A stretch of 64,000 nt of DNA from an uncultured Ardenticatenia bacterium. Lineage in GTDB: Bacteria; Chloroflexota; Anaerolineae; 4572-78; NAK82. The notes under the pieces were generated by a model, which was not told where the DNA came from, searched no databases, and worked only from the letters and a program-made list of their open reading frames with translations. Below, piece by piece: positions 1 through 64,000 of this stretch. The stretch covers positions 62,001-126,000 of the forward strand of contig CAKZLO010000003.1 of NCBI GenBank assembly GCA_937127125.1, read 5' to 3'. Numbering within the stretch: the first letter of the stretch is position 1; each line of letters starts with the position of its first letter. The position numbers and the translations under genes were made by a program.

Positions 1-453
1 GGTCTGATTTTGGCCCAGGCGATTGGGCGTTGGGGAAATTTCGTCAACCAGGAACTGTATGGCCCTCCAACCAGTCTTCCTTGGGGTATCCCCATTGACG
101 CGCAGCACCGTTTGCCGATGTATGCTGATCTGAGCCGCTTTCCGGTGGAGACGACTCGCTTCCATCCGGTGTTCCTGTATGAATCGCTTTGGAACTTGGG
201 TAGCTGCCTCATCCTGCTCTTCATAGCACGCCGTTTGCAACCGCGGCTGCGCAATGGGGATATATTTGCTTTGTACCTAATCCTCTACGGACTGGGACGC
301 ATATGGGTCGAGTCCCTGCGGCCCGATGCCTGGTTGATAGGCAATATCCCCGTTGCACAGATTGTGTCCGCGTGCTTGATCGTTTTGGGCGCAGGCATAA
401 TCGTGTTGCGCCCACGTACAATTATCGAGACGCCACCTGAGCCCAGTACGTAG
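1..453 (+). CDS. lgt: Prolipoprotein diacylglyceryl transferase, C-terminal part (5' end outside window)
   Basis: AQAIGRWGNFVNQELYG motif and C-terminal TM segments; ORF open at left edge. Confidence 0.9.
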   Translation, partial: GLILAQAIGRWGNFVNQELYGPPTSLPWGIPIDAQHRLPMYADLSRFPVETTRFHPVFLYESLWNLGSCLILLFIARRLQPRLRNGDIFALYLILYGLGRIWVESLRPDAWLIGNIPVAQIVSACLIVLGAGIIVLRPRTIIETPPEPST

Positions 454-484
454 TGTCTCCCTGCTGCGGCTAGCTCGAAGTTCC

Positions 485-1549
485 CTATAGGTCCCGAGTG
501 GCTATCCAATAGCTCAGGTTGGCCGGCGTGGACGGGCTGAGTCCTAGCGCCAGTGCTTTATAGTAAGCCAAGAAGTGGACAGGTGGCATGTAGAGAATCT
601 CACGCGCGAAATCGGGCAGACCTGACCCGACCTCAAACACCCAGTCAGCCATGGAACGTATTGTTCCGTCGGCGCGCTCACATAATACAAACACCCTTCC
701 TCCCAGCTCCTTCATCTCGGCTATGAATTCAAGCTCAACGGAACGTGTGCGATCCGTGGTGAACACCGTGATCAGCGTTTGGGCATCAACGCCAGACTTG
801 GGACCGTGGCGGTAATCCAGAATCGGGTAGGAGTCAGACGGCAGCAACGTCATTTCTTTCATTTTTAGCTGAGCTTCACGGGCCAGACCTATATTGGCGG
901 CACTACCGACAAAAGCAAACTTGCTCAATGAGGGCATTTCGCCGAGCGCACGGCCAAGCTCAGAGCATCCCGCGATCACTTTACCCCCTAACGCTGGCAA
1001 CTGCCTAAGCTGGCTCAGATAGGGCTCATTTCCGGCAACAATGCCGGCTAGAACTTGGCCGGTGAGTATCATCGAGGTTAAGCTCTGCGTGGTTGTGACG
1101 CTGGTCTCCTTGGCTGCGGCGAGCACCACAGTTGCACTGCTGGCACGAGCCAAGGCGCTCTCCTGAGAGCATGTGATGCCCAGCGTAGGAATGCTACGCT
1201 GTATGGCCACATGACATGCCCGCACCGTCTCAGTGGTGGAGCCAGATCGGGAAAGCAGCACTACCGCATACCGTACGCCAGACACAAAGACTGTCTCGGG
1301 GAAGAACACGATCTCCGCCGCCGGGACAGCCCGCGCACGAACTCCAGTGACGTGCTGAAAAATTGGTGTAATTGCCATCGCTGCGTTCAAGCCGGACCCA
1401 CAGCCAGTGAAGACGACCTCTTCGCTGGAGGAGAGAATCTCGCGCAGAAGCGAGCCTTGCGCTTCCACCTGCTGGATGGTTGCCTGCCATGCATTGGGTT
1501 GGTTGATGATCTCTTGCAGCATGACTCTATCGTTATCGGAGGGGTTCAT
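485..1549 (-). CDS. SIS-domain sugar-phosphate isomerase/deaminase (GlmS C-terminal/AgaS-like)
   Basis: SRSGSTTETVRA and EAQLKMKEMTLLPSDSYPILDYRHGPKS motifs; start chosen at MNPSDNDRV, the longer ORF overlaps the upstream gene. Confidence 0.85.
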   Translation of the reverse strand: MNPSDNDRVMLQEIINQPNAWQATIQQVEAQGSLLREILSSSEEVVFTGCGSGLNAAMAITPIFQHVTGVRARAVPAAEIVFFPETVFVSGVRYAVVLLSRSGSTTETVRACHVAIQRSIPTLGITCSQESALARASSATVVLAAAKETSVTTTQSLTSMILTGQVLAGIVAGNEPYLSQLRQLPALGGKVIAGCSELGRALGEMPSLSKFAFVGSAANIGLAREAQLKMKEMTLLPSDSYPILDYRHGPKSGVDAQTLITVFTTDRTRSVELEFIAEMKELGGRVFVLCERADGTIRSMADWVFEVGSGLPDFAREILYMPPVHFLAYYKALALGLSPSTPANLSYWIATRDL

Positions 1550-1553
1550 CGAT

Positions 1554-2543
1554 TCAGTCTCCTTGAGCGTCTTGTTCCAGATGCAGATCTTTCGGTTCAG
1601 CGCCCCGCGACGCCAGAAAAGCTTCAACCTCTTCGAGCCGAGGCATACCCAAGTTGCCGGCACGCGCCACGGAAAGCGCGCCACAAGCGTTGGCAAACCT
1701 AGCGCAGTCCTCCAGATCTTGGCCGCCCAGCCAGGCGTATAGAAAGCCTGCGTTGAAGACATCGCCAGCGCTGGTGACATCCATTACCTGTACTTCGAAG
1801 GCTGGGCAATAGACGGTGCGTGTGCCTTGACGTACTATGCAACCGTAAGCACCTCGTTTGATCACTATAGTGTGCCCATATTTCGCCAGCCGGCTTAGCG
1901 CCTTTTCCGGCGCGTCGGCGCCGGTGATGCGCTGGGCCTCGACCTCGTTGGGCAGAAAGACGTCGACGTAATGAAGTACCTTTAGAATGTCTCGATCCCA
2001 ATTCATGAAGGGATCCCAGCCCGGATCGCACGAGGTGGTGAGTCCCTTCTGCTTGGCGGTCCGAAACAGATCTAGCATATCCGGGTGGAGCCCAGTTAGC
2101 AAAAAATAAGAGCCAACATGCAAATGATCAGCGCAGGCCAACAGCTGTTCGGTCACATCAGAGCGTCGCACAGCGCTTATAGACCCCAAATAGGTGGCAA
2201 ACCCGCGCTCGGTTCCGCATGATAAGACCACGGTGGCACCCGTGCGCAACACAGGATCCGTAACCAGGCCGGTCAGATCAACCCCTGCACGGGCCAGCTC
2301 GTCGGCGCAGAGGCGGCCATAGCTATCGCTCCCAACGCGCCCGACGAAAGTTACCAACAGCCCCAACTGGGCCAGAGCACGCGCGATGGTGCCTGTCTGG
2401 CCACCCACTGTAATGACTAAGTCCTGTGCCAACGTGTCTTGTTCAGTGCGTGGTAGATGGGGCAAACCGGTGAAAACAATATCGATGTTGATATCGCCGA
2501 CAGCCAGCACCCGGCCAACCGGGGCGCGGCTTATACCTGACAT
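1554..2543 (-). CDS. PfkB-family carbohydrate kinase
   Basis: VLAVGDINIDIVFTGLP N-terminus and DVTSAGDVFNAGFLYAW C-terminal signature. Confidence 0.9.
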   Translation of the reverse strand: MSGISRAPVGRVLAVGDINIDIVFTGLPHLPRTEQDTLAQDLVITVGGQTGTIARALAQLGLLVTFVGRVGSDSYGRLCADELARAGVDLTGLVTDPVLRTGATVVLSCGTERGFATYLGSISAVRRSDVTEQLLACADHLHVGSYFLLTGLHPDMLDLFRTAKQKGLTTSCDPGWDPFMNWDRDILKVLHYVDVFLPNEVEAQRITGADAPEKALSRLAKYGHTIVIKRGAYGCIVRQGTRTVYCPAFEVQVMDVTSAGDVFNAGFLYAWLGGQDLEDCARFANACGALSVARAGNLGMPRLEEVEAFLASRGAEPKDLHLEQDAQGD

Positions 2544-3478
2544 ACCGTGCCGTCTTCTAATCCTACGAGCAAGTGCGCACCAGGGGTTAGGCCGAAGGGT
2601 GCTACCACGCACGTCAACCCAGCCTGGAAATGCATGCCTTCACGCCAGTGCGACCAAGAGACACCCCCATCGCGCGATATCCACAAGGCCTCGGGTTCCA
2701 TAACTAGAACTGATGGAGGCAATGACGGTGTCCGTGCCACGATAATAGCGTTAACTGGGCCATTGACCTCGAGTGTGCCCACTTCCTGCCATCGAATACC
2801 TCCATCCAATGACCTGAACAGACCGTGCGATTCGGTGCCAGCCCACACAGTAGCATCACGGGCAAAGTCGGGCGACACTGCCAAGCATAATACTGGCGCG
2901 CATTCCATTGGAAAGCCTGTCTCACGCCAAGCTCGGCCGCCATTGGTGCTGTAGAAAACGCCGCTCTCAGTGCCAGCGAAGGCCGTTTCGTCCTGCGTGT
3001 ACTCGGGAGACAAGACCAATGCGAGCACATTCAAGTCCATTAACCCGAAACTTCGCGGTACCCACCTATCGCCTCCGTTCTCAGTAACGTATATGCCATC
3101 TTCGAACGTAGCGGCTAATACCACACTATCCTCACGGTACCCTGGCGATATCGCCAAAGCTGTCACAGGTGTTTGAGGCGGCGGCAGTAAAGTCGCTTGC
3201 CAGGTCGTACCACCATCGCAGGATCGCATAATGGCGCCTGGGATGCCACAAAAGATAGTGTGGTCAGTCACAAACAGTGGTGACACAGCTACTGCGGTGG
3301 TTGCGAGTGGAACTTCGAGCTGCAAGGTTTCAAAGCAGAATTGCCAACTGTGACCGCCATCACTCGATCGGTAGAGCCCGCTAGCGCGCGCGGCAAAGCA
3401 GGTACTATCCCAGGCAAAGTTGGGCGAAACCGCCAAATCGTAGACGATGTCGTGATCTGCAGAGATTACGGGTTTCAT
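2531..3478 (-). CDS. BNR/Asp-box beta-propeller protein (sialidase/Ycf48-like repeats)
   Basis: Repeated S.DGG..W motifs (YRSSDGGHSW, MRSCDGGTTW, YSTNGGRAW, FRSLDGGIRW, ISRDGGVSW). Confidence 0.8.
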   Translation of the reverse strand: MKPVISADHDIVYDLAVSPNFAWDSTCFAARASGLYRSSDGGHSWQFCFETLQLEVPLATTAVAVSPLFVTDHTIFCGIPGAIMRSCDGGTTWQATLLPPPQTPVTALAISPGYREDSVVLAATFEDGIYVTENGGDRWVPRSFGLMDLNVLALVLSPEYTQDETAFAGTESGVFYSTNGGRAWRETGFPMECAPVLCLAVSPDFARDATVWAGTESHGLFRSLDGGIRWQEVGTLEVNGPVNAIIVARTPSLPPSVLVMEPEALWISRDGGVSWSHWREGMHFQAGLTCVVAPFGLTPGAHLLVGLEDGTVCQV

Positions 3479-5121
3479 CACGGTTTGGTTGCTTCGACGG
3501 GCTTCTCGTGATGCACTAGCACATCAATCGTCAATGCCATAGCAGCTGTATTGATTGCATTAGTTACCGCAGCCCTCTGTATTTCTGCTACATCTAGAAT
3601 GCCCGCAGTTACCATATTCACTACGCGACCACTGAGCACATCAAAACCCATGCCCTGGCTGGCTGACTGCAACTCGGCTAATACCTCACCAGGGTCATAG
3701 CCAGCATTCTCTGCAATTGTGCGTACTGGAGCTTCGACGGCACAACGGAGGATGCGATAGGCAGCTCGCTCGTCGGGATCGGTACTCACCTTCCACAGCT
3801 GGTGCAGCCGCGGACGGCAGGCCAGTAGAGCTGCGCCGCCTCCTGGAACGACACCGCTACGAATGGCAGCACGTAGGGTGTTAGCAGTCTCTTCGGCTAG
3901 AGATTTGCGCGTCTCAATCTCGATCTCGGTGGGACCACCAACGCGCAATATTGCAACACCGCCGATCAGCTGGCCGATGCGTGTGCGCAGACGCTGGAGG
4001 AGTTGCATGTCCTGACATTGTGACAGGGCCTGTCGTAGCGTGGCGACGTGCGCGCGCAGGCGGCGCGGATCGCCTCCACCACCTACAATGCCGAAACGGA
4101 AACGGTCGACCCAGACACGCCGTGCATGCCCCAGGTCTGCAGCTGCTACTTCAGCCAATGTGTCGCCAACAGCTTGCAGGAAAGGGCGACCGCCAGTGAG
4201 CACTGCTAGATCTTCCATTGCTGCAATCTCGTCGATGCGCTCCGGACCGGGTGTCCTTACAGCAATGGCTTGCAAACGTTCTGGCACCCGACTATTTGCT
4301 ATAAGCATACCAACAGCGCGCGGCGAGATGTGACTAGCAATCACCAACAACGAACGTCGCCCAAGCCGAACGGTTGTTTCCAAGACTGGCAACAACTGGT
4401 CAGGCTCTTCGATCCTAAGGTCGCTAACCAGGATTGCCACATCCTCCAGCTGCGTTTTGAGGCGGGCCTTGTCAGTGTACATCTCGCGCGAGAAGAGCTC
4501 GCTCTTCCATGCCATGCCTTCTATATAGTCGCGCTGCAGCTCGCGGCTGCGCATTGGTCTAATCTCTAGCTGTCCATACTCACCAATGATGTCGAAGATC
4601 TCACCCAAAACGCGCGCCAATGGTGGGTCGCCACAGACTGACTGAGCCAGAGCAGCTAGCTGGGACTTACTATTTAGCCTCAGGACCTGCCTATCAATTT
4701 CATCGAGAATGACTTGCCGCCCTGCTTCCAAGTAATGACATAGACGCATAGCATTGCCACCTGCAGCAAGGTAGGTGGCACCATGGCTGCAAATCTCCGC
4801 CAAAAGTACTGCCGCAGTGGCAACACCGTCACCATAGGCTTCGTGTAAATTCCAGAGCATTTGACGGGCCAACATAGCACCCATATCTGCGTCACGATCA
4901 GGCAGCTGGATGATGCGTCGTGCAATAATACCGCCCTTGGTCAGCATTTCAGGTGGCTTGTTGGTCACCAGCTGGTGAAAGGCCACTTGCCGCGGCAACG
5001 GACCTAAGGTGGGTCGAATTGCATCTACCAATAGTTGAATGCCACGTTGAAGTCCACATCGAGAAGCAGGTTGAAACACCACTCGGCGGGTAGATCGTCC
5101 ACCCATAGGATAACCTTCCAT
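3478..5121 (-). CDS. Divergent GroEL/Hsp60-family chaperonin-like protein
   Basis: YGDGVATAAVLLAEI (cf. GDGTTTATVLA) and SGVVPGGGAALL...AVEAPVRTIAENAG; length 547 aa; start could also be 5106. Confidence 0.8.
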   Translation of the reverse strand: MEGYPMGGRSTRRVVFQPASRCGLQRGIQLLVDAIRPTLGPLPRQVAFHQLVTNKPPEMLTKGGIIARRIIQLPDRDADMGAMLARQMLWNLHEAYGDGVATAAVLLAEICSHGATYLAAGGNAMRLCHYLEAGRQVILDEIDRQVLRLNSKSQLAALAQSVCGDPPLARVLGEIFDIIGEYGQLEIRPMRSRELQRDYIEGMAWKSELFSREMYTDKARLKTQLEDVAILVSDLRIEEPDQLLPVLETTVRLGRRSLLVIASHISPRAVGMLIANSRVPERLQAIAVRTPGPERIDEIAAMEDLAVLTGGRPFLQAVGDTLAEVAAADLGHARRVWVDRFRFGIVGGGGDPRRLRAHVATLRQALSQCQDMQLLQRLRTRIGQLIGGVAILRVGGPTEIEIETRKSLAEETANTLRAAIRSGVVPGGGAALLACRPRLHQLWKVSTDPDERAAYRILRCAVEAPVRTIAENAGYDPGEVLAELQSASQGMGFDVLSGRVVNMVTAGILDVAEIQRAAVTNAINTAAMALTIDVLVHHEKPVEATKP

Positions 5122-5147
5122 TGATGCTCACCAGCGGCAAGTCCAGA

Positions 5148-5182
5148 ATGACTCGCGGCGAGTCATAAGCCCGCCGCGGGTC
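5148..5182 (-). promoter_or_regulatory. Intercistronic inverted repeats with two alternative pairings
   Basis: atgactcg-cgg-cgagtcat (5148-5166) versus gactcgcggcg (5150-5160) with cgccgcgggtc (5172-5182). Confidence 0.45.
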
Positions 5183-5233
5183 AAGGGTTATCTTCCGCGC
5201 TACAACAAATGAATGCGTAGCACGTTCCAACTG

Positions 5234-6706
5234 TCAACCTTTATTCTTAGGGTTGTTGGGACTTGTGTCCATAACTATCTGCTGTAACCTGGCGATGCGG
5301 TCGAGTGTCTCCTTGGGCGACTGACCACCAATATAGCACAGGTTAACCTCGCGTTGCTGGATGTCCAGCAGCTCCTTGTACTCAGGCCAAATCCAAAAGT
5401 CGCGTGCCAACGGGGTCGACGTCCACATGACCTGCTTGGCGTGGAACATGGGTGTGTCAATCGAGAACTGGTAGTCTTTCAGGTCCACCCGAGCACTGGC
5501 ATATCCAGCCGCCGGGTTATCAACTAGGGCCTTCTCTGTTTCATAGGACTTCAACCACTGTATGTATGCCCACGCGTCAGCCTTGCGTTGGGAATTGGCA
5601 TTTATCCCGATGCCCTGGCAGGCAAACACGGGCACACGTCGTACTTCGCCAGTCTTGGGATCCTTGTAGCCGGGTAAGACAGCGAAGTCCCACTTGCCAA
5701 CGGTTTTTGAAGTGGCTGGATCCTCAGTGAAGGCAGCAAAACTGACGTAGGTGTACCACATTGCCGCCAAGTCCTGCGTAACCGCATTGATCAGCTCGAT
5801 GATAAACCAGTTGGCCGAGCCCGGGTCGACGACCTTGTACTCGAGGTTGTACTTAACGAACTCCGTGAGTGCCTCTACAGCAACGTCAGAGTTTATGATG
5901 CCCTCAATCTGCCACGTGTCGTAGTCCCAAATGTCGGCACCATAGGAAAAGTGGAAAGGAAGCCAGGCCATTGAGATCCCATCAGCCAAGCGCGTGTTGT
6001 ACCACGCAATACCGTAACGGTTGCCTTTCGTCAGCTTGATGCAAGCGTCTCTGAACTCATCCCATGTATCGGGCGGTTTGGCCTTGCCGTTAGCGTCGAC
6101 AATCCCAGCCTCCTCGAATAGGTCGACGCGGTAACTGAGCATGTTGGTGCCTAGTGTCCAGGCCACACCATAGATAGGGAGGTCCTGGTACTCGGCGACG
6201 TCGCCGCGCAATGCCTTCTTGTCGTTGACCGGGAAGCGTCCAAGGTAGTCGCGATGGCCGGGTATGAAGTCCTCAAATTTGATCTTGGCATTGGGCGATC
6301 GGAAATAGTCGGTGGTATCCAGGTTCTCCATGGCACCGCTTAGGACCATAGCACCCAGCCACTGGCTGTCATACTCCCAAATGTCGAACTCAGGGCTTTT
6401 GCTAGCAGCCAGCTCTCGCATCTTCGACTCGGCGAATTCATAAGGAGGACCTTCGAGCACAGCCGTGATGCCCGTCTCCGGCGTGAAGATCTCGTTAGCC
6501 ATCTGTTGCTCGACCGGTGTCTGCGGCCAGGGCAGACTCAGGATGCGCACTATTCTCTCACCTTGACCCTCTGGTGCTAGAGGCGCATCTTCAAGCGGCG
6601 CAGCAAAGCCGCTCACGGGCAGCAGTGTGGTCACTGCCAAGCCACCCCCCGCTGCCGCAACACCCTTCAAGAACTGTCGTCGGCTTAACACTCGGTTCTC
6701 AGACAT
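5234..6706 (-). CDS. ABC transporter extracellular (carbohydrate-type) substrate-binding protein with Tat-like signal
   Basis: SRRQFLKGVAAAGGGLAVTTLLP signal; family-1 SBP-like sequence; start MSENRV (ORF extends into IS end). Confidence 0.88.
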   Translation of the reverse strand: MSENRVLSRRQFLKGVAAAGGGLAVTTLLPVSGFAAPLEDAPLAPEGQGERIVRILSLPWPQTPVEQQMANEIFTPETGITAVLEGPPYEFAESKMRELAASKSPEFDIWEYDSQWLGAMVLSGAMENLDTTDYFRSPNAKIKFEDFIPGHRDYLGRFPVNDKKALRGDVAEYQDLPIYGVAWTLGTNMLSYRVDLFEEAGIVDANGKAKPPDTWDEFRDACIKLTKGNRYGIAWYNTRLADGISMAWLPFHFSYGADIWDYDTWQIEGIINSDVAVEALTEFVKYNLEYKVVDPGSANWFIIELINAVTQDLAAMWYTYVSFAAFTEDPATSKTVGKWDFAVLPGYKDPKTGEVRRVPVFACQGIGINANSQRKADAWAYIQWLKSYETEKALVDNPAAGYASARVDLKDYQFSIDTPMFHAKQVMWTSTPLARDFWIWPEYKELLDIQQREVNLCYIGGQSPKETLDRIARLQQIVMDTSPNNPKNKG

Positions 6707-6791
6707 TTGGACCCCTGTAATTGGCCCCAAAAACTGGACCACGTGCTAAGGTGGATCACATGATGTATGATCTGGCACGTGGAGGGAGAGA

Positions 6792-7082
6792 ATGGCCAAG
6801 AACCGCCGGCGGTTCAGCGCCGAGTTCAAGTTCAAAGTCGCACTGGAGGCAGCGAAAGGAACCAAGACGATCAACGAGTTGGCCAGCGAGTACGAGGTTC
6901 ATCCGAACCAGATCGGGCAGTGGAAGAAAGAGTTGCTGGAAGAGGGGGCCAGCTTGTTCGCCAGGCCCAGTGCTCAGCAACAGCGGCGGCAGGAGAGCCA
7001 GATTGCTGAGCTGTACGAGCAGATTGGGCGACTCAAGATGGAGCTGGAGTGGCTCAAAAAAAAAGCTGCCCGCTACGACTGA
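6792..7082 (+). CDS. IS3-family transposase OrfA (HTH)
   Basis: RRRFSAEFKFKVALEAAKGTKTINELASEYEVHPNQIGQWKKELLE; ends just after an A9 run. Confidence 0.92.
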   Translation: MAKNRRRFSAEFKFKVALEAAKGTKTINELASEYEVHPNQIGQWKKELLEEGASLFARPSAQQQRRQESQIAELYEQIGRLKMELEWLKKKAARYD

Positions 7083-7096
7083 GGGCAAGCGGGCGA

Positions 7097-7899
7097 TGAT
7101 CGACCGCGGCCTCGTCTCGGTCAGCATACGGCGCCAGTGTGAACTCGTCGGTCTGAGTCGCTCATCGCTGTACTACCAGCCGGCGGGTGAGTCGGAAGAG
7201 AACCTGCTGCTGATGCGGCTGATCGACCGGCAGTACACCCGGACCCCGTTCTACGGCTGGCCGCGGATGACGGCGTACCTACGGCGGGAAGGGTACGAAG
7301 TCAACCCGAAGCGGGTTCGGCGACTGATGACTTTGACGGGATTGCAGGCGATTTACCCGAAACGGAAGACCAGTGTGGCAACTCCAGGCCACAAGCAGTA
7401 CCCGTACTTGCTGCGTGGCCTCCGGATCGACCGGCCGTGTCAGGTCTGGAGCTCGGACATCACCTACGTGCCGCTGCGCGGTGGCTTCATGTACCTGGTG
7501 GCCATCATGGACTGGTTCAGCCGGTACGTCCTGGCCTGGCAGTTGTCCAACACCCTGGACGGCCTTTTCTGTAGGGTGGCGCTGCGGCAGGCGCTGGAGC
7601 GGGGTGTGCCGGCGATCTTCAACACCGACCAGGGGGCGCAGTTCACCGCCGAGGAGTTCACAAGCATCCTGGAAGGGGCCGGCGTCCGCATCAGCATGGA
7701 CGGTCGAGGGCGAGCCATGGACAACGTCTTTGTCGAGCGACTGTGGCGCACGGTGAAGTACGAGCACATCTACCTGATGGACTACGCCCAAGTCCCGGAG
7801 CTGGAAGCAGGGCTCCACGGCTACTTCCAGTTCTACAACCAGGAGCGCCCGCATCAGAGCCTGGGCTACCGGACGCCGGCGGAGGTGCACCATGCGTGA
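7097..7899 (+). CDS. IS3-family transposase OrfB (DDE integrase core)
   Basis: WSSDITYVPLRGGFMYLVAIMDWFSRYVLAW, FNTDQGAQFTAEEF and VFVERLWRTVKYEHIYL; possible fusion to OrfA through the A9 tract. Confidence 0.92.
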
Positions 7900-7909
7900 G
7901 CCGCTTGGG

Positions 7910-7964
7910 CTGTGGGCATGTGGAAAACTCTCCGCTGCGCTGCGAGTTTCCCACATGCCCACAG
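7910..7964. repeat. Long near-perfect hairpin at IS 3' side
   Basis: ctgtgggcatgtggaaaactc (7910-7930) and gagtttcccacatgcccacag (7944-7964), 20/21 complementary, 13-nt loop. Confidence 0.85.
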
Positions 7965-8317
7965 CCCCGACGACGGCGACTGGCTCCCGCAGGGGCTATG
8001 GGTTCGTTGGCAAATTTGACATGCTGCGGGATCGGAGGTATGATGTGGTCGGATGCACTGTTGATCGGGAGTGCATTCCCAAGTCGGAGGAGTGGGGATC
8101 CACCTTATTTTGGCCGATCCGTGGTCCAAAGAATGGGGCCAACCGCAGGCAAATATTATGTTATGCCTCACTGCATTTTTGTGTTCACCAAATTGTCGCA
8201 ACAGTTCACCAATGCGTACAGAGTCGCATACAGGTAGCGGATAGGGACCACGACAGTATCTATGGAAACCATGGATGGTTTGTCATTTCTAGGGTCACCA
8301 GCCCATAATGTAATAAT

Positions 8318-8346
8318 ATTATAACATGAAATACGATACTTGTCAA
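8318..8346 (-). promoter_or_regulatory. Consensus sigma70-type promoter, leftward
   Basis: Minus strand TTGACA (8346-8341), 17-bp spacer, TATAAT (8323-8318). Confidence 0.75.
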
Positions 8347-8677
8347 GGGGAATCAGGAGGGCAGCGCGCCACAAAGTCGCTCTGGCATGGGGTTCAGCCT
8401 CCTGCATACTATCCAGATACTGTACCGTGAGCCAAGGCAACAAGAATCAGCGGAGGCAATCACTAGGCAGGATTGACTTATAGGCATGCTTAGAAAGCAA
8501 GTCACACACGTGTGATTGGTCTTGGTCTGCGCCCCTGCGATATGGGGGCTGCCTCGCCTTGCGGCCACATCTCAAGAGGGACTGCCTCCGGACCCAAGCT
8601 CTATGAGCAGCACAGGACGTCTTTTTCCCCTTTCCTCTCGGCTGTGGTATACTACATCCGCAACAAGGTTCCCTACT

Positions 8678-9394
8678 ATGATACGTGCGTTCCCCGTTCA
8701 GATAGCTCCTTCAATGATGTGCGCCGATGTGTGGCAGCTGGCGGAGCAGGTACGGCAGCTGGAACAGGCAGGCGTGGATTACCTCCACTTTGACGTCATG
8801 GATGCCCACTTTGTACCGAATATGCCAGTCGGAACGGTATTTCTTGAACAGCTGCGCGTCCACACCGAGGTGCCGTTTGATGTGCATCTGATGGTGGATA
8901 ACAATGATTTCTTCGTGCAGCTGTTGGCACCCATCGGAGTGCAGTCCATCTCGGTGCACGCCGAGTCAGCAGTCCACCTTGATCGCACGCTGGGGCTCAT
9001 TCGCAGCTATGGCATCAAGGCGGGTGTGGCGCTCAACCCTGCGACGCCGCTCTCAGTTTTGCATTACGTAACAGAGCAGATGGATTATGTATTGATTATG
9101 ACCGTCAATCCTGGTTTCGCAGGCCAACGTATGGTACCCTCTGCGTACCGCAAGATTCGCGATTGCCGTCTGTTCTTAGAAGAGAATGGTGTGGAGGTGC
9201 CTATCCAGGTGGACGGGAACGTCAGCTTCGATCGGATACCCCATATGGTCGCTGCCGGTGCCGATATCCTGGTGACAGGTACCAGCAGCGTTTTTCACCG
9301 AGATGGCACCCTTTTGGACAATATAGCACGTGTGCGTCAGGCAATCGCCGAGGGATTGAGGATGCGACATCATGACAGCCACCAGTTCGCATGA
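8678..9394 (+). CDS. Ribulose-phosphate 3-epimerase family protein (RPE/AlsE-like)
   Basis: HFDVMDAHFVPNMPVG, VDVHLMVDN-type segment, IMTVNPGFAGQ, QVDGNVSFDRI. Confidence 0.9.
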   Translation: MIRAFPVQIAPSMMCADVWQLAEQVRQLEQAGVDYLHFDVMDAHFVPNMPVGTVFLEQLRVHTEVPFDVHLMVDNNDFFVQLLAPIGVQSISVHAESAVHLDRTLGLIRSYGIKAGVALNPATPLSVLHYVTEQMDYVLIMTVNPGFAGQRMVPSAYRKIRDCRLFLEENGVEVPIQVDGNVSFDRIPHMVAAGADILVTGTSSVFHRDGTLLDNIARVRQAIAEGLRMRHHDSHQFA

Positions 9395-10451
9395 TCAGGG
9401 AATGATGAATGCCTGCGTGCTGCATGCCGTGGGCGATATGCGCTATCAGCAGGTGCCGAAGCCACATCCTCAACGCGGACAGGTGTTGGTGCGCGTGGCG
9501 TATTGCGGTGTGTGCGGCTCCGACATTCCACGAGTGTTTGTCAAAGGCACCTATCATTTCCCCACTATCATCGGCCATGAATTCTCAGGTGTTGTGGAAG
9601 CTTGTGGCGAGGGCGTGGATCGGGTTGCGCCAGGCGAACACGTGGTGGTCTTTCCGCTTATCTGGTGCGGTAAGTGTGCACCATGCGAACAGGGCAAGTA
9701 TGTGCAGTGTGTGGATTACGACTACCTGGGTTCGCGTAGTGACGGTGCCTTTGCCGAATACGTGGTGGCACCTCAGGAGAATTTGCTGCGTGTGCCTGAG
9801 GGAGTCCCGCTCGAGGAGGCGGCTATGACCGAGCCGGCTGCCGTTGCACTGCACGCGTTGCGACGTGCCGAAGAGAATCTGCTCGGCCGCAGTGTAGCAG
9901 TGTTCGGTGCTGGCCCCATCGGACTGATGGTAGCCCAGTGGGCGCGTGCAATGGGAGCCACCCCGATCTTCATATTTGACATCGTCCCTCGCAAATTGCA
10001 AATGGCACAGGAGATGGGATTCGAGCTTACGTTCGATAATCGAGAGAACAATGCCTTGGAGATCATTCGCTCTGCTACACAGCGCGAGGGTGTGACAGTC
10101 TCGATTGAATGTGCTGGGGTGCCACAGACATTTGTTCAGGCAGCTGCCTGCACGATGCGAGGCGGCAAGATGATCATATTGGGTAATCCATCAGGGGACG
10201 TGATGTTGCCGGCGCCGCTTATCTCCCAGCTTATGCGACGCGAGGTAGCTTTGTTGGGAACGTGGAACTCGGATTACAGCGCAGCCGGCAACGACGATGA
10301 TTGGCGCGATGTGCTGACAGGTATGGCCCACGGGACAATCGCCTTGCACCCGCTTATCACGCACCGGGTTCCACTACGCGACGCGCCGCAGGCATTGCTT
10401 ATGATGCGGGAAGGACGCGAGTTCTTCTCCAAAGTGCTTGTTTATCCGTAG
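9372..10451 (+). CDS. Zinc-dependent (polyol/sugar) alcohol dehydrogenase, MDR family
   Basis: CGVCGSDIPRVF, IIGHEFSGVV, CGKCAPCEQGKYVQC, GAGPIGLMVAQWA. Confidence 0.9.
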   Translation: MTATSSHDQGMMNACVLHAVGDMRYQQVPKPHPQRGQVLVRVAYCGVCGSDIPRVFVKGTYHFPTIIGHEFSGVVEACGEGVDRVAPGEHVVVFPLIWCGKCAPCEQGKYVQCVDYDYLGSRSDGAFAEYVVAPQENLLRVPEGVPLEEAAMTEPAAVALHALRRAEENLLGRSVAVFGAGPIGLMVAQWARAMGATPIFIFDIVPRKLQMAQEMGFELTFDNRENNALEIIRSATQREGVTVSIECAGVPQTFVQAAACTMRGGKMIILGNPSGDVMLPAPLISQLMRREVALLGTWNSDYSAAGNDDDWRDVLTGMAHGTIALHPLITHRVPLRDAPQALLMMREGREFFSKVLVYP

Positions 10452-10512
10452 AGCTTCTATAATTAAGAAGGTGTATTCTGATAGCATTGGGATCATTTCT
10501 GGGGAGGAGTGA

Positions 10513-11559
10513 ATGAAGGCAGCTGTTCTTGAAGCACCAGGCAAGCTGGTGGTCAAAGAAGTACCAACACCGCAAGTAGACGACTACTCCGCACTGCTGC
10601 GTGTAGAAGCGACCAGCATATGTGGATCAGATGTGCGTATCCTCCACCATGGTAATCCGCGCGTCCAGCCACCCGCCATCATCGGACACGAAGCTGCCGG
10701 GGTAATCGTGCAGGTAGGACGCCACGTGACGCGGGTCAGAGAGGGCGACCGTGTCGCCATCGGTGCAGATGTGCCTTGCGGCCAGTGTCGCTGGTGCCGC
10801 AACGGTTTGGGCAATAACTGTGCTATTAACTATGCGATTGGTTATCAGATTCCTGGAGCATTCGCAGAGTATATGCTTTTGCCGCGGCTGGTGCTGGAGG
10901 AAGGGCCTGTCACGCCTATCAGCGACAATCTGAGCTTTGAGGAAGCCTCGTTAGCCGAGCCGCTTGCCTGTGCTATCAATGGCATGGAACTAGCACAGGT
11001 GGGGCTGGGCAAAACAGTATGTATTATTGGCATGGGGCCCATTGGTTGTATAATGATTGACTTGGCCCGCGTAATGGGAGCTACCAAGGTCATCGCCGCC
11101 CAACGCAGCCAGGCGCGTATGGAAATCGCCCGATTCTATGAGGCAGACGTCTACATCGATACCTCACGTGAGGACTTGGTGGCACGTTGCCGCGAGGAGA
11201 CCAACGGTGAGGGGCCAGACGTTGTGATCACCGCTTGCGGTTCCGTGGAGGCGCACGAGCAGGCCATTGAGATGGTGGCGCATCGTGGCTATGTAAACCT
11301 CTTCGGTGGATTGAAGAAGGATGCACGCCCAATGTGTGTCCTTTCTAACACTATTCACTACAAAGAGTGTTTCGTCACCGGATCCCATGGCAGCGTCCCA
11401 CGTCACCATGAGCTGGCGGTCAAGCTGTTGGAGAAGGGACTGGTGCGCGTCGCACCGCTCATTACGCATCGCTTTCCGCTCAGCCGCATCGAGGACGGCT
11501 TCGCAGCAATGGAAGGGCGTTCGGGAATGAAGGTGATCATCCAACCGCAAGCCACATAA
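10513..11559 (+). CDS. Zinc-dependent alcohol dehydrogenase, MDR family (second paralog)
   Basis: TSICGSDVRILHHG, IIGHEAAGVI, CGQCRWCRNGLGNNC, IGMGPIGCIMIDLA. Confidence 0.9.
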   Translation: MKAAVLEAPGKLVVKEVPTPQVDDYSALLRVEATSICGSDVRILHHGNPRVQPPAIIGHEAAGVIVQVGRHVTRVREGDRVAIGADVPCGQCRWCRNGLGNNCAINYAIGYQIPGAFAEYMLLPRLVLEEGPVTPISDNLSFEEASLAEPLACAINGMELAQVGLGKTVCIIGMGPIGCIMIDLARVMGATKVIAAQRSQARMEIARFYEADVYIDTSREDLVARCREETNGEGPDVVITACGSVEAHEQAIEMVAHRGYVNLFGGLKKDARPMCVLSNTIHYKECFVTGSHGSVPRHHELAVKLLEKGLVRVAPLITHRFPLSRIEDGFAAMEGRSGMKVIIQPQAT

Positions 11560-11592
11560 TAATGTTAGGCACTTGGGGTAGGGGGTGTCGCT

Positions 11593-13272
11593 ATGAGCCA
11601 TGATCTGCAGGCGAAACGCCAGGAGTGGGAAGAGAAGGTGCTAGCGCCATTCGTGGCACGCGATCCAAATTGGGCGCAGAATCTTGAGACACCTTCTCAA
11701 ATACCGGAAGATCTGCTGTACCTCCCCCCTGATACGGTTGGTGATACCTATGCCGCTGAATATCTGACACAATTGGGGTTTCCGGGACAATATCCCTTTA
11801 CACGTGGTATATACCCCAATATGTACCGTGGCCGATTGTGGACGATGCGTCAGTATGCCGGCTACGCAACTGCGGAGGAAACCAACGCACGTTACAAGTA
11901 CTTGCTGAATCAGGGCCAGACAGGCCTGAGCGTCGCCTTCGATCTGCCCACGCAGATCGGTTACGATGCCGACCACTCGTTCGCACAAGGGGAAGTGGGC
12001 AAGGTAGGCGTCTCTGTATCTTCGCTTGCCGATATGGAGAGTCTCTTCTCGGGTATTCCTCTCGACAAGGTCTCCACCAGTATGACCATCAACGCTCCAG
12101 CAGCGGTGCTGCTGGCGATGTATATCGCGGTTGCTAGGAAGCAAGGGGTGTCGCTCGATCAATTGCGCGGCACGGTGCAGAATGACATTCTTAAAGAATA
12201 CATAGCGCGTGGCACTTACATCTTTCCCCCTGCACCATCGATGCGCCTCATTACCGACATGTTCCAGTACTGCAAGCAGCATATGCCCCGGTGGAACACG
12301 ATCAGTATCAGTGGTTACCACATTCGCGAGGCAGGTGCCACAGCGGTACAGGAAATAGCATTTACCTTTGCTAATGCGATAGCGTATGTGGAAGCAGCGC
12401 TGAAAGCTGGCCTGCAGGTCGACGAGTTCGCGCCTCAGCTGACGTTTTTCTTTGCTGCGCAGAATCACCTACTGGAGGAGGTTGCCAAGTTTCGCGCTGC
12501 CCGCCGTCTGTGGGCACGGTTGATGCGCGATCGCTTCGGTGCCCGTGATCCCAAGAGCATGATGTTGCGCTTCCACACTCAAACGGCAGGTGTTGCACTT
12601 ACGGCGCAGCAACCTATGAACAACATAGTGCGTGTCACGATTCAAGCGCTGGCAGCTGTGCTGGGGGGCACTCAGAGTCTCCACACCAATAGCATGGATG
12701 AAGCACTCTCGTTGCCCACGGAGGACACTGTCCAGGTCGCCCTGCGCACACAACAAATTATCGCTTACGAGAGCGGGGTGACCGACACAGTAGATCCCCT
12801 TGCTGGCAGCTATTATGTCGAGCACCTTACCGACGAAATTGAGCGGCGTGTGATCGCCTACCTAGAGCGTATTGATCGCATGGGAGGCGCTCTGGGTGCT
12901 ATCGAATCAGGCTTTATGCAACGCGAAATCCAAGAGAGCGCCTACCGCTATCAGCAGGCGGTGGAGAGCGGACAGCGCGTTGTAGTCGGCGTCAATCGAT
13001 TTCAGGTGCGCGAAGAAAAACGCCTGCGCCCTCTGCGTATTGACGAGTCAGTGCAAGAAGCACAGGCACAACGACTCAAGGAGCTGCGTGCTCAACGTGA
13101 TCAATCGGCCGTGGCGCGTGCCCTCACAGAGCTGGAGGCGGCAGCAGCCGGCAACGAGAATGTGATGCCTTACATCTTGCAAGCGGTCGAGGCATATGCC
13201 ACTCTGGGCGAGATCTGTGGAATTCTGCGCCGTGTCTTCGGAGAGTATCGCGCGGCAAGTGGCATCTTTTGA
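11593..13272 (+). CDS. Methylmalonyl-CoA mutase, large (catalytic) subunit, separately encoded
   Basis: [44 protein letters not shown]-like [33 protein letters not shown]. Confidence 0.95.
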
Positions 13273-13295
13273 CACAGAGGATGAGGTCGACCACG

Positions 13296-13709
13296 ATGTT
13301 ACAACAAATTGAGCACATTGCTATTGTGGTACAAGACCTGGAGGCAGCGCTCCATGTCTATCGTGATGTGTTAGGACTTCCTCTGGTGCGCATTGAGGAG
13401 GTGCCAGCTGAGAGTGTGAAGGTAGCTTTTCTGGAGCTGCCACGCGGAGGAAGCCACATTGAGCTGGTGCAACCCACAGACACTGAGAGTGGCATCGCGC
13501 GCTTCCTAAGTAAACGGGGCGAAGGTGTTCACCACATCTGTTTTCGCGTCGAGAATGTTGCAGAGGCGATGTCGCGGCTGCTATCTGCAGGTCTGGAGCT
13601 TATTGGTCAGGAAGTGCGAGTTAACCGGGAAGGACGCTCGTACATTTTTGTGCATCCTAAGTCCACTCATGGGGTTTTAATTGAGCTATATGAGGTAAAA
13701 TCTTCCTGA
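13296..13709 (+). CDS. mce: Methylmalonyl-CoA epimerase (VOC family)
   Basis: IEHIAIVVQDLEAALHVYRDVLGL, GEGVHHICFRVENV; next to mutase. Confidence 0.9.
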   Translation: MLQQIEHIAIVVQDLEAALHVYRDVLGLPLVRIEEVPAESVKVAFLELPRGGSHIELVQPTDTESGIARFLSKRGEGVHHICFRVENVAEAMSRLLSAGLELIGQEVRVNREGRSYIFVHPKSTHGVLIELYEVKSS

Positions 13710-13777
13710 GCAGGCGCTTCTGATTCTTATTGCCTCTTACAGTCTGCTCTTGCTAGTACGGCGTCGGGTGCCAGAAT

Positions 13778-16700
13778 ATGCCGGACGAAACGGTTGAGCT
13801 GCATTCTAAGAGCATGCGTCACAGAGCAGCGGGCGAAGCGACATCGCATCTCTCCAACCCATTGTTGCCGGCACGCTGGGGTAATGCACCACAACAAAAA
13901 CTTCTCAACGCATTGATCAAGCTCCTCAAGGTTCACAGTAGCCAGGACGCCTATAGTATCCTTTGTCACACGCTGGCCAAGACAGGATACATCTCATTCG
14001 TGGTTGCTCTGGAGGCGCAATTGCCCACCAGTGGTAGCCCAAGCGCAGAGACGGCTTCGTGCGTTTTCGTAGCGGCTGCAGTCCCAAGGCGAAGCCTGTT
14101 GCGATGTATTACGCGTGCGATTGGCCGGCCGATAGTGGGATATCGTGCACCACTACATTGTCTTCCCTTAGGAGCAGAGACTTTTTCCTTGGGTGAAGCA
14201 AGGTTAACCGAGTTGGGCTCGGATAACTTGCTGAAATTGTTCTCGCTCACCAGAGAGCATATCCCGCCCCGCTCGGTACGCCAGATGGGAGCTGGACAGT
14301 GTCTTACTATGCCCTTGCCTTCCCCTGAAACGCCCACTGCTTTGCTAGTGATAGGGGATGACCTCTACCCCTCAGACCTGCCATTCTTCCGCTGGCTGAT
14401 GCGTTACCTTTATGTAGTAACAAGCACCACACATTTGGTGGCAATGGAACGTCGTCGACATGCAGAGGCTGAACTGCTGAGCACGTTGGCAATGGCTATC
14501 AATTCAACCCGTGGATTGTACGACCTGCTTGATCTAGTAGTGCATCGAATCCGGGACTTGTACCAAGCAACTGCTTGCTCGGTCTCGCTCCTGGACGCGA
14601 CAGGCGGGAATTTCGTGCTCGAGGCTACAACCGATCCCTCTCTCCACACTCGAGAAGAACGAATAGTGTTTCCGGCCCAACATAGCGTCGCTGGCCATGC
14701 CATCCGTGAGCGACGGACGCTGATCTGCAACGATCTTCGTCGGGTGCCAGAATACTATGGACGGTTAGCGCATCGCGCCGACGTTGAACAGTTCCGCTCC
14801 ATGATTACAGCGCCTTTAATTGTGGAAGACAAACCGCTTGGCGTCATTCAGCTCCTTAGCACACAGGCAAATGCTTTCAGTTCGACCAATGCAGAAACGC
14901 TTACTACAGTAGCAGGTATGGTGGCGTCCGCTGTGGCCAGGGCACACTCCTACGAACATGCTCTGGCATTGGCGATTTCTGAACGTCGCCAACGCGAAAT
15001 AGCCGAAAGATTGCGTCGTGTAGCATTATGGGTTAATGCCAGCCTAGATCTAGATGTAGTGCTCAACCGCATTCTGGAACAACTGGCTGAGGTAGTGCCG
15101 TACGACAGCGCTTCTATTCTGTTATTAACTGATGGACGTATGGAGATGCGCGCTGGCAGAGGGTTTGCCGATCCAGATGCTATCAAGGAGAACAGTTGTC
15201 GCATTAACTTGCAAGATTCAGAACTGTTCCGAGAGATGAGCCACACACGCCTTCCAATTGTTCTGGATGACGTGTGGGAAGACAAGCGCTTTATACTCGT
15301 ACCCGGCTCCGAGCAAATCCGTTCCTGGATCGGTGTGCCTTTGATTGCTCAGGATCAGGTGATCGGCATGTTGAGCGTTGATCGATATGAGCCGGGTGCA
15401 TACAACGCCGAGGATGCTCAGACAGCACTTCATTTTGCAATGCAGGCTGCGATAGCAATCGAAAATGCGCGCTTGCATCATATGGTGCAAATGCGTGCCG
15501 AGGAGCTGGGGATGCACGTGTCGGCACGCACAGCGGAGCTGAATCGCGTCCACGAGCGCATGCGTGCCGTGCTAGAACAAGCTGGTGAAGCTATTGTGCT
15601 GACTGCCCCAGACGGAGTCATTGAGTATGCCAATCCTGCATGGGAACGCCTAACCGGCCTCCGTGTCGAAGAGGCTGTGCGAAACCAGTTGCGTGTCGTC
15701 TCGCCAGAGCATTTCCCCGAACTGTTTATGGACCGGGAGACTCTGGCACAACGACCGCACGTATACCGTCGTGCTATAAGCGACCACCGCCAGGATGGGT
15801 CGGGCTACACGGTTGAAGCGACGGTTTCGCCTGTATTCGTCACCAGCGGAGAACAGTCCGAGCTGGTAAATCTGGTTGTTGTTTATCGCGACATAACTGA
15901 ACGCACAGAGCTGGAGCGTCAGAAAAACCTGTTCATAAGTACAGCGGCACATCAGCTGCGCACGCCGCTCACTTCGATATTGGGGTTCAGCGAGCTGCTC
16001 CTGACGCGTTCAGATCTGTCCCCTGAGCAACAGCAGCGTTATCTGAACTACATTCACGAAAGGGCACAGCTCATGTGCGAGCTGGTCCAGGATTTGTTTG
16101 ACGTAGCACGTTTTGAAGCGGGTGCTCGCCTGGAACTTCATCTCGAACCCTTGGACATAGGAACGCTATTGGACAATGTGCTGTTGGATTGGCAAGAGCG
16201 ATCACCCGACTATCGGTTTATACTAGAGACAACACCTGGATGTCCTTTAGTGTATGTAGATCGCGCCCGGCTGGTCAACCAAGTGTTGTATCATTTGCTC
16301 TCCAATGCCACACAATACTCTCCACCAGGCAGCACAGTCAAGATAGCAGCGAAACCTGTGGGCAAATACGTTGAGGTGATCATTGCCGACACAGGTGTCG
16401 GGATGACAGCCGATCAGGTACGCAACCTGTTTACCAAGTTCTGGCGAGCGGATGACTCGCCCACAGCTGTCGAGGGTAGCGGACTCGGGCTGGTGGTTGT
16501 CAAGCACATAGTCGAGCAGCACGGTGGTCGCATCTGGATAGACAGCACCCCAGGGAAGGGCACTGTTGTGCACTTCACTTTGCCTCAGGCAGAACCTTCG
16601 ACGGTGGTGTTGATCGTGGAGGACGAAGAAACGATGCGTGAGTTTGAGCAAGATGTATTACACACCGCACATATTGACAGCCTGTTGGCCAACGATGGGG

Positions 16701-17032
16701 AAGAAGCGTTACGCATGGCTGTCTACCAGCCCGATCTGGTGCTACTCGACTTGATGCTGCCAGGCATCTCCGGCCTTGAGGTACTCAAAGCATTGAAAGA
16801 AGATCCTGCCACCACGTCGATCCCGGTCTTGGTAGTGTCTGCGTTGTCCAGCTGGCAGATCATCGAGGAGGTGCATCGTTTGGGCGCAGTGGATTTCCTG
16901 GTCAAGCCATTTTCGCCAGCTGAGCTGATAGGTCGGGTGCGTAAAGCTCTATGGCGGCAACGACACACTCTGCATGGTAGTGTTGAACAACCATTCATCT
17001 CCGATGGTCGCTCATGCGAAGTGATGGGATAA
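13778..17032 (+). CDS. Hybrid sensor histidine kinase (GAF-GAF-PAS-HisKA-HATPase-REC)
   Basis: STAAHQLRTPLTSILGFSELL, ADTGVGMT, GSGLGLVVVKHIVEQHGGRI, C-terminal REC PDLVLLDLMLPG. Confidence 0.92.
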   Translation: MPDETVELHSKSMRHRAAGEATSHLSNPLLPARWGNAPQQKLLNALIKLLKVHSSQDAYSILCHTLAKTGYISFVVALEAQLPTSGSPSAETASCVFVAAAVPRRSLLRCITRAIGRPIVGYRAPLHCLPLGAETFSLGEARLTELGSDNLLKLFSLTREHIPPRSVRQMGAGQCLTMPLPSPETPTALLVIGDDLYPSDLPFFRWLMRYLYVVTSTTHLVAMERRRHAEAELLSTLAMAINSTRGLYDLLDLVVHRIRDLYQATACSVSLLDATGGNFVLEATTDPSLHTREERIVFPAQHSVAGHAIRERRTLICNDLRRVPEYYGRLAHRADVEQFRSMITAPLIVEDKPLGVIQLLSTQANAFSSTNAETLTTVAGMVASAVARAHSYEHALALAISERRQREIAERLRRVALWVNASLDLDVVLNRILEQLAEVVPYDSASILLLTDGRMEMRAGRGFADPDAIKENSCRINLQDSELFREMSHTRLPIVLDDVWEDKRFILVPGSEQIRSWIGVPLIAQDQVIGMLSVDRYEPGAYNAEDAQTALHFAMQAAIAIENARLHHMVQMRAEELGMHVSARTAELNRVHERMRAVLEQAGEAIVLTAPDGVIEYANPAWERLTGLRVEEAVRNQLRVVSPEHFPELFMDRETLAQRPHVYRRAISDHRQDGSGYTVEATVSPVFVTSGEQSELVNLVVVYRDITERTELERQKNLFISTAAHQLRTPLTSILGFSELLLTRSDLSPEQQQRYLNYIHERAQLMCELVQDLFDVARFEAGARLELHLEPLDIGTLLDNVLLDWQERSPDYRFILETTPGCPLVYVDRARLVNQVLYHLLSNATQYSPPGSTVKIAAKPVGKYVEVIIADTGVGMTADQVRNLFTKFWRADDSPTAVEGSGLGLVVVKHIVEQHGGRIWIDSTPGKGTVVHFTLPQAEPSTVVLIVEDEETMREFEQDVLHTAHIDSLLANDGEEALRMAVYQPDLVLLDLMLPGISGLEVLKALKEDPATTSIPVLVVSALSSWQIIEEVHRLGAVDFLVKPFSPAELIGRVRKALWRQRHTLHGSVEQPFISDGRSCEVMG

Positions 17033-17074
17033 TTCACCGAGCCTTTGTGGAATTCCCCATGATAGGAGGAGGAC

Positions 17075-17446
17075 GTGAAAAAGATCCTGATCGTGGATGA
17101 CCAACCAGAAGTACGTGAGCTAGTGGAGGTGACGTTAAGCATCGGTGATTACCAAATCATACAAGCATCAAGTGGAGATGAGGCGTTAGCGTTGGCTCGC
17201 GCTGAACACCCCGATCTGGTGTTGCTGGATGTGATGATGCCTAACAGCTCTCTCGACGGTTTTGAAGTGTGTCGTCGCATCAAATCGGATCCTGTCCTGC
17301 GCAACACGGTAGTGATCATGGTAACAGCGCGCGGTCAGAAGCAAGACTTGCAGATGGGCAAGGCAGCAGGAGCGGATGGCTACTTTACCAAACCCTTTAG
17401 CCCCCTAGAACTGATGAGCAAGGTAGAAGAAGTGTTGGGAGAGTGA
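17075..17446 (+). CDS. Response regulator receiver domain protein
   Basis: KKILIVDDQPEVRELV, LVLLDVMMPN, KPFSPLELMSKV. Confidence 0.93.
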   Translation: MKKILIVDDQPEVRELVEVTLSIGDYQIIQASSGDEALALARAEHPDLVLLDVMMPNSSLDGFEVCRRIKSDPVLRNTVVIMVTARGQKQDLQMGKAAGADGYFTKPFSPLELMSKVEEVLGE

Positions 17447-17632
17447 TTCTGACAGGAAGATACCCTAGCTGGGCGATGTGATCATATGGTGAACGCTGGG
17501 CGACTCCAAGTGCCCGGAGCTCCGATCGATGTTAGCAATCTACCCCTGGTTCTCAAACCAGCAAAGACCTATTAGATCACTCACCCCTACACTTTTTGGT
17601 ATGCTCTCCTACATAGCGGTATAATGATATTT

Positions 17633-18043
17633 ATGAACCAATCCCATGCTTCGCCCCCTATCCGAGTGTTGATTGCTAAACTCGGTCTGGATGGCCATGA
17701 TCGTGGCGCCCTAGTGGTAGCGCGCGCGCTACGTGATGCCGGCATGGAGGTGATCTACACCGGCCTGCGCCAAACGCCCGAAATGGTTGCCGACGCGGCA
17801 CTGCAAGAAGATGTAGATGTAGTGGGCCTTTCCATATTGAGTGGTGCCCATCTGGTGTTGCTGCCACGTACGGTGGATCTACTGCGCAAGTATGGGTTGG
17901 GTGACGTTTTAGTCATTGCTGGAGGAATCATACCAGATGAGGATGTGCCGGTGTTGAGGGAGCGTGGCGTGCACGCTGTATTCGGTCCCGGTTCTTCCAC
18001 CCAAGAAATCGTGAATTTTATCCGTGAGCACGTCAGGAAATAG
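17633..18043 (+). CDS. Methylmalonyl-CoA mutase, small B12-binding subunit
   Basis: [33 protein letters not shown] cobalamin-binding motif. Confidence 0.95.
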
Positions 18044-19070
18044 ACCGGTGGAGCTGGTACAAGCGGCAATAGCGGGTGATCGGCGCGCCATAGCAAGGTT
18101 GATCACTCTGATAGAGAGTGAAATCAAAGAAGCGCCCGCCATTCTGGCAGAGATCTACCCCTATACTGGTCGCGCCTATGTAATTGGCATCACTGGTGCA
18201 CCTGGTAGTGGAAAGAGCACTCTGGTTAATCAACTGGCGAAAAGCTACTGCGATCTCGGACGCCGCGTAGGGGTCATAGCAGTAGATGCTACCAGCCCCT
18301 TCTCCGGGGGAGCCATCTTGGGCGATCGCGTACGCATGCGCGATTTAGGCCAATATCCCGGTGTGTTTGTGCGTAGTATGGCTAGCCGTGGTAACTTGGG
18401 AGGATTAGCGCGCACGACCCCAGCTGTTGTCAAAGTGCTCGATGCCGCCGGCTATGATCTCATATTGGTGGAGACAGTGGGCACTGGGCAGCTAGAAGTT
18501 GAAATCGCTCGTACAGCCCATACTGTGCTTGTAGTCGAGATGCCTGGCACTGGCGACGAGATTCAATCCATCAAAGCGGGCGTTCTGGAGATCGCGGATG
18601 TGGTAGTGGTTAATAAATCTGATCGAGATGGTGCAGAACGTACAGCAGCGATTCTGGAAGCTATGCTAAGTACGAGAGAGAGGTGGGCAGGCTCAGGGCT
18701 GGTATATTCCGATCACTCGGGAGCTTTGTTACCACGATTGGCAAAGTACTTAGGGGGCGAGAAAAGCTCGATGACAGAAGAGACCAGCTGGCGGCCGCGC
18801 GTGGTGCGCACAGTTGCCACCCGTGGTGAGGGCATTGCTGATCTGCTATGCGCCATTGAACAACATCGCCAGCATTTGCTGACCACACGTGAATGGGAAG
18901 AGCGCAATCGCTTGCGACTGCTGAGCGAGATCGAACAGGTGCTGCGCCGCCGCTTGATGGAAAGATTGCTTCACCAGGTTGAACTGGATCACCTGGCTGA
19001 AGTGGTTAACAGTGTACTAGCACGGCGTCTTGATCCGTATGCGGCGGCCGAACAATTGCTCTGTGGATAG
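18024..19070 (+). CDS. meaB: Methylmalonyl-CoA mutase-associated GTPase MeaB/ArgK
   Basis: [52 protein letters not shown]. Confidence 0.94.
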
Positions 19071-19105
19071 AGTTCTCCATTTGATTCATCTGTCGGAGGT
19101 GGTAC

Positions 19106-20122
19106 GTGTCAATCCATAATCGACCCCACTCAATATGTGGCCCTATGTATGGAGAGCTCGCCTTGATAAGCGGTACTGCCAACCGTCCTTTGGCTGAGGC
19201 AATTGCTCGCGAGCTGGAGGTCCAGCTGATCGGCGCGGACGTTTTTAAGTTTGCCAACAGTAACATCTTTTGTAGGCTGCACTGCAGCGTGCGTAGCAAG
19301 GATGTGTTCATCATCCAACCCACTTGCGTGACGGAACACGAGGACGGGACCGTCGCCTCGGTGAACGACAACCTGATGGAGCTGCTCATCATGCTGGACA
19401 CCGTGCGGCGCGATTCAGCAGGACGTATCACAGCTGTAGTGCCCTATTACGGCTATGGACGCACAGACAAGAAGGATCAGCCACGTGTCCCGATCACTGC
19501 CCGTTTAGTGGCAGACCTTATCTCAGTGGCAGGTGCGGATCGTCTGCTCACAGTGGACCTGCATGCCGGCCAGATCCAGGGCTTTTTTACCATTCCAGTG
19601 GACGAATTGACCGCCTTCTATGCACTGAGCAGATACTTTCGGGAAAAAAACATCCCCGATGCAGTAGTGGTGGCTCCAGATATTGGTGGTACCAAACATG
19701 CGCGCAATTTTGCCGAGGCGTTACGCGTCCCACTGGCCGTCATTGAGAAACGACGTGTACAGCGACCCGATGGCAGCATTGCGAAAGCGCTCAACGTGAT
19801 CGGTGAAGTGGAAGGCAAAAACGTGCTGCTGTTTGACGATGAGATTGACACAGGGGGCACTGTTGCGCAGGCGATCGTGTTCCTACAGTCGGCAGGTGCA
19901 CAGCGAGTGTTTGTTGGGGTTACACATCCTGTCTTTTCTGACCCGGCGATAGAGCGCTTAAGCGGGTTGCCCATTGAAGAGATCGTAGTCACGGACACTA
20001 TCCCTTTGTCTCCACGCAAGCGCTTGCCCAACATTACGGTACTTTCTATGGCCAATCTGCTGGCTGAGGTGATTCGCCGAATTCACGAAGGTCGTTCAGT
20101 GGGAGCACTGTTTGGAGAGTAA
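19106..20122 (+). CDS. prs: Ribose-phosphate pyrophosphokinase
   Basis: VPYYGYGRTDKKDQPRVPITARLVADLI, LLFDDEIDTGGTVAQA; GTG start. Confidence 0.94.
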   Translation: MSIHNRPHSICGPMYGELALISGTANRPLAEAIARELEVQLIGADVFKFANSNIFCRLHCSVRSKDVFIIQPTCVTEHEDGTVASVNDNLMELLIMLDTVRRDSAGRITAVVPYYGYGRTDKKDQPRVPITARLVADLISVAGADRLLTVDLHAGQIQGFFTIPVDELTAFYALSRYFREKNIPDAVVVAPDIGGTKHARNFAEALRVPLAVIEKRRVQRPDGSIAKALNVIGEVEGKNVLLFDDEIDTGGTVAQAIVFLQSAGAQRVFVGVTHPVFSDPAIERLSGLPIEEIVVTDTIPLSPRKRLPNITVLSMANLLAEVIRRIHEGRSVGALFGE

Positions 20123-20127
20123 GTATT

Positions 20128-21270
20128 ATGGGTTGGAGGCTTTGGGGTGGTCCAGCGCAGCTGGATGAAAACGTGATGCTGGATGGGGAAATTGTCGGTC
20201 GTTTGCGCGAGGAAGCGAGCGGCATATTTGATGTGGAGGAAGTACGTGTGCCGCGCCGGGCGCAGCAAGGTGCAGTGGTTTTCTTAGGGCGTCTGCGCTT
20301 GGGCGATCCGGAACTAGCCTATGATACAATAGCAAACCGTTGGGCACGCTTGGGTTACACTCCAATGCTGCGTGCAACGCGCAATGGTCACGAACTAATT
20401 GCCGTGCCGGGTCTGTCACGTCCGCGTCCTTCTAATCCGTGGATTAATGCTGTATTGTTCATTATGACCGTTCTCTCAGTCGTGTTTATCGGAGCATTGA
20501 ATGAGGGGATAGATTTGCGCAGTAACCCGGCTGGTATCGTGGCCGGACTCCCCTTTGCCGCGACCCTGCTGTTCATATTGGGCGCCCACGAGTTCGGTCA
20601 CTATTTCGTGGCACGACATCACCAGGTGGCAGTAACTTTGCCTTATTTCATCCCTATGCCTCTTAGCCTCGTGGGAACATTTGGCGCCTTCATTCAACTG
20701 CGCTCACCGGTGCGTAACCGTAGGCAGCTGCTTGACGTAGGTGTAGCTGGTCCGTTGTCAGGCTTAATTGTGGCTCTGCCGCTGTTGATTTATGGGCTTT
20801 CCATCTCCCAGGTGCGCCCGTTGCCGCCTCAAGGTGGTTACGTTATGGAGGGCAATTCATTGCTCTACCTAGGTGTTAAGTACCTGGTTCACGGCGAGAT
20901 ACTACCTAGTGGTGGCCGTGATGTGATGTTGCACCCCATCGCCTTTGCAGCATGGTTTGGTATTCTGGTAACCGCTTTCAACCTGTTTCCTATTGGCCAG
21001 CTGGATGGTGGCCACGTGCTGTTTGCCTTGTTTGGTGATCGGGCACGTAATGTGGGTTTGGTATTAATCGGTGCCCTTTTCTTGATGGGTCTTCTCCTAT
21101 GGGAAGGCTGGATAGCCTGGGCACTTTTGGTTTTCTTGTTGGGTGCAGGCCACCCGCCGCCCCTCAACGATATCACCCCGTTGGATACACGGCGCAAGGT
21201 GCTTGGAGCTTTTGTGTTGCTTGTTTTCGCCCTAGTTTTCGTTCCTGTGCCGCTAAGAGTTGTGATGTGA
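20128..21270 (+). CDS. Site-2 protease family (M50) membrane metalloprotease
   Basis: GAHEFGHYFVARHHQV and NLFPIGQLDGGHV. Confidence 0.92.
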   Translation: MGWRLWGGPAQLDENVMLDGEIVGRLREEASGIFDVEEVRVPRRAQQGAVVFLGRLRLGDPELAYDTIANRWARLGYTPMLRATRNGHELIAVPGLSRPRPSNPWINAVLFIMTVLSVVFIGALNEGIDLRSNPAGIVAGLPFAATLLFILGAHEFGHYFVARHHQVAVTLPYFIPMPLSLVGTFGAFIQLRSPVRNRRQLLDVGVAGPLSGLIVALPLLIYGLSISQVRPLPPQGGYVMEGNSLLYLGVKYLVHGEILPSGGRDVMLHPIAFAAWFGILVTAFNLFPIGQLDGGHVLFALFGDRARNVGLVLIGALFLMGLLLWEGWIAWALLVFLLGAGHPPPLNDITPLDTRRKVLGAFVLLVFALVFVPVPLRVVM

Positions 21271-21962
21271 GCTCCCCGATCCGACCTTTGGTGCTGGCAT
21301 CCGCTTCTGAACGTCGCCGAGAGCTGTTGGCCCTTCTCGGCTTGCCATTTGTGGTCTGGCCAGTTGAGATAGATGAAACAGCACGGCCAGGCGAATCAGC
21401 GCTCCATCTGGTCGCACGCCTGGGGGCAACCAAAGCAGCTATCGCACGGCAACATTTACTTCGCTCCAGTGCAGCAAGCTCCTATAGCTTGGTAATAGGC
21501 GCCGACACAGTTGTGGCATTGCCAGATCGGATGTTGGGCAAGCCACGCGACGAGGAGGAAGCAACTTCTATGCTGCGTCAACTGCGTGGCAGAGCGCACA
21601 ACGTCCATAGTGCTGTCGCAATCGTGGAGATTGCCAGTGGACGTGCTGTTATTCACATCGATACCTCGCGTGTCTGGATGCGTCAATACAGTGATGCCGA
21701 GATCGCCGCTTATGTCGCTACCGGGGATCCTCTGGACAAGGCAGGCGCTTACGCTATTCAGCACTCCGGTTTTCATCCTGTCGAGCGCCTGGAAGGATGT
21801 TTCAGTGGTGTGATGGGTCTACCGCTGGCTACGTTGGCACGAGCGCTGACCCATTTTGGTGTCCATCTGGACATTGAGACTAATGTGGCAAGTGCCTGCC
21901 GAGCACGGACAGGATACCCGTGCTGCCTGAACGGTGCTCAGCTCTCCGGAGGGGGAAGATAG
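21267..21962 (+). CDS. Maf-like nucleotide pyrophosphatase
   Basis: LVLASASERRRELLALLGLPF, IGADTVVALPDRMLGKP, DKAGAYAIQ; ATG/GTG overlap with upstream stop. Confidence 0.92.
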   Translation: MSSPIRPLVLASASERRRELLALLGLPFVVWPVEIDETARPGESALHLVARLGATKAAIARQHLLRSSAASSYSLVIGADTVVALPDRMLGKPRDEEEATSMLRQLRGRAHNVHSAVAIVEIASGRAVIHIDTSRVWMRQYSDAEIAAYVATGDPLDKAGAYAIQHSGFHPVERLEGCFSGVMGLPLATLARALTHFGVHLDIETNVASACRARTGYPCCLNGAQLSGGGR

Positions 21963-23002
21963 ACGCGCAGCAGAACGGTTGGCGACCGCACTGCACGGAG
22001 AGTGAAACGGCAGGGCGCCGCCGGCACCAGACAATAGCGTACAGCTGGTAGAGAAATGCTACCAGCTGACCATTCTAACTGAGCTTCTCCAATAATACAT
22101 CCCCATATCTCAAATGTATCGCCATTGGTCTCTCCGCGCCAAGCACTATGCGCTGTCAGAGTTACTTTCTCCACCACAAAGTATCGACAGTGGGCAACGG
22201 ATTGCCGCAATACGCCGTCGCGATCTTCCAGAATCTGCTGCGGGAGCACGCCTGGCTCGATGTTTTGAAAGTCCAGCACATCCAGAGCCTTATCCAAGTG
22301 AAGAGGACGCGGACGGCCATCCGCACCAACCCGTCCCCAGTCATACACGCGATAAGTGGTATCCGAGTTTTGCAGCACCTCATTGATAATGAGTCCCTCC
22401 AGAGCGGCATGTACTGTACCGGGAGTTATGAGGACGGCATCGCCTGTTTTGACCGGCAGTGAGTGGAGCACTTCCTCAACGCGATGCTCAGCTACCGCCC
22501 GACGGAAGGTTTCTTCCGTCACGCCACGCCGCAACCCTAGGACGATACGTGCACCGGGTTCGGCGTGCAACACGTACCACATCTCCATCTTACCCAGATC
22601 GCCATTTTCGTGCTCTATTGCATACTCGTCCGGCGGATGCACCTGCACAGAAAGGCGCTTTTCAGCATCCAACAGTTTGACCAGCAGAGGAAAGCGGCCC
22701 CGCTGAAGAGCCCAGTTAGCGCGCCGCCCCACAAGCTCCACACCATATATTGCGAGCACTTCAGGCAACGTACGACCCCGCAACGGCCCGGTGTCAACCG
22801 TTGTGGAGGCAGTAGGATGTGCAGAGATTTCCCAGCTCTCCGCAGTGGGTCCTGGTGGCAGCGGCCGGCCATATAATCGCTCCAGGTTCCGTCCTCCCCA
22901 GATGTAATCACGTAACACTGGAGTGAAGGTCAGCGGGTAAAGAGTGGGGCATCCGTCACGTTGTGCTGCATTGTGTACATCCGACAGCGCTTCTCCGGTC
23001 AT
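21938..23002 (-). CDS. manA: Mannose-6-phosphate isomerase, class I
   Basis: PLTFTPVLRDYIWGGRNLERLYG, LLDAEKRLSVQVHPPDEYA, GDAVLITPGTVHA. Confidence 0.92.
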   Translation of the reverse strand: MTGEALSDVHNAAQRDGCPTLYPLTFTPVLRDYIWGGRNLERLYGRPLPPGPTAESWEISAHPTASTTVDTGPLRGRTLPEVLAIYGVELVGRRANWALQRGRFPLLVKLLDAEKRLSVQVHPPDEYAIEHENGDLGKMEMWYVLHAEPGARIVLGLRRGVTEETFRRAVAEHRVEEVLHSLPVKTGDAVLITPGTVHAALEGLIINEVLQNSDTTYRVYDWGRVGADGRPRPLHLDKALDVLDFQNIEPGVLPQQILEDRDGVLRQSVAHCRYFVVEKVTLTAHSAWRGETNGDTFEIWGCIIGEAQLEWSAGSISLPAVRYCLVPAAPCRFTLRAVRSPTVLLRVYLPPPES

Positions 23003-23054
23003 CCTACGTGCTCCCCCCCCAATCTGCTAGGTCAAAAGAGATGCCTCTGAGCCA

Positions 23055-24815
23055 TTACCGGCGCAGGTTGGCAATCGGATCCCATGCTCTCGCGCGACCA
23101 CTTATTTGCACCTTGCGCCTTTCATTGAGCCAAATGATCGCCCCCAAGAGCCAAGGCAAAGGAAGCGACGCAACCGCCAAAAACGTCATATGACGAAGTG
23201 ACAGTGCTTGCCATGCAAGCATAAATGGGTCAGGTAAATACCAGGTAACCCACGCGCCGTGCTGCCAGTAAGCCACCAGAGCTGGCAGGGAGGCAAGGTA
23301 ACAAACCAACAAAGCGTAGTCGCAGGTAGTGGTCACCACTGTCTGCCAGCGTGAAGGTGGATTGGAAAGGAACCCGAGCAATATGGCAAGACCGCCAACC
23401 ATCAGCCCGATCAATGCATCGCGCACCAATGGCATACTGAAATAGTCAGACACGCCAGAGAGAATGTTGAATGAGAAATCTTGGCCGCCCAATCCGTAGA
23501 GCGCATAGAGCACTGCCATTGTTGCTATGGCTGCGAAGAGGATCAGAGCCAGACGCGTGGGACGCCTGATTGAGAAAAACAGCAGGGGAACAACAGCACC
23601 AAGAGCGAAGACAAGCAGCCTTGGCCATCGTTCCGCCCTGATACGTGCATTCTTGGCTGAGGCGATAAAGCTGGTTGCTTCATCAGCCACCAGTTGTGCT
23701 GCCGCGATGGCGCCAGGATTGTTGCTGCGCCGAAATGACTGTGTTGCAGTATGCAGATCTTGCTGCAGCAACTCTCGAGCTGGCGAATATTGCAGTATGC
23801 GTATGTAAGCCTCAGCCAGAGACACTTTTTGTCTGGCCAGGAGCAGCCAACAACGCGTCAGTGCATCGCCCTGGAGTTCCATCATATCCAACAACGGCCG
23901 GCCCCCTGACATCACGGGTAGACGTATGCCCAGCAGTGCTGACAGCGTAGGGGCAATGTCACTCAAGCGCACAGGGCTGTATTCACCTGCCACTATACCC
24001 TGTCCCACCATCACCAGCGGTAAGGTGGGTGGATCGCTCAGACCCCCAGCCGGTCTTCCGTCGGATAGCAAGCTGCTGTCTGACGTCAGCACCAATACTG
24101 ACTCTGCCAGGATCATCTGACGTACAATCTGACGCACATAGCTATCCACCTGTCGCAACGCTGCGCGATATGCCTGCCCCGTGGTGCCGTGTTGTTGGCC
24201 AACAGAGTCTGGCAAGCCAAGATGAACGATAATGAGGTGGTAACTTTGCTCTGCAATGAACCCTAGTGCTGCTTCCACTACTTGTGCATCGGCTTCCCCT
24301 TGGCCACTCTGGGTAAAGTATGTGGCATCCAGAACTGCAGACACGAAGGTGGAAGCACGATTTCCGGAAGCGGCCACAGCGATGCGCAGATCAGCCTCCT
24401 TTGCGGCAGCCAAAATATTGTCCGTTTTCAGGACTGAAGTGTTCCCCACGTCGGATGGGAGCAAAGGGGCACGATTAGTCTCGCTCTCTGCGCCAGTGAG
24501 AAGCGCAGCCCACACGGATGGCCAATAGCTAGGAGGGCGCATTTGCACTGGTGCTGACGCGCCGACGCTGGCCAGACTCTGCCAAGTTGGCATGTCCTGT
24601 ACCACTGTCTCTCGGTAACTCAACCCGCTCACCACCACCATAACCACCCGCTTTGTGAGACCGGGTAGTTGTTCTCCGGGCGTGATAGATACACTTGCCA
24701 AGGGCGAGGCATATGCATGCACAGAGCGTTGTAGCAGCTCTGCCCAACGGTACGATACCAGGCCAATCACTGCCAGAAACAGCGAACTAAGAACTACAAA
24801 GCGGAGTCTCCGCAT
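23055..24815 (-). CDS. Membrane-anchored alkaline phosphatase/phosphodiesterase superfamily protein
   Basis: VVMVVVSGLSYRE, LLTGAESETNRAP, LIIVHLGLPDSVGQQHG, C-terminal TM helices. Confidence 0.7.
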   Translation of the reverse strand: MRRLRFVVLSSLFLAVIGLVSYRWAELLQRSVHAYASPLASVSITPGEQLPGLTKRVVMVVVSGLSYRETVVQDMPTWQSLASVGASAPVQMRPPSYWPSVWAALLTGAESETNRAPLLPSDVGNTSVLKTDNILAAAKEADLRIAVAASGNRASTFVSAVLDATYFTQSGQGEADAQVVEAALGFIAEQSYHLIIVHLGLPDSVGQQHGTTGQAYRAALRQVDSYVRQIVRQMILAESVLVLTSDSSLLSDGRPAGGLSDPPTLPLVMVGQGIVAGEYSPVRLSDIAPTLSALLGIRLPVMSGGRPLLDMMELQGDALTRCWLLLARQKVSLAEAYIRILQYSPARELLQQDLHTATQSFRRSNNPGAIAAAQLVADEATSFIASAKNARIRAERWPRLLVFALGAVVPLLFFSIRRPTRLALILFAAIATMAVLYALYGLGGQDFSFNILSGVSDYFSMPLVRDALIGLMVGGLAILLGFLSNPPSRWQTVVTTTCDYALLVCYLASLPALVAYWQHGAWVTWYLPDPFMLAWQALSLRHMTFLAVASLPLPWLLGAIIWLNERRKVQISGRARAWDPIANLRR

Positions 24816-25077
24816 GGCATGTATACCCTCAAAATGGGTACAGTGAACGCTCCTTGCTTTGCCGAAAACAAAAATCTATTATACTTTCCAGATAGGAGTC
24901 GGGCAAGGATTTCCGACCTCAAGCTACCAGTGTACCGAAGAAGCCTGTATTGCCTTCTTCGTGGCCATCCAAAGGGGGTGCTTGCTCGCACGTTGTCCTT
25001 GTCTCGATTTCGCTGAACGAAACATTTTGGGGCATGGATACTCACCGCCTTTGCGGCGACCAAAGAGTAGGAAAGCG

Positions 25078-25773
25078 ATGATACCGCTACAAGATACTGT
25101 TCCCTCGCGCTCACTGCCAATAGTTAACTGGATGTTGATTGCCCTTAACTTCCTCGTATTTCTCACTATTCTGAGCTTCGGACCGTACGCCGAGCGCACA
25201 GTTTTTTTGCTCGGGGTAGTGCCATTGCGCTTGCTCGTCCATCCTGATTTAGGGCAGGCCGCTACGTTGGTCACATCAATGTTTCTCCACGGTGGCTGGG
25301 CACACCTCTTCAGCAATATGCTGGCGCTCTACATTTTTGGCGACAATGTGGAAGATCGCATGGGATCTTTGCGCTATCTTGCTTTCTACCTGATTTGTGG
25401 CATTGCAGCAGCGCTAACCCATGTATTCTTCAACTCTACGTCGCGCATTCCGACCATCGGTGCCAGTGGTGCCATTAGTGGCGTGTTAGGTGCCTATTTA
25501 GTCTTGTTTCCACGGGCACGCGTTATCACGCTGCTGCCGTGGTTCTTCCTGCCTTGGCTTGTGGAGGTCCCGGCAGTGACCTATGTGGGTATCTGGCTCG
25601 CGTCTCAGCTGTTTAACGGGGTCCTTGCAGTTGTAACGGGTGCACAAGCTTTCGGGGGTGTAGCCTGGTGGGCGCACATCGGCGGTTTTTGCGCCGGCTT
25701 TGTGTTAGTTTACTTATTTGCTTCGCGGCGTCCCGCGCGCCGTGCTTACCTGGACGAGTATTTCCCATGGTAA
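25078..25773 (+). CDS. Rhomboid family intramembrane serine protease
   Basis: HGGWAHLFSNMLALYIFGDNVED, IGASGAISGVLGAY, WWAHIGGFCAGF. Confidence 0.93.
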   Translation: MIPLQDTVPSRSLPIVNWMLIALNFLVFLTILSFGPYAERTVFLLGVVPLRLLVHPDLGQAATLVTSMFLHGGWAHLFSNMLALYIFGDNVEDRMGSLRYLAFYLICGIAAALTHVFFNSTSRIPTIGASGAISGVLGAYLVLFPRARVITLLPWFFLPWLVEVPAVTYVGIWLASQLFNGVLAVVTGAQAFGGVAWWAHIGGFCAGFVLVYLFASRRPARRAYLDEYFPW

Positions 25774-25818
25774 AGTCGCTCAACCAATATGGAGTTCTCT
25801 GGCACAAGGAGGGATGCG

Positions 25819-26658
25819 ATGGATTTCCTCTCTTTGCTCTGGGTTTTCCTTATCATTTCGTCGCTACAGCCGATCATTCGCCAGAAGATGCTGGAGATGG
25901 AACGATTGCGCGCGCTGAGTCGCCTGGAGCGAGAACGTCGCAGCCGCGTGATTGCGCTCATCCATCGACAGGAGACAATGAGCTTCTTGGGCTTTCCACT
26001 GATGCGCTATATCGATATCAACGATTCCGAGCAAGTGCTGCGCGCTATCAAGATGACCGATCCAGACGTTCCTATTGACCTGATCGTGCACACGCCAGGT
26101 GGACTCGTCTTAGCTGCTGAGCAGATTGCTTATGCCTTGCAAAGACATCAAGCCAAAGTCACCGTCTTCGTGCCCCATTATGCCATGTCTGGTGGCACGT
26201 TAATTGCCTTGGCAGCGGATGAGATCGTTATGGACGAAAACGCGGTGTTGGGACCCGTAGACCCACAACTGGGCCAGCAACCAGCTGCTTCTATCTTGAG
26301 AGTGCTGGAGCGAAAACCCATTGCCGAGATTGAAGATGAGACGTTGATCATGGCTGACATTGCCGAGAAGGCCATTCGGCAGGTGAAAAACACTGTTTCG
26401 CGCTTGTTGCGTGAAAAAATGGATGCAGAACAAGCAGAAAAGGTCGCCGCAACGCTGACGACAGGCGTCTTCACTCACGACTACCCTATTACAGTTCAGG
26501 AAGCACGTGACTTGGGCCTGCCGGTGAGCACGGACATGCCCAGTCTAGTCTATCAGATTATGACATTGTACCCGCAGACTGCCCAACGGCGCCCCTCGGT
26601 CGAGTACATCCCCACGCCACGCACACGGGAAGGCAATCACTCAGCATTCCGCGGTTGA
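25819..26658 (+). CDS. ClpP-class/SDH-type serine protease (SppA-like fold) with N-terminal TM
   Basis: PIDLIVHTPGGLVLAAEQIAYAL, VPHYAMSGGTLIALAADEIVMDENAVLGPVDPQ. Confidence 0.85.
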   Translation: MDFLSLLWVFLIISSLQPIIRQKMLEMERLRALSRLERERRSRVIALIHRQETMSFLGFPLMRYIDINDSEQVLRAIKMTDPDVPIDLIVHTPGGLVLAAEQIAYALQRHQAKVTVFVPHYAMSGGTLIALAADEIVMDENAVLGPVDPQLGQQPAASILRVLERKPIAEIEDETLIMADIAEKAIRQVKNTVSRLLREKMDAEQAEKVAATLTTGVFTHDYPITVQEARDLGLPVSTDMPSLVYQIMTLYPQTAQRRPSVEYIPTPRTREGNHSAFRG

Positions 26659-26684
26659 TCTAAAAGGAGGCCCGAGAGGAGATT

Positions 26685-27836
26685 ATGTTGACAAAAGATC
26701 AAGTGCGTCTGGTGCGCGATCGCATTGCACATCATCAACCTCCCATCCTATCCGTCTACGTGGATGTACACCCTGCTCGGCCGGAGAACGCCCGTCGAGG
26801 ATGGTTCATTCGCGTTAAGGACAGCTTGAAAGCTTTCGACATCCCTACAGCGCTATATGAACGTGTCATAAACTTGCTAAGCGAAGAGCGTGCTCAGGCG
26901 CGCACATTGGTGCTCTTTGCCGCCACCGACCTGCTCGAGCGTTACGATTTGCAGATGGAGCTGCCGGTTGTAGATTTAGCTCATGGGCGGGTGGAATGTC
27001 GTTGGGGAGAACCATACGTGACCCCCTTGCTCTACGCACTCGACGAATACGAGCGCACCGGCGTGCTATATCTGGACCAGGTAGGCTGGCATTTCTACGA
27101 AGTTTTCTTGGGCGAGATTGAAGAGGCCACGGATGCTTTTCGTATTATATCGCCGGAGGAATGGCAAGAGCTGTCACGCTATCTGCCAGTCTTGTACAAC
27201 GGGCTATTTCAGAAGCGCGTCGCCACCCATCCTGCGCGCTTTGCGCGGCGGATGGAAATGTGGGCCCAACGCTTTTTCAAGCGACTGGCCCATTTGCTGG
27301 AAGATGTGATGGCGCAGCGCGACATCCGACGTCTAGTATTATTGGGGCCTGCTGAGGATACACGTTTCTTCGAGCAGTTCCTCTCGCGTAGCGTTCGTTC
27401 GCGTGTCGTGGGCCGCGTAAGCGATATCCCTTATCCTACCCCTTCTGCCGCCCAGGTGCTGGAAAAGGTGAGCCCGGTGTTGGAAGAGGCAGAAAGGGCA
27501 CACGAGCAGGCGTTGCTTGACTCCGTGCGGGAACGCGCAGGCATATGGGGACTCGACCCTACGCTGGAAGCTCTTCAGACAGGGCGCATGGAAACAGTGC
27601 TAGTACCTTGGCGTATCGAAGCTCACGTGTGGCGGTGTCCAGAAGGATGGGTAGCAGGTACACCTCAGATGGCACGTGTCTTTTGCCCAGATAGTGAATT
27701 GAGCGAAGTGCCATTGCGGGACATAATCGTTGAGCTGGCGACTGATTATGGTGCCCGTCTGGAATTTGTGCGCGGTGAAGCAGAACAACGACTGCTTCAT
27801 GAGTATGGAGGGCTAGCGGGCTTGCCACGCTGGTGA
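26685..27836 (+). CDS. eRF1/baeRF-like (bacterial archaeo-eukaryotic release factor family) protein
   Basis: ILSVYVDVHPARPENARRGW, RRLVLLGPAEDTRFFEQFL, architecture typical of VLRF1/baeRF proteins. Confidence 0.65.
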   Translation: MLTKDQVRLVRDRIAHHQPPILSVYVDVHPARPENARRGWFIRVKDSLKAFDIPTALYERVINLLSEERAQARTLVLFAATDLLERYDLQMELPVVDLAHGRVECRWGEPYVTPLLYALDEYERTGVLYLDQVGWHFYEVFLGEIEEATDAFRIISPEEWQELSRYLPVLYNGLFQKRVATHPARFARRMEMWAQRFFKRLAHLLEDVMAQRDIRRLVLLGPAEDTRFFEQFLSRSVRSRVVGRVSDIPYPTPSAAQVLEKVSPVLEEAERAHEQALLDSVRERAGIWGLDPTLEALQTGRMETVLVPWRIEAHVWRCPEGWVAGTPQMARVFCPDSELSEVPLRDIIVELATDYGARLEFVRGEAEQRLLHEYGGLAGLPRW

Positions 27837-27874
27837 ACCGCTTCGAAAAGCGCCCGAAGCCAAGCGAAAATCAC

Positions 27875-29503
27875 CTAGTATGATTCACGTAGGGAGGCTT
27901 TGCTCATCTTTCTTCTCGCTGCTTGCTTGTAGAGTGGCATATAGCCATTTTCCAGAACTTTGTCCCACGTGTAGCGCTCATAGATGGTGCGGATGGCCTG
28001 CTGGATAATGCGCAAATGTTGGTCCGGTCGTTCGCGCATAACGGTAATGGCGCGACGCAACGTCGCCGCCAGAGCTTCTGATGTGTGCGGATAATACCCA
28101 TAGCCGGTAATACCATCCTGCACTTTCACCAAACCTCCTACCAGATGCACGACAGGCACCGTTCCCATCAGCTGTGCCATATAATCCGTTAGACCGCATG
28201 GCTCGAAAGCAGCTGGGTTGACAAAGAAGTCTCCCGCAGCGTAGACACGACGTGCCACAGCCGGCCCGTGACCTATGATGACTGCGATGCGCCCACGCAA
28301 ATGAGGGGCATTAGCAAGCTGTGCCAAGGCTTCCTGGTAGGCTGGATCGCCAGCGCCCAGCACCAGAAATAACACGTCAGGATCCGGAGGTTGGTTGGGC
28401 GAACCTTCGAGCAACAGTCGTACTGCCCCAATAAAGCGATCCACCCCTTTTTGAGCCGTCAGACGGCTCACCATCGTAACCAGTGGGCGACCAGGTGCAT
28501 CATCTAAGTAACCGTCGATGTGTAAGCTGTCCGACTTGCCACTGTTGATTTCGACGATCAATACACGACGACAGACTGCTTTACCGGCCATATCTCCTTT
28601 CAAAGGATCGTAGCCCGCAGCTAGCCCCATTTCCTGCGGTCGGGTCGGATCATACTCAGATGGATCGATGCCGTTGGTGACCCCTACAAGATGGATCCCA
28701 CGCGCTCGAAACGCTGCACCTATGCCCATAGTCTGTTCATCATCTGGTGAAGCTTCCATCACTTCGCGTGCATAGTTCTCGCTCACAGTGTTGACAAAGT
28801 CGGCATATATGCCGCCGACAAGAAACGGATAAACTCCTTCCCGATGGATACCTTGTCGGATCACCTCTTCTGGCAGCTCAGTCATTGTCTGCGCAAGTGC
28901 AGTGTCATACACTTCCTGATGGTAACCTGGACCGGCGTTATGGATGGTGATCCCTGCACCTACATCGGCAAAGTATTCGGTGTAGCGCGGCACCAAGCGC
29001 ATCATCGCCGGGACGAGGGCAGCATGGGCATCCTGACAGTGAATCACGTCAGGATGCGCGCCTAGTGTCTGGATCAACTCCAAGGTTGCCTTCTGTAATA
29101 CAATGTTCATCTCGAAGAAATCGTAATACCCACAACCGGTCACCTCAGGTCTCCCTATGCGGCGTGCTTCGTTGGCGGTATAGGTGTAAATGCCCTCTTT
29201 TTCCGCATAGCATGGTGCATCTATCAAATAGATGGGAGCTCCTACGAGTTCCGTGCGATAGACACGCGCATGGGTTGTGTGCCGACTGTCGGTGTAATCA
29301 GTAGGAAAGGTAAGCTCGATGCCAGTATCTATTAAGCTGGCAGAATCCACCATACCATAGCGCGGCATAACCAAGCTAGCGCGCAGTCCACGCCGGACAA
29401 TGGCGGCTAGGAGTTGGCGAGTGACGTCTTTAACACCACCTACACCAGCAATCTCCTCCATTTCACGGCTCACCATCCATACTTCGAGATCTGAGGTTTC
29501 CAT
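27875..29503 (-). CDS. Glycogen/starch synthase-type glycosyltransferase (GT5-like)
   Basis: EIAGVGGVKDVTRQLLAA, HCQDAHAALVP, VSRLTAQKGVDRF, AFEPCGLTDYMAQLMGTVPVVHLVGGL. Confidence 0.88.
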   Translation of the reverse strand: METSDLEVWMVSREMEEIAGVGGVKDVTRQLLAAIVRRGLRASLVMPRYGMVDSASLIDTGIELTFPTDYTDSRHTTHARVYRTELVGAPIYLIDAPCYAEKEGIYTYTANEARRIGRPEVTGCGYYDFFEMNIVLQKATLELIQTLGAHPDVIHCQDAHAALVPAMMRLVPRYTEYFADVGAGITIHNAGPGYHQEVYDTALAQTMTELPEEVIRQGIHREGVYPFLVGGIYADFVNTVSENYAREVMEASPDDEQTMGIGAAFRARGIHLVGVTNGIDPSEYDPTRPQEMGLAAGYDPLKGDMAGKAVCRRVLIVEINSGKSDSLHIDGYLDDAPGRPLVTMVSRLTAQKGVDRFIGAVRLLLEGSPNQPPDPDVLFLVLGAGDPAYQEALAQLANAPHLRGRIAVIIGHGPAVARRVYAAGDFFVNPAAFEPCGLTDYMAQLMGTVPVVHLVGGLVKVQDGITGYGYYPHTSEALAATLRRAITVMRERPDQHLRIIQQAIRTIYERYTWDKVLENGYMPLYKQAARRKMSKASLRESY

Positions 29504-29554
29504 CTTTACTCCTCTGAAGTGCACTCTGTGCGCTCTACCTTGTCGAGTGTTCGA

Positions 29555-30526
29555 TCACTCCCAAGCACTGGCCTGATTGAGCCGCACGATGTCTTCATCC
29601 CTTAGTCGAATCTGAAGCGCGCCTATGGTTTCCTGAAGCTGGTGTGGCGTGTTGGCACCAACAATAGGTGCCGTTACTACAGGGTTGTTAAGTAACCAAG
29701 CCAATGCGACTTGGGCCATAGTCGCACCGTGATCTTGTGCGATATCCTGCACTGTGTCGAGCAAGGCAAAATTGCGCTCAGTCATGTAACGTCGCACATT
29801 CTCGCTGATAACTCCTCTAGTCCCTGGAGGCAACGGCTTATCGCGGCGATACTTGCCAGTCAGGAAGCCTCCCTCTAACGGACTGTAGGGGATAACCCCG
29901 AGTCCTTGGTCGCGGCAGAGAGCCATCAGCTCACGTTCGAACTCAGCGCGATGTACCAGATTGTAATGCGGTTGCAAAGATACATAAGAAGCTAGTCCTA
30001 GCCGATCGCTGATCCACAAAGCTTTGGTCAACAGCCATGCCGGATGGTTCGAAGCGCCGAGGTAACGCACTTTTCCCTGATGTACCAGGTCGTCCAGGGC
30101 GCGCAGAGTCTCCTCCAGAGGCGTATCCTCATCCGGCCAGTGGGTCTGATATAGGTCAATATAGTCGGTGTTGAGGCGACGCAAGCTGTCCTCGACTGCT
30201 TTCATAATGTGTTGTCGGCTGAGACCTTCGCCGTTAGGACCTTCCCACATACGACCACGCACTTTGGTGGCGATGACCAACTTATGGCGTGGTATGTTGC
30301 GCTGTGCCAGCCATTCACCAATCCATGCTTCTGCTACTCCACCTGGATTACCCTCAGCCCAGAACGAATAGATGTTAGCAGTGTCAATAAAATTGCCGCC
30401 CGCTTCTACGAAAGTATCAAGTACAGCAAACGAATCGGTGCGGCTGCTGGTCCAGCCCATTGTCATAGTACCCAAACATAGAGCCGAAACCTTCAGCCCG
30501 GTACGTCCCAGCTTGCGATATTGCAT
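29555..30526 (-). CDS. Aldo/keto reductase
   Basis: [53 protein letters not shown]. Confidence 0.93.
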
Positions 30527-30598
30527 CTCGTCTCTTTCCGTCTCTTCTTACAGGTGATTTCTAATAAGAAGAAAAAGGAAAGCACGAAGCCTTGCAGC

Positions 30599-31594
30599 TC
30601 ACTGCGATGCCGCCAAGTGCAAGGCAATTTGGCAGAAACCCGCGCTCATCAGCGCAGTACACGGGATAGTTAACAGCCAAGCGACGGCCATTTCTTGCGC
30701 TATGTTCCACCGTACTTTGCTCAGCCGTTCTGCTGAGCCAGCGCCTAGAATGGCCGAACTCACCACGTGCATGGAACTCACTGGTCCTCCCAACAGTGCA
30801 GCGGAGCCAATCACACCCGCCGAAGCCAGCTGCGCACTGAATCCGTGGATAGGGCGGATACGATAAAAACGCGCTCCCATTGTCCTGATAAGGCGCCATC
30901 CGCCTATCCCTATACCACACGCCATCGCCGCGGTAGAAAGCACAGTTACCCACAGGGGAATGGTGAAATCCGATTGGACTCCGCATACTATCAGGCTGAG
31001 CACCATAATTCCTACCGTTCTTTGGGCACTATTGGCGCCGTGGCTGAAAGCCAGCGCCAGCGCAGTGGGTATCTGCGCGATCCGTAACACTTCATTAGCG
31101 CGTGACGACGCGTTGCGACACAACTGAAATGTCAACAGGGTGAACAGATATCCTCCCATTAAGCCAAGGATAGGTGAGAAGAACAAGGCCGCCAAGACTT
31201 TTGTGAGTCCACCTGGATTAATGACCGAGATCCCTGCCTGTGTGCTCAGCCCTCCAATCAATCCGCCTATCAGTGCGTGCGACGAGCTGCTGGGAATGCC
31301 TCTCCACCAAGTCAATAGACTCCAACCGATAGCGCTCACCAGAGTGGCAAACAGTGTATAAGTCGTATACAGATAGGGACTGGCCAAATCTCGGCCGATC
31401 GTCTCAGCCACCGCCGTCCCCAGCGCAAATGGCCCACCAAAGCTGACTATGGCAGTCAATCCAAGTGCCATACGGCTCGGCAGAGATCGCGACGAGATGA
31501 CTGTAGCCACAAGCTTGGCCGAATCGTGCACTCCTGTCAGGAAACCAAAGACTGAGACCATCCCGATCAGTGCTATCGCAGCCGCCAAATTCAT
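30599..31594 (-). CDS. pit: Inorganic phosphate transporter, PiT family
   Basis: GVHDSAKLVATVISSRSL, PSSSSHALIGGLIGG, FSHGANSAQRTVGI. Confidence 0.92.
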   Translation of the reverse strand: MNLAAAIALIGMVSVFGFLTGVHDSAKLVATVISSRSLPSRMALGLTAIVSFGGPFALGTAVAETIGRDLASPYLYTTYTLFATLVSAIGWSLLTWWRGIPSSSSHALIGGLIGGLSTQAGISVINPGGLTKVLAALFFSPILGLMGGYLFTLLTFQLCRNASSRANEVLRIAQIPTALALAFSHGANSAQRTVGIMVLSLIVCGVQSDFTIPLWVTVLSTAAMACGIGIGGWRLIRTMGARFYRIRPIHGFSAQLASAGVIGSAALLGGPVSSMHVVSSAILGAGSAERLSKVRWNIAQEMAVAWLLTIPCTALMSAGFCQIALHLAASQ

Positions 31595-32220
31595 GTCATC
31601 TTGACCACGATGTCAGTGATGATGTTAGCAGCTTCATCTCCTCGGTCAGCAGCGTTGCTGAGGTGGCGGTAGACCTCGCGCAATTTTAGCATCCGCACCA
31701 CATCGTCAACATCACGCGGATCTCGAAACAGATCAGCGAGAGCTTCGCGATAGACAACCTCAACGCGATTCTCAATCGCTTTAGCTCGCTGAGCGTGATC
31801 ACTGGCGACGGTAGGATGGTTATCCTTAAGACGCTGGACGGCCAGATGGAGTTCCATCGCGCCGTCGCATAGCAATGAGGCCATGCGCACCATATAAGGG
31901 GTGGGCTGGACTTTCAGAATAGACATCTCATCTACAGTGGTATAGGCATAATCCAGCACATCGTCAACGGCACGTGAGAGAGCAGAAATGTCTTCTCGAT
32001 CCATAGGTGTGACAAAGGTGCGCAATAGCTCGTCGATCAATATACGACGCACTTCATCCGCTTCGCGCTCAATGTCCCTGAGCTGCTGTTCGGTGGATGG
32101 ATCTGGCTGCTCCATATAGGCCTTAAGCAGCTCTACCCCTCGCAAAGTCAGGGATGATTGCTGTTCTATTTGCTTGATGAACGTATCCGGCTTGTGTTTA
32201 AAAAGGTCGCGAAAACCCAC
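31591..32220 (-). CDS. DUF47/PhoU-like Pit accessory protein
   Basis: IEREADEVRRILIDELLRTFVTPMDREDISALSRAVDDVLDYAY; overlaps pit. Confidence 0.9.
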   Translation of the reverse strand: MGFRDLFKHKPDTFIKQIEQQSSLTLRGVELLKAYMEQPDPSTEQQLRDIEREADEVRRILIDELLRTFVTPMDREDISALSRAVDDVLDYAYTTVDEMSILKVQPTPYMVRMASLLCDGAMELHLAVQRLKDNHPTVASDHAQRAKAIENRVEVVYREALADLFRDPRDVDDVVRMLKLREVYRHLSNAADRGDEAANIITDIVVKMT

Positions 32221-32244
32221 AATGTTTACCGCCCTTGTATCTGT

Positions 32245-33228
32245 TCACCACCCGGCCGGCAATCCGCGGGAGATCTCAATGTTGGAAAACTCGCGAGTCT
32301 TGCGACTGCCCACCTGGCGTACCCATGTAGCCATGCGAGCAATGCCTTCCTCGAGCGGCACCGGCTCTCCGACATCGAAGAACTGTCTCACCTTATCGTG
32401 AGACGAAAAGGCATGCTTGACCTCATTACGCGGAGGGAGGTGCACAATATTAGGGCTGACACCCATTGCTTGGCACACCACCTGTGCCAGGTAATTGACT
32501 GTGTACGGCTGATCGGCACCTACATTGAATACCTCCCCATAGGCTCGCTCGTTAAAGACTGAGTGAGCGATGATCGGGGCGACATCATCTATATAGGAAA
32601 ATGCTCGCGTCTGCTCTCCGTCGCCGAATATAGTGAGCGGCTGTCCATTCAGGATCTGGTTCATGAAGATGCCAATGACATTGCGATACTTGTCACCGAT
32701 GTTCTGGTGCTCGCCGTAGACATTATGAGGACGGAATATGATGTAATTAAGGCCAAACTGGGCATGAGCAGCACGCAGATCGAGCTCAACAGCGTATTTC
32801 GAGATGCCATAGGGGTCCTCTGGTTGAGGCGTGAGATCCTCCGTCATTGGCAACTGATTGGCACCATATACAGCGATCGAGGAAGTGAATACAAAGCATT
32901 TGATATCGTGCAGTACGCTGAGGTTGATCAAATTGACCGAGCCAATCAAGTTGGTCTCATAGTTGTAGCGTCGAATGAAGTGACTAAGCCCCTCAGCTGC
33001 ATAGGCAGCTAAGTGATACACGTAATCGAAACCCCCTGCCGCGAAGATGTCACACAATAGCTGATAGTCGGTGACCGATCCGCGCACGAAATGTGCCCTC
33101 GAAGGCACATTTTCCTGATAGCCGCCACTCAAGTCGTCTAAGGCGACGACCTCCATGCCACTGTTCAAGAGGTGGCGTACAACGTGTGAACCAATGAACC
33201 CGGCCGCGCCGGTGACAAGTGCCTTCAT
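32245..33228 (-). CDS. NAD-dependent epimerase/dehydratase (UDP-glucose 4-epimerase-like)
   Basis: MKALVTGAAGFIGSHVVRHLL; DPYGISKYAVELDL. Confidence 0.92.
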   Translation of the reverse strand: MKALVTGAAGFIGSHVVRHLLNSGMEVVALDDLSGGYQENVPSRAHFVRGSVTDYQLLCDIFAAGGFDYVYHLAAYAAEGLSHFIRRYNYETNLIGSVNLINLSVLHDIKCFVFTSSIAVYGANQLPMTEDLTPQPEDPYGISKYAVELDLRAAHAQFGLNYIIFRPHNVYGEHQNIGDKYRNVIGIFMNQILNGQPLTIFGDGEQTRAFSYIDDVAPIIAHSVFNERAYGEVFNVGADQPYTVNYLAQVVCQAMGVSPNIVHLPPRNEVKHAFSSHDKVRQFFDVGEPVPLEEGIARMATWVRQVGSRKTREFSNIEISRGLPAGW

Positions 33229-33238
33229 AGTGTGCTCC

Positions 33239-34528
33239 TCACCCCTTAAGAAACCTCCACTGATTCTTGACGTAACGCATTCCGTAGTATACAACTGCGC
33301 GTAAGCCTTGGCGCCGGAAATTACGCCTCACCTCTCGTAGAAGAGCAGGGATACTTCTGGTATTCAAGCTCCACACAGGCATAGGAAGGGGATTGATCTG
33401 ACGGGGGCTGTGGCAAAATGCATTTAATGGCTCGATCGCTTTATCCCATACCAGCAGTTCGCGTACAAGCTGCTGGGCGTTTTCTCCTCGTTGACGCGCC
33501 TCTTGGGGGCACGTGAGGACCTCCTCGATCGCTGCCTCAACCTGTGTTTCATTAGCTGGATCGACCACCCACCCCGCCTCATACCTGCTGATCATCAATG
33601 AAAGCTCTGAATAATCTTGGTGAATCACAGGCAGCCCACACCACAAATACTCCACGGTGCGAGTGGTGAAGGCCAGCTCACGCTCTAAGTTATGCACCAT
33701 AACGTCCAGTGCAACATGAGCACGACAATACTCTTCAACCAGCTGCTCGTGGGACACAAAACCCACAAACTCCACGCGCGCGTTATTACGCAGGCTTGCC
33801 TCCAGTGTGCGATAGCTCTCAATCCCATTGACGTCTTCCGGTAGAGTGGGATGGCGGCCACCAAAGACTCTAAGCCGTCCATACCGATGTTTCTCCATAG
33901 ACCGCAACAACGCACGCAAACCTACGGACGGATCTTGCCAAGGGAGGAACACCCCACCATACACGAAGGTCGGCTCGCCATCAAGCCACTCGTGTGAAGG
34001 GAGCTGTGGTGACACGCAAACTGGCACAACAGCTATATCAAGAGCCTCCGTAGGAATGCCAGCAGCCATTAACCATGCTAGGAAATACAAACGCTGCTTC
34101 TGGCCGGCACAAACGAAAAAATCGGCTTTACGCAGGGCAGCTACCTTGTGTTGCGCATTAGACATCCGGTCGCCAAAACGCTGGAATTCTCGCTCCAACA
34201 TGTGAGGGCCATGCAGATCCAAGACAGTAGGGAGATCGAGCTTCTTCTCAATCTGCACAGATGGCCAATGAGAGAAGATCACAATGTCGGGTCTGGTTCT
34301 GCGAACTAATTCTGGGATATTAGTCATATTCCAGCAATAGCCGGTATAGGGATGTGGGATCTTGTAACCTCGTTCCACACATAACCAAGGTACAGAGTAA
34401 ACAACCTCGTGCCTTCGCGCCTCTAATCCCTTGCCAATACCCCAAGCGCGCAGACCAGCTCCCGTGGTGGGTAGACCCGACCAAGGCAATATATCAGGAC
34501 AGATGAGCAATATACGCTTGTGGGACAA
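33239..34528 (-). CDS. Glycosyltransferase (GT4-type)
   Basis: FVYGGVFLPWQDPSVGLRALL, FTTRTVEYLWCGLPVIHQDYSELS; homologous to C-terminal half of next gene. Confidence 0.85.
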   Translation of the reverse strand: MSHKRILLICPDILPWSGLPTTGAGLRAWGIGKGLEARRHEVVYSVPWLCVERGYKIPHPYTGYCWNMTNIPELVRRTRPDIVIFSHWPSVQIEKKLDLPTVLDLHGPHMLEREFQRFGDRMSNAQHKVAALRKADFFVCAGQKQRLYFLAWLMAAGIPTEALDIAVVPVCVSPQLPSHEWLDGEPTFVYGGVFLPWQDPSVGLRALLRSMEKHRYGRLRVFGGRHPTLPEDVNGIESYRTLEASLRNNARVEFVGFVSHEQLVEEYCRAHVALDVMVHNLERELAFTTRTVEYLWCGLPVIHQDYSELSLMISRYEAGWVVDPANETQVEAAIEEVLTCPQEARQRGENAQQLVRELLVWDKAIEPLNAFCHSPRQINPLPMPVWSLNTRSIPALLREVRRNFRRQGLRAVVYYGMRYVKNQWRFLKG

Positions 34529-34562
34529 CTAATCCACCGTATGCACCGTTATGATATGGGCC

Positions 34563-36956
34563 TCAGCGAGCAGTCAGGCGCTGTAAGCGCCAACGCAAAT
34601 ATGGCCCAACGGCACGGACAATGGCTTTCGCTCCACCCTTATGATAATGGACCAAAGCCCTCTCCCAAAGGTGGAGCAGCCACTGATCCTGCGACCGGTC
34701 CGCTGAGGGTCGAATATCCGCCCACTGTATGAAACTATCCATCGGTTGGATGGTCAAATTCCAGTTCAGTTGCTCGCGCACCAATCGTTGCGCATTGCGT
34801 CCCCGCTCGGCAACCCGTTCCGGGTAGGCAAATATCTCATCGATAACAGCACGAATTGCTTCACGATCCTCAGGGTCTACTACCCAACCAGCATCATATC
34901 CCTGAATATATTCACTTAACTCGGAGTAGTTATTGTAAATAACGGGCAACCCGCACCACATATATTCTACCGTACGCGTCGTGAAGGCCAACTCCCGCTC
35001 TGGATTGCGCTTCATCAGGTCAAATGCCACATGCGCCTGCGAGTACTCTTTGATCAATTCCTCGTGAGTCACGATACCTGCTACGGTAACCCGAGGACTC
35101 CGGCTCAACCGAGCGACCAGTTCTTCAAAGATGCCCGGTTCCACAGGATAGACCATATGGCGACCGCCAAAGAGACGGAGCCGTCCTTGATTCCGCCTCT
35201 CAAGTTCTTCAACCAAGACTGAGAGTCCCACCGAGGGATCCTGCCACGGTAGGAAAACACCACCGTAAACGAATGTTAGTTCTTCACACGGTATACGTTC
35301 TGGGAGAGTGGGAGACAGCGAAACAGGAATAACAGCGGTGCGCTCATGCCGTTCTTGCTCCGTCCAACCTGCCTTCTCAAGCCAAGATTGGAAGTATTGA
35401 TATTGACGGTGTCCAGCACAAGTGAAGTAGTCAGCTTTGCGTAGAGCGTTTAGCTTGCGCCGGACATTGTCTTGTGGTCGGCCAAAGCCTTGAAGTTCAC
35501 GTTCTATTAGATGAGGGCCATGTTGGTCAAGAATGATGGGCACTTCCACCTTCTCTGCATCCATTAAGTCCAACAGTGGCCAGTTGCAGACGATTACTAC
35601 ATCTGGTTCAACCTGTTGCGCTACTTCGTGTAGGTTGTGCCATTGCCATGTCAAATCAGCGATATCGGGCGGGATAATCCTCTCGCGCCCCTGTAACACA
35701 GCGTAGGGCATCGAGAAAATGACTTCATGACCTTGATGTTGCAATGCCTGACCCAATCCCCAGGCACGCAGCCCCGAGCCCACTGTGGGCAATCCCGGAT
35801 AAGGCAAGATATCCGAGCTAAAGATCAAGATGCGCCGCGGGATCTTCAAAAACAACCCTTGCACATCGAATGCCTCAGTGACAAGACGCTGAATTCTGGC
35901 ACCTGCATCGGGCCAATGACGCATAGGCGCCCGGAAGAGATTAAGTATCTCGCTGTCAGGACGCTTCCGGTGCTCCTGCACAAAGCGTCGCCTTTCCATT
36001 AAGTAGGGCAAGTTTTCTACGACCTCGTGGAAGGCAACAAGGGTGCTGATGTCCTCTTTATCGATACAGACCCTCCTTTTGCTACTCCTCTTGGCGCTCT
36101 TTATATGGAACTCGCTGATATCCAAACGATGCTTTCGCGCAGCTTGTTCTACCAGGCCGCTTGTTGCACCGAGCAAGACTGCTGGCAATACTCTTCTTAA
36201 GCTGTCCTCATGATAGTTCTTGATGACTGAATAGAGCGCGTTGCGTTTGTACAGCACCCGTTTGCGGTAATCCAAGAAATTGCGCATCGTGCCATGATGG
36301 TGATGATAGACCACTGCGTCCGGTGCGAAGACCACCTTATAGCCCAACACCCACAGGCGCCACCCCAAGTCCACATCTTCAAAGTAGATAAAATACTTCT
36401 CATCAAAGCCACCCACATTCAAGAAAACTTGACGGTCAATCATCATAGCGCCGCCACACGCGAATAGAATGGGTTGCACTTCGCGGAACAGGTGTTCAGC
36501 AAAAGGTTTGCCAAATCCTACTTGATAGGCATACCCGGCAAAGTGAGGAGCAGCTCCTGCGAAGTCAAACTTACTGCCATCCCAATTCAGAATCTTGGCA
36601 CCAGCACATACAACCTCTGGCTCAATGCTTATAGCTGCTATTAGGCCTTTTACGAATTGACGATCAGCGCGCATATCATTGTTCAGGAAGATTAAGTACT
36701 GGCCTGATGCCTCACGCGCGCCCAAGTTGTTTCCAGCTGCAAATCCGATATTCTCGGGACTGCGCACCACGCGCACTTGCGGGTAATGGGCCTGAACAAA
36801 TTCGACCGATCCATCATTGGAGGCATTATCTACCAGCATTAATTCCAAACAATCCGCCGGGTAATCCACTTGCAACAGCGAAGGCAAACATTGCTCTAGG
36901 TGCCTACGACCGTTGTAATTGAGCACAATAACGGTTACTAGGGGATAACCTGCCAT
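34563..36956 (-). CDS. Bifunctional GT2 + GT4 glycosyltransferase
   Basis: N-terminal VTVIVLNYNGRRHLEQCLPSLL...LVDNASNDGSVEF (GT2); C-terminal FVYGGVFLPWQDPSVGLSVL (GT4). Confidence 0.88.
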   Translation of the reverse strand: MAGYPLVTVIVLNYNGRRHLEQCLPSLLQVDYPADCLELMLVDNASNDGSVEFVQAHYPQVRVVRSPENIGFAAGNNLGAREASGQYLIFLNNDMRADRQFVKGLIAAISIEPEVVCAGAKILNWDGSKFDFAGAAPHFAGYAYQVGFGKPFAEHLFREVQPILFACGGAMMIDRQVFLNVGGFDEKYFIYFEDVDLGWRLWVLGYKVVFAPDAVVYHHHHGTMRNFLDYRKRVLYKRNALYSVIKNYHEDSLRRVLPAVLLGATSGLVEQAARKHRLDISEFHIKSAKRSSKRRVCIDKEDISTLVAFHEVVENLPYLMERRRFVQEHRKRPDSEILNLFRAPMRHWPDAGARIQRLVTEAFDVQGLFLKIPRRILIFSSDILPYPGLPTVGSGLRAWGLGQALQHQGHEVIFSMPYAVLQGRERIIPPDIADLTWQWHNLHEVAQQVEPDVVIVCNWPLLDLMDAEKVEVPIILDQHGPHLIERELQGFGRPQDNVRRKLNALRKADYFTCAGHRQYQYFQSWLEKAGWTEQERHERTAVIPVSLSPTLPERIPCEELTFVYGGVFLPWQDPSVGLSVLVEELERRNQGRLRLFGGRHMVYPVEPGIFEELVARLSRSPRVTVAGIVTHEELIKEYSQAHVAFDLMKRNPERELAFTTRTVEYMWCGLPVIYNNYSELSEYIQGYDAGWVVDPEDREAIRAVIDEIFAYPERVAERGRNAQRLVREQLNWNLTIQPMDSFIQWADIRPSADRSQDQWLLHLWERALVHYHKGGAKAIVRAVGPYLRWRLQRLTAR

Positions 36957-36959
36957 CGA

Positions 36960-38315
36960 TCACCTGTTCACCAATAGATTGATCGCGACCTTGATCAGAG
37001 CTTCAAGATCGAGTAGGGATGTAGTTGACCAAAGCGGTGGCTGCCATCTATCGGGAAACGTGCAAGGTGGTATCCCGTAAGTTGCACTCATCACCAGCTC
37101 ACCACGCAATGGACGATCCCCCCACTGCAGTTTGCCGCCGTGGCGGCCTGGTCTGACATATCCCCACAAGTAGAAAGTATCGCCGGAGGAAGCTCCTGGC
37201 GCATTGATTACGAGGCGACAGCATCGGTTTTCAGTTTTGCCGCCCGGATCAAATTCCAGCTTGAGCACACCCATCGCGGGTAACTGGTGTGGGCTGATGG
37301 TGCGCTCCATCAAGATGCATTCGGGGTCATCTGCTGCCGTCAGAGTAATCTGAAGCGGAGAGCTCAACGGATGAGGCTGATTTTCGATTAGAATGGAAAC
37401 ACTTTGTAAGTTGTCGAACTCTGCCACAAAAGTCTGCGAGATCGGTTGTTTTACTGGGGAAGGCAACCGTTTGATCAGTCGCCATCCCAGGATGCGCACA
37501 GAATGCAGCAGTTGCCAGAATCTGAACAACGTGCGTATGTATGGAGCTCGTCGTTCCCGAAGGAGCTGCTGCCTCAGCCACTCGTATTCAGCGAGCAGAT
37601 CAGCGATCTCAGCTACATTCGCTTGGTTGCCTCTGGCCTCTACCAGCTGGCTGCGCACCTCTCTACCCAGCTCACGCAGATCAACGTTTTCCTTCCAGAG
37701 CAACCAGAAACGCCTTTCATACTCACGCACCAATCGTGGCAAAGGCTCCGTCTTTCGTCGGAAGCGCACAGCCCATGGCACAATGAAACTGGCATCAAAA
37801 TCCACATCGCGGAAGAACCCTTGCCGAGCGAACAACTCAGCCCAGTATTCAGGTGGCTGCACATTGAAGTGTGTCAGCTCCTTGTAATCGAACGGTGTGG
37901 AGGAAAAGAGAATATCATCAGTGTGCTGACACAAATTGGCTATAGCCTTCTCTGCTTCAGCAGCTGGCATATGCTCCACAATCTCAATGCACACAATCAA
38001 ATCATAACGTTGCGGGAACGGCTCGGTGATCGAGCCAACCCAGCAAAACGGGCGAACGTCCGGGTGCACACGCGCGATAGCGTATTCTGAAATGTCCACA
38101 CCATAGCATTCAACGCCACGCCGGCGCAATTCTTCCACCAAGAATCCCATCGCACAGCCAGCGTCTAAGACGGTGCACGGGCCGATCCGACTAACAATCT
38201 GGTCAGCGATCCTCCCGAAAAAACCTAGCCAGTGCAAATCCCGTTGATAGGGACGTCCACAGTCATGAGCATAATAGTAGGCGTCGTACAATCGGGCGTA
38301 ATTGCACGAACTCAT
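36960..38315 (-). CDS. Class I SAM-dependent methyltransferase with C-terminal extension
   Basis: VLDAGCAMGFLVEELRRRGVECYGVDIS; YDLIVCIEIVEHMPAAEAEKAI. Confidence 0.88.
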   Translation of the reverse strand: MSSCNYARLYDAYYYAHDCGRPYQRDLHWLGFFGRIADQIVSRIGPCTVLDAGCAMGFLVEELRRRGVECYGVDISEYAIARVHPDVRPFCWVGSITEPFPQRYDLIVCIEIVEHMPAAEAEKAIANLCQHTDDILFSSTPFDYKELTHFNVQPPEYWAELFARQGFFRDVDFDASFIVPWAVRFRRKTEPLPRLVREYERRFWLLWKENVDLRELGREVRSQLVEARGNQANVAEIADLLAEYEWLRQQLLRERRAPYIRTLFRFWQLLHSVRILGWRLIKRLPSPVKQPISQTFVAEFDNLQSVSILIENQPHPLSSPLQITLTAADDPECILMERTISPHQLPAMGVLKLEFDPGGKTENRCCRLVINAPGASSGDTFYLWGYVRPGRHGGKLQWGDRPLRGELVMSATYGIPPCTFPDRWQPPLWSTTSLLDLEALIKVAINLLVNR

Positions 38316-38320
38316 CGCAC

Positions 38321-39580
38321 TCACCCAATCTTCTGGTCGGTCCAAGACCACGTGCCCTTTAACGTCACCAATCCGTATCGTTCGGCGCAGCCAGGCAATA
38401 TCCTAAAAGAATATAAGCGGTCGTGATAATCGAACATCTGGGTATCGTTCCAGTCTACGACTGCTGTCGACACGTAATACGTCCCCTCCAAGAGGGGTAG
38501 GAACGGCACTGTGTAGCGCACAACACCTTCTCCGCGGATTACCGGAATCTCGTATTGGGCAAATTGGGTGTTGGGCCCAGTCACATGCACGCCATCAGAG
38601 CGGTGAATGGCAATACCGAACACTGGGCGCTCTATCGTCTTGTGTGCCTTGTAACGCATCTCAACGGTAAAGGATTCACCCGTGCTGAAAAAGTCACGTA
38701 GTCGCCCCTCACTGTCTAGAAAACGCACTTCCTCTATTGTAACTTCGCCTGTACCGTGCCGAAACGCTTCCCGACGCGCAGCCAGTGCCGCATTCGCAGC
38801 ATAGGAATGCGTAGCATACTCACACACCACAGCTTCAGGAGAGCTGTCTGCTACCACACACCCTTTCTCCAACCAAAGAGCACGCTGACATAGTCGACGC
38901 ACTGCATTGAGATCGTGCGATACAAACATTATTGTAGTGCCATCTGCACGCAGCTGGTCGATCCGTTCCAAACAGCGCCGCTGAAATGCAGCGTCGCCCA
39001 CCGCCAGAACCTCGTCCACTAGCAATATCTCAGGCTCGACATGCACCGCGACTGAAAATCCCAGCCGCACATACATCCCAGAGGAATAATGCTTGACAGG
39101 CACATCGATGAAACGTTCCATTTCAGCGAACGCGATGATATCATCTATCCGACGATGTATCTCAGCGCGCTGCAACCCCAGGATAGCCCCATTTAAATAG
39201 ATGTTTTCACGCCCGGTCAAATCTGGATGAAAGCCGGTACCCAGCTCGAGCAGAGCACCTACCCTACCATTGACAACAATGCGTCCTGAGGTAGGATCGA
39301 TGATGCGCGAGACAAGCTTCAGCACTGTGCTCTTACCGGCTCCATTGGGTCCTACCAGTGCAACGGTCTCTCCCCTCTTGACCTCGAAGCTCACATCGGA
39401 TAATGCCCAAAAGACCTCCCGACGTCCGTTACCTTGACCGTGCAATAGCCGGATCACCAGTTCTTGGAATGAGCGAGCGCGATGATGGTGCAGCACAAAG
39501 CGCTTTGAAACGTGCTCGAAGCGAATGGCAGTGTTCACTGCTTCTCTGACCCGATTTTCTCCCAAGCCATCATTCCACAA
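38321..39580 (-). CDS. Polysaccharide/teichoic acid ABC exporter ATPase with C-terminal Wzt-like domain
   Basis: GPNGAGKSTVLKLVSRI, HYSSGMYVRLGFSVAVHVEPEILLVDEVLAVGDAAFQRRC. Confidence 0.93.
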   Translation of the reverse strand: MWNDGLGENRVREAVNTAIRFEHVSKRFVLHHHRARSFQELVIRLLHGQGNGRREVFWALSDVSFEVKRGETVALVGPNGAGKSTVLKLVSRIIDPTSGRIVVNGRVGALLELGTGFHPDLTGRENIYLNGAILGLQRAEIHRRIDDIIAFAEMERFIDVPVKHYSSGMYVRLGFSVAVHVEPEILLVDEVLAVGDAAFQRRCLERIDQLRADGTTIMFVSHDLNAVRRLCQRALWLEKGCVVADSSPEAVVCEYATHSYAANAALAARREAFRHGTGEVTIEEVRFLDSEGRLRDFFSTGESFTVEMRYKAHKTIERPVFGIAIHRSDGVHVTGPNTQFAQYEIPVIRGEGVVRYTVPFLPLLEGTYYVSTAVVDWNDTQMFDYHDRLYSFRILPGCAERYGLVTLKGTWSWTDQKIG

Positions 39581-39583
39581 GAA

Positions 39584-40495
39584 TTACACTTCTTCCCCGA
39601 ACAGCCGCTTGTACCGGAAGAACACTAGAATGCCAAGAACCAACACTCCCAGCGCTGTGAGCGTTGTCCGGCTGAAGAAGTCAAGCGCCGGCGGCGCACC
39701 ACCAAAGCCATTGCCATAAAGGATCACACGATAGGTGGCAATCAGGGATGCCATTGGGTTAAGCATATACATCCAGCGCCACACATCAATTGTGATCTCC
39801 CCCAAATGGTAGTTGCGTGGCAGGATGTCGATCGGGTAGAAAATGGGTGTCAGGAAAAACCAGGCTAGCATAGCCACTTCCATGATCACCTGAGTATCTC
39901 GGTAGAAAACGTTGACAGTAGCCAGAATAAGCGCGATCCCACAGGTGAAGAGAACCTGCACAAGTATGACAACTGGCAATAACAACGCCCATGGGGTGAT
40001 TGGCATTTGAAAGGCCAAAATAAAAGCAAATAGCACGCTGAGAGCAATCAGGAAGTTAACCATATTAGACAACACAACCGATAGTGGCAACACCTCGCGC
40101 GGGAAATAAACCTTACGGATAAGCGGTGCGTTATCTACAATGCTGCGAATACTGCCGATCACCGAAGCTGAAAAGAAATTCCACGGCAGGAGACCACATA
40201 AGACAAAGATCGGGAACTTTTCTATGTTAGAAGGCGTCATCACGGTGAAAACGAGCGTGAAGACGGCCATCATAAGTAACGGGTTACCCAACGACCATAG
40301 AACACCGAGCACAGAATTGCGGTAACGTACCTTAAGATCGCGCACCACCAGTGTGAAGAGCAGCTCACGATAGCACCACAGTTCGGCCAAGTAAGAAAGG
40401 GTGGCACGCACTATGTGGAATGGCTTTTGTGTGACCGACAGTTCCGCGTCGGCCACAATAATTGTTTGTGAACCTTTGCGCTCTATTAAAGTCAC
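39584..40495 (-). CDS. Polysaccharide ABC exporter permease (Wzm/ABC-2 type)
   Basis: LLFTLVVRDLKVRYRNSVLGVLWSLGNPLLMM; overlaps/abuts ATPase. Confidence 0.92.
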   Translation of the reverse strand: MTLIERKGSQTIIVADAELSVTQKPFHIVRATLSYLAELWCYRELLFTLVVRDLKVRYRNSVLGVLWSLGNPLLMMAVFTLVFTVMTPSNIEKFPIFVLCGLLPWNFFSASVIGSIRSIVDNAPLIRKVYFPREVLPLSVVLSNMVNFLIALSVLFAFILAFQMPITPWALLLPVVILVQVLFTCGIALILATVNVFYRDTQVIMEVAMLAWFFLTPIFYPIDILPRNYHLGEITIDVWRWMYMLNPMASLIATYRVILYGNGFGGAPPALDFFSRTTLTALGVLVLGILVFFRYKRLFGEEV

Positions 40496-40715
40496 AGCTG
40501 CGTTCTTCTCTCTGGGAGAAGATTACTATGAGCTTCTTGCAGTCGGGCTGCCAGAGCTCAGCAATCTACTATAATGGACTCAGTCGCCCAAAAAGGCAAA
40601 CCTGCATAATGGATTATTCCACCGTTTGTCTCTATTGGTGTAGTTGCTGTATACTGTCAGTCGGGAACATCAGGCAGGACATAACCTCGCCTGAGCAAGG
40701 AGATGCGCATAGATT

Positions 40716-43049
40716 ATGGACTTTCAAGAGCTGTTAGATCGCTATAAGCAGCTGCGTGCTGATTTCGACGCTGGAAGGATCGATGAAGAGGAATTCCAGG
40801 AAGAAATAGAAGGGCTACAGCTCAGGGACGAGCAAGGTTATTACTGGACGATTGGAGCTCAGAGCGGCAAATGGTATCGCTACAACGGTGTGGAGTGGGT
40901 GCAGGAAACGCCGCTTCCCATGACCAAGCATCAGGGGCGTGGCATCCCTGAGGCGGTGTCACGCCTTGCAGCGCCCGGTGGAAGATTGTCCTCAGGATTG
41001 GGTGCTCGCTGGCTGTACACTGGTTGTGCCGCTTTTCTGTTGCTCGCAGTACTCGCCCTGTTGATCGTGGTGCTGGCGAACTTTATACAAACCAGAGGGG
41101 TGCGGGTAGGTCAGGTTCCTACGCCAACACTTGTCTCCGGATTGCCTATCGCTACACCTACTCCAGCTCCAACACCCAGCGCAACCTTTACCCCCGAACC
41201 CACACCAACCCCGCTTACTTTGGAAACGTATTCGAACAGCGTCCTTGGCTTCAGCTTGCAATACCCAGGAGGATGGCAGACCAGGGAGTCAAAACAGCAG
41301 GTTGTCCTAGCACCCGACGAAGATGGATTGAGCAGTTTGCTGGGGGATCAACCAGTCCTCAAGTCTGCCTCCTTTGTGGTGCAGGTTGAGGGCGGAGGTA
41401 TCGTGGACACACCGTCGAGCGTTTTGGGGCGGATCATAGCGGGTTTGCCAATCGATCCAAGCTCCAGCGAGACAGGAACACGCGCTGTGAGTGGGGTCGA
41501 ATGGGCCATCAGTCAGGTCAAATTGATCCCCAGTGGAGACGTTGGGGATATGACTGCTTACGTGGCAGCTACAGTTTACAATGATTCTGCCTATACCGTT
41601 GTGGCTGCGGCCCCCAGCATCGAGTGGGTTCGTCAAGCGCCAACTTTCCAGAAAATGTTTGACAGTATTCGCTTTACAGCTCCGCAGGCGCGTGTGACCG
41701 CGACGGCGACAGCGACGCTGTCAGCTGCAGGGGTGTTTGCTAGTGCAATTTCTTCGCCTACTGTCCCAGTGACAACCGTCGCTGTGAGCGCGACACCGGC
41801 CCCCACGGGAACACCCACACCAGTTATCCACGTGGTGCAATCAGGCGATACTCTGTTGGCTATCGCAGCTCAGTATAATGTGAGCGTAAAAGACTTGCAG
41901 GCAGCTAATGGAATAGATGACCCCACCAAGCTGCAGATTGGCCAACGGCTGATCATTCCGATTGGCGGCTATGTAGCTCCACAAGGCAGTGCCGCCGGGG
42001 TAGGCACGCCGATAGCTATGGTCACCCCCACAGAAGTAGTTTTGGCAACACCTACCCGAGTCGTCGAGGTGAACGCATTACCATCCGAGACGCCGGAGGA
42101 GACACCAAGTGCAACGGATATAGAAACTGGGTTGCCTACACCAACCGCCACACAGGCGCCCGCTCCAACCCCCAAACCGCAAGCGAAGGTGCTAAGTGGT
42201 AAAATTGTTTACCCCGTATTTGTGCCGGATCGCCTACTGCAGGGGCAGATGGGCAGCTACGATATCTATATGAGCGATCCTCAGGGTAGTGAGCCACAAT
42301 TGTTGGCTTATAATGCCAGCCAGCCAAGTTTAAATCCGGGTGGGGATTTGCTGGCCTACAAGAGCTGGGACTCCACTGCTCGCGGGCTAGCTTTTCTCAC
42401 AATTGGGGGTGGCAGAGGTGGATTGCTGACGAATTACATTGAGGATGGACTCCCATGCTGGGACGCTAGCTCGATCACGGTGGTATTTACCTCGCGCCGC
42501 GAGGGCGACCGTGTACCACGGCTGTTCCGCGTGAATCAAACCAACAATCAAGAAACAGGTTTTGGCTTGATCGCGGAATATGCGAGCGTCTTTCAGGACG
42601 GGCGTATCGTGTACAAAGGTTGCACAGTGGAAGGATCCTGTGGCCTGTTTGTAGTCAATGCGGAAGGCGTGGGCGCAACCAAGATCACCGACAATTCCAG
42701 TGACACTGCCCCCGCCCCCTCACCGGATGGCAGCAAGATTGTATTCATGTCCCTTACCCGTGAGGGAGCTGGCAACTACGAAATCTTCATCATGGACAGC
42801 AATGGACAGAATATCGTGCGCCTGACCAACAACTCGGCAAACGATGGACTGCCAACCTGGTCTCCTGACGGAAGCACAATCGCCTTCGTGTCGGACCGTG
42901 ATGGGACTTGGGGCATATGGGCTATGAACCCTGATGGCAGCGATCAGCGTAAGCTGTTCACGATGAAGGGGTCGCCGGATGGGATCGTGGGCGCTGAGCT
43001 TCTTTCCTCGCGTGGCTGGCTAGAAGAACGCATCTCCTGGAGCCGGTAG
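40716..43049 (+). CDS. Membrane-anchored LysM + TolB/WD40-like beta-propeller protein
   Basis: HVVQSGDTLLAIAAQYNVSVKDLQAANGI LysM; repeated WSPDGSTIAFVSDRDG propeller motifs; Thr/Pro-rich linker. Confidence 0.88.
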   Translation: MDFQELLDRYKQLRADFDAGRIDEEEFQEEIEGLQLRDEQGYYWTIGAQSGKWYRYNGVEWVQETPLPMTKHQGRGIPEAVSRLAAPGGRLSSGLGARWLYTGCAAFLLLAVLALLIVVLANFIQTRGVRVGQVPTPTLVSGLPIATPTPAPTPSATFTPEPTPTPLTLETYSNSVLGFSLQYPGGWQTRESKQQVVLAPDEDGLSSLLGDQPVLKSASFVVQVEGGGIVDTPSSVLGRIIAGLPIDPSSSETGTRAVSGVEWAISQVKLIPSGDVGDMTAYVAATVYNDSAYTVVAAAPSIEWVRQAPTFQKMFDSIRFTAPQARVTATATATLSAAGVFASAISSPTVPVTTVAVSATPAPTGTPTPVIHVVQSGDTLLAIAAQYNVSVKDLQAANGIDDPTKLQIGQRLIIPIGGYVAPQGSAAGVGTPIAMVTPTEVVLATPTRVVEVNALPSETPEETPSATDIETGLPTPTATQAPAPTPKPQAKVLSGKIVYPVFVPDRLLQGQMGSYDIYMSDPQGSEPQLLAYNASQPSLNPGGDLLAYKSWDSTARGLAFLTIGGGRGGLLTNYIEDGLPCWDASSITVVFTSRREGDRVPRLFRVNQTNNQETGFGLIAEYASVFQDGRIVYKGCTVEGSCGLFVVNAEGVGATKITDNSSDTAPAPSPDGSKIVFMSLTREGAGNYEIFIMDSNGQNIVRLTNNSANDGLPTWSPDGSTIAFVSDRDGTWGIWAMNPDGSDQRKLFTMKGSPDGIVGAELLSSRGWLEERISWSR

Positions 43050-43073
43050 CTCATAGCGACCGTGGTTGTACGT

Positions 43074-43109
43074 CAACTTGCTCTCATCCGCGTGGATGAG
43101 AGCAAGTTG
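43074..43109. terminator. Strong hairpin downstream of LysM/propeller gene (terminator-like)
   Basis: caacttgctctcatcc-gcgt-ggatgagagcaagttg, perfect 16-bp stem with 4-nt loop; only weak T-tract follows. Confidence 0.6.
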
Positions 43110-43302
43110 GTTCTAATTGAAGGGGTCTAAGGAACTGCCATAGGTACCTGTGCGCCGTGCGAGCTGCAGGCTAATATGGTGCAGAGACGAACACTTGGAA
43201 CAGGGCCGGACACACAAGTTTAACCCTTATCAGACTCCATTCAGAACGTAACCCTGCTCCACGTAGACTTCGTGCGCACCGCTGGATGGTCCCTTCCAAG
43301 GA

Positions 43303-45033
43303 ATGCTCACTATGTTAGGATCGCGCCTGTTCCGTGTCAATCAGCCGTTATACCGTTCGCTGAGCTGGGCCGACGTCTTGGTCTTGATAGGCATAGCAGC
43401 CCTGCTATATGCTGCTTTGCGATTGGCGGTGGATGCCCCAATGGCGCTTTCAGCACCAACAATCGACCTCAGCTTGCGCTCGTTGCCGCTCTACACTGGA
43501 CTCTCATTAATGCGCATGGTCGCCGCCTATTTCCTTTCGCTGGTTTTCTCCATCGTTTATGGACGCGCAGCAGCCTACAACCGTCAGGCTGAGCAGGTTC
43601 TTTTGCCAGTGCTCGATGTGTTGCAGAGCGTCCCCATTCTGTCATTTCTGCCGGCTGTGTTGCTTGGACTAAGCGCTATTCTGCCGCAAAGACTGGCGGT
43701 GGAATTGAGCTCTATTGTGCTCATCTTCACCAGCCAGGTGTGGAACTTGACTTTTGCCTGGTATCAGTCTCTGACTACCATCCCAAAGGAACTGCACGAA
43801 GTAAGCGCTTGTTTTGGCTTCAATAGCTGGTTGCGTTTCACAAGGTTGGAACTCCCCTTTGCGGCTATAGGTCTGATCTGGAACAGCATGATGAGTTGGG
43901 CAGGCGGTTGGTTCTTCTTGATGGCCGCTGAAATGTTCACCGTAGGGCAACGCAACTTTCGTCTACCTGGCCTGGGCGCTTATCTCCAGGAAGCCGCTAA
44001 CCAAGGCAATCTATGGGCGCTGGGCTGGGGTATTTTTGCATTGCTGCTGTTAATCGTTGTGCTGGACCAGCTCATATGGCGCCCTTTCCTGGTTTGGTCA
44101 GAACGATTCAAGCTGCAGATGGTTCCACAAGACAACCCGCCCACATCTTGGTTTTACGACTTGTTGCGCAGTGCACAGCTGGTTACATGGCTCAACGTTC
44201 ATGTGGTTCGTCCTTTCGGTGAAGCTGTGGACAGTTTTCTACTACGCAAGTCTCTGGTACATGGTCGGGTTGCCGCGCCACAACAGAGTCGTGTGTCTGT
44301 GGGGCGCATTCTGTTGGTGTTGCTAGTGTTGGGACTAGTGTATGGACTGCTGCGAGCAGCTCAAATGTTGTCAGCAGTTCCACCAGCGCAGTGGGGTGAC
44401 ATAGCACTGGGGATTGGCCTCACACTGTTGCGGGTGATGGGTGCGCTAGCGATAGCTCTGAGCTGGACCATACCACTGGGCGTGGTCATTGGCACAAACC
44501 CTCAACTTGCAAGATGGTTGCAGCCCCTGGTGCAGGTGGCTGCCTCAGTGCCCGCAACAGCTCTCTTCCCTGCTGCATTACTAGTGCTGTTGAGGTTGCC
44601 TGGAGGATTGCATCTAGCTGCGGTGGTGCTAATGTTGATGGGCACCCAATGGTATTTGCTCTTCAACGTAATTGCCGGCGCCAGTACGATCCCTCAGGAT
44701 TTGAAGTACACCACTGCATTGTTGCAGATGAGTCGCTGGCGTCGTTGGCGCACGCTAATATTGCCCTCGGTGTTTCCTTTTGTCATCACAGGAGCTATCA
44801 CAGCGAGTGGTGGAGCGTGGAACGCCAGCATTGTGGCCGAGCACGTGGAGTTTGCTGGTGAAGCGCACAGTGTGTTTGGCATTGGCGCTTTGATTGCCAA
44901 AGCAACAGCTATCGGAGATTACCCCTTGTTGTTGGCGGCCACTCTTGCCATGGTGCTCACTGTTGTCCTCATCAACCGCCTTGTATGGCGACGACTGTAC
45001 CATGTGGCTGAGCAACGCTACCGAATGGAGTAA
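43303..45033 (+). CDS. ABC transporter permease with two fused permease domains (nitrate/sulfonate/anion type)
   Basis: Two EAA-type regions (IPKELHEVSACFGFNSWLRFTRLELPFA and IPQDLKYTTALLQMSRWRRWRTLILPS). Confidence 0.88.
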   Translation: MLTMLGSRLFRVNQPLYRSLSWADVLVLIGIAALLYAALRLAVDAPMALSAPTIDLSLRSLPLYTGLSLMRMVAAYFLSLVFSIVYGRAAAYNRQAEQVLLPVLDVLQSVPILSFLPAVLLGLSAILPQRLAVELSSIVLIFTSQVWNLTFAWYQSLTTIPKELHEVSACFGFNSWLRFTRLELPFAAIGLIWNSMMSWAGGWFFLMAAEMFTVGQRNFRLPGLGAYLQEAANQGNLWALGWGIFALLLLIVVLDQLIWRPFLVWSERFKLQMVPQDNPPTSWFYDLLRSAQLVTWLNVHVVRPFGEAVDSFLLRKSLVHGRVAAPQQSRVSVGRILLVLLVLGLVYGLLRAAQMLSAVPPAQWGDIALGIGLTLLRVMGALAIALSWTIPLGVVIGTNPQLARWLQPLVQVAASVPATALFPAALLVLLRLPGGLHLAAVVLMLMGTQWYLLFNVIAGASTIPQDLKYTTALLQMSRWRRWRTLILPSVFPFVITGAITASGGAWNASIVAEHVEFAGEAHSVFGIGALIAKATAIGDYPLLLAATLAMVLTVVLINRLVWRRLYHVAEQRYRME

Positions 45034-45039
45034 CAAGAA

Positions 45040-46359
45040 ATGCATCACAACGGCGTTCTGTTGGAGATCAGGCACGTGAGTCAGGTGTTCTACAGCGGGT
45101 CCAAGCGGTTCGAGGCAATACATGATGTCAACTTAGCAGTCCGTGAAGGGGAGTTCACCGCCCTACTGGGCCCGTCAGGCTGCGGAAAGAGCACATTGCT
45201 GCGCATTATCACAGGTCTGCAATCACCGACTGAAGGGCAGGTATTCTATCGTGGTGTTCCGCAGCAGGGCGTCAATCCGCATGCCACCATTGTATTTCAG
45301 ACATTTGCGCTTTTCCCCTGGCTCACTGTGCTTGAGAACGTGGAGGTTGCGTTAGAAGCACGCGTAGTGCCCAAAAAACTGCGCACAGCACGGGCACTTG
45401 ATCTGTTGGACCGGGTCGGACTGGACGGTTTTGAGAACGCCTACCCGCGCGAGCTCTCGGGAGGAATGCGTCAAAAGGTTGGCTTTGCGCGCGCCATGGC
45501 GGTAGAACCAGAACTATTGTGTTTGGATGAACCGTTTTCAGCTCTGGATGTACTGAGCGCCGAAGGGTTGCGAGGGGAGCTTCTGGAGCTGTGGACAGGC
45601 AACAAAATACCGACGCGTGCTATTCTAATGGTCACTCACAACATCGAAGAAGCGGTATTAATGGCCGATCGCATTGTGGTTATGGACCGCAATCCCGGCC
45701 GGGTGGTCTTCGACCTAGACGTCGATCTTCCTCACCCGCGTTCGCAGAGAGACAGACAGTTTATGGAGCTGGTTGACCGTGTGTATGCTATTCTAACTGG
45801 TCAAACAGAGTCGGAGGAGGTAGAGCTGGGTAGTGCACCAGGTGAGCCAGGCCGTACACGTGCACTGCCATCCATTTCTATCACCGATTTGGCTGGTCTA
45901 CTCGAGAAACTCAATGAGGCGCCGCAGAATTCCACCGACATCTACCGCCTGTCCCAAGACCTGAAAGTGGATTCCAACCACCTCTTGCAGCTCATTGAAG
46001 CAGGGGAGTTGCTGGGATTTGCCACAGTAGCCCAAGGTGACATCAGCCTGACCCCACTAGGCGAGACATTCGCAGAAGCAAGCATTCTTGCCCGCAAGGA
46101 GATATTTGCTACACGACTTCGGCGCTTGCCGCTGTTCAAGTGGTTGATGACAATGTTGCGCGCTGCTGACAAACAGCGTCTGGAGCTGGACGTGATCCAG
46201 ACTGCGCTGGAGCTAGAGTTTCCGGTAGAGGAAGCCAGGCGGCAAGCGGAAACGGTGGTGAGCTGGGGACGGTATGCCGAACTGCTGTCCTACGATGACG
46301 ATTCCGGGATGATCAGCCTGGAACCCGAACAAGTAGAGACGATGCGTGTGTCTTTGTAA
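45040..46359 (+). CDS. ABC transporter ATPase with C-terminal AAA-associated extension (nitrate/sulfonate type)
   Basis: GPSGCGKSTLLRII, LSGGMRQKVGFARAMAVEPELLCLDEPFSALD; about 180-aa C-terminal extension. Confidence 0.9.
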   Translation: MHHNGVLLEIRHVSQVFYSGSKRFEAIHDVNLAVREGEFTALLGPSGCGKSTLLRIITGLQSPTEGQVFYRGVPQQGVNPHATIVFQTFALFPWLTVLENVEVALEARVVPKKLRTARALDLLDRVGLDGFENAYPRELSGGMRQKVGFARAMAVEPELLCLDEPFSALDVLSAEGLRGELLELWTGNKIPTRAILMVTHNIEEAVLMADRIVVMDRNPGRVVFDLDVDLPHPRSQRDRQFMELVDRVYAILTGQTESEEVELGSAPGEPGRTRALPSISITDLAGLLEKLNEAPQNSTDIYRLSQDLKVDSNHLLQLIEAGELLGFATVAQGDISLTPLGETFAEASILARKEIFATRLRRLPLFKWLMTMLRAADKQRLELDVIQTALELEFPVEEARRQAETVVSWGRYAELLSYDDDSGMISLEPEQVETMRVSL

Positions 46360-46482
46360 ACATGCTTCGCGTCCCCCTAACACCGAGTTTCGTCTTGACA
46401 TACCCCATGGTATAGTTTTCTTTAGGCGTTTAGCATACACCTTCTATCTTGAGTCTTTGGTGCAGGAGCGCAGCGCTTCGAT

Positions 46483-47226
46483 ATGGAAGTAGAACGGTTA
46501 CAGGAGCTTTTGGAACGAGTCCGCCGCGGCGAAGTGAGCGTTCAGGAAGCTATGGTACAGCTGCGCGGTTTCCCCTATGAGAACCTGGAGTTTGCCCGCT
46601 TGGACACCCACCGCGCGCTGCGCAAAGGCTTCCCAGAGGTGATCTTCTGTCCAGGTAAGACGAATCAGCAAATCATCGAAATCATCAGGCGTATTCGTGC
46701 AAATGACGGACGTGTGCTGGCAGCGCGAGCCACTGCCGATGTGGCTGACGCAGTACAACGTGTCTTTCCCGAAGCAATTTATTATGCGGTGGCACGCATG
46801 ATCTTTCTAGGCCAACCGACGCCACGCAGCGGACGAGGAACCGTGTTGGTGGTGAGCGCCGGCACAGCCGACATCCCAGTTGCGGAGGAGGCCGCTGTGA
46901 CCGCCGACATACTCGGCAGCTCAGTGGAACGTCTGTACGACGTTGGCGTGGCAGGCATACATCGTCTCTTCGATCAACGCGACCTTTTATTCGCAGCCAA
47001 CGTACTAATTGTGGTGGCAGGTATGGAAGGTGCCTTGACCAGTGTGGTTGCTGGGCTGGTAGACCGCCCTGTGATTGGAGTGCCCACTAGCGTCGGTTAC
47101 GGTGCAAGTTTTGGTGGTGTTGCAGCATTGTTGACAATGTTGAACAGCTGTGCCCCAGGTGTAGGTGTGGTGAACATTGACAATGGCTTTGGCGCCGGCT
47201 ATCTAGCGCATTTGATCAACCAATAG
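46483..47226 (+). CDS. larB: LarB-like pyridinium-3,5-biscarboxylic acid mononucleotide synthase (AIR carboxylase/PurE-like)
   Basis: GFPEVIFCPGKTNQQIIEIIRRI; SAGTADIPVAEEAAVTADILGS; VAGMEGALTSVVAGLVDRPVIGVPTSVGYG. Confidence 0.92.
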   Translation: MEVERLQELLERVRRGEVSVQEAMVQLRGFPYENLEFARLDTHRALRKGFPEVIFCPGKTNQQIIEIIRRIRANDGRVLAARATADVADAVQRVFPEAIYYAVARMIFLGQPTPRSGRGTVLVVSAGTADIPVAEEAAVTADILGSSVERLYDVGVAGIHRLFDQRDLLFAANVLIVVAGMEGALTSVVAGLVDRPVIGVPTSVGYGASFGGVAALLTMLNSCAPGVGVVNIDNGFGAGYLAHLINQ

Positions 47227-47392
47227 AAGGAGCGATCGTTTTCATCCCCCAGGAGATCTCTCTTGTCACGCAACCTGAAATGCACAAGATTCTCCCAGCC
47301 GATGCATCGCGGCCCCACAAGCGACTGGCCGTCCTGCTGTGCTTCTGATATAATAGACTGAGCTTTGAACCAGACGTCGAAAAACTGAGAAT

Positions 47393-48139
47393 ATGACAGA
47401 CCCTCCTGTGTCAAACGAGAACGAACTTTTCCTCTCCATCATTGTGCCGGCCTATAACGAAGAGCGGCGCCTGCCGGAGAGCCTGCCGCAGATTATCAAC
47501 TTTTTGCGACAGCAGCCCTACAAAGCAGAAATAATTGTGGTGGACGATGGCAGTGTGGATCGCACCGCCGATGTGGTGCGTCAGTTCCAATCGACCGCCC
47601 CTTTTCTCATCCTGCACCAGGTTGAACATGGTGGTAAGGGACATGCGGTCAAGGCCGGTATGTTGCGCGCTCGAGGTGAATACTTATTTCTGTGTGACAG
47701 CGACCTCTCTATGCCCATAGACGAGGTCAACAAATTCCTTCCGCCAGCATTGGAATGCTACGACATAGCGATTGCTTCACGTGAAATTGCTGGCGCACGC
47801 CGCTACAACGAGCCAGGCTACCGTCACTTTATGGGGCGTGTATTCAACTTAATTGTACGACTTTTCGCCGTTCGTGGCATCCAGGATACCCAGGCAGGTT
47901 TCAAGTGTTTTCGACGCGAGGCAGCGATGCAGATCTTCCCTCTCCAGACCATCAAGGGTTGGGGATTTGACGTGGAATGTCTGTTCATCGCTCAGCGACG
48001 CGGACTGCGCATTGTTGAAGTGCCCATCAATTGGTACTATAAAGAACGCAGTCAGATCAGGCCGCTCTATGATACCTGGCGGATGTTGATCGAGGTGCTA
48101 CGAGTGCGCATGAATGCATTGCGAGGGTTGTATGACTGA
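47393..48139 (+). CDS. Family 2 glycosyltransferase, dolichyl-phosphate glucosyltransferase-like
   Basis: LSIIVPAYNEERRLPESLPQI, VVDDGSVDRT, DTQAGFKCFRREAA. Confidence 0.92.
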   Translation: MTDPPVSNENELFLSIIVPAYNEERRLPESLPQIINFLRQQPYKAEIIVVDDGSVDRTADVVRQFQSTAPFLILHQVEHGGKGHAVKAGMLRARGEYLFLCDSDLSMPIDEVNKFLPPALECYDIAIASREIAGARRYNEPGYRHFMGRVFNLIVRLFAVRGIQDTQAGFKCFRREAAMQIFPLQTIKGWGFDVECLFIAQRRGLRIVEVPINWYYKERSQIRPLYDTWRMLIEVLRVRMNALRGLYD

Positions 48140-49995
48140 TGCACCACTCCACTAGTGAGACAGGTGATTCCACACGACCCGACCGTCCCGTCTCCGCATC
48201 GCACTCCACATCCAGAAGCAGTGGATCCATTAGATGGCCCCACTGGACGTTGTGGCGTGCGATCGGGGGATGCCTGGTTGCCTTCGGGTGCGTGATACTT
48301 ATATATGCAGGTATCGGGGGCGCGGCAGTCTATCAAGGGCTACAGCAGCGTGCTGCTCTCACGCGTCAAGAGGCCGAGGCACACTATCAGCGAGGGTTGC
48401 AACATCTTCAGGATGGCACCTACGAGCTTGCGATCGCTGAGCTCGAGCACACACTGCGTTTGGACCCCACCCACCGCCAGGCACGCGATGCGTTGCGCGA
48501 GGCCAAGACGTTCGTCATGGCGCAGCCTACTCCAACCTCGGCCACACTAAACGAAGCCCTTACCAGCCTGCTGAAGGAAGCTGAAGAGTTGGCACAACAA
48601 CAACGCTGGGCAGAGGCCGCCGAGCGTGCCTCACAGCTTCGCGACCTGGATCCAGGATTTCAATCTCAACGTGTTAGTGAGCTGCTGTTTCAGACAAATG
48701 CTCAGCTGGGATGGCAGCTCCTGGGACAGGGACAGGTCGCAGAGGCCAAGCAAGCTTTTGAGCGCGCTATGCGCGAACGCCCGGATGATCCTGAGCTCAG
48801 CCGGCAGGTGGACCTCGCTGCGCTGTATCTTCTTGCGCGTAGCGCCTGGGACAGTAACTGGCCACAGGCCATCAACTATCTGGAGCAACTATACACGCTG
48901 GCACCAGAATACCTTGATGTGCGCGTGTTGCTCGCGCAGGCATATGAGAATTACGGGGACGCTTTAGGGGCACAGTCTGCTTGGTGTGTAGCTGAGACGC
49001 AGTATATGCAGGCAGCAATGCTTCAGTCAAACGCCAGCATTCAGCGCAAACATGCAAACGCGAGCTGGCGTTGTGCCAATCCCACCCCTACTGCACCTGC
49101 CGCAGGGGCCTCTGACTCCGCGATGCAACTGCCGGGTGCTCCGACAGATACGACAAGTACAGCAAAAGCTCGATCACCATCGAAGTCCCAGCTTTCTGGT
49201 ACCATCCTCTTCTCGCGGTTCGACGAAGAGAACAAAAGATGGCAGATTCTCGCTCTTGACTTGGCCGAGAGAACAACGAGGGTGGTGCTAACAGATGGAT
49301 CACAACCGGCAGCGAGCAAAGATGGCCGGTTGATCGCTTACCACTCTGAGCGTGGTGATAGCATTGGCATCCATGTATTCGATCTCTCAACTGGCCAAGA
49401 CACACGTGCAACTAGTTATGGAGAGGACATTGCGCCGGACTGGGCACCCGACAGCACCCGGTTTGTCTTTCCTTCACAACGCTCTGGCGACCGCAAGTGG
49501 GTCGTGTACATCGGTTGGGCCGATGGTCGCGGCGAGGCGGTGGCATTGGTGGATGGAAGGACCCCAGCATGGTCACCTGATGGGAGTCGTATCATTTACC
49601 AAGGCTCTGACCCGCAAGGCAACAACCCGGGTTTGTATCTAATACCCGCCGGCGGCGGACCAACCGGCCGTATAACCGACCACGAGAGCGACCGATCACC
49701 TGCATGGTCACCTGATGGCAATCGCATTGCCTTTATGTCCAGCCGCAGCGGGCGCTGGAAGCTGCATCTGGTCGACCTCACAAGTGGATCCGTCCAGGCG
49801 CTCACCACGTCAGAGAGCAACGATGGCCTTCCTGTCTGGTCCCCTGATGGAAAGCATCTGGCTTTCGTCTCAGATCGAGAGGGCGCATGGGGCATCTACG
49901 TTATGCCAGCAGATGGTGGCGAGGCGATACGGGTTGCCGATTGGGGTGCCCGCGGGCAGGACTGGCTATTGGAGCGCATTGCCTGGGCACCCTAA
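48139..49995 (+). CDS. TPR + TolB/WD40-like propeller protein with TM anchor
   Basis: TPR-like AHYQRGLQHLQDGTYELAIAELEHTLRLDP; WSPDGNRIAFMSSRSGRW/ WSPDGKHLAFVSDREGAWGIYVM. Confidence 0.87.
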   Translation: MHHSTSETGDSTRPDRPVSASHSTSRSSGSIRWPHWTLWRAIGGCLVAFGCVILIYAGIGGAAVYQGLQQRAALTRQEAEAHYQRGLQHLQDGTYELAIAELEHTLRLDPTHRQARDALREAKTFVMAQPTPTSATLNEALTSLLKEAEELAQQQRWAEAAERASQLRDLDPGFQSQRVSELLFQTNAQLGWQLLGQGQVAEAKQAFERAMRERPDDPELSRQVDLAALYLLARSAWDSNWPQAINYLEQLYTLAPEYLDVRVLLAQAYENYGDALGAQSAWCVAETQYMQAAMLQSNASIQRKHANASWRCANPTPTAPAAGASDSAMQLPGAPTDTTSTAKARSPSKSQLSGTILFSRFDEENKRWQILALDLAERTTRVVLTDGSQPAASKDGRLIAYHSERGDSIGIHVFDLSTGQDTRATSYGEDIAPDWAPDSTRFVFPSQRSGDRKWVVYIGWADGRGEAVALVDGRTPAWSPDGSRIIYQGSDPQGNNPGLYLIPAGGGPTGRITDHESDRSPAWSPDGNRIAFMSSRSGRWKLHLVDLTSGSVQALTTSESNDGLPVWSPDGKHLAFVSDREGAWGIYVMPADGGEAIRVADWGARGQDWLLERIAWAP

Positions 49996-50104
49996 TCCTT
50001 GTACCCTAATCCCCACCCGACAGACAGCGAGATACCAAGATACCACACATTCCGACTAAGATCCTCGAAACCACCCACACCGGTTTACAGCGACCGAGAG
50101 AGTT

Positions 50105-50515
50105 TCACCACTCGCGGCGCTCGAGGAGTCCGAACAGATAATTGGACGAACGAGTGTTATCTTCTGGTTCTCCTATTATCTTAAACTGACGCGTACCGGT
50201 GGGGAGGAGTGTGCTTGTAGGAGGCGGAAATGCCAGAGGGTCTCCTGCCTGCCGGTACGGAGGTTGACCGGGATTGACCACAACAATTGGTGGGTAGTAA
50301 GGGCTTGCCCCCGGATGTCCATTTTGCTTTGCGTTGAGCAACTCATCGCGGCGATACGAGGCCCAAATTAGGAGTAAGCTGCCTGGTATACTGGCCAGCA
50401 CACCGCATACCACGCCGACAACCAGTGCAGTAGCATCTACGCTCATCCGACTGCCAACGACAAGAGCGACCGCCACACAAAAAACGCTCGCCAAAATCAA
50501 AATGCCACGTCCCAT
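50105..50515 (-). CDS. Hypothetical small membrane protein with Pro-rich tail
   Basis: Two N-terminal hydrophobic segments; SD-like aggaggt upstream. Confidence 0.55.
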   Translation of the reverse strand: MGRGILILASVFCVAVALVVGSRMSVDATALVVGVVCGVLASIPGSLLLIWASYRRDELLNAKQNGHPGASPYYPPIVVVNPGQPPYRQAGDPLAFPPPTSTLLPTGTRQFKIIGEPEDNTRSSNYLFGLLERREW

Positions 50516-50717
50516 GTTGCAAACCTCCTTATTCTGCGAAAATGATACTGTTAAAATATATTAGAAGCACGATACAACGACTGGAAACATATCCAGTTAC
50601 TGCCGTATAGGCCTCCATTTTGGGTGAGAAGGGTCAACAATCTCAGACAAACATCCACTCTGGATCACACTCTCCTCCCGGACACCTCCGTCCGGTTGAC
50701 GCATCTGCTGCCTGCCC

Positions 50718-51392
50718 CTATAAAACGCTCTCTTCCACGGGCAGAATACACTCAGGGCTATCGTACGCTGGAGAATTGACCCGCGACGATACCGGGTACA
50801 TTTCCATTCCGTCGGGTGAAATCGGGCGTAGAAGTGCTAACAGCTCGGTGAGCACGGATTGTGGAGCAAGCCATTGTGCTTCAGCCTCCTTTGGCAATAT
50901 GACAGGCATTCGAGTATGGATGGGCTGGACAAGAGAGTTTGCGTGTGTGGTCACGACGGAACACGAACGAACTACCTCTCCCTCCGGCGATTGCCAGATA
51001 TCATACAGGCCAGCAAAGGCAAAGGGATGCCGCTTCAAGTAGAAGTAGAATGGCACTCGAGTGCGCTCTAGTTTGCGCCACTCGTAGAAGCCATCAGCAA
51101 CCACCAGACAGCGCTGTCTGGCAAATGCTCGTCTAAAGCTCGGCTTCTGGGACAACGTCTCAGCACGGGCATTGATCAGGCCCCCTGTCACAGGGCGCTC
51201 CCTTGCCCAATGCGGGATAAGGCCCCAAACCATCTCCTCCAGCACATTGAGACCATCTTCCCGAAGGACCACCATTACCGGTTGGGTGGGAGCGATGTTG
51301 TAACGGGGACGCCACTGGGCGCGCACCACTTGCACGTCCAAAGCGCGTACGATGTCATCCAGAGAACTGTATAAAACAAATCGACCGCACAT
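50718..51392 (-). CDS. yedK: SOS response-associated peptidase (SRAP; YedK/HMCES family)
   Basis: MCGRFVLYSS catalytic Cys2, PRYNIAPTQPVMVV, INARAETLSQKPSFRRAFARQRCLVVADGFYEW, THANSLVQPIHTRMPVIL. Confidence 0.95.
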   Translation of the reverse strand: MCGRFVLYSSLDDIVRALDVQVVRAQWRPRYNIAPTQPVMVVLREDGLNVLEEMVWGLIPHWARERPVTGGLINARAETLSQKPSFRRAFARQRCLVVADGFYEWRKLERTRVPFYFYLKRHPFAFAGLYDIWQSPEGEVVRSCSVVTTHANSLVQPIHTRMPVILPKEAEAQWLAPQSVLTELLALLRPISPDGMEMYPVSSRVNSPAYDSPECILPVEESVL

Positions 51393-51404
51393 ATTTTCCC
51401 TCGC

Positions 51405-52463
51405 TTAATGCACATAGGCGCTGGAGACATAATCGGCCAGCCAAAGTCGAGACGCGCTCCCTTTGCGCTTCATAAAGTTGACCACCTCCTCCGCTTCCTG
51501 GATGCTGATGTAGGCTGCCTGGAAGCGCACGAGCTCATTCTTGACCACTAAAAGAAAGTCTCCCCGACCCAGTAGCTTCTCTGCACCTGAGGCACGCAAA
51601 CCCGTTGCTACGCGTCCATCCTCAGGGCTTGCAACGCTGCCCACCAGCCGCACCGGGAAGTTGCTCTTCACCAGACTTCCAATCGCCTCAACGGTCGGTT
51701 TCTGGGTACATCCAATTAGATGGATGCCTGCCTCACGCCCGCGTTGAGTCAAGCGCGTCACCATCTGCACAAATGCATTGCCACCAGCGGTCACCAAGTC
51801 GGCCATCTCGTCAATTACGACCACTAGACGCGGCTCCTGGACACCCTCCCGATCGCGACGCACCATTTGGTACACCAGCCTGTCAAGAGTCTCGATAGCT
51901 TCGTCCACCTCTCGCACAACGGGACAGAGAAGATGTGGTAGTCCCTCAAGAGCAGTGTAGCCGCGCCCCTTAGGATCGATGATGACCAGTTGCAGTTCTC
52001 CCGCTCGGTTACTCAGCGCCAAACTGAGCGCCATACTGCGCACCAGCGCAGTCTTACCACTGCCCGTTGTACCGGCCACCAGCGCGTGGCAGACATCTGG
52101 GCTTGGAAGCCGCAGCAAAAGCGGTATTCCTCCCTCATCCAGGCCAAGAACTGCCGTGTGGCGAGGAATTTCACCCAAGCGAGCCATCAAGGGAAGTAGT
52201 TGAACCATTCCGCCCTCCTCACGTGGTACTTCGATGTGGATGCGCCCTCCATCGCGCCTGACCCGCACACCACGACTGCCGAGCCATAGCGCGATCTCTT
52301 CTGACAACCGTGCAATATTTGTGACCCGTGTGCCCATCGCAGGAACTATCTCAAAGCGTATCCAGCGAGGCGTGACAACTCCTCCCAATACACGACTAGG
52401 TACATTATGCGCGGAAAGAATCTGCTCGATCCGATCCGCCTGATAGTCCAGTAGGCGTCGCAT
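51405..52463 (-). CDS. FtsK/SpoIIIE-like DNA translocase ATPase (short, no TM domain)
   Basis: HALVAGTTGSGKTALVRSMALSLAL Walker A, RLVVVIDEMADLV Walker B, LTQRGREAGIHLIGCTQKPTVEAI; start at internal ATG with SD aggtgg, alternative start 52499. Confidence 0.88.
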   Translation of the reverse strand: MRRLLDYQADRIEQILSAHNVPSRVLGGVVTPRWIRFEIVPAMGTRVTNIARLSEEIALWLGSRGVRVRRDGGRIHIEVPREEGGMVQLLPLMARLGEIPRHTAVLGLDEGGIPLLLRLPSPDVCHALVAGTTGSGKTALVRSMALSLALSNRAGELQLVIIDPKGRGYTALEGLPHLLCPVVREVDEAIETLDRLVYQMVRRDREGVQEPRLVVVIDEMADLVTAGGNAFVQMVTRLTQRGREAGIHLIGCTQKPTVEAIGSLVKSNFPVRLVGSVASPEDGRVATGLRASGAEKLLGRGDFLLVVKNELVRFQAAYISIQEAEEVVNFMKRKGSASRLWLADYVSSAYVH

Positions 52464-52491
52464 TGCCCCACCTGCATCTTGGTCTCGGATA

Positions 52492-52507
52492 TAGAACATA
52501 CGTTCTA
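52492..52507. promoter_or_regulatory. LexA/DinR-box-like palindrome
   Basis: TAGAAC-atac-GTTCTA, matches the Gram-positive LexA box GAAC-N4-GTTC. Confidence 0.6.
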
Positions 52508-52513
52508 ATCCCT

Positions 52514-52543
52514 ATAATAACACAATACTATGACATCTGTCAA
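52514..52543 (-). promoter_or_regulatory. Sigma70-type promoter for FtsK-like/SRAP pair
   Basis: Minus strand TTGACA (52543-52538), 18-bp spacer, TATTAT (52519-52514). Confidence 0.65.
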
Positions 52544-52563
52544 GTGCTCAGGCTCCAATTTTT

Positions 52564-52708
52564 AGGGCTTTTTCAATGCTCAAACGCGTATCAATAGATG
52601 GCGCTCTGCGCGTTCTGGGGTATCACTATATCCCTGATGACCACCGAAACATTTCTGCCCCTACCGACTACGACCTGTCGCTGTTGTTGGACCACTGAAA
52701 AGTTTTGC
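52564..52708 (+). repeat. MITE-like element copy A
   Basis: Terminal inverted repeats agggctttttcaatgctcaaac / gttggaccactgaaaagttttgc; about 75% identical (hand alignment) to reverse complement of 60093-60232. Confidence 0.75.
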
Positions 52709-53362
52709 TTCAATTCGAAGATGCATGTTGGAGGAAAGTGAGATCCTGGCCTACCGGAGGGGTGTTCACTGTAACTTCGGGATGAGGCCTTCGTCGCGAT
52801 TGGATGACGGATGCTTGGCTGCTTCTTATAGCTTTACTTCAGCGATTCGAACCCTGAGTATGTAAAACAATTGTGTCGTAACCCGTTTTGCAAGCGGCCG
52901 GCTGCCTTAAGTCGGTCGGTCAGGTGAGCGGCTGCGATACAGGCTGCTAGCGGCAAGTCATGTAGTCATAGTTCCAGAGTGACTACGCACACTACTTTGG
53001 CGCGCCTGTCGCGTGTGAGACAATCATCCAGTCAGTGGAGGCTGAGGTGGGGCACTCCGCCTATTAGCATAAGAAGATAACTTCAAGGAGATCGTGGAAC
53101 GGAAAACATAAAAGGCCTTGGTTGCTGTAAGCAGCATCCCTTGCGACGGAACACTGCACACCTGTGATGCTTACATCCTCCCTTTTCCATCAATTACGTG
53201 AAGTACACTCCCATATGAAACCTTCGATGCCTTCGCCGGACAAAAGGCAAAAATGGCAGCCCACCGACATCCAGAAGAGAGTGTCACCTATGCATGTTGT
53301 GGAGAGTAAAGGTCTTGTACAGGCTCAGGTACGTTCTCGAGATCCCAACGTGGGTGAACAGA

Positions 53363-54523
53363 TCACGTACATACTCCAGGCAGCATACACTGCAACTGCC
53401 CCGGCGCACCCGTCGTGTAAATGCGGGCCCCCGTTTGTGCATCCATGACGTGTACTTTGGCCATATCAAATGCAACCCACACATCTTGCTTTTCACTGAA
53501 ATATTCGGTCGGCGGTGTGATCACCTTAATGATGTCACGGCCGAGCTGCACATCGACTATCGTCTCAGCACCCAACGGTTCGGTTACCGCAACTCGGGCT
53601 GGGAACGCAATCAGATGGGTTGGCTGATCTGGATATAGCTTGATGTCCTCCGGTCGCACACCTACCAATACCTCTTGGACGGTCGGCAGCGCACGGCACA
53701 AACAGTCCCACAATGGATGGTCAGCACCCACTACTTGGAAACCGAATCCGGAATGCACCAGATTCAACTGACCATTCGTACGTTGAACCTTGCAGGCGAG
53801 GAAATTCATAGGCGGACTCCCGACAATAGTGGCCACCAGTCTATTGGCGGGGAGATTGTATACGTTATCAGGAGTATCACACTGCTGTAACACCCCTTTG
53901 TATATTACTGCAATCCGATCGGCCATACTCATGGCTTCGACCTGGTCACTGGTGACATATACCAACGTTTCATGCAGGTCCTCTTGAAGCCGCTTCAGCT
54001 CAATGCGCATCTCGAGGCGCAACAGGGCATCCAAATTTGCCAGTGGTTCATCCATAAGATAGGCACGCGGCGTGCGCACAAGAGCACGCGCGATAGCGAC
54101 ACGCTGCCGTTCGCCACCGCTCAATTTCCCTGGCTTGCGCTCCAGCAAGTGTTCGATATGTAACGTTCTGGCGACTTGGGTCACCTTGGTTCTAATCTGT
54201 TCAGGAGGCATTTTGCGCTCACGCAGAGGGAAAGCGATGTTGTCAAAGACGGTCTTATCCGGATAGAGTGCCAGATTCTGGAAGATCATAGCGATATCGC
54301 GGTCGCGCGGATGCACCTCGTTGACTCGCTCACCATCGATATAAATGTTACCCTCATCCGGCTTCTCCAGACCGACAATCAGGCGCAGAAGGGTGGTCTT
54401 GCCTGCTCCTGGCGGCCCCAACACGCAGAAGAACTCACCATGGTGGATTTCCAGATTAATTGATTGCAACGCTGTGACGCGGCCAAAGTGCTTGGTCACA
54501 TTTTCAAGATGGATGTTAGCCAT
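53363..54523 (-). CDS. Carbohydrate ABC transporter ATPase (UgpC/MalK-like), H-loop His replaced by Ser
   Basis: GPPGAGKTTLLRLI, LSGGERQRVAIARAL, YLMDEPLANLD, VYVTSDQVEAMS; C-terminal TOBE-like region. Confidence 0.93.
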   Translation of the reverse strand: MANIHLENVTKHFGRVTALQSINLEIHHGEFFCVLGPPGAGKTTLLRLIVGLEKPDEGNIYIDGERVNEVHPRDRDIAMIFQNLALYPDKTVFDNIAFPLRERKMPPEQIRTKVTQVARTLHIEHLLERKPGKLSGGERQRVAIARALVRTPRAYLMDEPLANLDALLRLEMRIELKRLQEDLHETLVYVTSDQVEAMSMADRIAVIYKGVLQQCDTPDNVYNLPANRLVATIVGSPPMNFLACKVQRTNGQLNLVHSGFGFQVVGADHPLWDCLCRALPTVQEVLVGVRPEDIKLYPDQPTHLIAFPARVAVTEPLGAETIVDVQLGRDIIKVITPPTEYFSEKQDVWVAFDMAKVHVMDAQTGARIYTTGAPGQLQCMLPGVCT

Positions 54524-54550
54524 CGCCCTACCTCAGATCCTACCCAACGT

Positions 54551-55651
54551 TTAACGAATGACGACACCCGTCTTGGCATCGAAGACATGCAGGTACTGTG
54601 GATTGATCTGAATCCACTGCACAACACCAGCTGCCTCACGATAAGACGGGGGTGCGATCACCTTGATGTGCTCTTCACCCAATCGCAGATGTACCACTGT
54701 TTTGGGGCCAAGGGGCTCGAGGAAGCGCACCACGGCTTGGATGCAATCAGACGAGATTGGCTCAGCATGCAAAGTCATATGCTCAGGCCGGATGCCCCAG
54801 ATCAAATCTTGGTTGCCAGAATGGTGCTCGAGCAGCTGGCGCCGGCGCTCATCGATGGCGATGCGCGCGCTGCCGCGTTTTTGCACTAAGTAACCCTTAC
54901 CATCCTCGCTGCGAAATGAGCATGCTACGAAGTTCATATTGGGGCTGCCGATAAAATTGGCCACGAAGGTGTTGACCGGCTGGTTGTAGATTTCGTCCGG
55001 GCTACCGAACTGCTGGAGCACGCCGAAATCCATCACTGCGATGAGGTCGGCCATACTCATCGCCTCCACCTGATCGTGTGTCACATAGATCATAGTCTGA
55101 CCGATCTCACGCTGAATGCGCTTGAGCTCGCCACGCATAAAGGCGCGGAAAGCAGCGTCCAGGTTGCTGAATGGCTCGTCCAACAAGAAGATACGCGGCT
55201 TGACAATCATACTGCGTCCCAAAGCCACCTTCTGCATGTCGTTGACGCTCAACCGCCCAGCATTTACATTCAGCATATCAGTCAGCTCGAGGAGCTCGGC
55301 GATCTTGCCTACTTCGCGACGGATGGTGGTCTCATCCACTCCTCTGATCTTCAGCCCGAAACCGATGTTCTCGGCAATGGTCATATGCGTGAAGATCGCA
55401 TAGTTCTGGAAGACGAACCCAACGTCACGTTTTCCGGGCGGCACGTCATTCATGCGGCGATCGTCAAAATAGATGGAACCACGTGTGGGAGTTTCCAGGC
55501 CGGCGATCATATTCATTGTGGTGGTCTTGCCACACCCAGAAGGTCCCAAAATAGCTGCAAACTTGCCATCCGGGAAATGTAAATTGAGCTCCTTGACAGC
55601 AACCACAGTACCAAATTCTTTGCGCAGGTTCTCTAGGCGGACACTTGCCAT
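54551..55651 (-). CDS. Carbohydrate ABC transporter ATPase (UgpC/MalK-like), degenerate signature motif
   Basis: GPSGCGKTTTMNMI, LSVNDMQKVALGRS, FLLDEPFSNLD, IYVTHDQVEAMS. Confidence 0.93.
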   Translation of the reverse strand: MASVRLENLRKEFGTVVAVKELNLHFPDGKFAAILGPSGCGKTTTMNMIAGLETPTRGSIYFDDRRMNDVPPGKRDVGFVFQNYAIFTHMTIAENIGFGLKIRGVDETTIRREVGKIAELLELTDMLNVNAGRLSVNDMQKVALGRSMIVKPRIFLLDEPFSNLDAAFRAFMRGELKRIQREIGQTMIYVTHDQVEAMSMADLIAVMDFGVLQQFGSPDEIYNQPVNTFVANFIGSPNMNFVACSFRSEDGKGYLVQKRGSARIAIDERRRQLLEHHSGNQDLIWGIRPEHMTLHAEPISSDCIQAVVRFLEPLGPKTVVHLRLGEEHIKVIAPPSYREAAGVVQWIQINPQYLHVFDAKTGVVIR

Positions 55652-55660
55652 ACTTTGCAC

Positions 55661-56719
55661 TCACCGTTTGATAGCACCAAAGGTTAGGCCGCGCACCAGA
55701 TAACGCTGGATCAGGATGCCAAATACCACTGGCGGGATGACGGCCAGCAGACCCAGGGCTGCCTTGGGGCCGTGCTGCGCGCCAATCTCAGACGAAACCA
55801 GCGAGTTCAGAAAGACCGGGATAGTCGGCCAGTCGCGAGTTGTGAGCAGCAGGGCGATCAAGAAGTCACTCCAGTTGAGGATGAAGACAAACAGGGCTGT
55901 GCTGGCAAGACCTCCCTTGGCTAGCGGCAACACCACCTTAAGAAAAGCGCCCCAGTTCGACGCTCCGTCGACAATGGCTGCTTCGTCCAGCTCGCGCGGG
56001 ATCTCATCGAAGAAGCTTTTCATCAGCCAGACGACAAATGGGAAGGTCACCACACCATAGACGGCCACCAGTCCATACCACGTGTCGATTAACTTAAACG
56101 CTGACCACATGATCATCACAGGGATCACAATAGCCATAGGTGGAAACATGCGCAGTTGCAGAATGGAGAAGGCCAAGCTGCCAGTTGGCCCGCGATAGAT
56201 GCGTCCCAAGAGCCGCCCGATCAGCTGGTCAGCGGCGATGCCAAGTATGGTGAAGGTGAGTATGCCATACCAGTAGCGAATGATACCCAGCCAAGCCCAG
56301 AGCACCATAAAGGGCAACAACACCAGGATCAATAGGGCCAACCGACCAAGGGCGACATACCAAGGGAGATCGCCCGTATCCACCGAGAAGCGCGACAGAC
56401 CGTAAGCAGCCAGTGTACCGATGAGGAGAGCAAACAAGGTGCCGCCGATGGAAACGATGATGCTGCTACGGATGGAAGGCAGAGCCGAGCTCTGGTTGGC
56501 ACGGAAGAACTGACCACGGTATTCGGTCAACACTGTATCAAAATTTTCCAGTGTCGGGTTCTTGGGCACCCAATAGATGGTGCCGTGGGCAGTGGACCAC
56601 TCGACCTTCGGCTTGAAAGCCATTGTGACCATCCAGTAAGTGGGGAAGGTGAACATCCCCACGACGATGATCACCAGCGCGTAACGGACCACGCGCTGCC
56701 AGGTAGGTGTTTTCTGCAT
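55661..56719 (-). CDS. Carbohydrate ABC transporter permease (MalG-type) with internal insertion
   Basis: EAA motif DEIPRELDEAAIVDGASNWGAFLKVVLPLAKGG; extra hydrophobic block LALLILVLLPFMVLWAWLGIIRYWYGILTFTILGIA. Confidence 0.9.
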   Translation of the reverse strand: MQKTPTWQRVVRYALVIIVVGMFTFPTYWMVTMAFKPKVEWSTAHGTIYWVPKNPTLENFDTVLTEYRGQFFRANQSSALPSIRSSIIVSIGGTLFALLIGTLAAYGLSRFSVDTGDLPWYVALGRLALLILVLLPFMVLWAWLGIIRYWYGILTFTILGIAADQLIGRLLGRIYRGPTGSLAFSILQLRMFPPMAIVIPVMIMWSAFKLIDTWYGLVAVYGVVTFPFVVWLMKSFFDEIPRELDEAAIVDGASNWGAFLKVVLPLAKGGLASTALFVFILNWSDFLIALLLTTRDWPTIPVFLNSLVSSEIGAQHGPKAALGLLAVIPPVVFGILIQRYLVRGLTFGAIKR

Positions 56720-56758
56720 CTCACACTACTCCTTCTCATCCACTCTTTATGTACTCGT

Positions 56759-57736
56759 CTATCCAATTTCCCGCTGAGGTGTCTGTAGCGGACGCAGTGC
56801 GTAGGAAGCGATGATGGTCATGATGACCAAGATGGTCATCGCGGCCGCAGCAGCAAAAGACCAGCGTACCTGCTGAAAAGCCACTTTGTACATGTAAATT
56901 GAGATGGTCTCCGTCGCTTGTGCCGGCCCCCCCTGAGTCATCAGGTAGACCATGTCGAAGATCTTCACAGCTTCCATTCCGCGGATGACTACGGCGATGA
57001 TAATAATGGGCTTGAGAATAGGTAGCACCAGATAGCGGAATTTCTGCCATGCTGTAGCGCCTAACATGGTGGCAGCACGCATCTGGTCTTCCGGGAGCCC
57101 TACCAGGCCGGACAACATGATGAGAAACATCAAAGGCGTCCATTCCCACACCTCGGCAACGATGACCGCAATCATAGCGGTGACGTCATTAGCCAGCCAA
57201 GTCAAAGTAAAGGGTTGGCCGATCAAGAGAGAGATAATGGCATTGAGGGGACCATTGGACTGGAAGAAGAGCCAAAATACATAGCCGGCCACGGCAGGCA
57301 CGATCATCATAGGGACCAGCATAAGTGTGTAGAAAATGCGTTTGCCAGGAAATTCCTCGAGAAACAAGAAAGCGATGCCCAGACCAAGCAGAAATTCCAA
57401 AGCTACAGCCACACCCGCAATCAGAAACGTGCGTCCCAACGCCTGCCAAAAGGCAATGTCGCGAAATACTTCGACATAATTGCGGCCCCAATCCCAAAAA
57501 CGGTAAGCCTGTGTCCAATCACCACCCCGCGTGGGTGTCCATGAGGTCAGACTGATATAGACCTCCGCTAACAGCGGGAACATAATGATGAACAACAGCA
57601 CGAACTGTGCGGGTGCGGTGAGCGACGTAGAGAAGATGCGCACATCACTCATGTCCAGAAAGCGGCGGCGTCGCACCCGGCCCGTTTCTCCGATGCGTTC
57701 ATCCTGGATCACTGGAACAGCAACATTTCCCCCCAT
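56759..57736 (-). CDS. Carbohydrate ABC transporter permease (MalF/UgpA-type)
   Basis: EAA motif GLPEDQMRAATMLGATAWQKFRYLVLPILKP. Confidence 0.9.
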   Translation of the reverse strand: MGGNVAVPVIQDERIGETGRVRRRRFLDMSDVRIFSTSLTAPAQFVLLFIIMFPLLAEVYISLTSWTPTRGGDWTQAYRFWDWGRNYVEVFRDIAFWQALGRTFLIAGVAVALEFLLGLGIAFLFLEEFPGKRIFYTLMLVPMMIVPAVAGYVFWLFFQSNGPLNAIISLLIGQPFTLTWLANDVTAMIAVIVAEVWEWTPLMFLIMLSGLVGLPEDQMRAATMLGATAWQKFRYLVLPILKPIIIIAVVIRGMEAVKIFDMVYLMTQGGPAQATETISIYMYKVAFQQVRWSFAAAAAMTILVIMTIIASYALRPLQTPQREIG

Positions 57737-57766
57737 GAATTAACTCGCTCCTCACAACGTATAGCA

Positions 57767-57796
57767 GCTCCCTCCAGCTGGTCGGCTGGAGGGAGC
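57767..57796 (-). promoter_or_regulatory. Intercistronic hairpin between SBP and permease genes
   Basis: gctccctccagc-tggtcg-gctggagggagc perfect 12-bp stem. Confidence 0.7.
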
Positions 57797-57814
57797 ACAG
57801 ACTAATTGCTTACA

Positions 57815-59482
57815 TCAGGCCTTCTTAATGGTAGGCGTGTCCACCACAGTTGAGTAAGCAGCGACCTGCGCTTTGATGGCCTCGATCTGCTTCTCACGGC
57901 CGAGCCGGTCAGTGATGGCATTCCATTCAGCAGCGCAATCCGCCATGGCCTGCTCAGCGGTCTTCTTACCGGTCAGGACCGCCTGGACATTGTTGTCCAG
58001 TGCTGTCTCATACTCGCTGGCACCATTGAGATTGAGTGGGGGCACGGAGTGCTCGATCGAGGCGATCATGGTGGGCACGTGGTAGTCATGGTAACTGGCC
58101 ACGACGACCGGATCGGTGAAGTTCTGCTTCTGGAAGGGATCGTAGTACCCTGCGGGGTTGCCCACCATAAATGTGAACATCGGCGAGGAATCGGCCCATT
58201 GCAGGAATAGATAAGCTGCCTCAGGATACTTGGTTTGAGTTGAAACAGCCAGGGTGATATTAGGCCACCATACAGTACGACGGATCAGCTTGCCGTCGAT
58301 GATGCGACCAGGCGCGAGCCCAGTGCGCAGCTTGCCAACCACCTTGCTGTCCGGGTTCTTTGGGTTGTCCAGGAACTTTGGCATATTGGGGAAGGCGCAC
58401 GTGATCGCTGCGCCGCCAGCAGCCATGTTATTATATTGCTCCGGCCAACCCCAGCTCAGAGCGTCCTTCGACTTGTACTTTAGGGTGTCGGCGTATTCCT
58501 GGGTGGCCTTGATACCTGCTTCGGAGTTGATCAGCGCATCCCCGGTCTCTGGATCGAAGTACATTTGAGCTGGATTGGCGAAGCTGGCATAGCGCTGGAT
58601 CCAGTTTGTCAGGCCCCAAATCGGATTGCGGAGGTCGGTACAACCGAGCAGATTCTGCTCGGGACGTGTGAAGAACTCGGCCAGTTGATCCAGCTGCTCC
58701 CATGTCTCTGGCCACTGCAAGTCCCAACCATACTTGGCCTTGAAGCTCTTCTGCTCCTCAGGGTCTTCGAAGAGATCAATACGGTAATTCCAAGACTGGT
58801 AGTCGCCATCGAACGAGACACAGACGTAGTGACCAGCATATTTAGCGAAGCTTTCGACTGTTAGTTGGCCGCCGGCGTAGTACTCTTCCCACTCTGGACG
58901 GTATTTGGCAACAAAATCGTCCAAAATCAAGAAGGCGCCCGCTTCGGCGAGTGTGCCTCGGTTATTGCCCCAGAAGGAATAAATATCATACTGACCAGCC
59001 TGAGTGGTCACATCCTGGATGATCTTCTGGAACTGCTCGTTTTCGTTGGTGGGAATGACCTCGAGCTTGATACCAGTCTCCTCCTCGAAGACCTGCTGCG
59101 CGGTGGGAGCACCTTCGGGGAAAGGAACGCTCCAGTGACCCACAGCGCCAGCTGGATGCATTACCACCAGCTTCTCCGGTTTCTTGTCCGGCGGCAACTC
59201 CCTCAGGGCAAGGATAGCCCGTCCAGCCGGGCTGTCAGCACTGTATTGGTAGCGCTCGGCGCCCTCGAAACCGGTGGGACCGCCGATCATACCGGGTGCC
59301 AGGCCAGGTTTCTCACCCTGCAGGATAGCCGGAGCGCGTACAGGCGCGTCGAATTTGTTGTTGGCAAGTGCTGCAGGCGCGACATAAGCTGATGCCACCA
59401 GCCCAGCGCCAACAATACCCGCTGTGCGCAAGAAATCACGACGAGATAAACGAGCTGAACGCATTTGCTTCTTGTTCATCAC
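57815..59482 (-). CDS. ABC transporter extracellular substrate-binding protein (Tat-like signal)
   Basis: SARLSRRDFLRTAGIVGAGLVASAY signal; PTAQQVFEEETGIKLEVIPTNENEQFQKIIQDV. Confidence 0.9.
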   Translation of the reverse strand: MMNKKQMRSARLSRRDFLRTAGIVGAGLVASAYVAPAALANNKFDAPVRAPAILQGEKPGLAPGMIGGPTGFEGAERYQYSADSPAGRAILALRELPPDKKPEKLVVMHPAGAVGHWSVPFPEGAPTAQQVFEEETGIKLEVIPTNENEQFQKIIQDVTTQAGQYDIYSFWGNNRGTLAEAGAFLILDDFVAKYRPEWEEYYAGGQLTVESFAKYAGHYVCVSFDGDYQSWNYRIDLFEDPEEQKSFKAKYGWDLQWPETWEQLDQLAEFFTRPEQNLLGCTDLRNPIWGLTNWIQRYASFANPAQMYFDPETGDALINSEAGIKATQEYADTLKYKSKDALSWGWPEQYNNMAAGGAAITCAFPNMPKFLDNPKNPDSKVVGKLRTGLAPGRIIDGKLIRRTVWWPNITLAVSTQTKYPEAAYLFLQWADSSPMFTFMVGNPAGYYDPFQKQNFTDPVVVASYHDYHVPTMIASIEHSVPPLNLNGASEYETALDNNVQAVLTGKKTAEQAMADCAAEWNAITDRLGREKQIEAIKAQVAAYSTVVDTPTIKKA

Positions 59483-59655
59483 TTGTCCCCCTTTCTCCTA
59501 CTTCGAGAAAATTGACTCCACTTCGAGTGTGTGTCCTGAGAGATCATTTTCTGCCACAAATTGCGCGTCTGTAGGCCTATATCTGAACTTTTATGAAACT
59601 TGCGCCTGTCATCCCTCCTTTCACTTGTGTCAATAAAATAAAATTATCATAGAGC

Positions 59656-60044
59656 TTACTCTGGCAGGATGCCTGATTGCTGGAGTGCACCATCACACAT
59701 CCAGTAATCTGACAAGGTCTCTCCAATCCGCATGCCCGCTACAATAGTTACCCGCTGGACTGAGCGTAGGCGACTAAGCCAGCCCCTCGCTGTGCCAAAG
59801 AGACGGACTCCTTCTGCGCACGAGATTCCAAACAGCGAAGCAGCATGCCGCCTCGGAAGAGACACTGAGGTTGAAACCAAGCTGTGTTGGGGCGTCGGGA
59901 CAAACCAGCAACGCACTGATGCGCAACTGCTTCCAAGTGAAAGAAAAGAGTATTCGGACTGTGAATGAGCAGCTGCTCACCTCTCGTAGCGCTGCACATA
60001 CGTCCTCCCGCTTCGTGGAGCATCCCCTCCCGACAGTGTTTTAA
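59656..60044 (-). pseudogene. Probable decayed LacI-family regulator effector-domain remnant
   Basis: Frame-broken fragments LLVCPDAPTQLGFNLSVSSEAACCFAVWNLV and QRVTIVAG...CDGALQQSGILPE resemble LacI SVS.d...aA..AV.hLv...RI..I.G....AL...GI. Confidence 0.35.
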
Positions 60045-60073
60045 AGTATAGCATAGGAACCAGCTTCTGTCAA
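60045..60073 (-). promoter_or_regulatory. Sigma70-type promoter, leftward toward ABC operon
   Basis: Minus strand TTGACA (60073-60068), 17-bp spacer, TATACT (60050-60045). Confidence 0.7.
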
Positions 60074-60092
60074 GGGAAATTGAAGTGAGAGT

Positions 60093-60232
60093 AGGGCTTT
60101 TCAATGTTCCAACAATAGCGATAGGCTACAGTCGGTAGAGGCGAAATGTGTTGGTGGTCATCGGGGACATAGCGATACCTCAGAGCGCGCAGGTCTCCAT
60201 CCACTCACCATGTTTGGGCATTGAAGAGTTCT
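60093..60232 (-). repeat. MITE-like element copy B (inverted relative to copy A)
   Basis: agggcttttcaatgttccaac ... gtttgggcattgaagagttct terminal inverted repeats; homologous to 52564-52708. Confidence 0.75.
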
Positions 60233-60464
60233 ACATGCTGGAATGAACGCATTGACACCCATGTGTTTGTGTGTTATGATGAGATGTGCCAGCGTCAGCG
60301 TCTTGGCATACGGCCGCTGAGGAGTGCGCACCAAATAGTGAGGGCAGGGTAGCACCACTGTCAGCCCGGAGCGATCACCCGGCCGGCTGTTCCCGATCCT
60401 AGCATACAATCGTCCCGGGGGCGCCCGACGGCAACGTGCAGGATGACCCGCAATGAGCGCTGGC

Positions 60465-60547
60465 GGGCCGGTGGCGGAATGGCAGACGCAGGGGACTTAA
60501 AATCCCTTTCCCCTCGGGGAGTGTGGGTTCGACTCCCACCCGGCCCA
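60465..60547 (+). tRNA. tRNA-Leu (anticodon TAA)
   Basis: GGGCCGG/CCGGCCC acceptor stem, long variable arm, anticodon loop CTTAAAA, GGTTCGACTCC T-arm. Confidence 0.95.
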
Positions 60548-60770
60548 TTGAAACCGTACACCCTACCGAATCGCCGCGACTGTGAGGGAGTGGATTGTAC
60601 TGCCGCTTGTTCATGCGCCGCCCCTGACCGCTTGCTTACGCGCGTGGCTCTGATCCACACCATGCGCAAGGGATTGGGGCTGTTTTTTCCCCTCTCCACA
60701 ACAAGAGAGGAACGACCAGGCATCGGGAGACAGAAAGAGGTGCGCGGATCACAAGCTATGGCACACTACA

Positions 60771-60844
60771 TGAGCCGTGTGGGATTCGAACCCACGACTC
60801 CCTGCTTAAAAGGCAGGTGCTCTACCAGCCTGAGCTAACGGCTC
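60771..60844 (-). tRNA. tRNA-Lys (anticodon TTT)
   Basis: GAGCCGT/ACGGCTC acceptor stem, anticodon loop CTTTTAA, GGTTCGAATCC T-arm. Confidence 0.95.
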
Positions 60845-60964
60845 GCGCGCTAAAGTTTAGCATTCCCCCTATATTTTGTCAATTCAGATTTTCCAGTCGC
60901 ACCCCTATTATTTTCCGGCTTGACACCGCCACGCTCCAGGACGATAATTCTGCCGGTCAACACT

Positions 60965-61834
60965 ATGAAAGAATGTCCACAGCCCCATTTCAAACACATC
61001 GGTCTGTTGTACCACCCCATGATTCCGCAATCCCGCGTCCTGGCTGCCGAGATGCTGGAGTTTCTGGAAGGTCGTGGCGTCTCCGTTTGGGTGGGATCGA
61101 ACTGGGACGAAGCGGCTGTAGCAGAACAGGCAGCTGCGCTTGACCTGTTTGTCACCCTGGGGGGTGATGGCAGTATGCTGCGCGCCGCACGGATGGGCTC
61201 GCGGCACGGCATCCCCATCCTGGGCGTCAATCTGGGGCGTCTGGGCTTCTTGGCTGAGTTGCAACCGCAAGCTTGGCACGAAGGGTTGGAACGCACTCTG
61301 GCGGGCGACTACTGGGTGGAAGAACGCATGATGATCGAGGCGCAATACTGGCGTGCTGATCAGCAGATCAGCTGTCATGAAGCACTCAACGAAGTGGTGG
61401 TCAGCCGTGGCGCGCTGGCACGCATTGTGCGACTGCCCACCTACATCGATGGCGGCTACCTGACGACCTACGCCGCGGATGGCCTGATCGTTTCCACTGC
61501 CACCGGTTCTACGGCATATGCGCTAGCGGCGGGCGGTCCGATTGTGCCTCCCGAGTTGAAGAACATGCTGCTGATCCCGCTGGCGCCTCATCTCAGTTTG
61601 GAGCGCGCCATCGTCCTCTCCCAGGGTAGTGTAGTGCGCATCAAAGTTCGCACTGACCATGTCGCCATCCTTACCATTGACGGCCAGTATCAGGTGGAGA
61701 TGGCCGATCGCGATGAGGTGGTCGTGCATGCTAGCCCGCGCGTGTGTCGCTTCATCCGGCTGCAAGATCGCACCTACTTCTATCGCACCTTGATGCAAAG
61801 GCTGGGTGTCTCGGCCAACGAAAGCGGAGACTGA
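60965..61834 (+). CDS. nadK: NAD(+)/NADH kinase
   Basis: LFVTLGGDGSMLRAAR, GVNLGRLGFLAEL, DGLIVSTATGSTAYALAAGGPIV. Confidence 0.95.
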   Translation: MKECPQPHFKHIGLLYHPMIPQSRVLAAEMLEFLEGRGVSVWVGSNWDEAAVAEQAAALDLFVTLGGDGSMLRAARMGSRHGIPILGVNLGRLGFLAELQPQAWHEGLERTLAGDYWVEERMMIEAQYWRADQQISCHEALNEVVVSRGALARIVRLPTYIDGGYLTTYAADGLIVSTATGSTAYALAAGGPIVPPELKNMLLIPLAPHLSLERAIVLSQGSVVRIKVRTDHVAILTIDGQYQVEMADRDEVVVHASPRVCRFIRLQDRTYFYRTLMQRLGVSANESGD

Positions 61835-61837
61835 ACT

Positions 61838-62350
61838 GTGCAACCAGAAGGAGAAGTAGCACTCACCTGCTACCGCCATCCTGATACGCCCACCAGTTTG
61901 CGCTGCAACCGCTGCGGCAACCCCATTTGTCCCAAATGTGCTGTACGCACACCGGTGGGCTTCCGTTGCCCCGATTGCGTACGTACACAGCAGAATCGCT
62001 TCTATACGGGGGGCAAGCTGGACTATGTAATTGCAGGCGTGGTAGCGCTGCCGCTGTCCCTCATAGCAGGGTACATCTTCACCTTTGTGGTGGCACGCAT
62101 AGGCTTCTTTTCATGGCTGATCGCTTTCCTGCTCGCTCCGCCTGTTGGGGGTCTTATTGCGGAGGCGGTGTGGCGTGCGGTGGGCCGCCGGCGCAGTCGC
62201 TATCTGAGCACAGTGGTGTTGGTTTGCCTGATCGTCGGGGTGTTGCCCTTTATTGCACTCGTCTTGCTGAGCGGCAACCTGCTGGGTCTCGTGGTGCCAG
62301 GCATTCTGATTTTCCTGGGAAGTGGAGCTGCAGCGGCCCGGTTGCGGTGA
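61838..62350 (+). CDS. B-box-type zinc-finger membrane protein
   Basis: CYRHPDTPTSLRCNRCGNPICPKCAVRTPVGFRCPDC plus TM helices; GTG start. Confidence 0.85.
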   Translation: MQPEGEVALTCYRHPDTPTSLRCNRCGNPICPKCAVRTPVGFRCPDCVRTQQNRFYTGGKLDYVIAGVVALPLSLIAGYIFTFVVARIGFFSWLIAFLLAPPVGGLIAEAVWRAVGRRRSRYLSTVVLVCLIVGVLPFIALVLLSGNLLGLVVPGILIFLGSGAAAARLR

Positions 62351-62603
62351 CCCAGCGGCAACTCAGCAGCGAAGCGTCCCCGCCAGCTGAAACCCAAATT
62401 GCACGGCACAGGCAGATGTGCCAAAATTAAATGAGAATGGGATAAGAGCAATGTGTCTACACCATTTCACGCTGAAAGACAGAGGATTTGTGGCGCGTCC
62501 ATATTGCGCGCGGCAGGGATAGCGGAGCGCGTTGCAACTGTTCTTGCGGGCATTTGTTCCAATGCTGACCGTCCGACTGGCGGGGTAAGGTCAACCGGGC
62601 ACG

Positions 62604-64000
62604 ATGTTGGTTGAGCTGAACATCGCCAACTTTGCCATTATCGAGCAGTTGCGCCTGCAGCTGGCCCCCGGTTTCAACGTGCTGACAGGCGAGACAGGCG
62701 CCGGCAAGTCGATCATCATCGACGCTGTCGGGCTGCTGCTGGGTGGCCGCGCCGACACAACCATGGTGCGCGCTGGAGCTGAGATGGCTCAGATCGAGGG
62801 CCTCTTCCACCTGGACGCACGCATGCAAGCCTTGCTGCAACCCATTCTGGCGCGCGAGGGTTTGGAGGGAGATGCTCCGGATGTGCTGGTGCTGGGGCGT
62901 GAGATTCGCGCCAACGGGCGTTCCTACTGCCGCGTCAATGGTCGTGTGGTGAGTCTAGGCTTGCTGGAGGAGATAGGTCAGCCGCTGGTGGATATTCATG
63001 GTCAGGGCGAGCATCTCAGTTTGCTGCGCACAGCAGCACAGCAGCGTCTGCTGGATCGTTTTGGTGGGTTGGAGGTACAACGTGAGCAGCTGGCGGAGCA
63101 AGTGCGCCGGCTGCGCGCTGTGCGTCGCGAACTGGAAATGTTGCTGCGCGATGAAAGGGAACTGGCACGGCGCATTGATCAGCTGACGTACCAGATCCAG
63201 GAGATTGACTCGGCCCGGCTGCGTCTCGAGGAGGAAGAGGAGCTGCATGCTGAGCGCACCCGTCTGGCCAACGCCGAGCGCTTGGCCCAGCTGGCCGATG
63301 AAGCTTGCCGTCTGCTTTACGAAGGTGATGAGACGCAATTGGCTGCCAGTGACCTGCTTGGTCAGGTATCGCGCGTTTTGTACCAGCTGGCGCAGATCGA
63401 TGCCTCTCTGGTTGCCAGTCATGAGCAAGCGGACTCATTGACGGTTCAGGTGAGCGAGCTGGCGCACACATTGCGCGCCTACCGCGACAATGTCGAGATC
63501 AACCCACGTCGGCTGGAATACGTAGAAGAACGCTTGGCATTGCTCCACAATCTCAAGCGCAAGTATGGTGGCTCCATTGCCGAGGTGCTGGCATATCGTG
63601 AGCAGGCGCAGGCAGAGCTGGAGCACATCACGCACAGTGGGGAGCGCACGGAATGGCTGCGCGCCGAAGAGGAGCGACTGCGGCACGAGATTGGCCAGGC
63701 GGCGCTGGCTCTATCCCGGGCACGCCGCGCAGCAGCGAAGCGACTGGCTGCTGGCGCCGAAGCCCAGCTGGCTGATCTGAATATGAAGGGGGCACGCTTC
63801 GCCGTGGATCTGACCTGGAGCGATGATCCGGAGGGCGTCTACGTCGAAGGACGAACCCTGGCATGCAATGAGAACGGCATCGACCGTGTCGAGTTTATGA
63901 TCGCGCCTAATCCGGGTGAAGGGCTGAATCCGCTGGCCCGAACGGCCTCAGGTGGCGAGGCCAGTCGGCTGATGTTAGCGCTTAAGACGGTACTGGCGGC
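62604..64000 (+). CDS. recN: DNA repair protein RecN (3' end outside window)
   Basis: MLVELNIANFAIIEQLRLQLAPGFNVLTGETGAGKSIIIDAVGLLLGGRA; VDIHGQGEHLSLL; ends at ASGGEASRLMLALK. Confidence 0.95.
   Translation, partial: MLVELNIANFAIIEQLRLQLAPGFNVLTGETGAGKSIIIDAVGLLLGGRADTTMVRAGAEMAQIEGLFHLDARMQALLQPILAREGLEGDAPDVLVLGREIRANGRSYCRVNGRVVSLGLLEEIGQPLVDIHGQGEHLSLLRTAAQQRLLDRFGGLEVQREQLAEQVRRLRAVRRELEMLLRDERELARRIDQLTYQIQEIDSARLRLEEEEELHAERTRLANAERLAQLADEACRLLYEGDETQLAASDLLGQVSRVLYQLAQIDASLVASHEQADSLTVQVSELAHTLRAYRDNVEINPRRLEYVEERLALLHNLKRKYGGSIAEVLAYREQAQAELEHITHSGERTEWLRAEEERLRHEIGQAALALSRARRAAAKRLAAGAEAQLADLNMKGARFAVDLTWSDDPEGVYVEGRTLACNENGIDRVEFMIAPNPGEGLNPLARTASGGEASRLMLALKTVLA

Follow-up and report, generated by a model that had tools for sequence, protein, structure and literature searches.

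CpnX, a family of divergent group I chaperonins that lacks the hydrolytic aspartate and is usually encoded beside a seven-bladed propeller, mostly in Chloroflexota

The 64,000-nucleotide stretch of Chloroflexota DNA analysed here (the window) encodes a divergent group I chaperonin, CpnX, which belongs to a family where the catalytic Asp398 of GroEL is absent throughout and the gene is in most cases followed by one for a seven-bladed BNR/Asp-box β-propeller. An earlier note on this DNA had proposed a repurposed, possibly ATPase-deficient chaperonin, and this proposal is supported by the family-wide absence of Asp398, a partner gene of its own, purifying selection, and the presence of canonical GroEL and GroES in the same genome. 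Most of the residue and gene-order claims in that note hold as well; its Gly at position 52 does not, and the open reading frame lies on the minus strand.

On that strand, the genes follow the order Tat-type solute-binding protein, CpnX, BNR propeller, PfkB kinase and SIS protein, so the chaperonin does sit between a binding protein and a sugar kinase as had been described. CpnX occupies a 547-codon open reading frame (3478..5121, minus strand), in which the ATG at 5106 (MGGRSTRRVVF) is the probable start judging from the sequence. The propeller frame (2531..3481, minus strand) gives 315 residues from an ATG at 3478, and the junction, ...AAACCGTGATGAAACCC..., places this start inside a TGATG overlap, which confirms the overlap reported earlier. 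Further along the operon are a PfkB-family sugar kinase (1554..2612, minus strand) and a SIS-domain sugar isomerase/deaminase that is GlmS/AgaS-like (485..1780, minus strand). On the other side of CpnX lies an SBP_bac_1 solute-binding protein (5234..6742, minus strand; gene start probably the ATG near 6703) with the Tat signal VLSRRQFLKG, which is a candidate client. Other loci have permeases between the binding protein and CpnX; this one has none there, and the closest pair of permeases within the window is at 55664-57739. An IS3-type transposase frame (6721-7899, plus strand) is located directly upstream of the binding-protein gene, and just past it is a near-perfect inverted repeat (7907-7967) with 29-nt arms and a 3-nt loop.

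Membership of the window CpnX in the chaperonin superfamily is secure. The protein matches Pfam Cpn60_TCP1 (PF00118) over residues 31-536 (5e-39; 134.8 bits against a cut-off of 34.3), can be aligned over its entire length with group I chaperonins of solved structure (best 1.6e-77), and is ~30-33% identical to GroEL, in agreement with the alignment claimed before. The scores do not place it among functional GroELs: with the GroEL equivalog model TIGR02348 it reaches 327.4 bits, short of the cut-off of 582.1, and it passes the threshold of the NCBI GroEL model PRK12849 by 0.8 bits. Group II chaperonin models match only approximately residues 388-538 (22-52 bits), and no full-length match to a group II (thermosome/CCT) profile, with its built-in lid, was found. 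The AlphaFold model (pLDDT 92.5) has a full-length group I chaperonin fold, and in Foldseek comparisons with GroEL structures its best match is the closed, GroES-bound form of the subunit (TM 0.87, rmsd 3.0), compared to TM ~0.62 for apo subunits; this is a hint that the predicted subunit may resemble the GroES-bound closed state, in a comparison that had no canonical GroEL model as control.

At position 398 the window CpnX has Glu (AEET against VEDA, ungapped in three alignments), exactly as had been noted and without ambiguity. The claim that Asp52 is lost is right in that position 52 is not Asp, but the Gly assigned to it appears only when the pairwise HMMER alignment is left ungapped. Since relatives read LTDGATIARRII or LDNGGxIARRII, the one-residue insertion falls after Arg58, and the family alignment accordingly gives Thr at position 51 and Lys at position 52; we therefore reject Gly52 in favour of Lys52. 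The window protein has neither Asp51 nor Asp52. Asp87 (in the GDG motif), Asp495 and GGG414-416 are present, Thr89 and Thr90 of GroEL are replaced by Val and Ala, and the sequence contains no GGM tail; the retention of Asp87 and the missing tail had both been recognized correctly.

The pattern of residue loss is family-wide and far above chance. Asp398 occurs in none of 87 CpnX (Arg in 47, Glu in 18, Ala in 10, Lys in 4, others in the rest), and the two Asp398 in the family alignment of 90 rows come from two canonical rows that it still contained. Position 52 carries Asp in roughly one CpnX in three (30/90 aligned rows) and otherwise mostly Asn, Lys or Ser, Asp51 is near-universal (82/90 rows), and across the 87 proteins Asp87, Asp495 and the GGG loop show little or no variation. 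In BNR-class CpnX, Leu, Glu/Asp and Met mostly replace the aromatics Tyr199, Tyr203 and Phe204 of the GroES and substrate groove, while the ring-contact positions are largely kept, for example Arg452 with Asp/Glu461 and the N-terminal Val-Val-Phe strand. The charges at positions 51, 52 and 398 look complementary (Arg/Lys398 with Asp/Asn/Ser52 and Asp51; Glu398 with Lys52), and the covariation between 52 and 398 is visible but rests on few independent events. From these residues, an ion-pair latch at 52/398 in place of the catalytic Asp pair is possible.

Relatives were taken from a scan of named genomes, which found 162, of which 80 were fetched; CpnX among these is nearly all from Chloroflexota (mostly Anaerolineae), with three from Acidimicrobiia/Actinomycetota. 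By our reading, a CpnX score is reached in approximately 10% of the high-quality genomes sampled from the class (21 of 200, with more than 600 bits). In an unrooted tree, a single 100% branch splits the canonical GroELs, including that of E. coli, from all CpnX, and Asp398 is lost once. Pairwise dN/dS comes to 0.05-0.06 in CpnX and to 0.09-0.12 in BNR, with dS near saturation; a value of ~0.05 indicates that the window CpnX is a working protein. On phages and plasmids, the best matches were only ordinary GroELs at ~30-33% identity, and a role in anti-phage defence was rejected for want of any PADLOC match. We found no description of the family in the open-access literature.

In addition to three CpnX (window, C42 and C6), the source genome encodes two canonical GroELs, both with a groES gene directly in front. 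The earlier note had made its claim depend on this not being the only GroEL of the genome, and with two canonical groES-groEL pairs present it is not refuted on this point. The canonical loci on contig C11 (L001 and L002) are nearly identical and lie 25 kb apart. A full canonical GroEL is found in 13 of 16 CpnX genomes, and the exceptions look like assembly gaps, because genome G002 also lacks groES. In related genomes groES adjoins canonical groEL and not CpnX; at the loci examined no groES adjoins CpnX, except at L055, where a canonical groEL also lies.

The most conserved association of CpnX is with the propeller and not with the sugar genes. A BNR propeller is the next same-strand gene at 66 of the 87 CpnX loci with enough downstream sequence, many of the pairs overlapping by 4 nt, and at one further locus it lies on the opposite strand. 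A multi-pass membrane protein takes its place at 14 loci, all in one subfamily (LDKGG, Glu398), and 6 loci have neither; a propeller partner is therefore no absolute requirement. The membrane protein, undescribed and of ~310 residues, follows CpnX of this subfamily at L097, L104, L107-L109, L111 and L113-L115, and likewise at L117, L118, L123-L125 and L131. In the source genome there are three close BNR matches alongside the three CpnX; other BNR proteins match weakly, which suggests that the three CpnX go with three partner propellers. The distance matrices of CpnX and BNR are correlated (Mantel r 0.76 for 54 pairs; permutation maximum 0.18), and at 24 transporter loci the correlation is 0.91, or 0.89 (partial) after the permease signal is removed: CpnX and propeller co-evolve. 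Among deep-branching relatives, the BNR partners at L052, L053, L054 and L055 are 630-645 residues long, about twice the usual length, and the long BNR gene of L055 adjoins canonical groES-groEL. The BNR gene at L065 is apparently frameshifted, its first part lying in a different frame from the 159-residue remainder.

The AlphaFold model of the window propeller (pLDDT 95.2) has seven blades by its strand list and comes closest in fold to Ycf48 and GH74 propellers. Ycf48, a photosystem II assembly factor, is the top PDB fold match and is likewise a single-domain Asp-box propeller; the window protein differs in being only 16-18% identical to it, in lacking any visible signal peptide and in having no photosystem context, and its score with the Ycf48 model PRK13684 is 38.5 bits against a cut-off of 326.

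Dedication to a sugar pathway, as put forward in the earlier note, holds only in part. Of the 55 BNR-type loci with upstream sequence, 26 have CUT1 permeases on that side, but PfkB and SIS are not conserved, and other CpnX genes are found beside smc, histidine kinases and unrelated genes. Of the proposed combination of chaperonin, BNR, PfkB and SIS, only CpnX-BNR recurs; near CpnX at other loci PfkB has no match and SIS one weak match, and we reject both as conserved neighbours, since they are particular to the window locus. At L041 and L042, smc is followed directly by CpnX, with no BNR gene. Tat signals are carried by 29 of 31 binding proteins in CpnX operons, while by a similar pattern the base rate is 11 of 30 solute-binding proteins in the source genome and no more than 6 of 30 in any of five relatives. 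As the operon proteins fall into three or four families, this enrichment is suggestive only and a weak guide to client identity; binding proteins are also missing from about half of the CpnX loci, and at several loci a second, separate one has a Sec-type signal. A Tat binding protein must fold before export, and we thus regard it as the likeliest client in the sugar-transport operons.

By the textbook account, chaperonins go through rounds of ATP turnover, and those of group I depend on GroES. We tentatively favour a reading in which CpnX binds ATP, barely hydrolyses it, and works with the propeller, not GroES, as a holding or assembly chamber. CpnX keeps the nucleotide-binding residues and, as predicted, the GroEL fold, without the hydrolytic Asp398. 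The E. coli GroEL variant D398A binds ATP normally, has 3% ATPase activity and still encapsulates and folds protein (PMC3326522); another study puts its ATPase at ~2% (PMC3813556). As D398A binds ATP with little turnover, CpnX should bind ATP, close and hardly reset, with very slow hydrolysis; some residual ATPase is possible, given the near-universal Asp51 and the Asp52 of roughly one member in three. The obvious candidate for the part of lid or client adaptor is the co-inherited cytoplasmic propeller, which would bind to an assembled CpnX ring with GroES left unused. The pair would then form a slow, one-shot chamber for particular clients. We speculate that the sevenfold pseudo-symmetry of the propeller would fit a sevenfold ring. 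A more specific version, where the propeller replaces GroES, ATP binding drives one-shot encapsulation, and Lys52-Glu398 or Asp51/52-Arg398 latches the ring, seems improbable to us.

The frequent pairing and co-evolution would also fit a propeller that is the dedicated client of CpnX, its private folding chamber, and that then acts alone. BNR evolution is about twice as fast as that of CpnX, and CCT is known to bind and fold seven-bladed WD40 propellers (PMC8544692). We nonetheless consider this unlikely, while giving it some weight: other BNR proteins in the source genome have no adjacent CpnX, a membrane protein replaces the propeller in one subfamily, and a foldase would hardly be expected to lose turnover. 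Slightly less likely is that CpnX is no chaperone at all and serves as a scaffold or sensor. As a ring or monomer gated by ATP or by a ligand, it would then join the propeller in regulating or supporting the neighbouring operon. This would suit the varied gene contexts, histidine kinases and smc included, and an exit from the folding cycle is possible for the degenerate BBS/CCT8L chaperonin-like proteins (PMC2846930); against it, CpnX retains its ring contacts and has no DNA-binding or signalling domain. That CpnX is an ordinary extra GroEL, using the GroES of the genome and hydrolysing ATP through Asp51/Asp52, would account for the frequency of these two residues, and is very unlikely given that Asp398 is always absent, the GroES groove is altered, no groES is adjacent, and the window copy has neither residue. 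A decaying, non-functional duplicate might be suspected because CpnX has diverged so far from GroEL and misses catalytic residues, but it can be dismissed almost entirely: purifying selection (dN/dS) rejects a pseudogene, and intact frames, invariant residues, a single origin and wide distribution all speak against it.

The chamber reading that we prefer can be set beside several known systems. With GroEL/Cpn60 (PF00118, TIGR02348), CpnX shares the three-domain fold, GDG with Asp87, Asp495, the GGG loop and the ring contacts, and differs in lacking Asp398, the groove aromatics, the GGM tail and an adjacent groES, with Asp52 variable. It misses the same catalytic Asp as D398A, hence the prediction of ATP binding with little turnover; unlike that variant, it is natural and old, with many further changes and a propeller partner. 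Chlamydial GroEL2 and GroEL3 are also bacterial paralogues found beside a normal GroEL, with altered ATP and GroES regions (PMC1892554). They form a family separate from CpnX, as the window protein scores 90 and 132 with NF038370 and NF038369 against cut-offs of 600. We know of no propeller pairing for these chlamydial proteins. BBS6/BBS10/BBS12 and CCT8L have a degenerate hydrolysis motif and keep key ATP-binding residues (PMC2846930), but are group II and eukaryotic.

These findings suggest that the chaperonin-propeller cassette is a kind of chaperonin machine not yet described in the open-access literature. A natural, widespread and maintained family without the hydrolytic Asp would separate the role of ATP binding from that of hydrolysis, and the CpnX-propeller pair would offer a bacterial parallel to CCT with WD40 proteins or to the degenerate BBS chaperonins. 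Many 'chaperonin GroEL' annotations would then need correcting.
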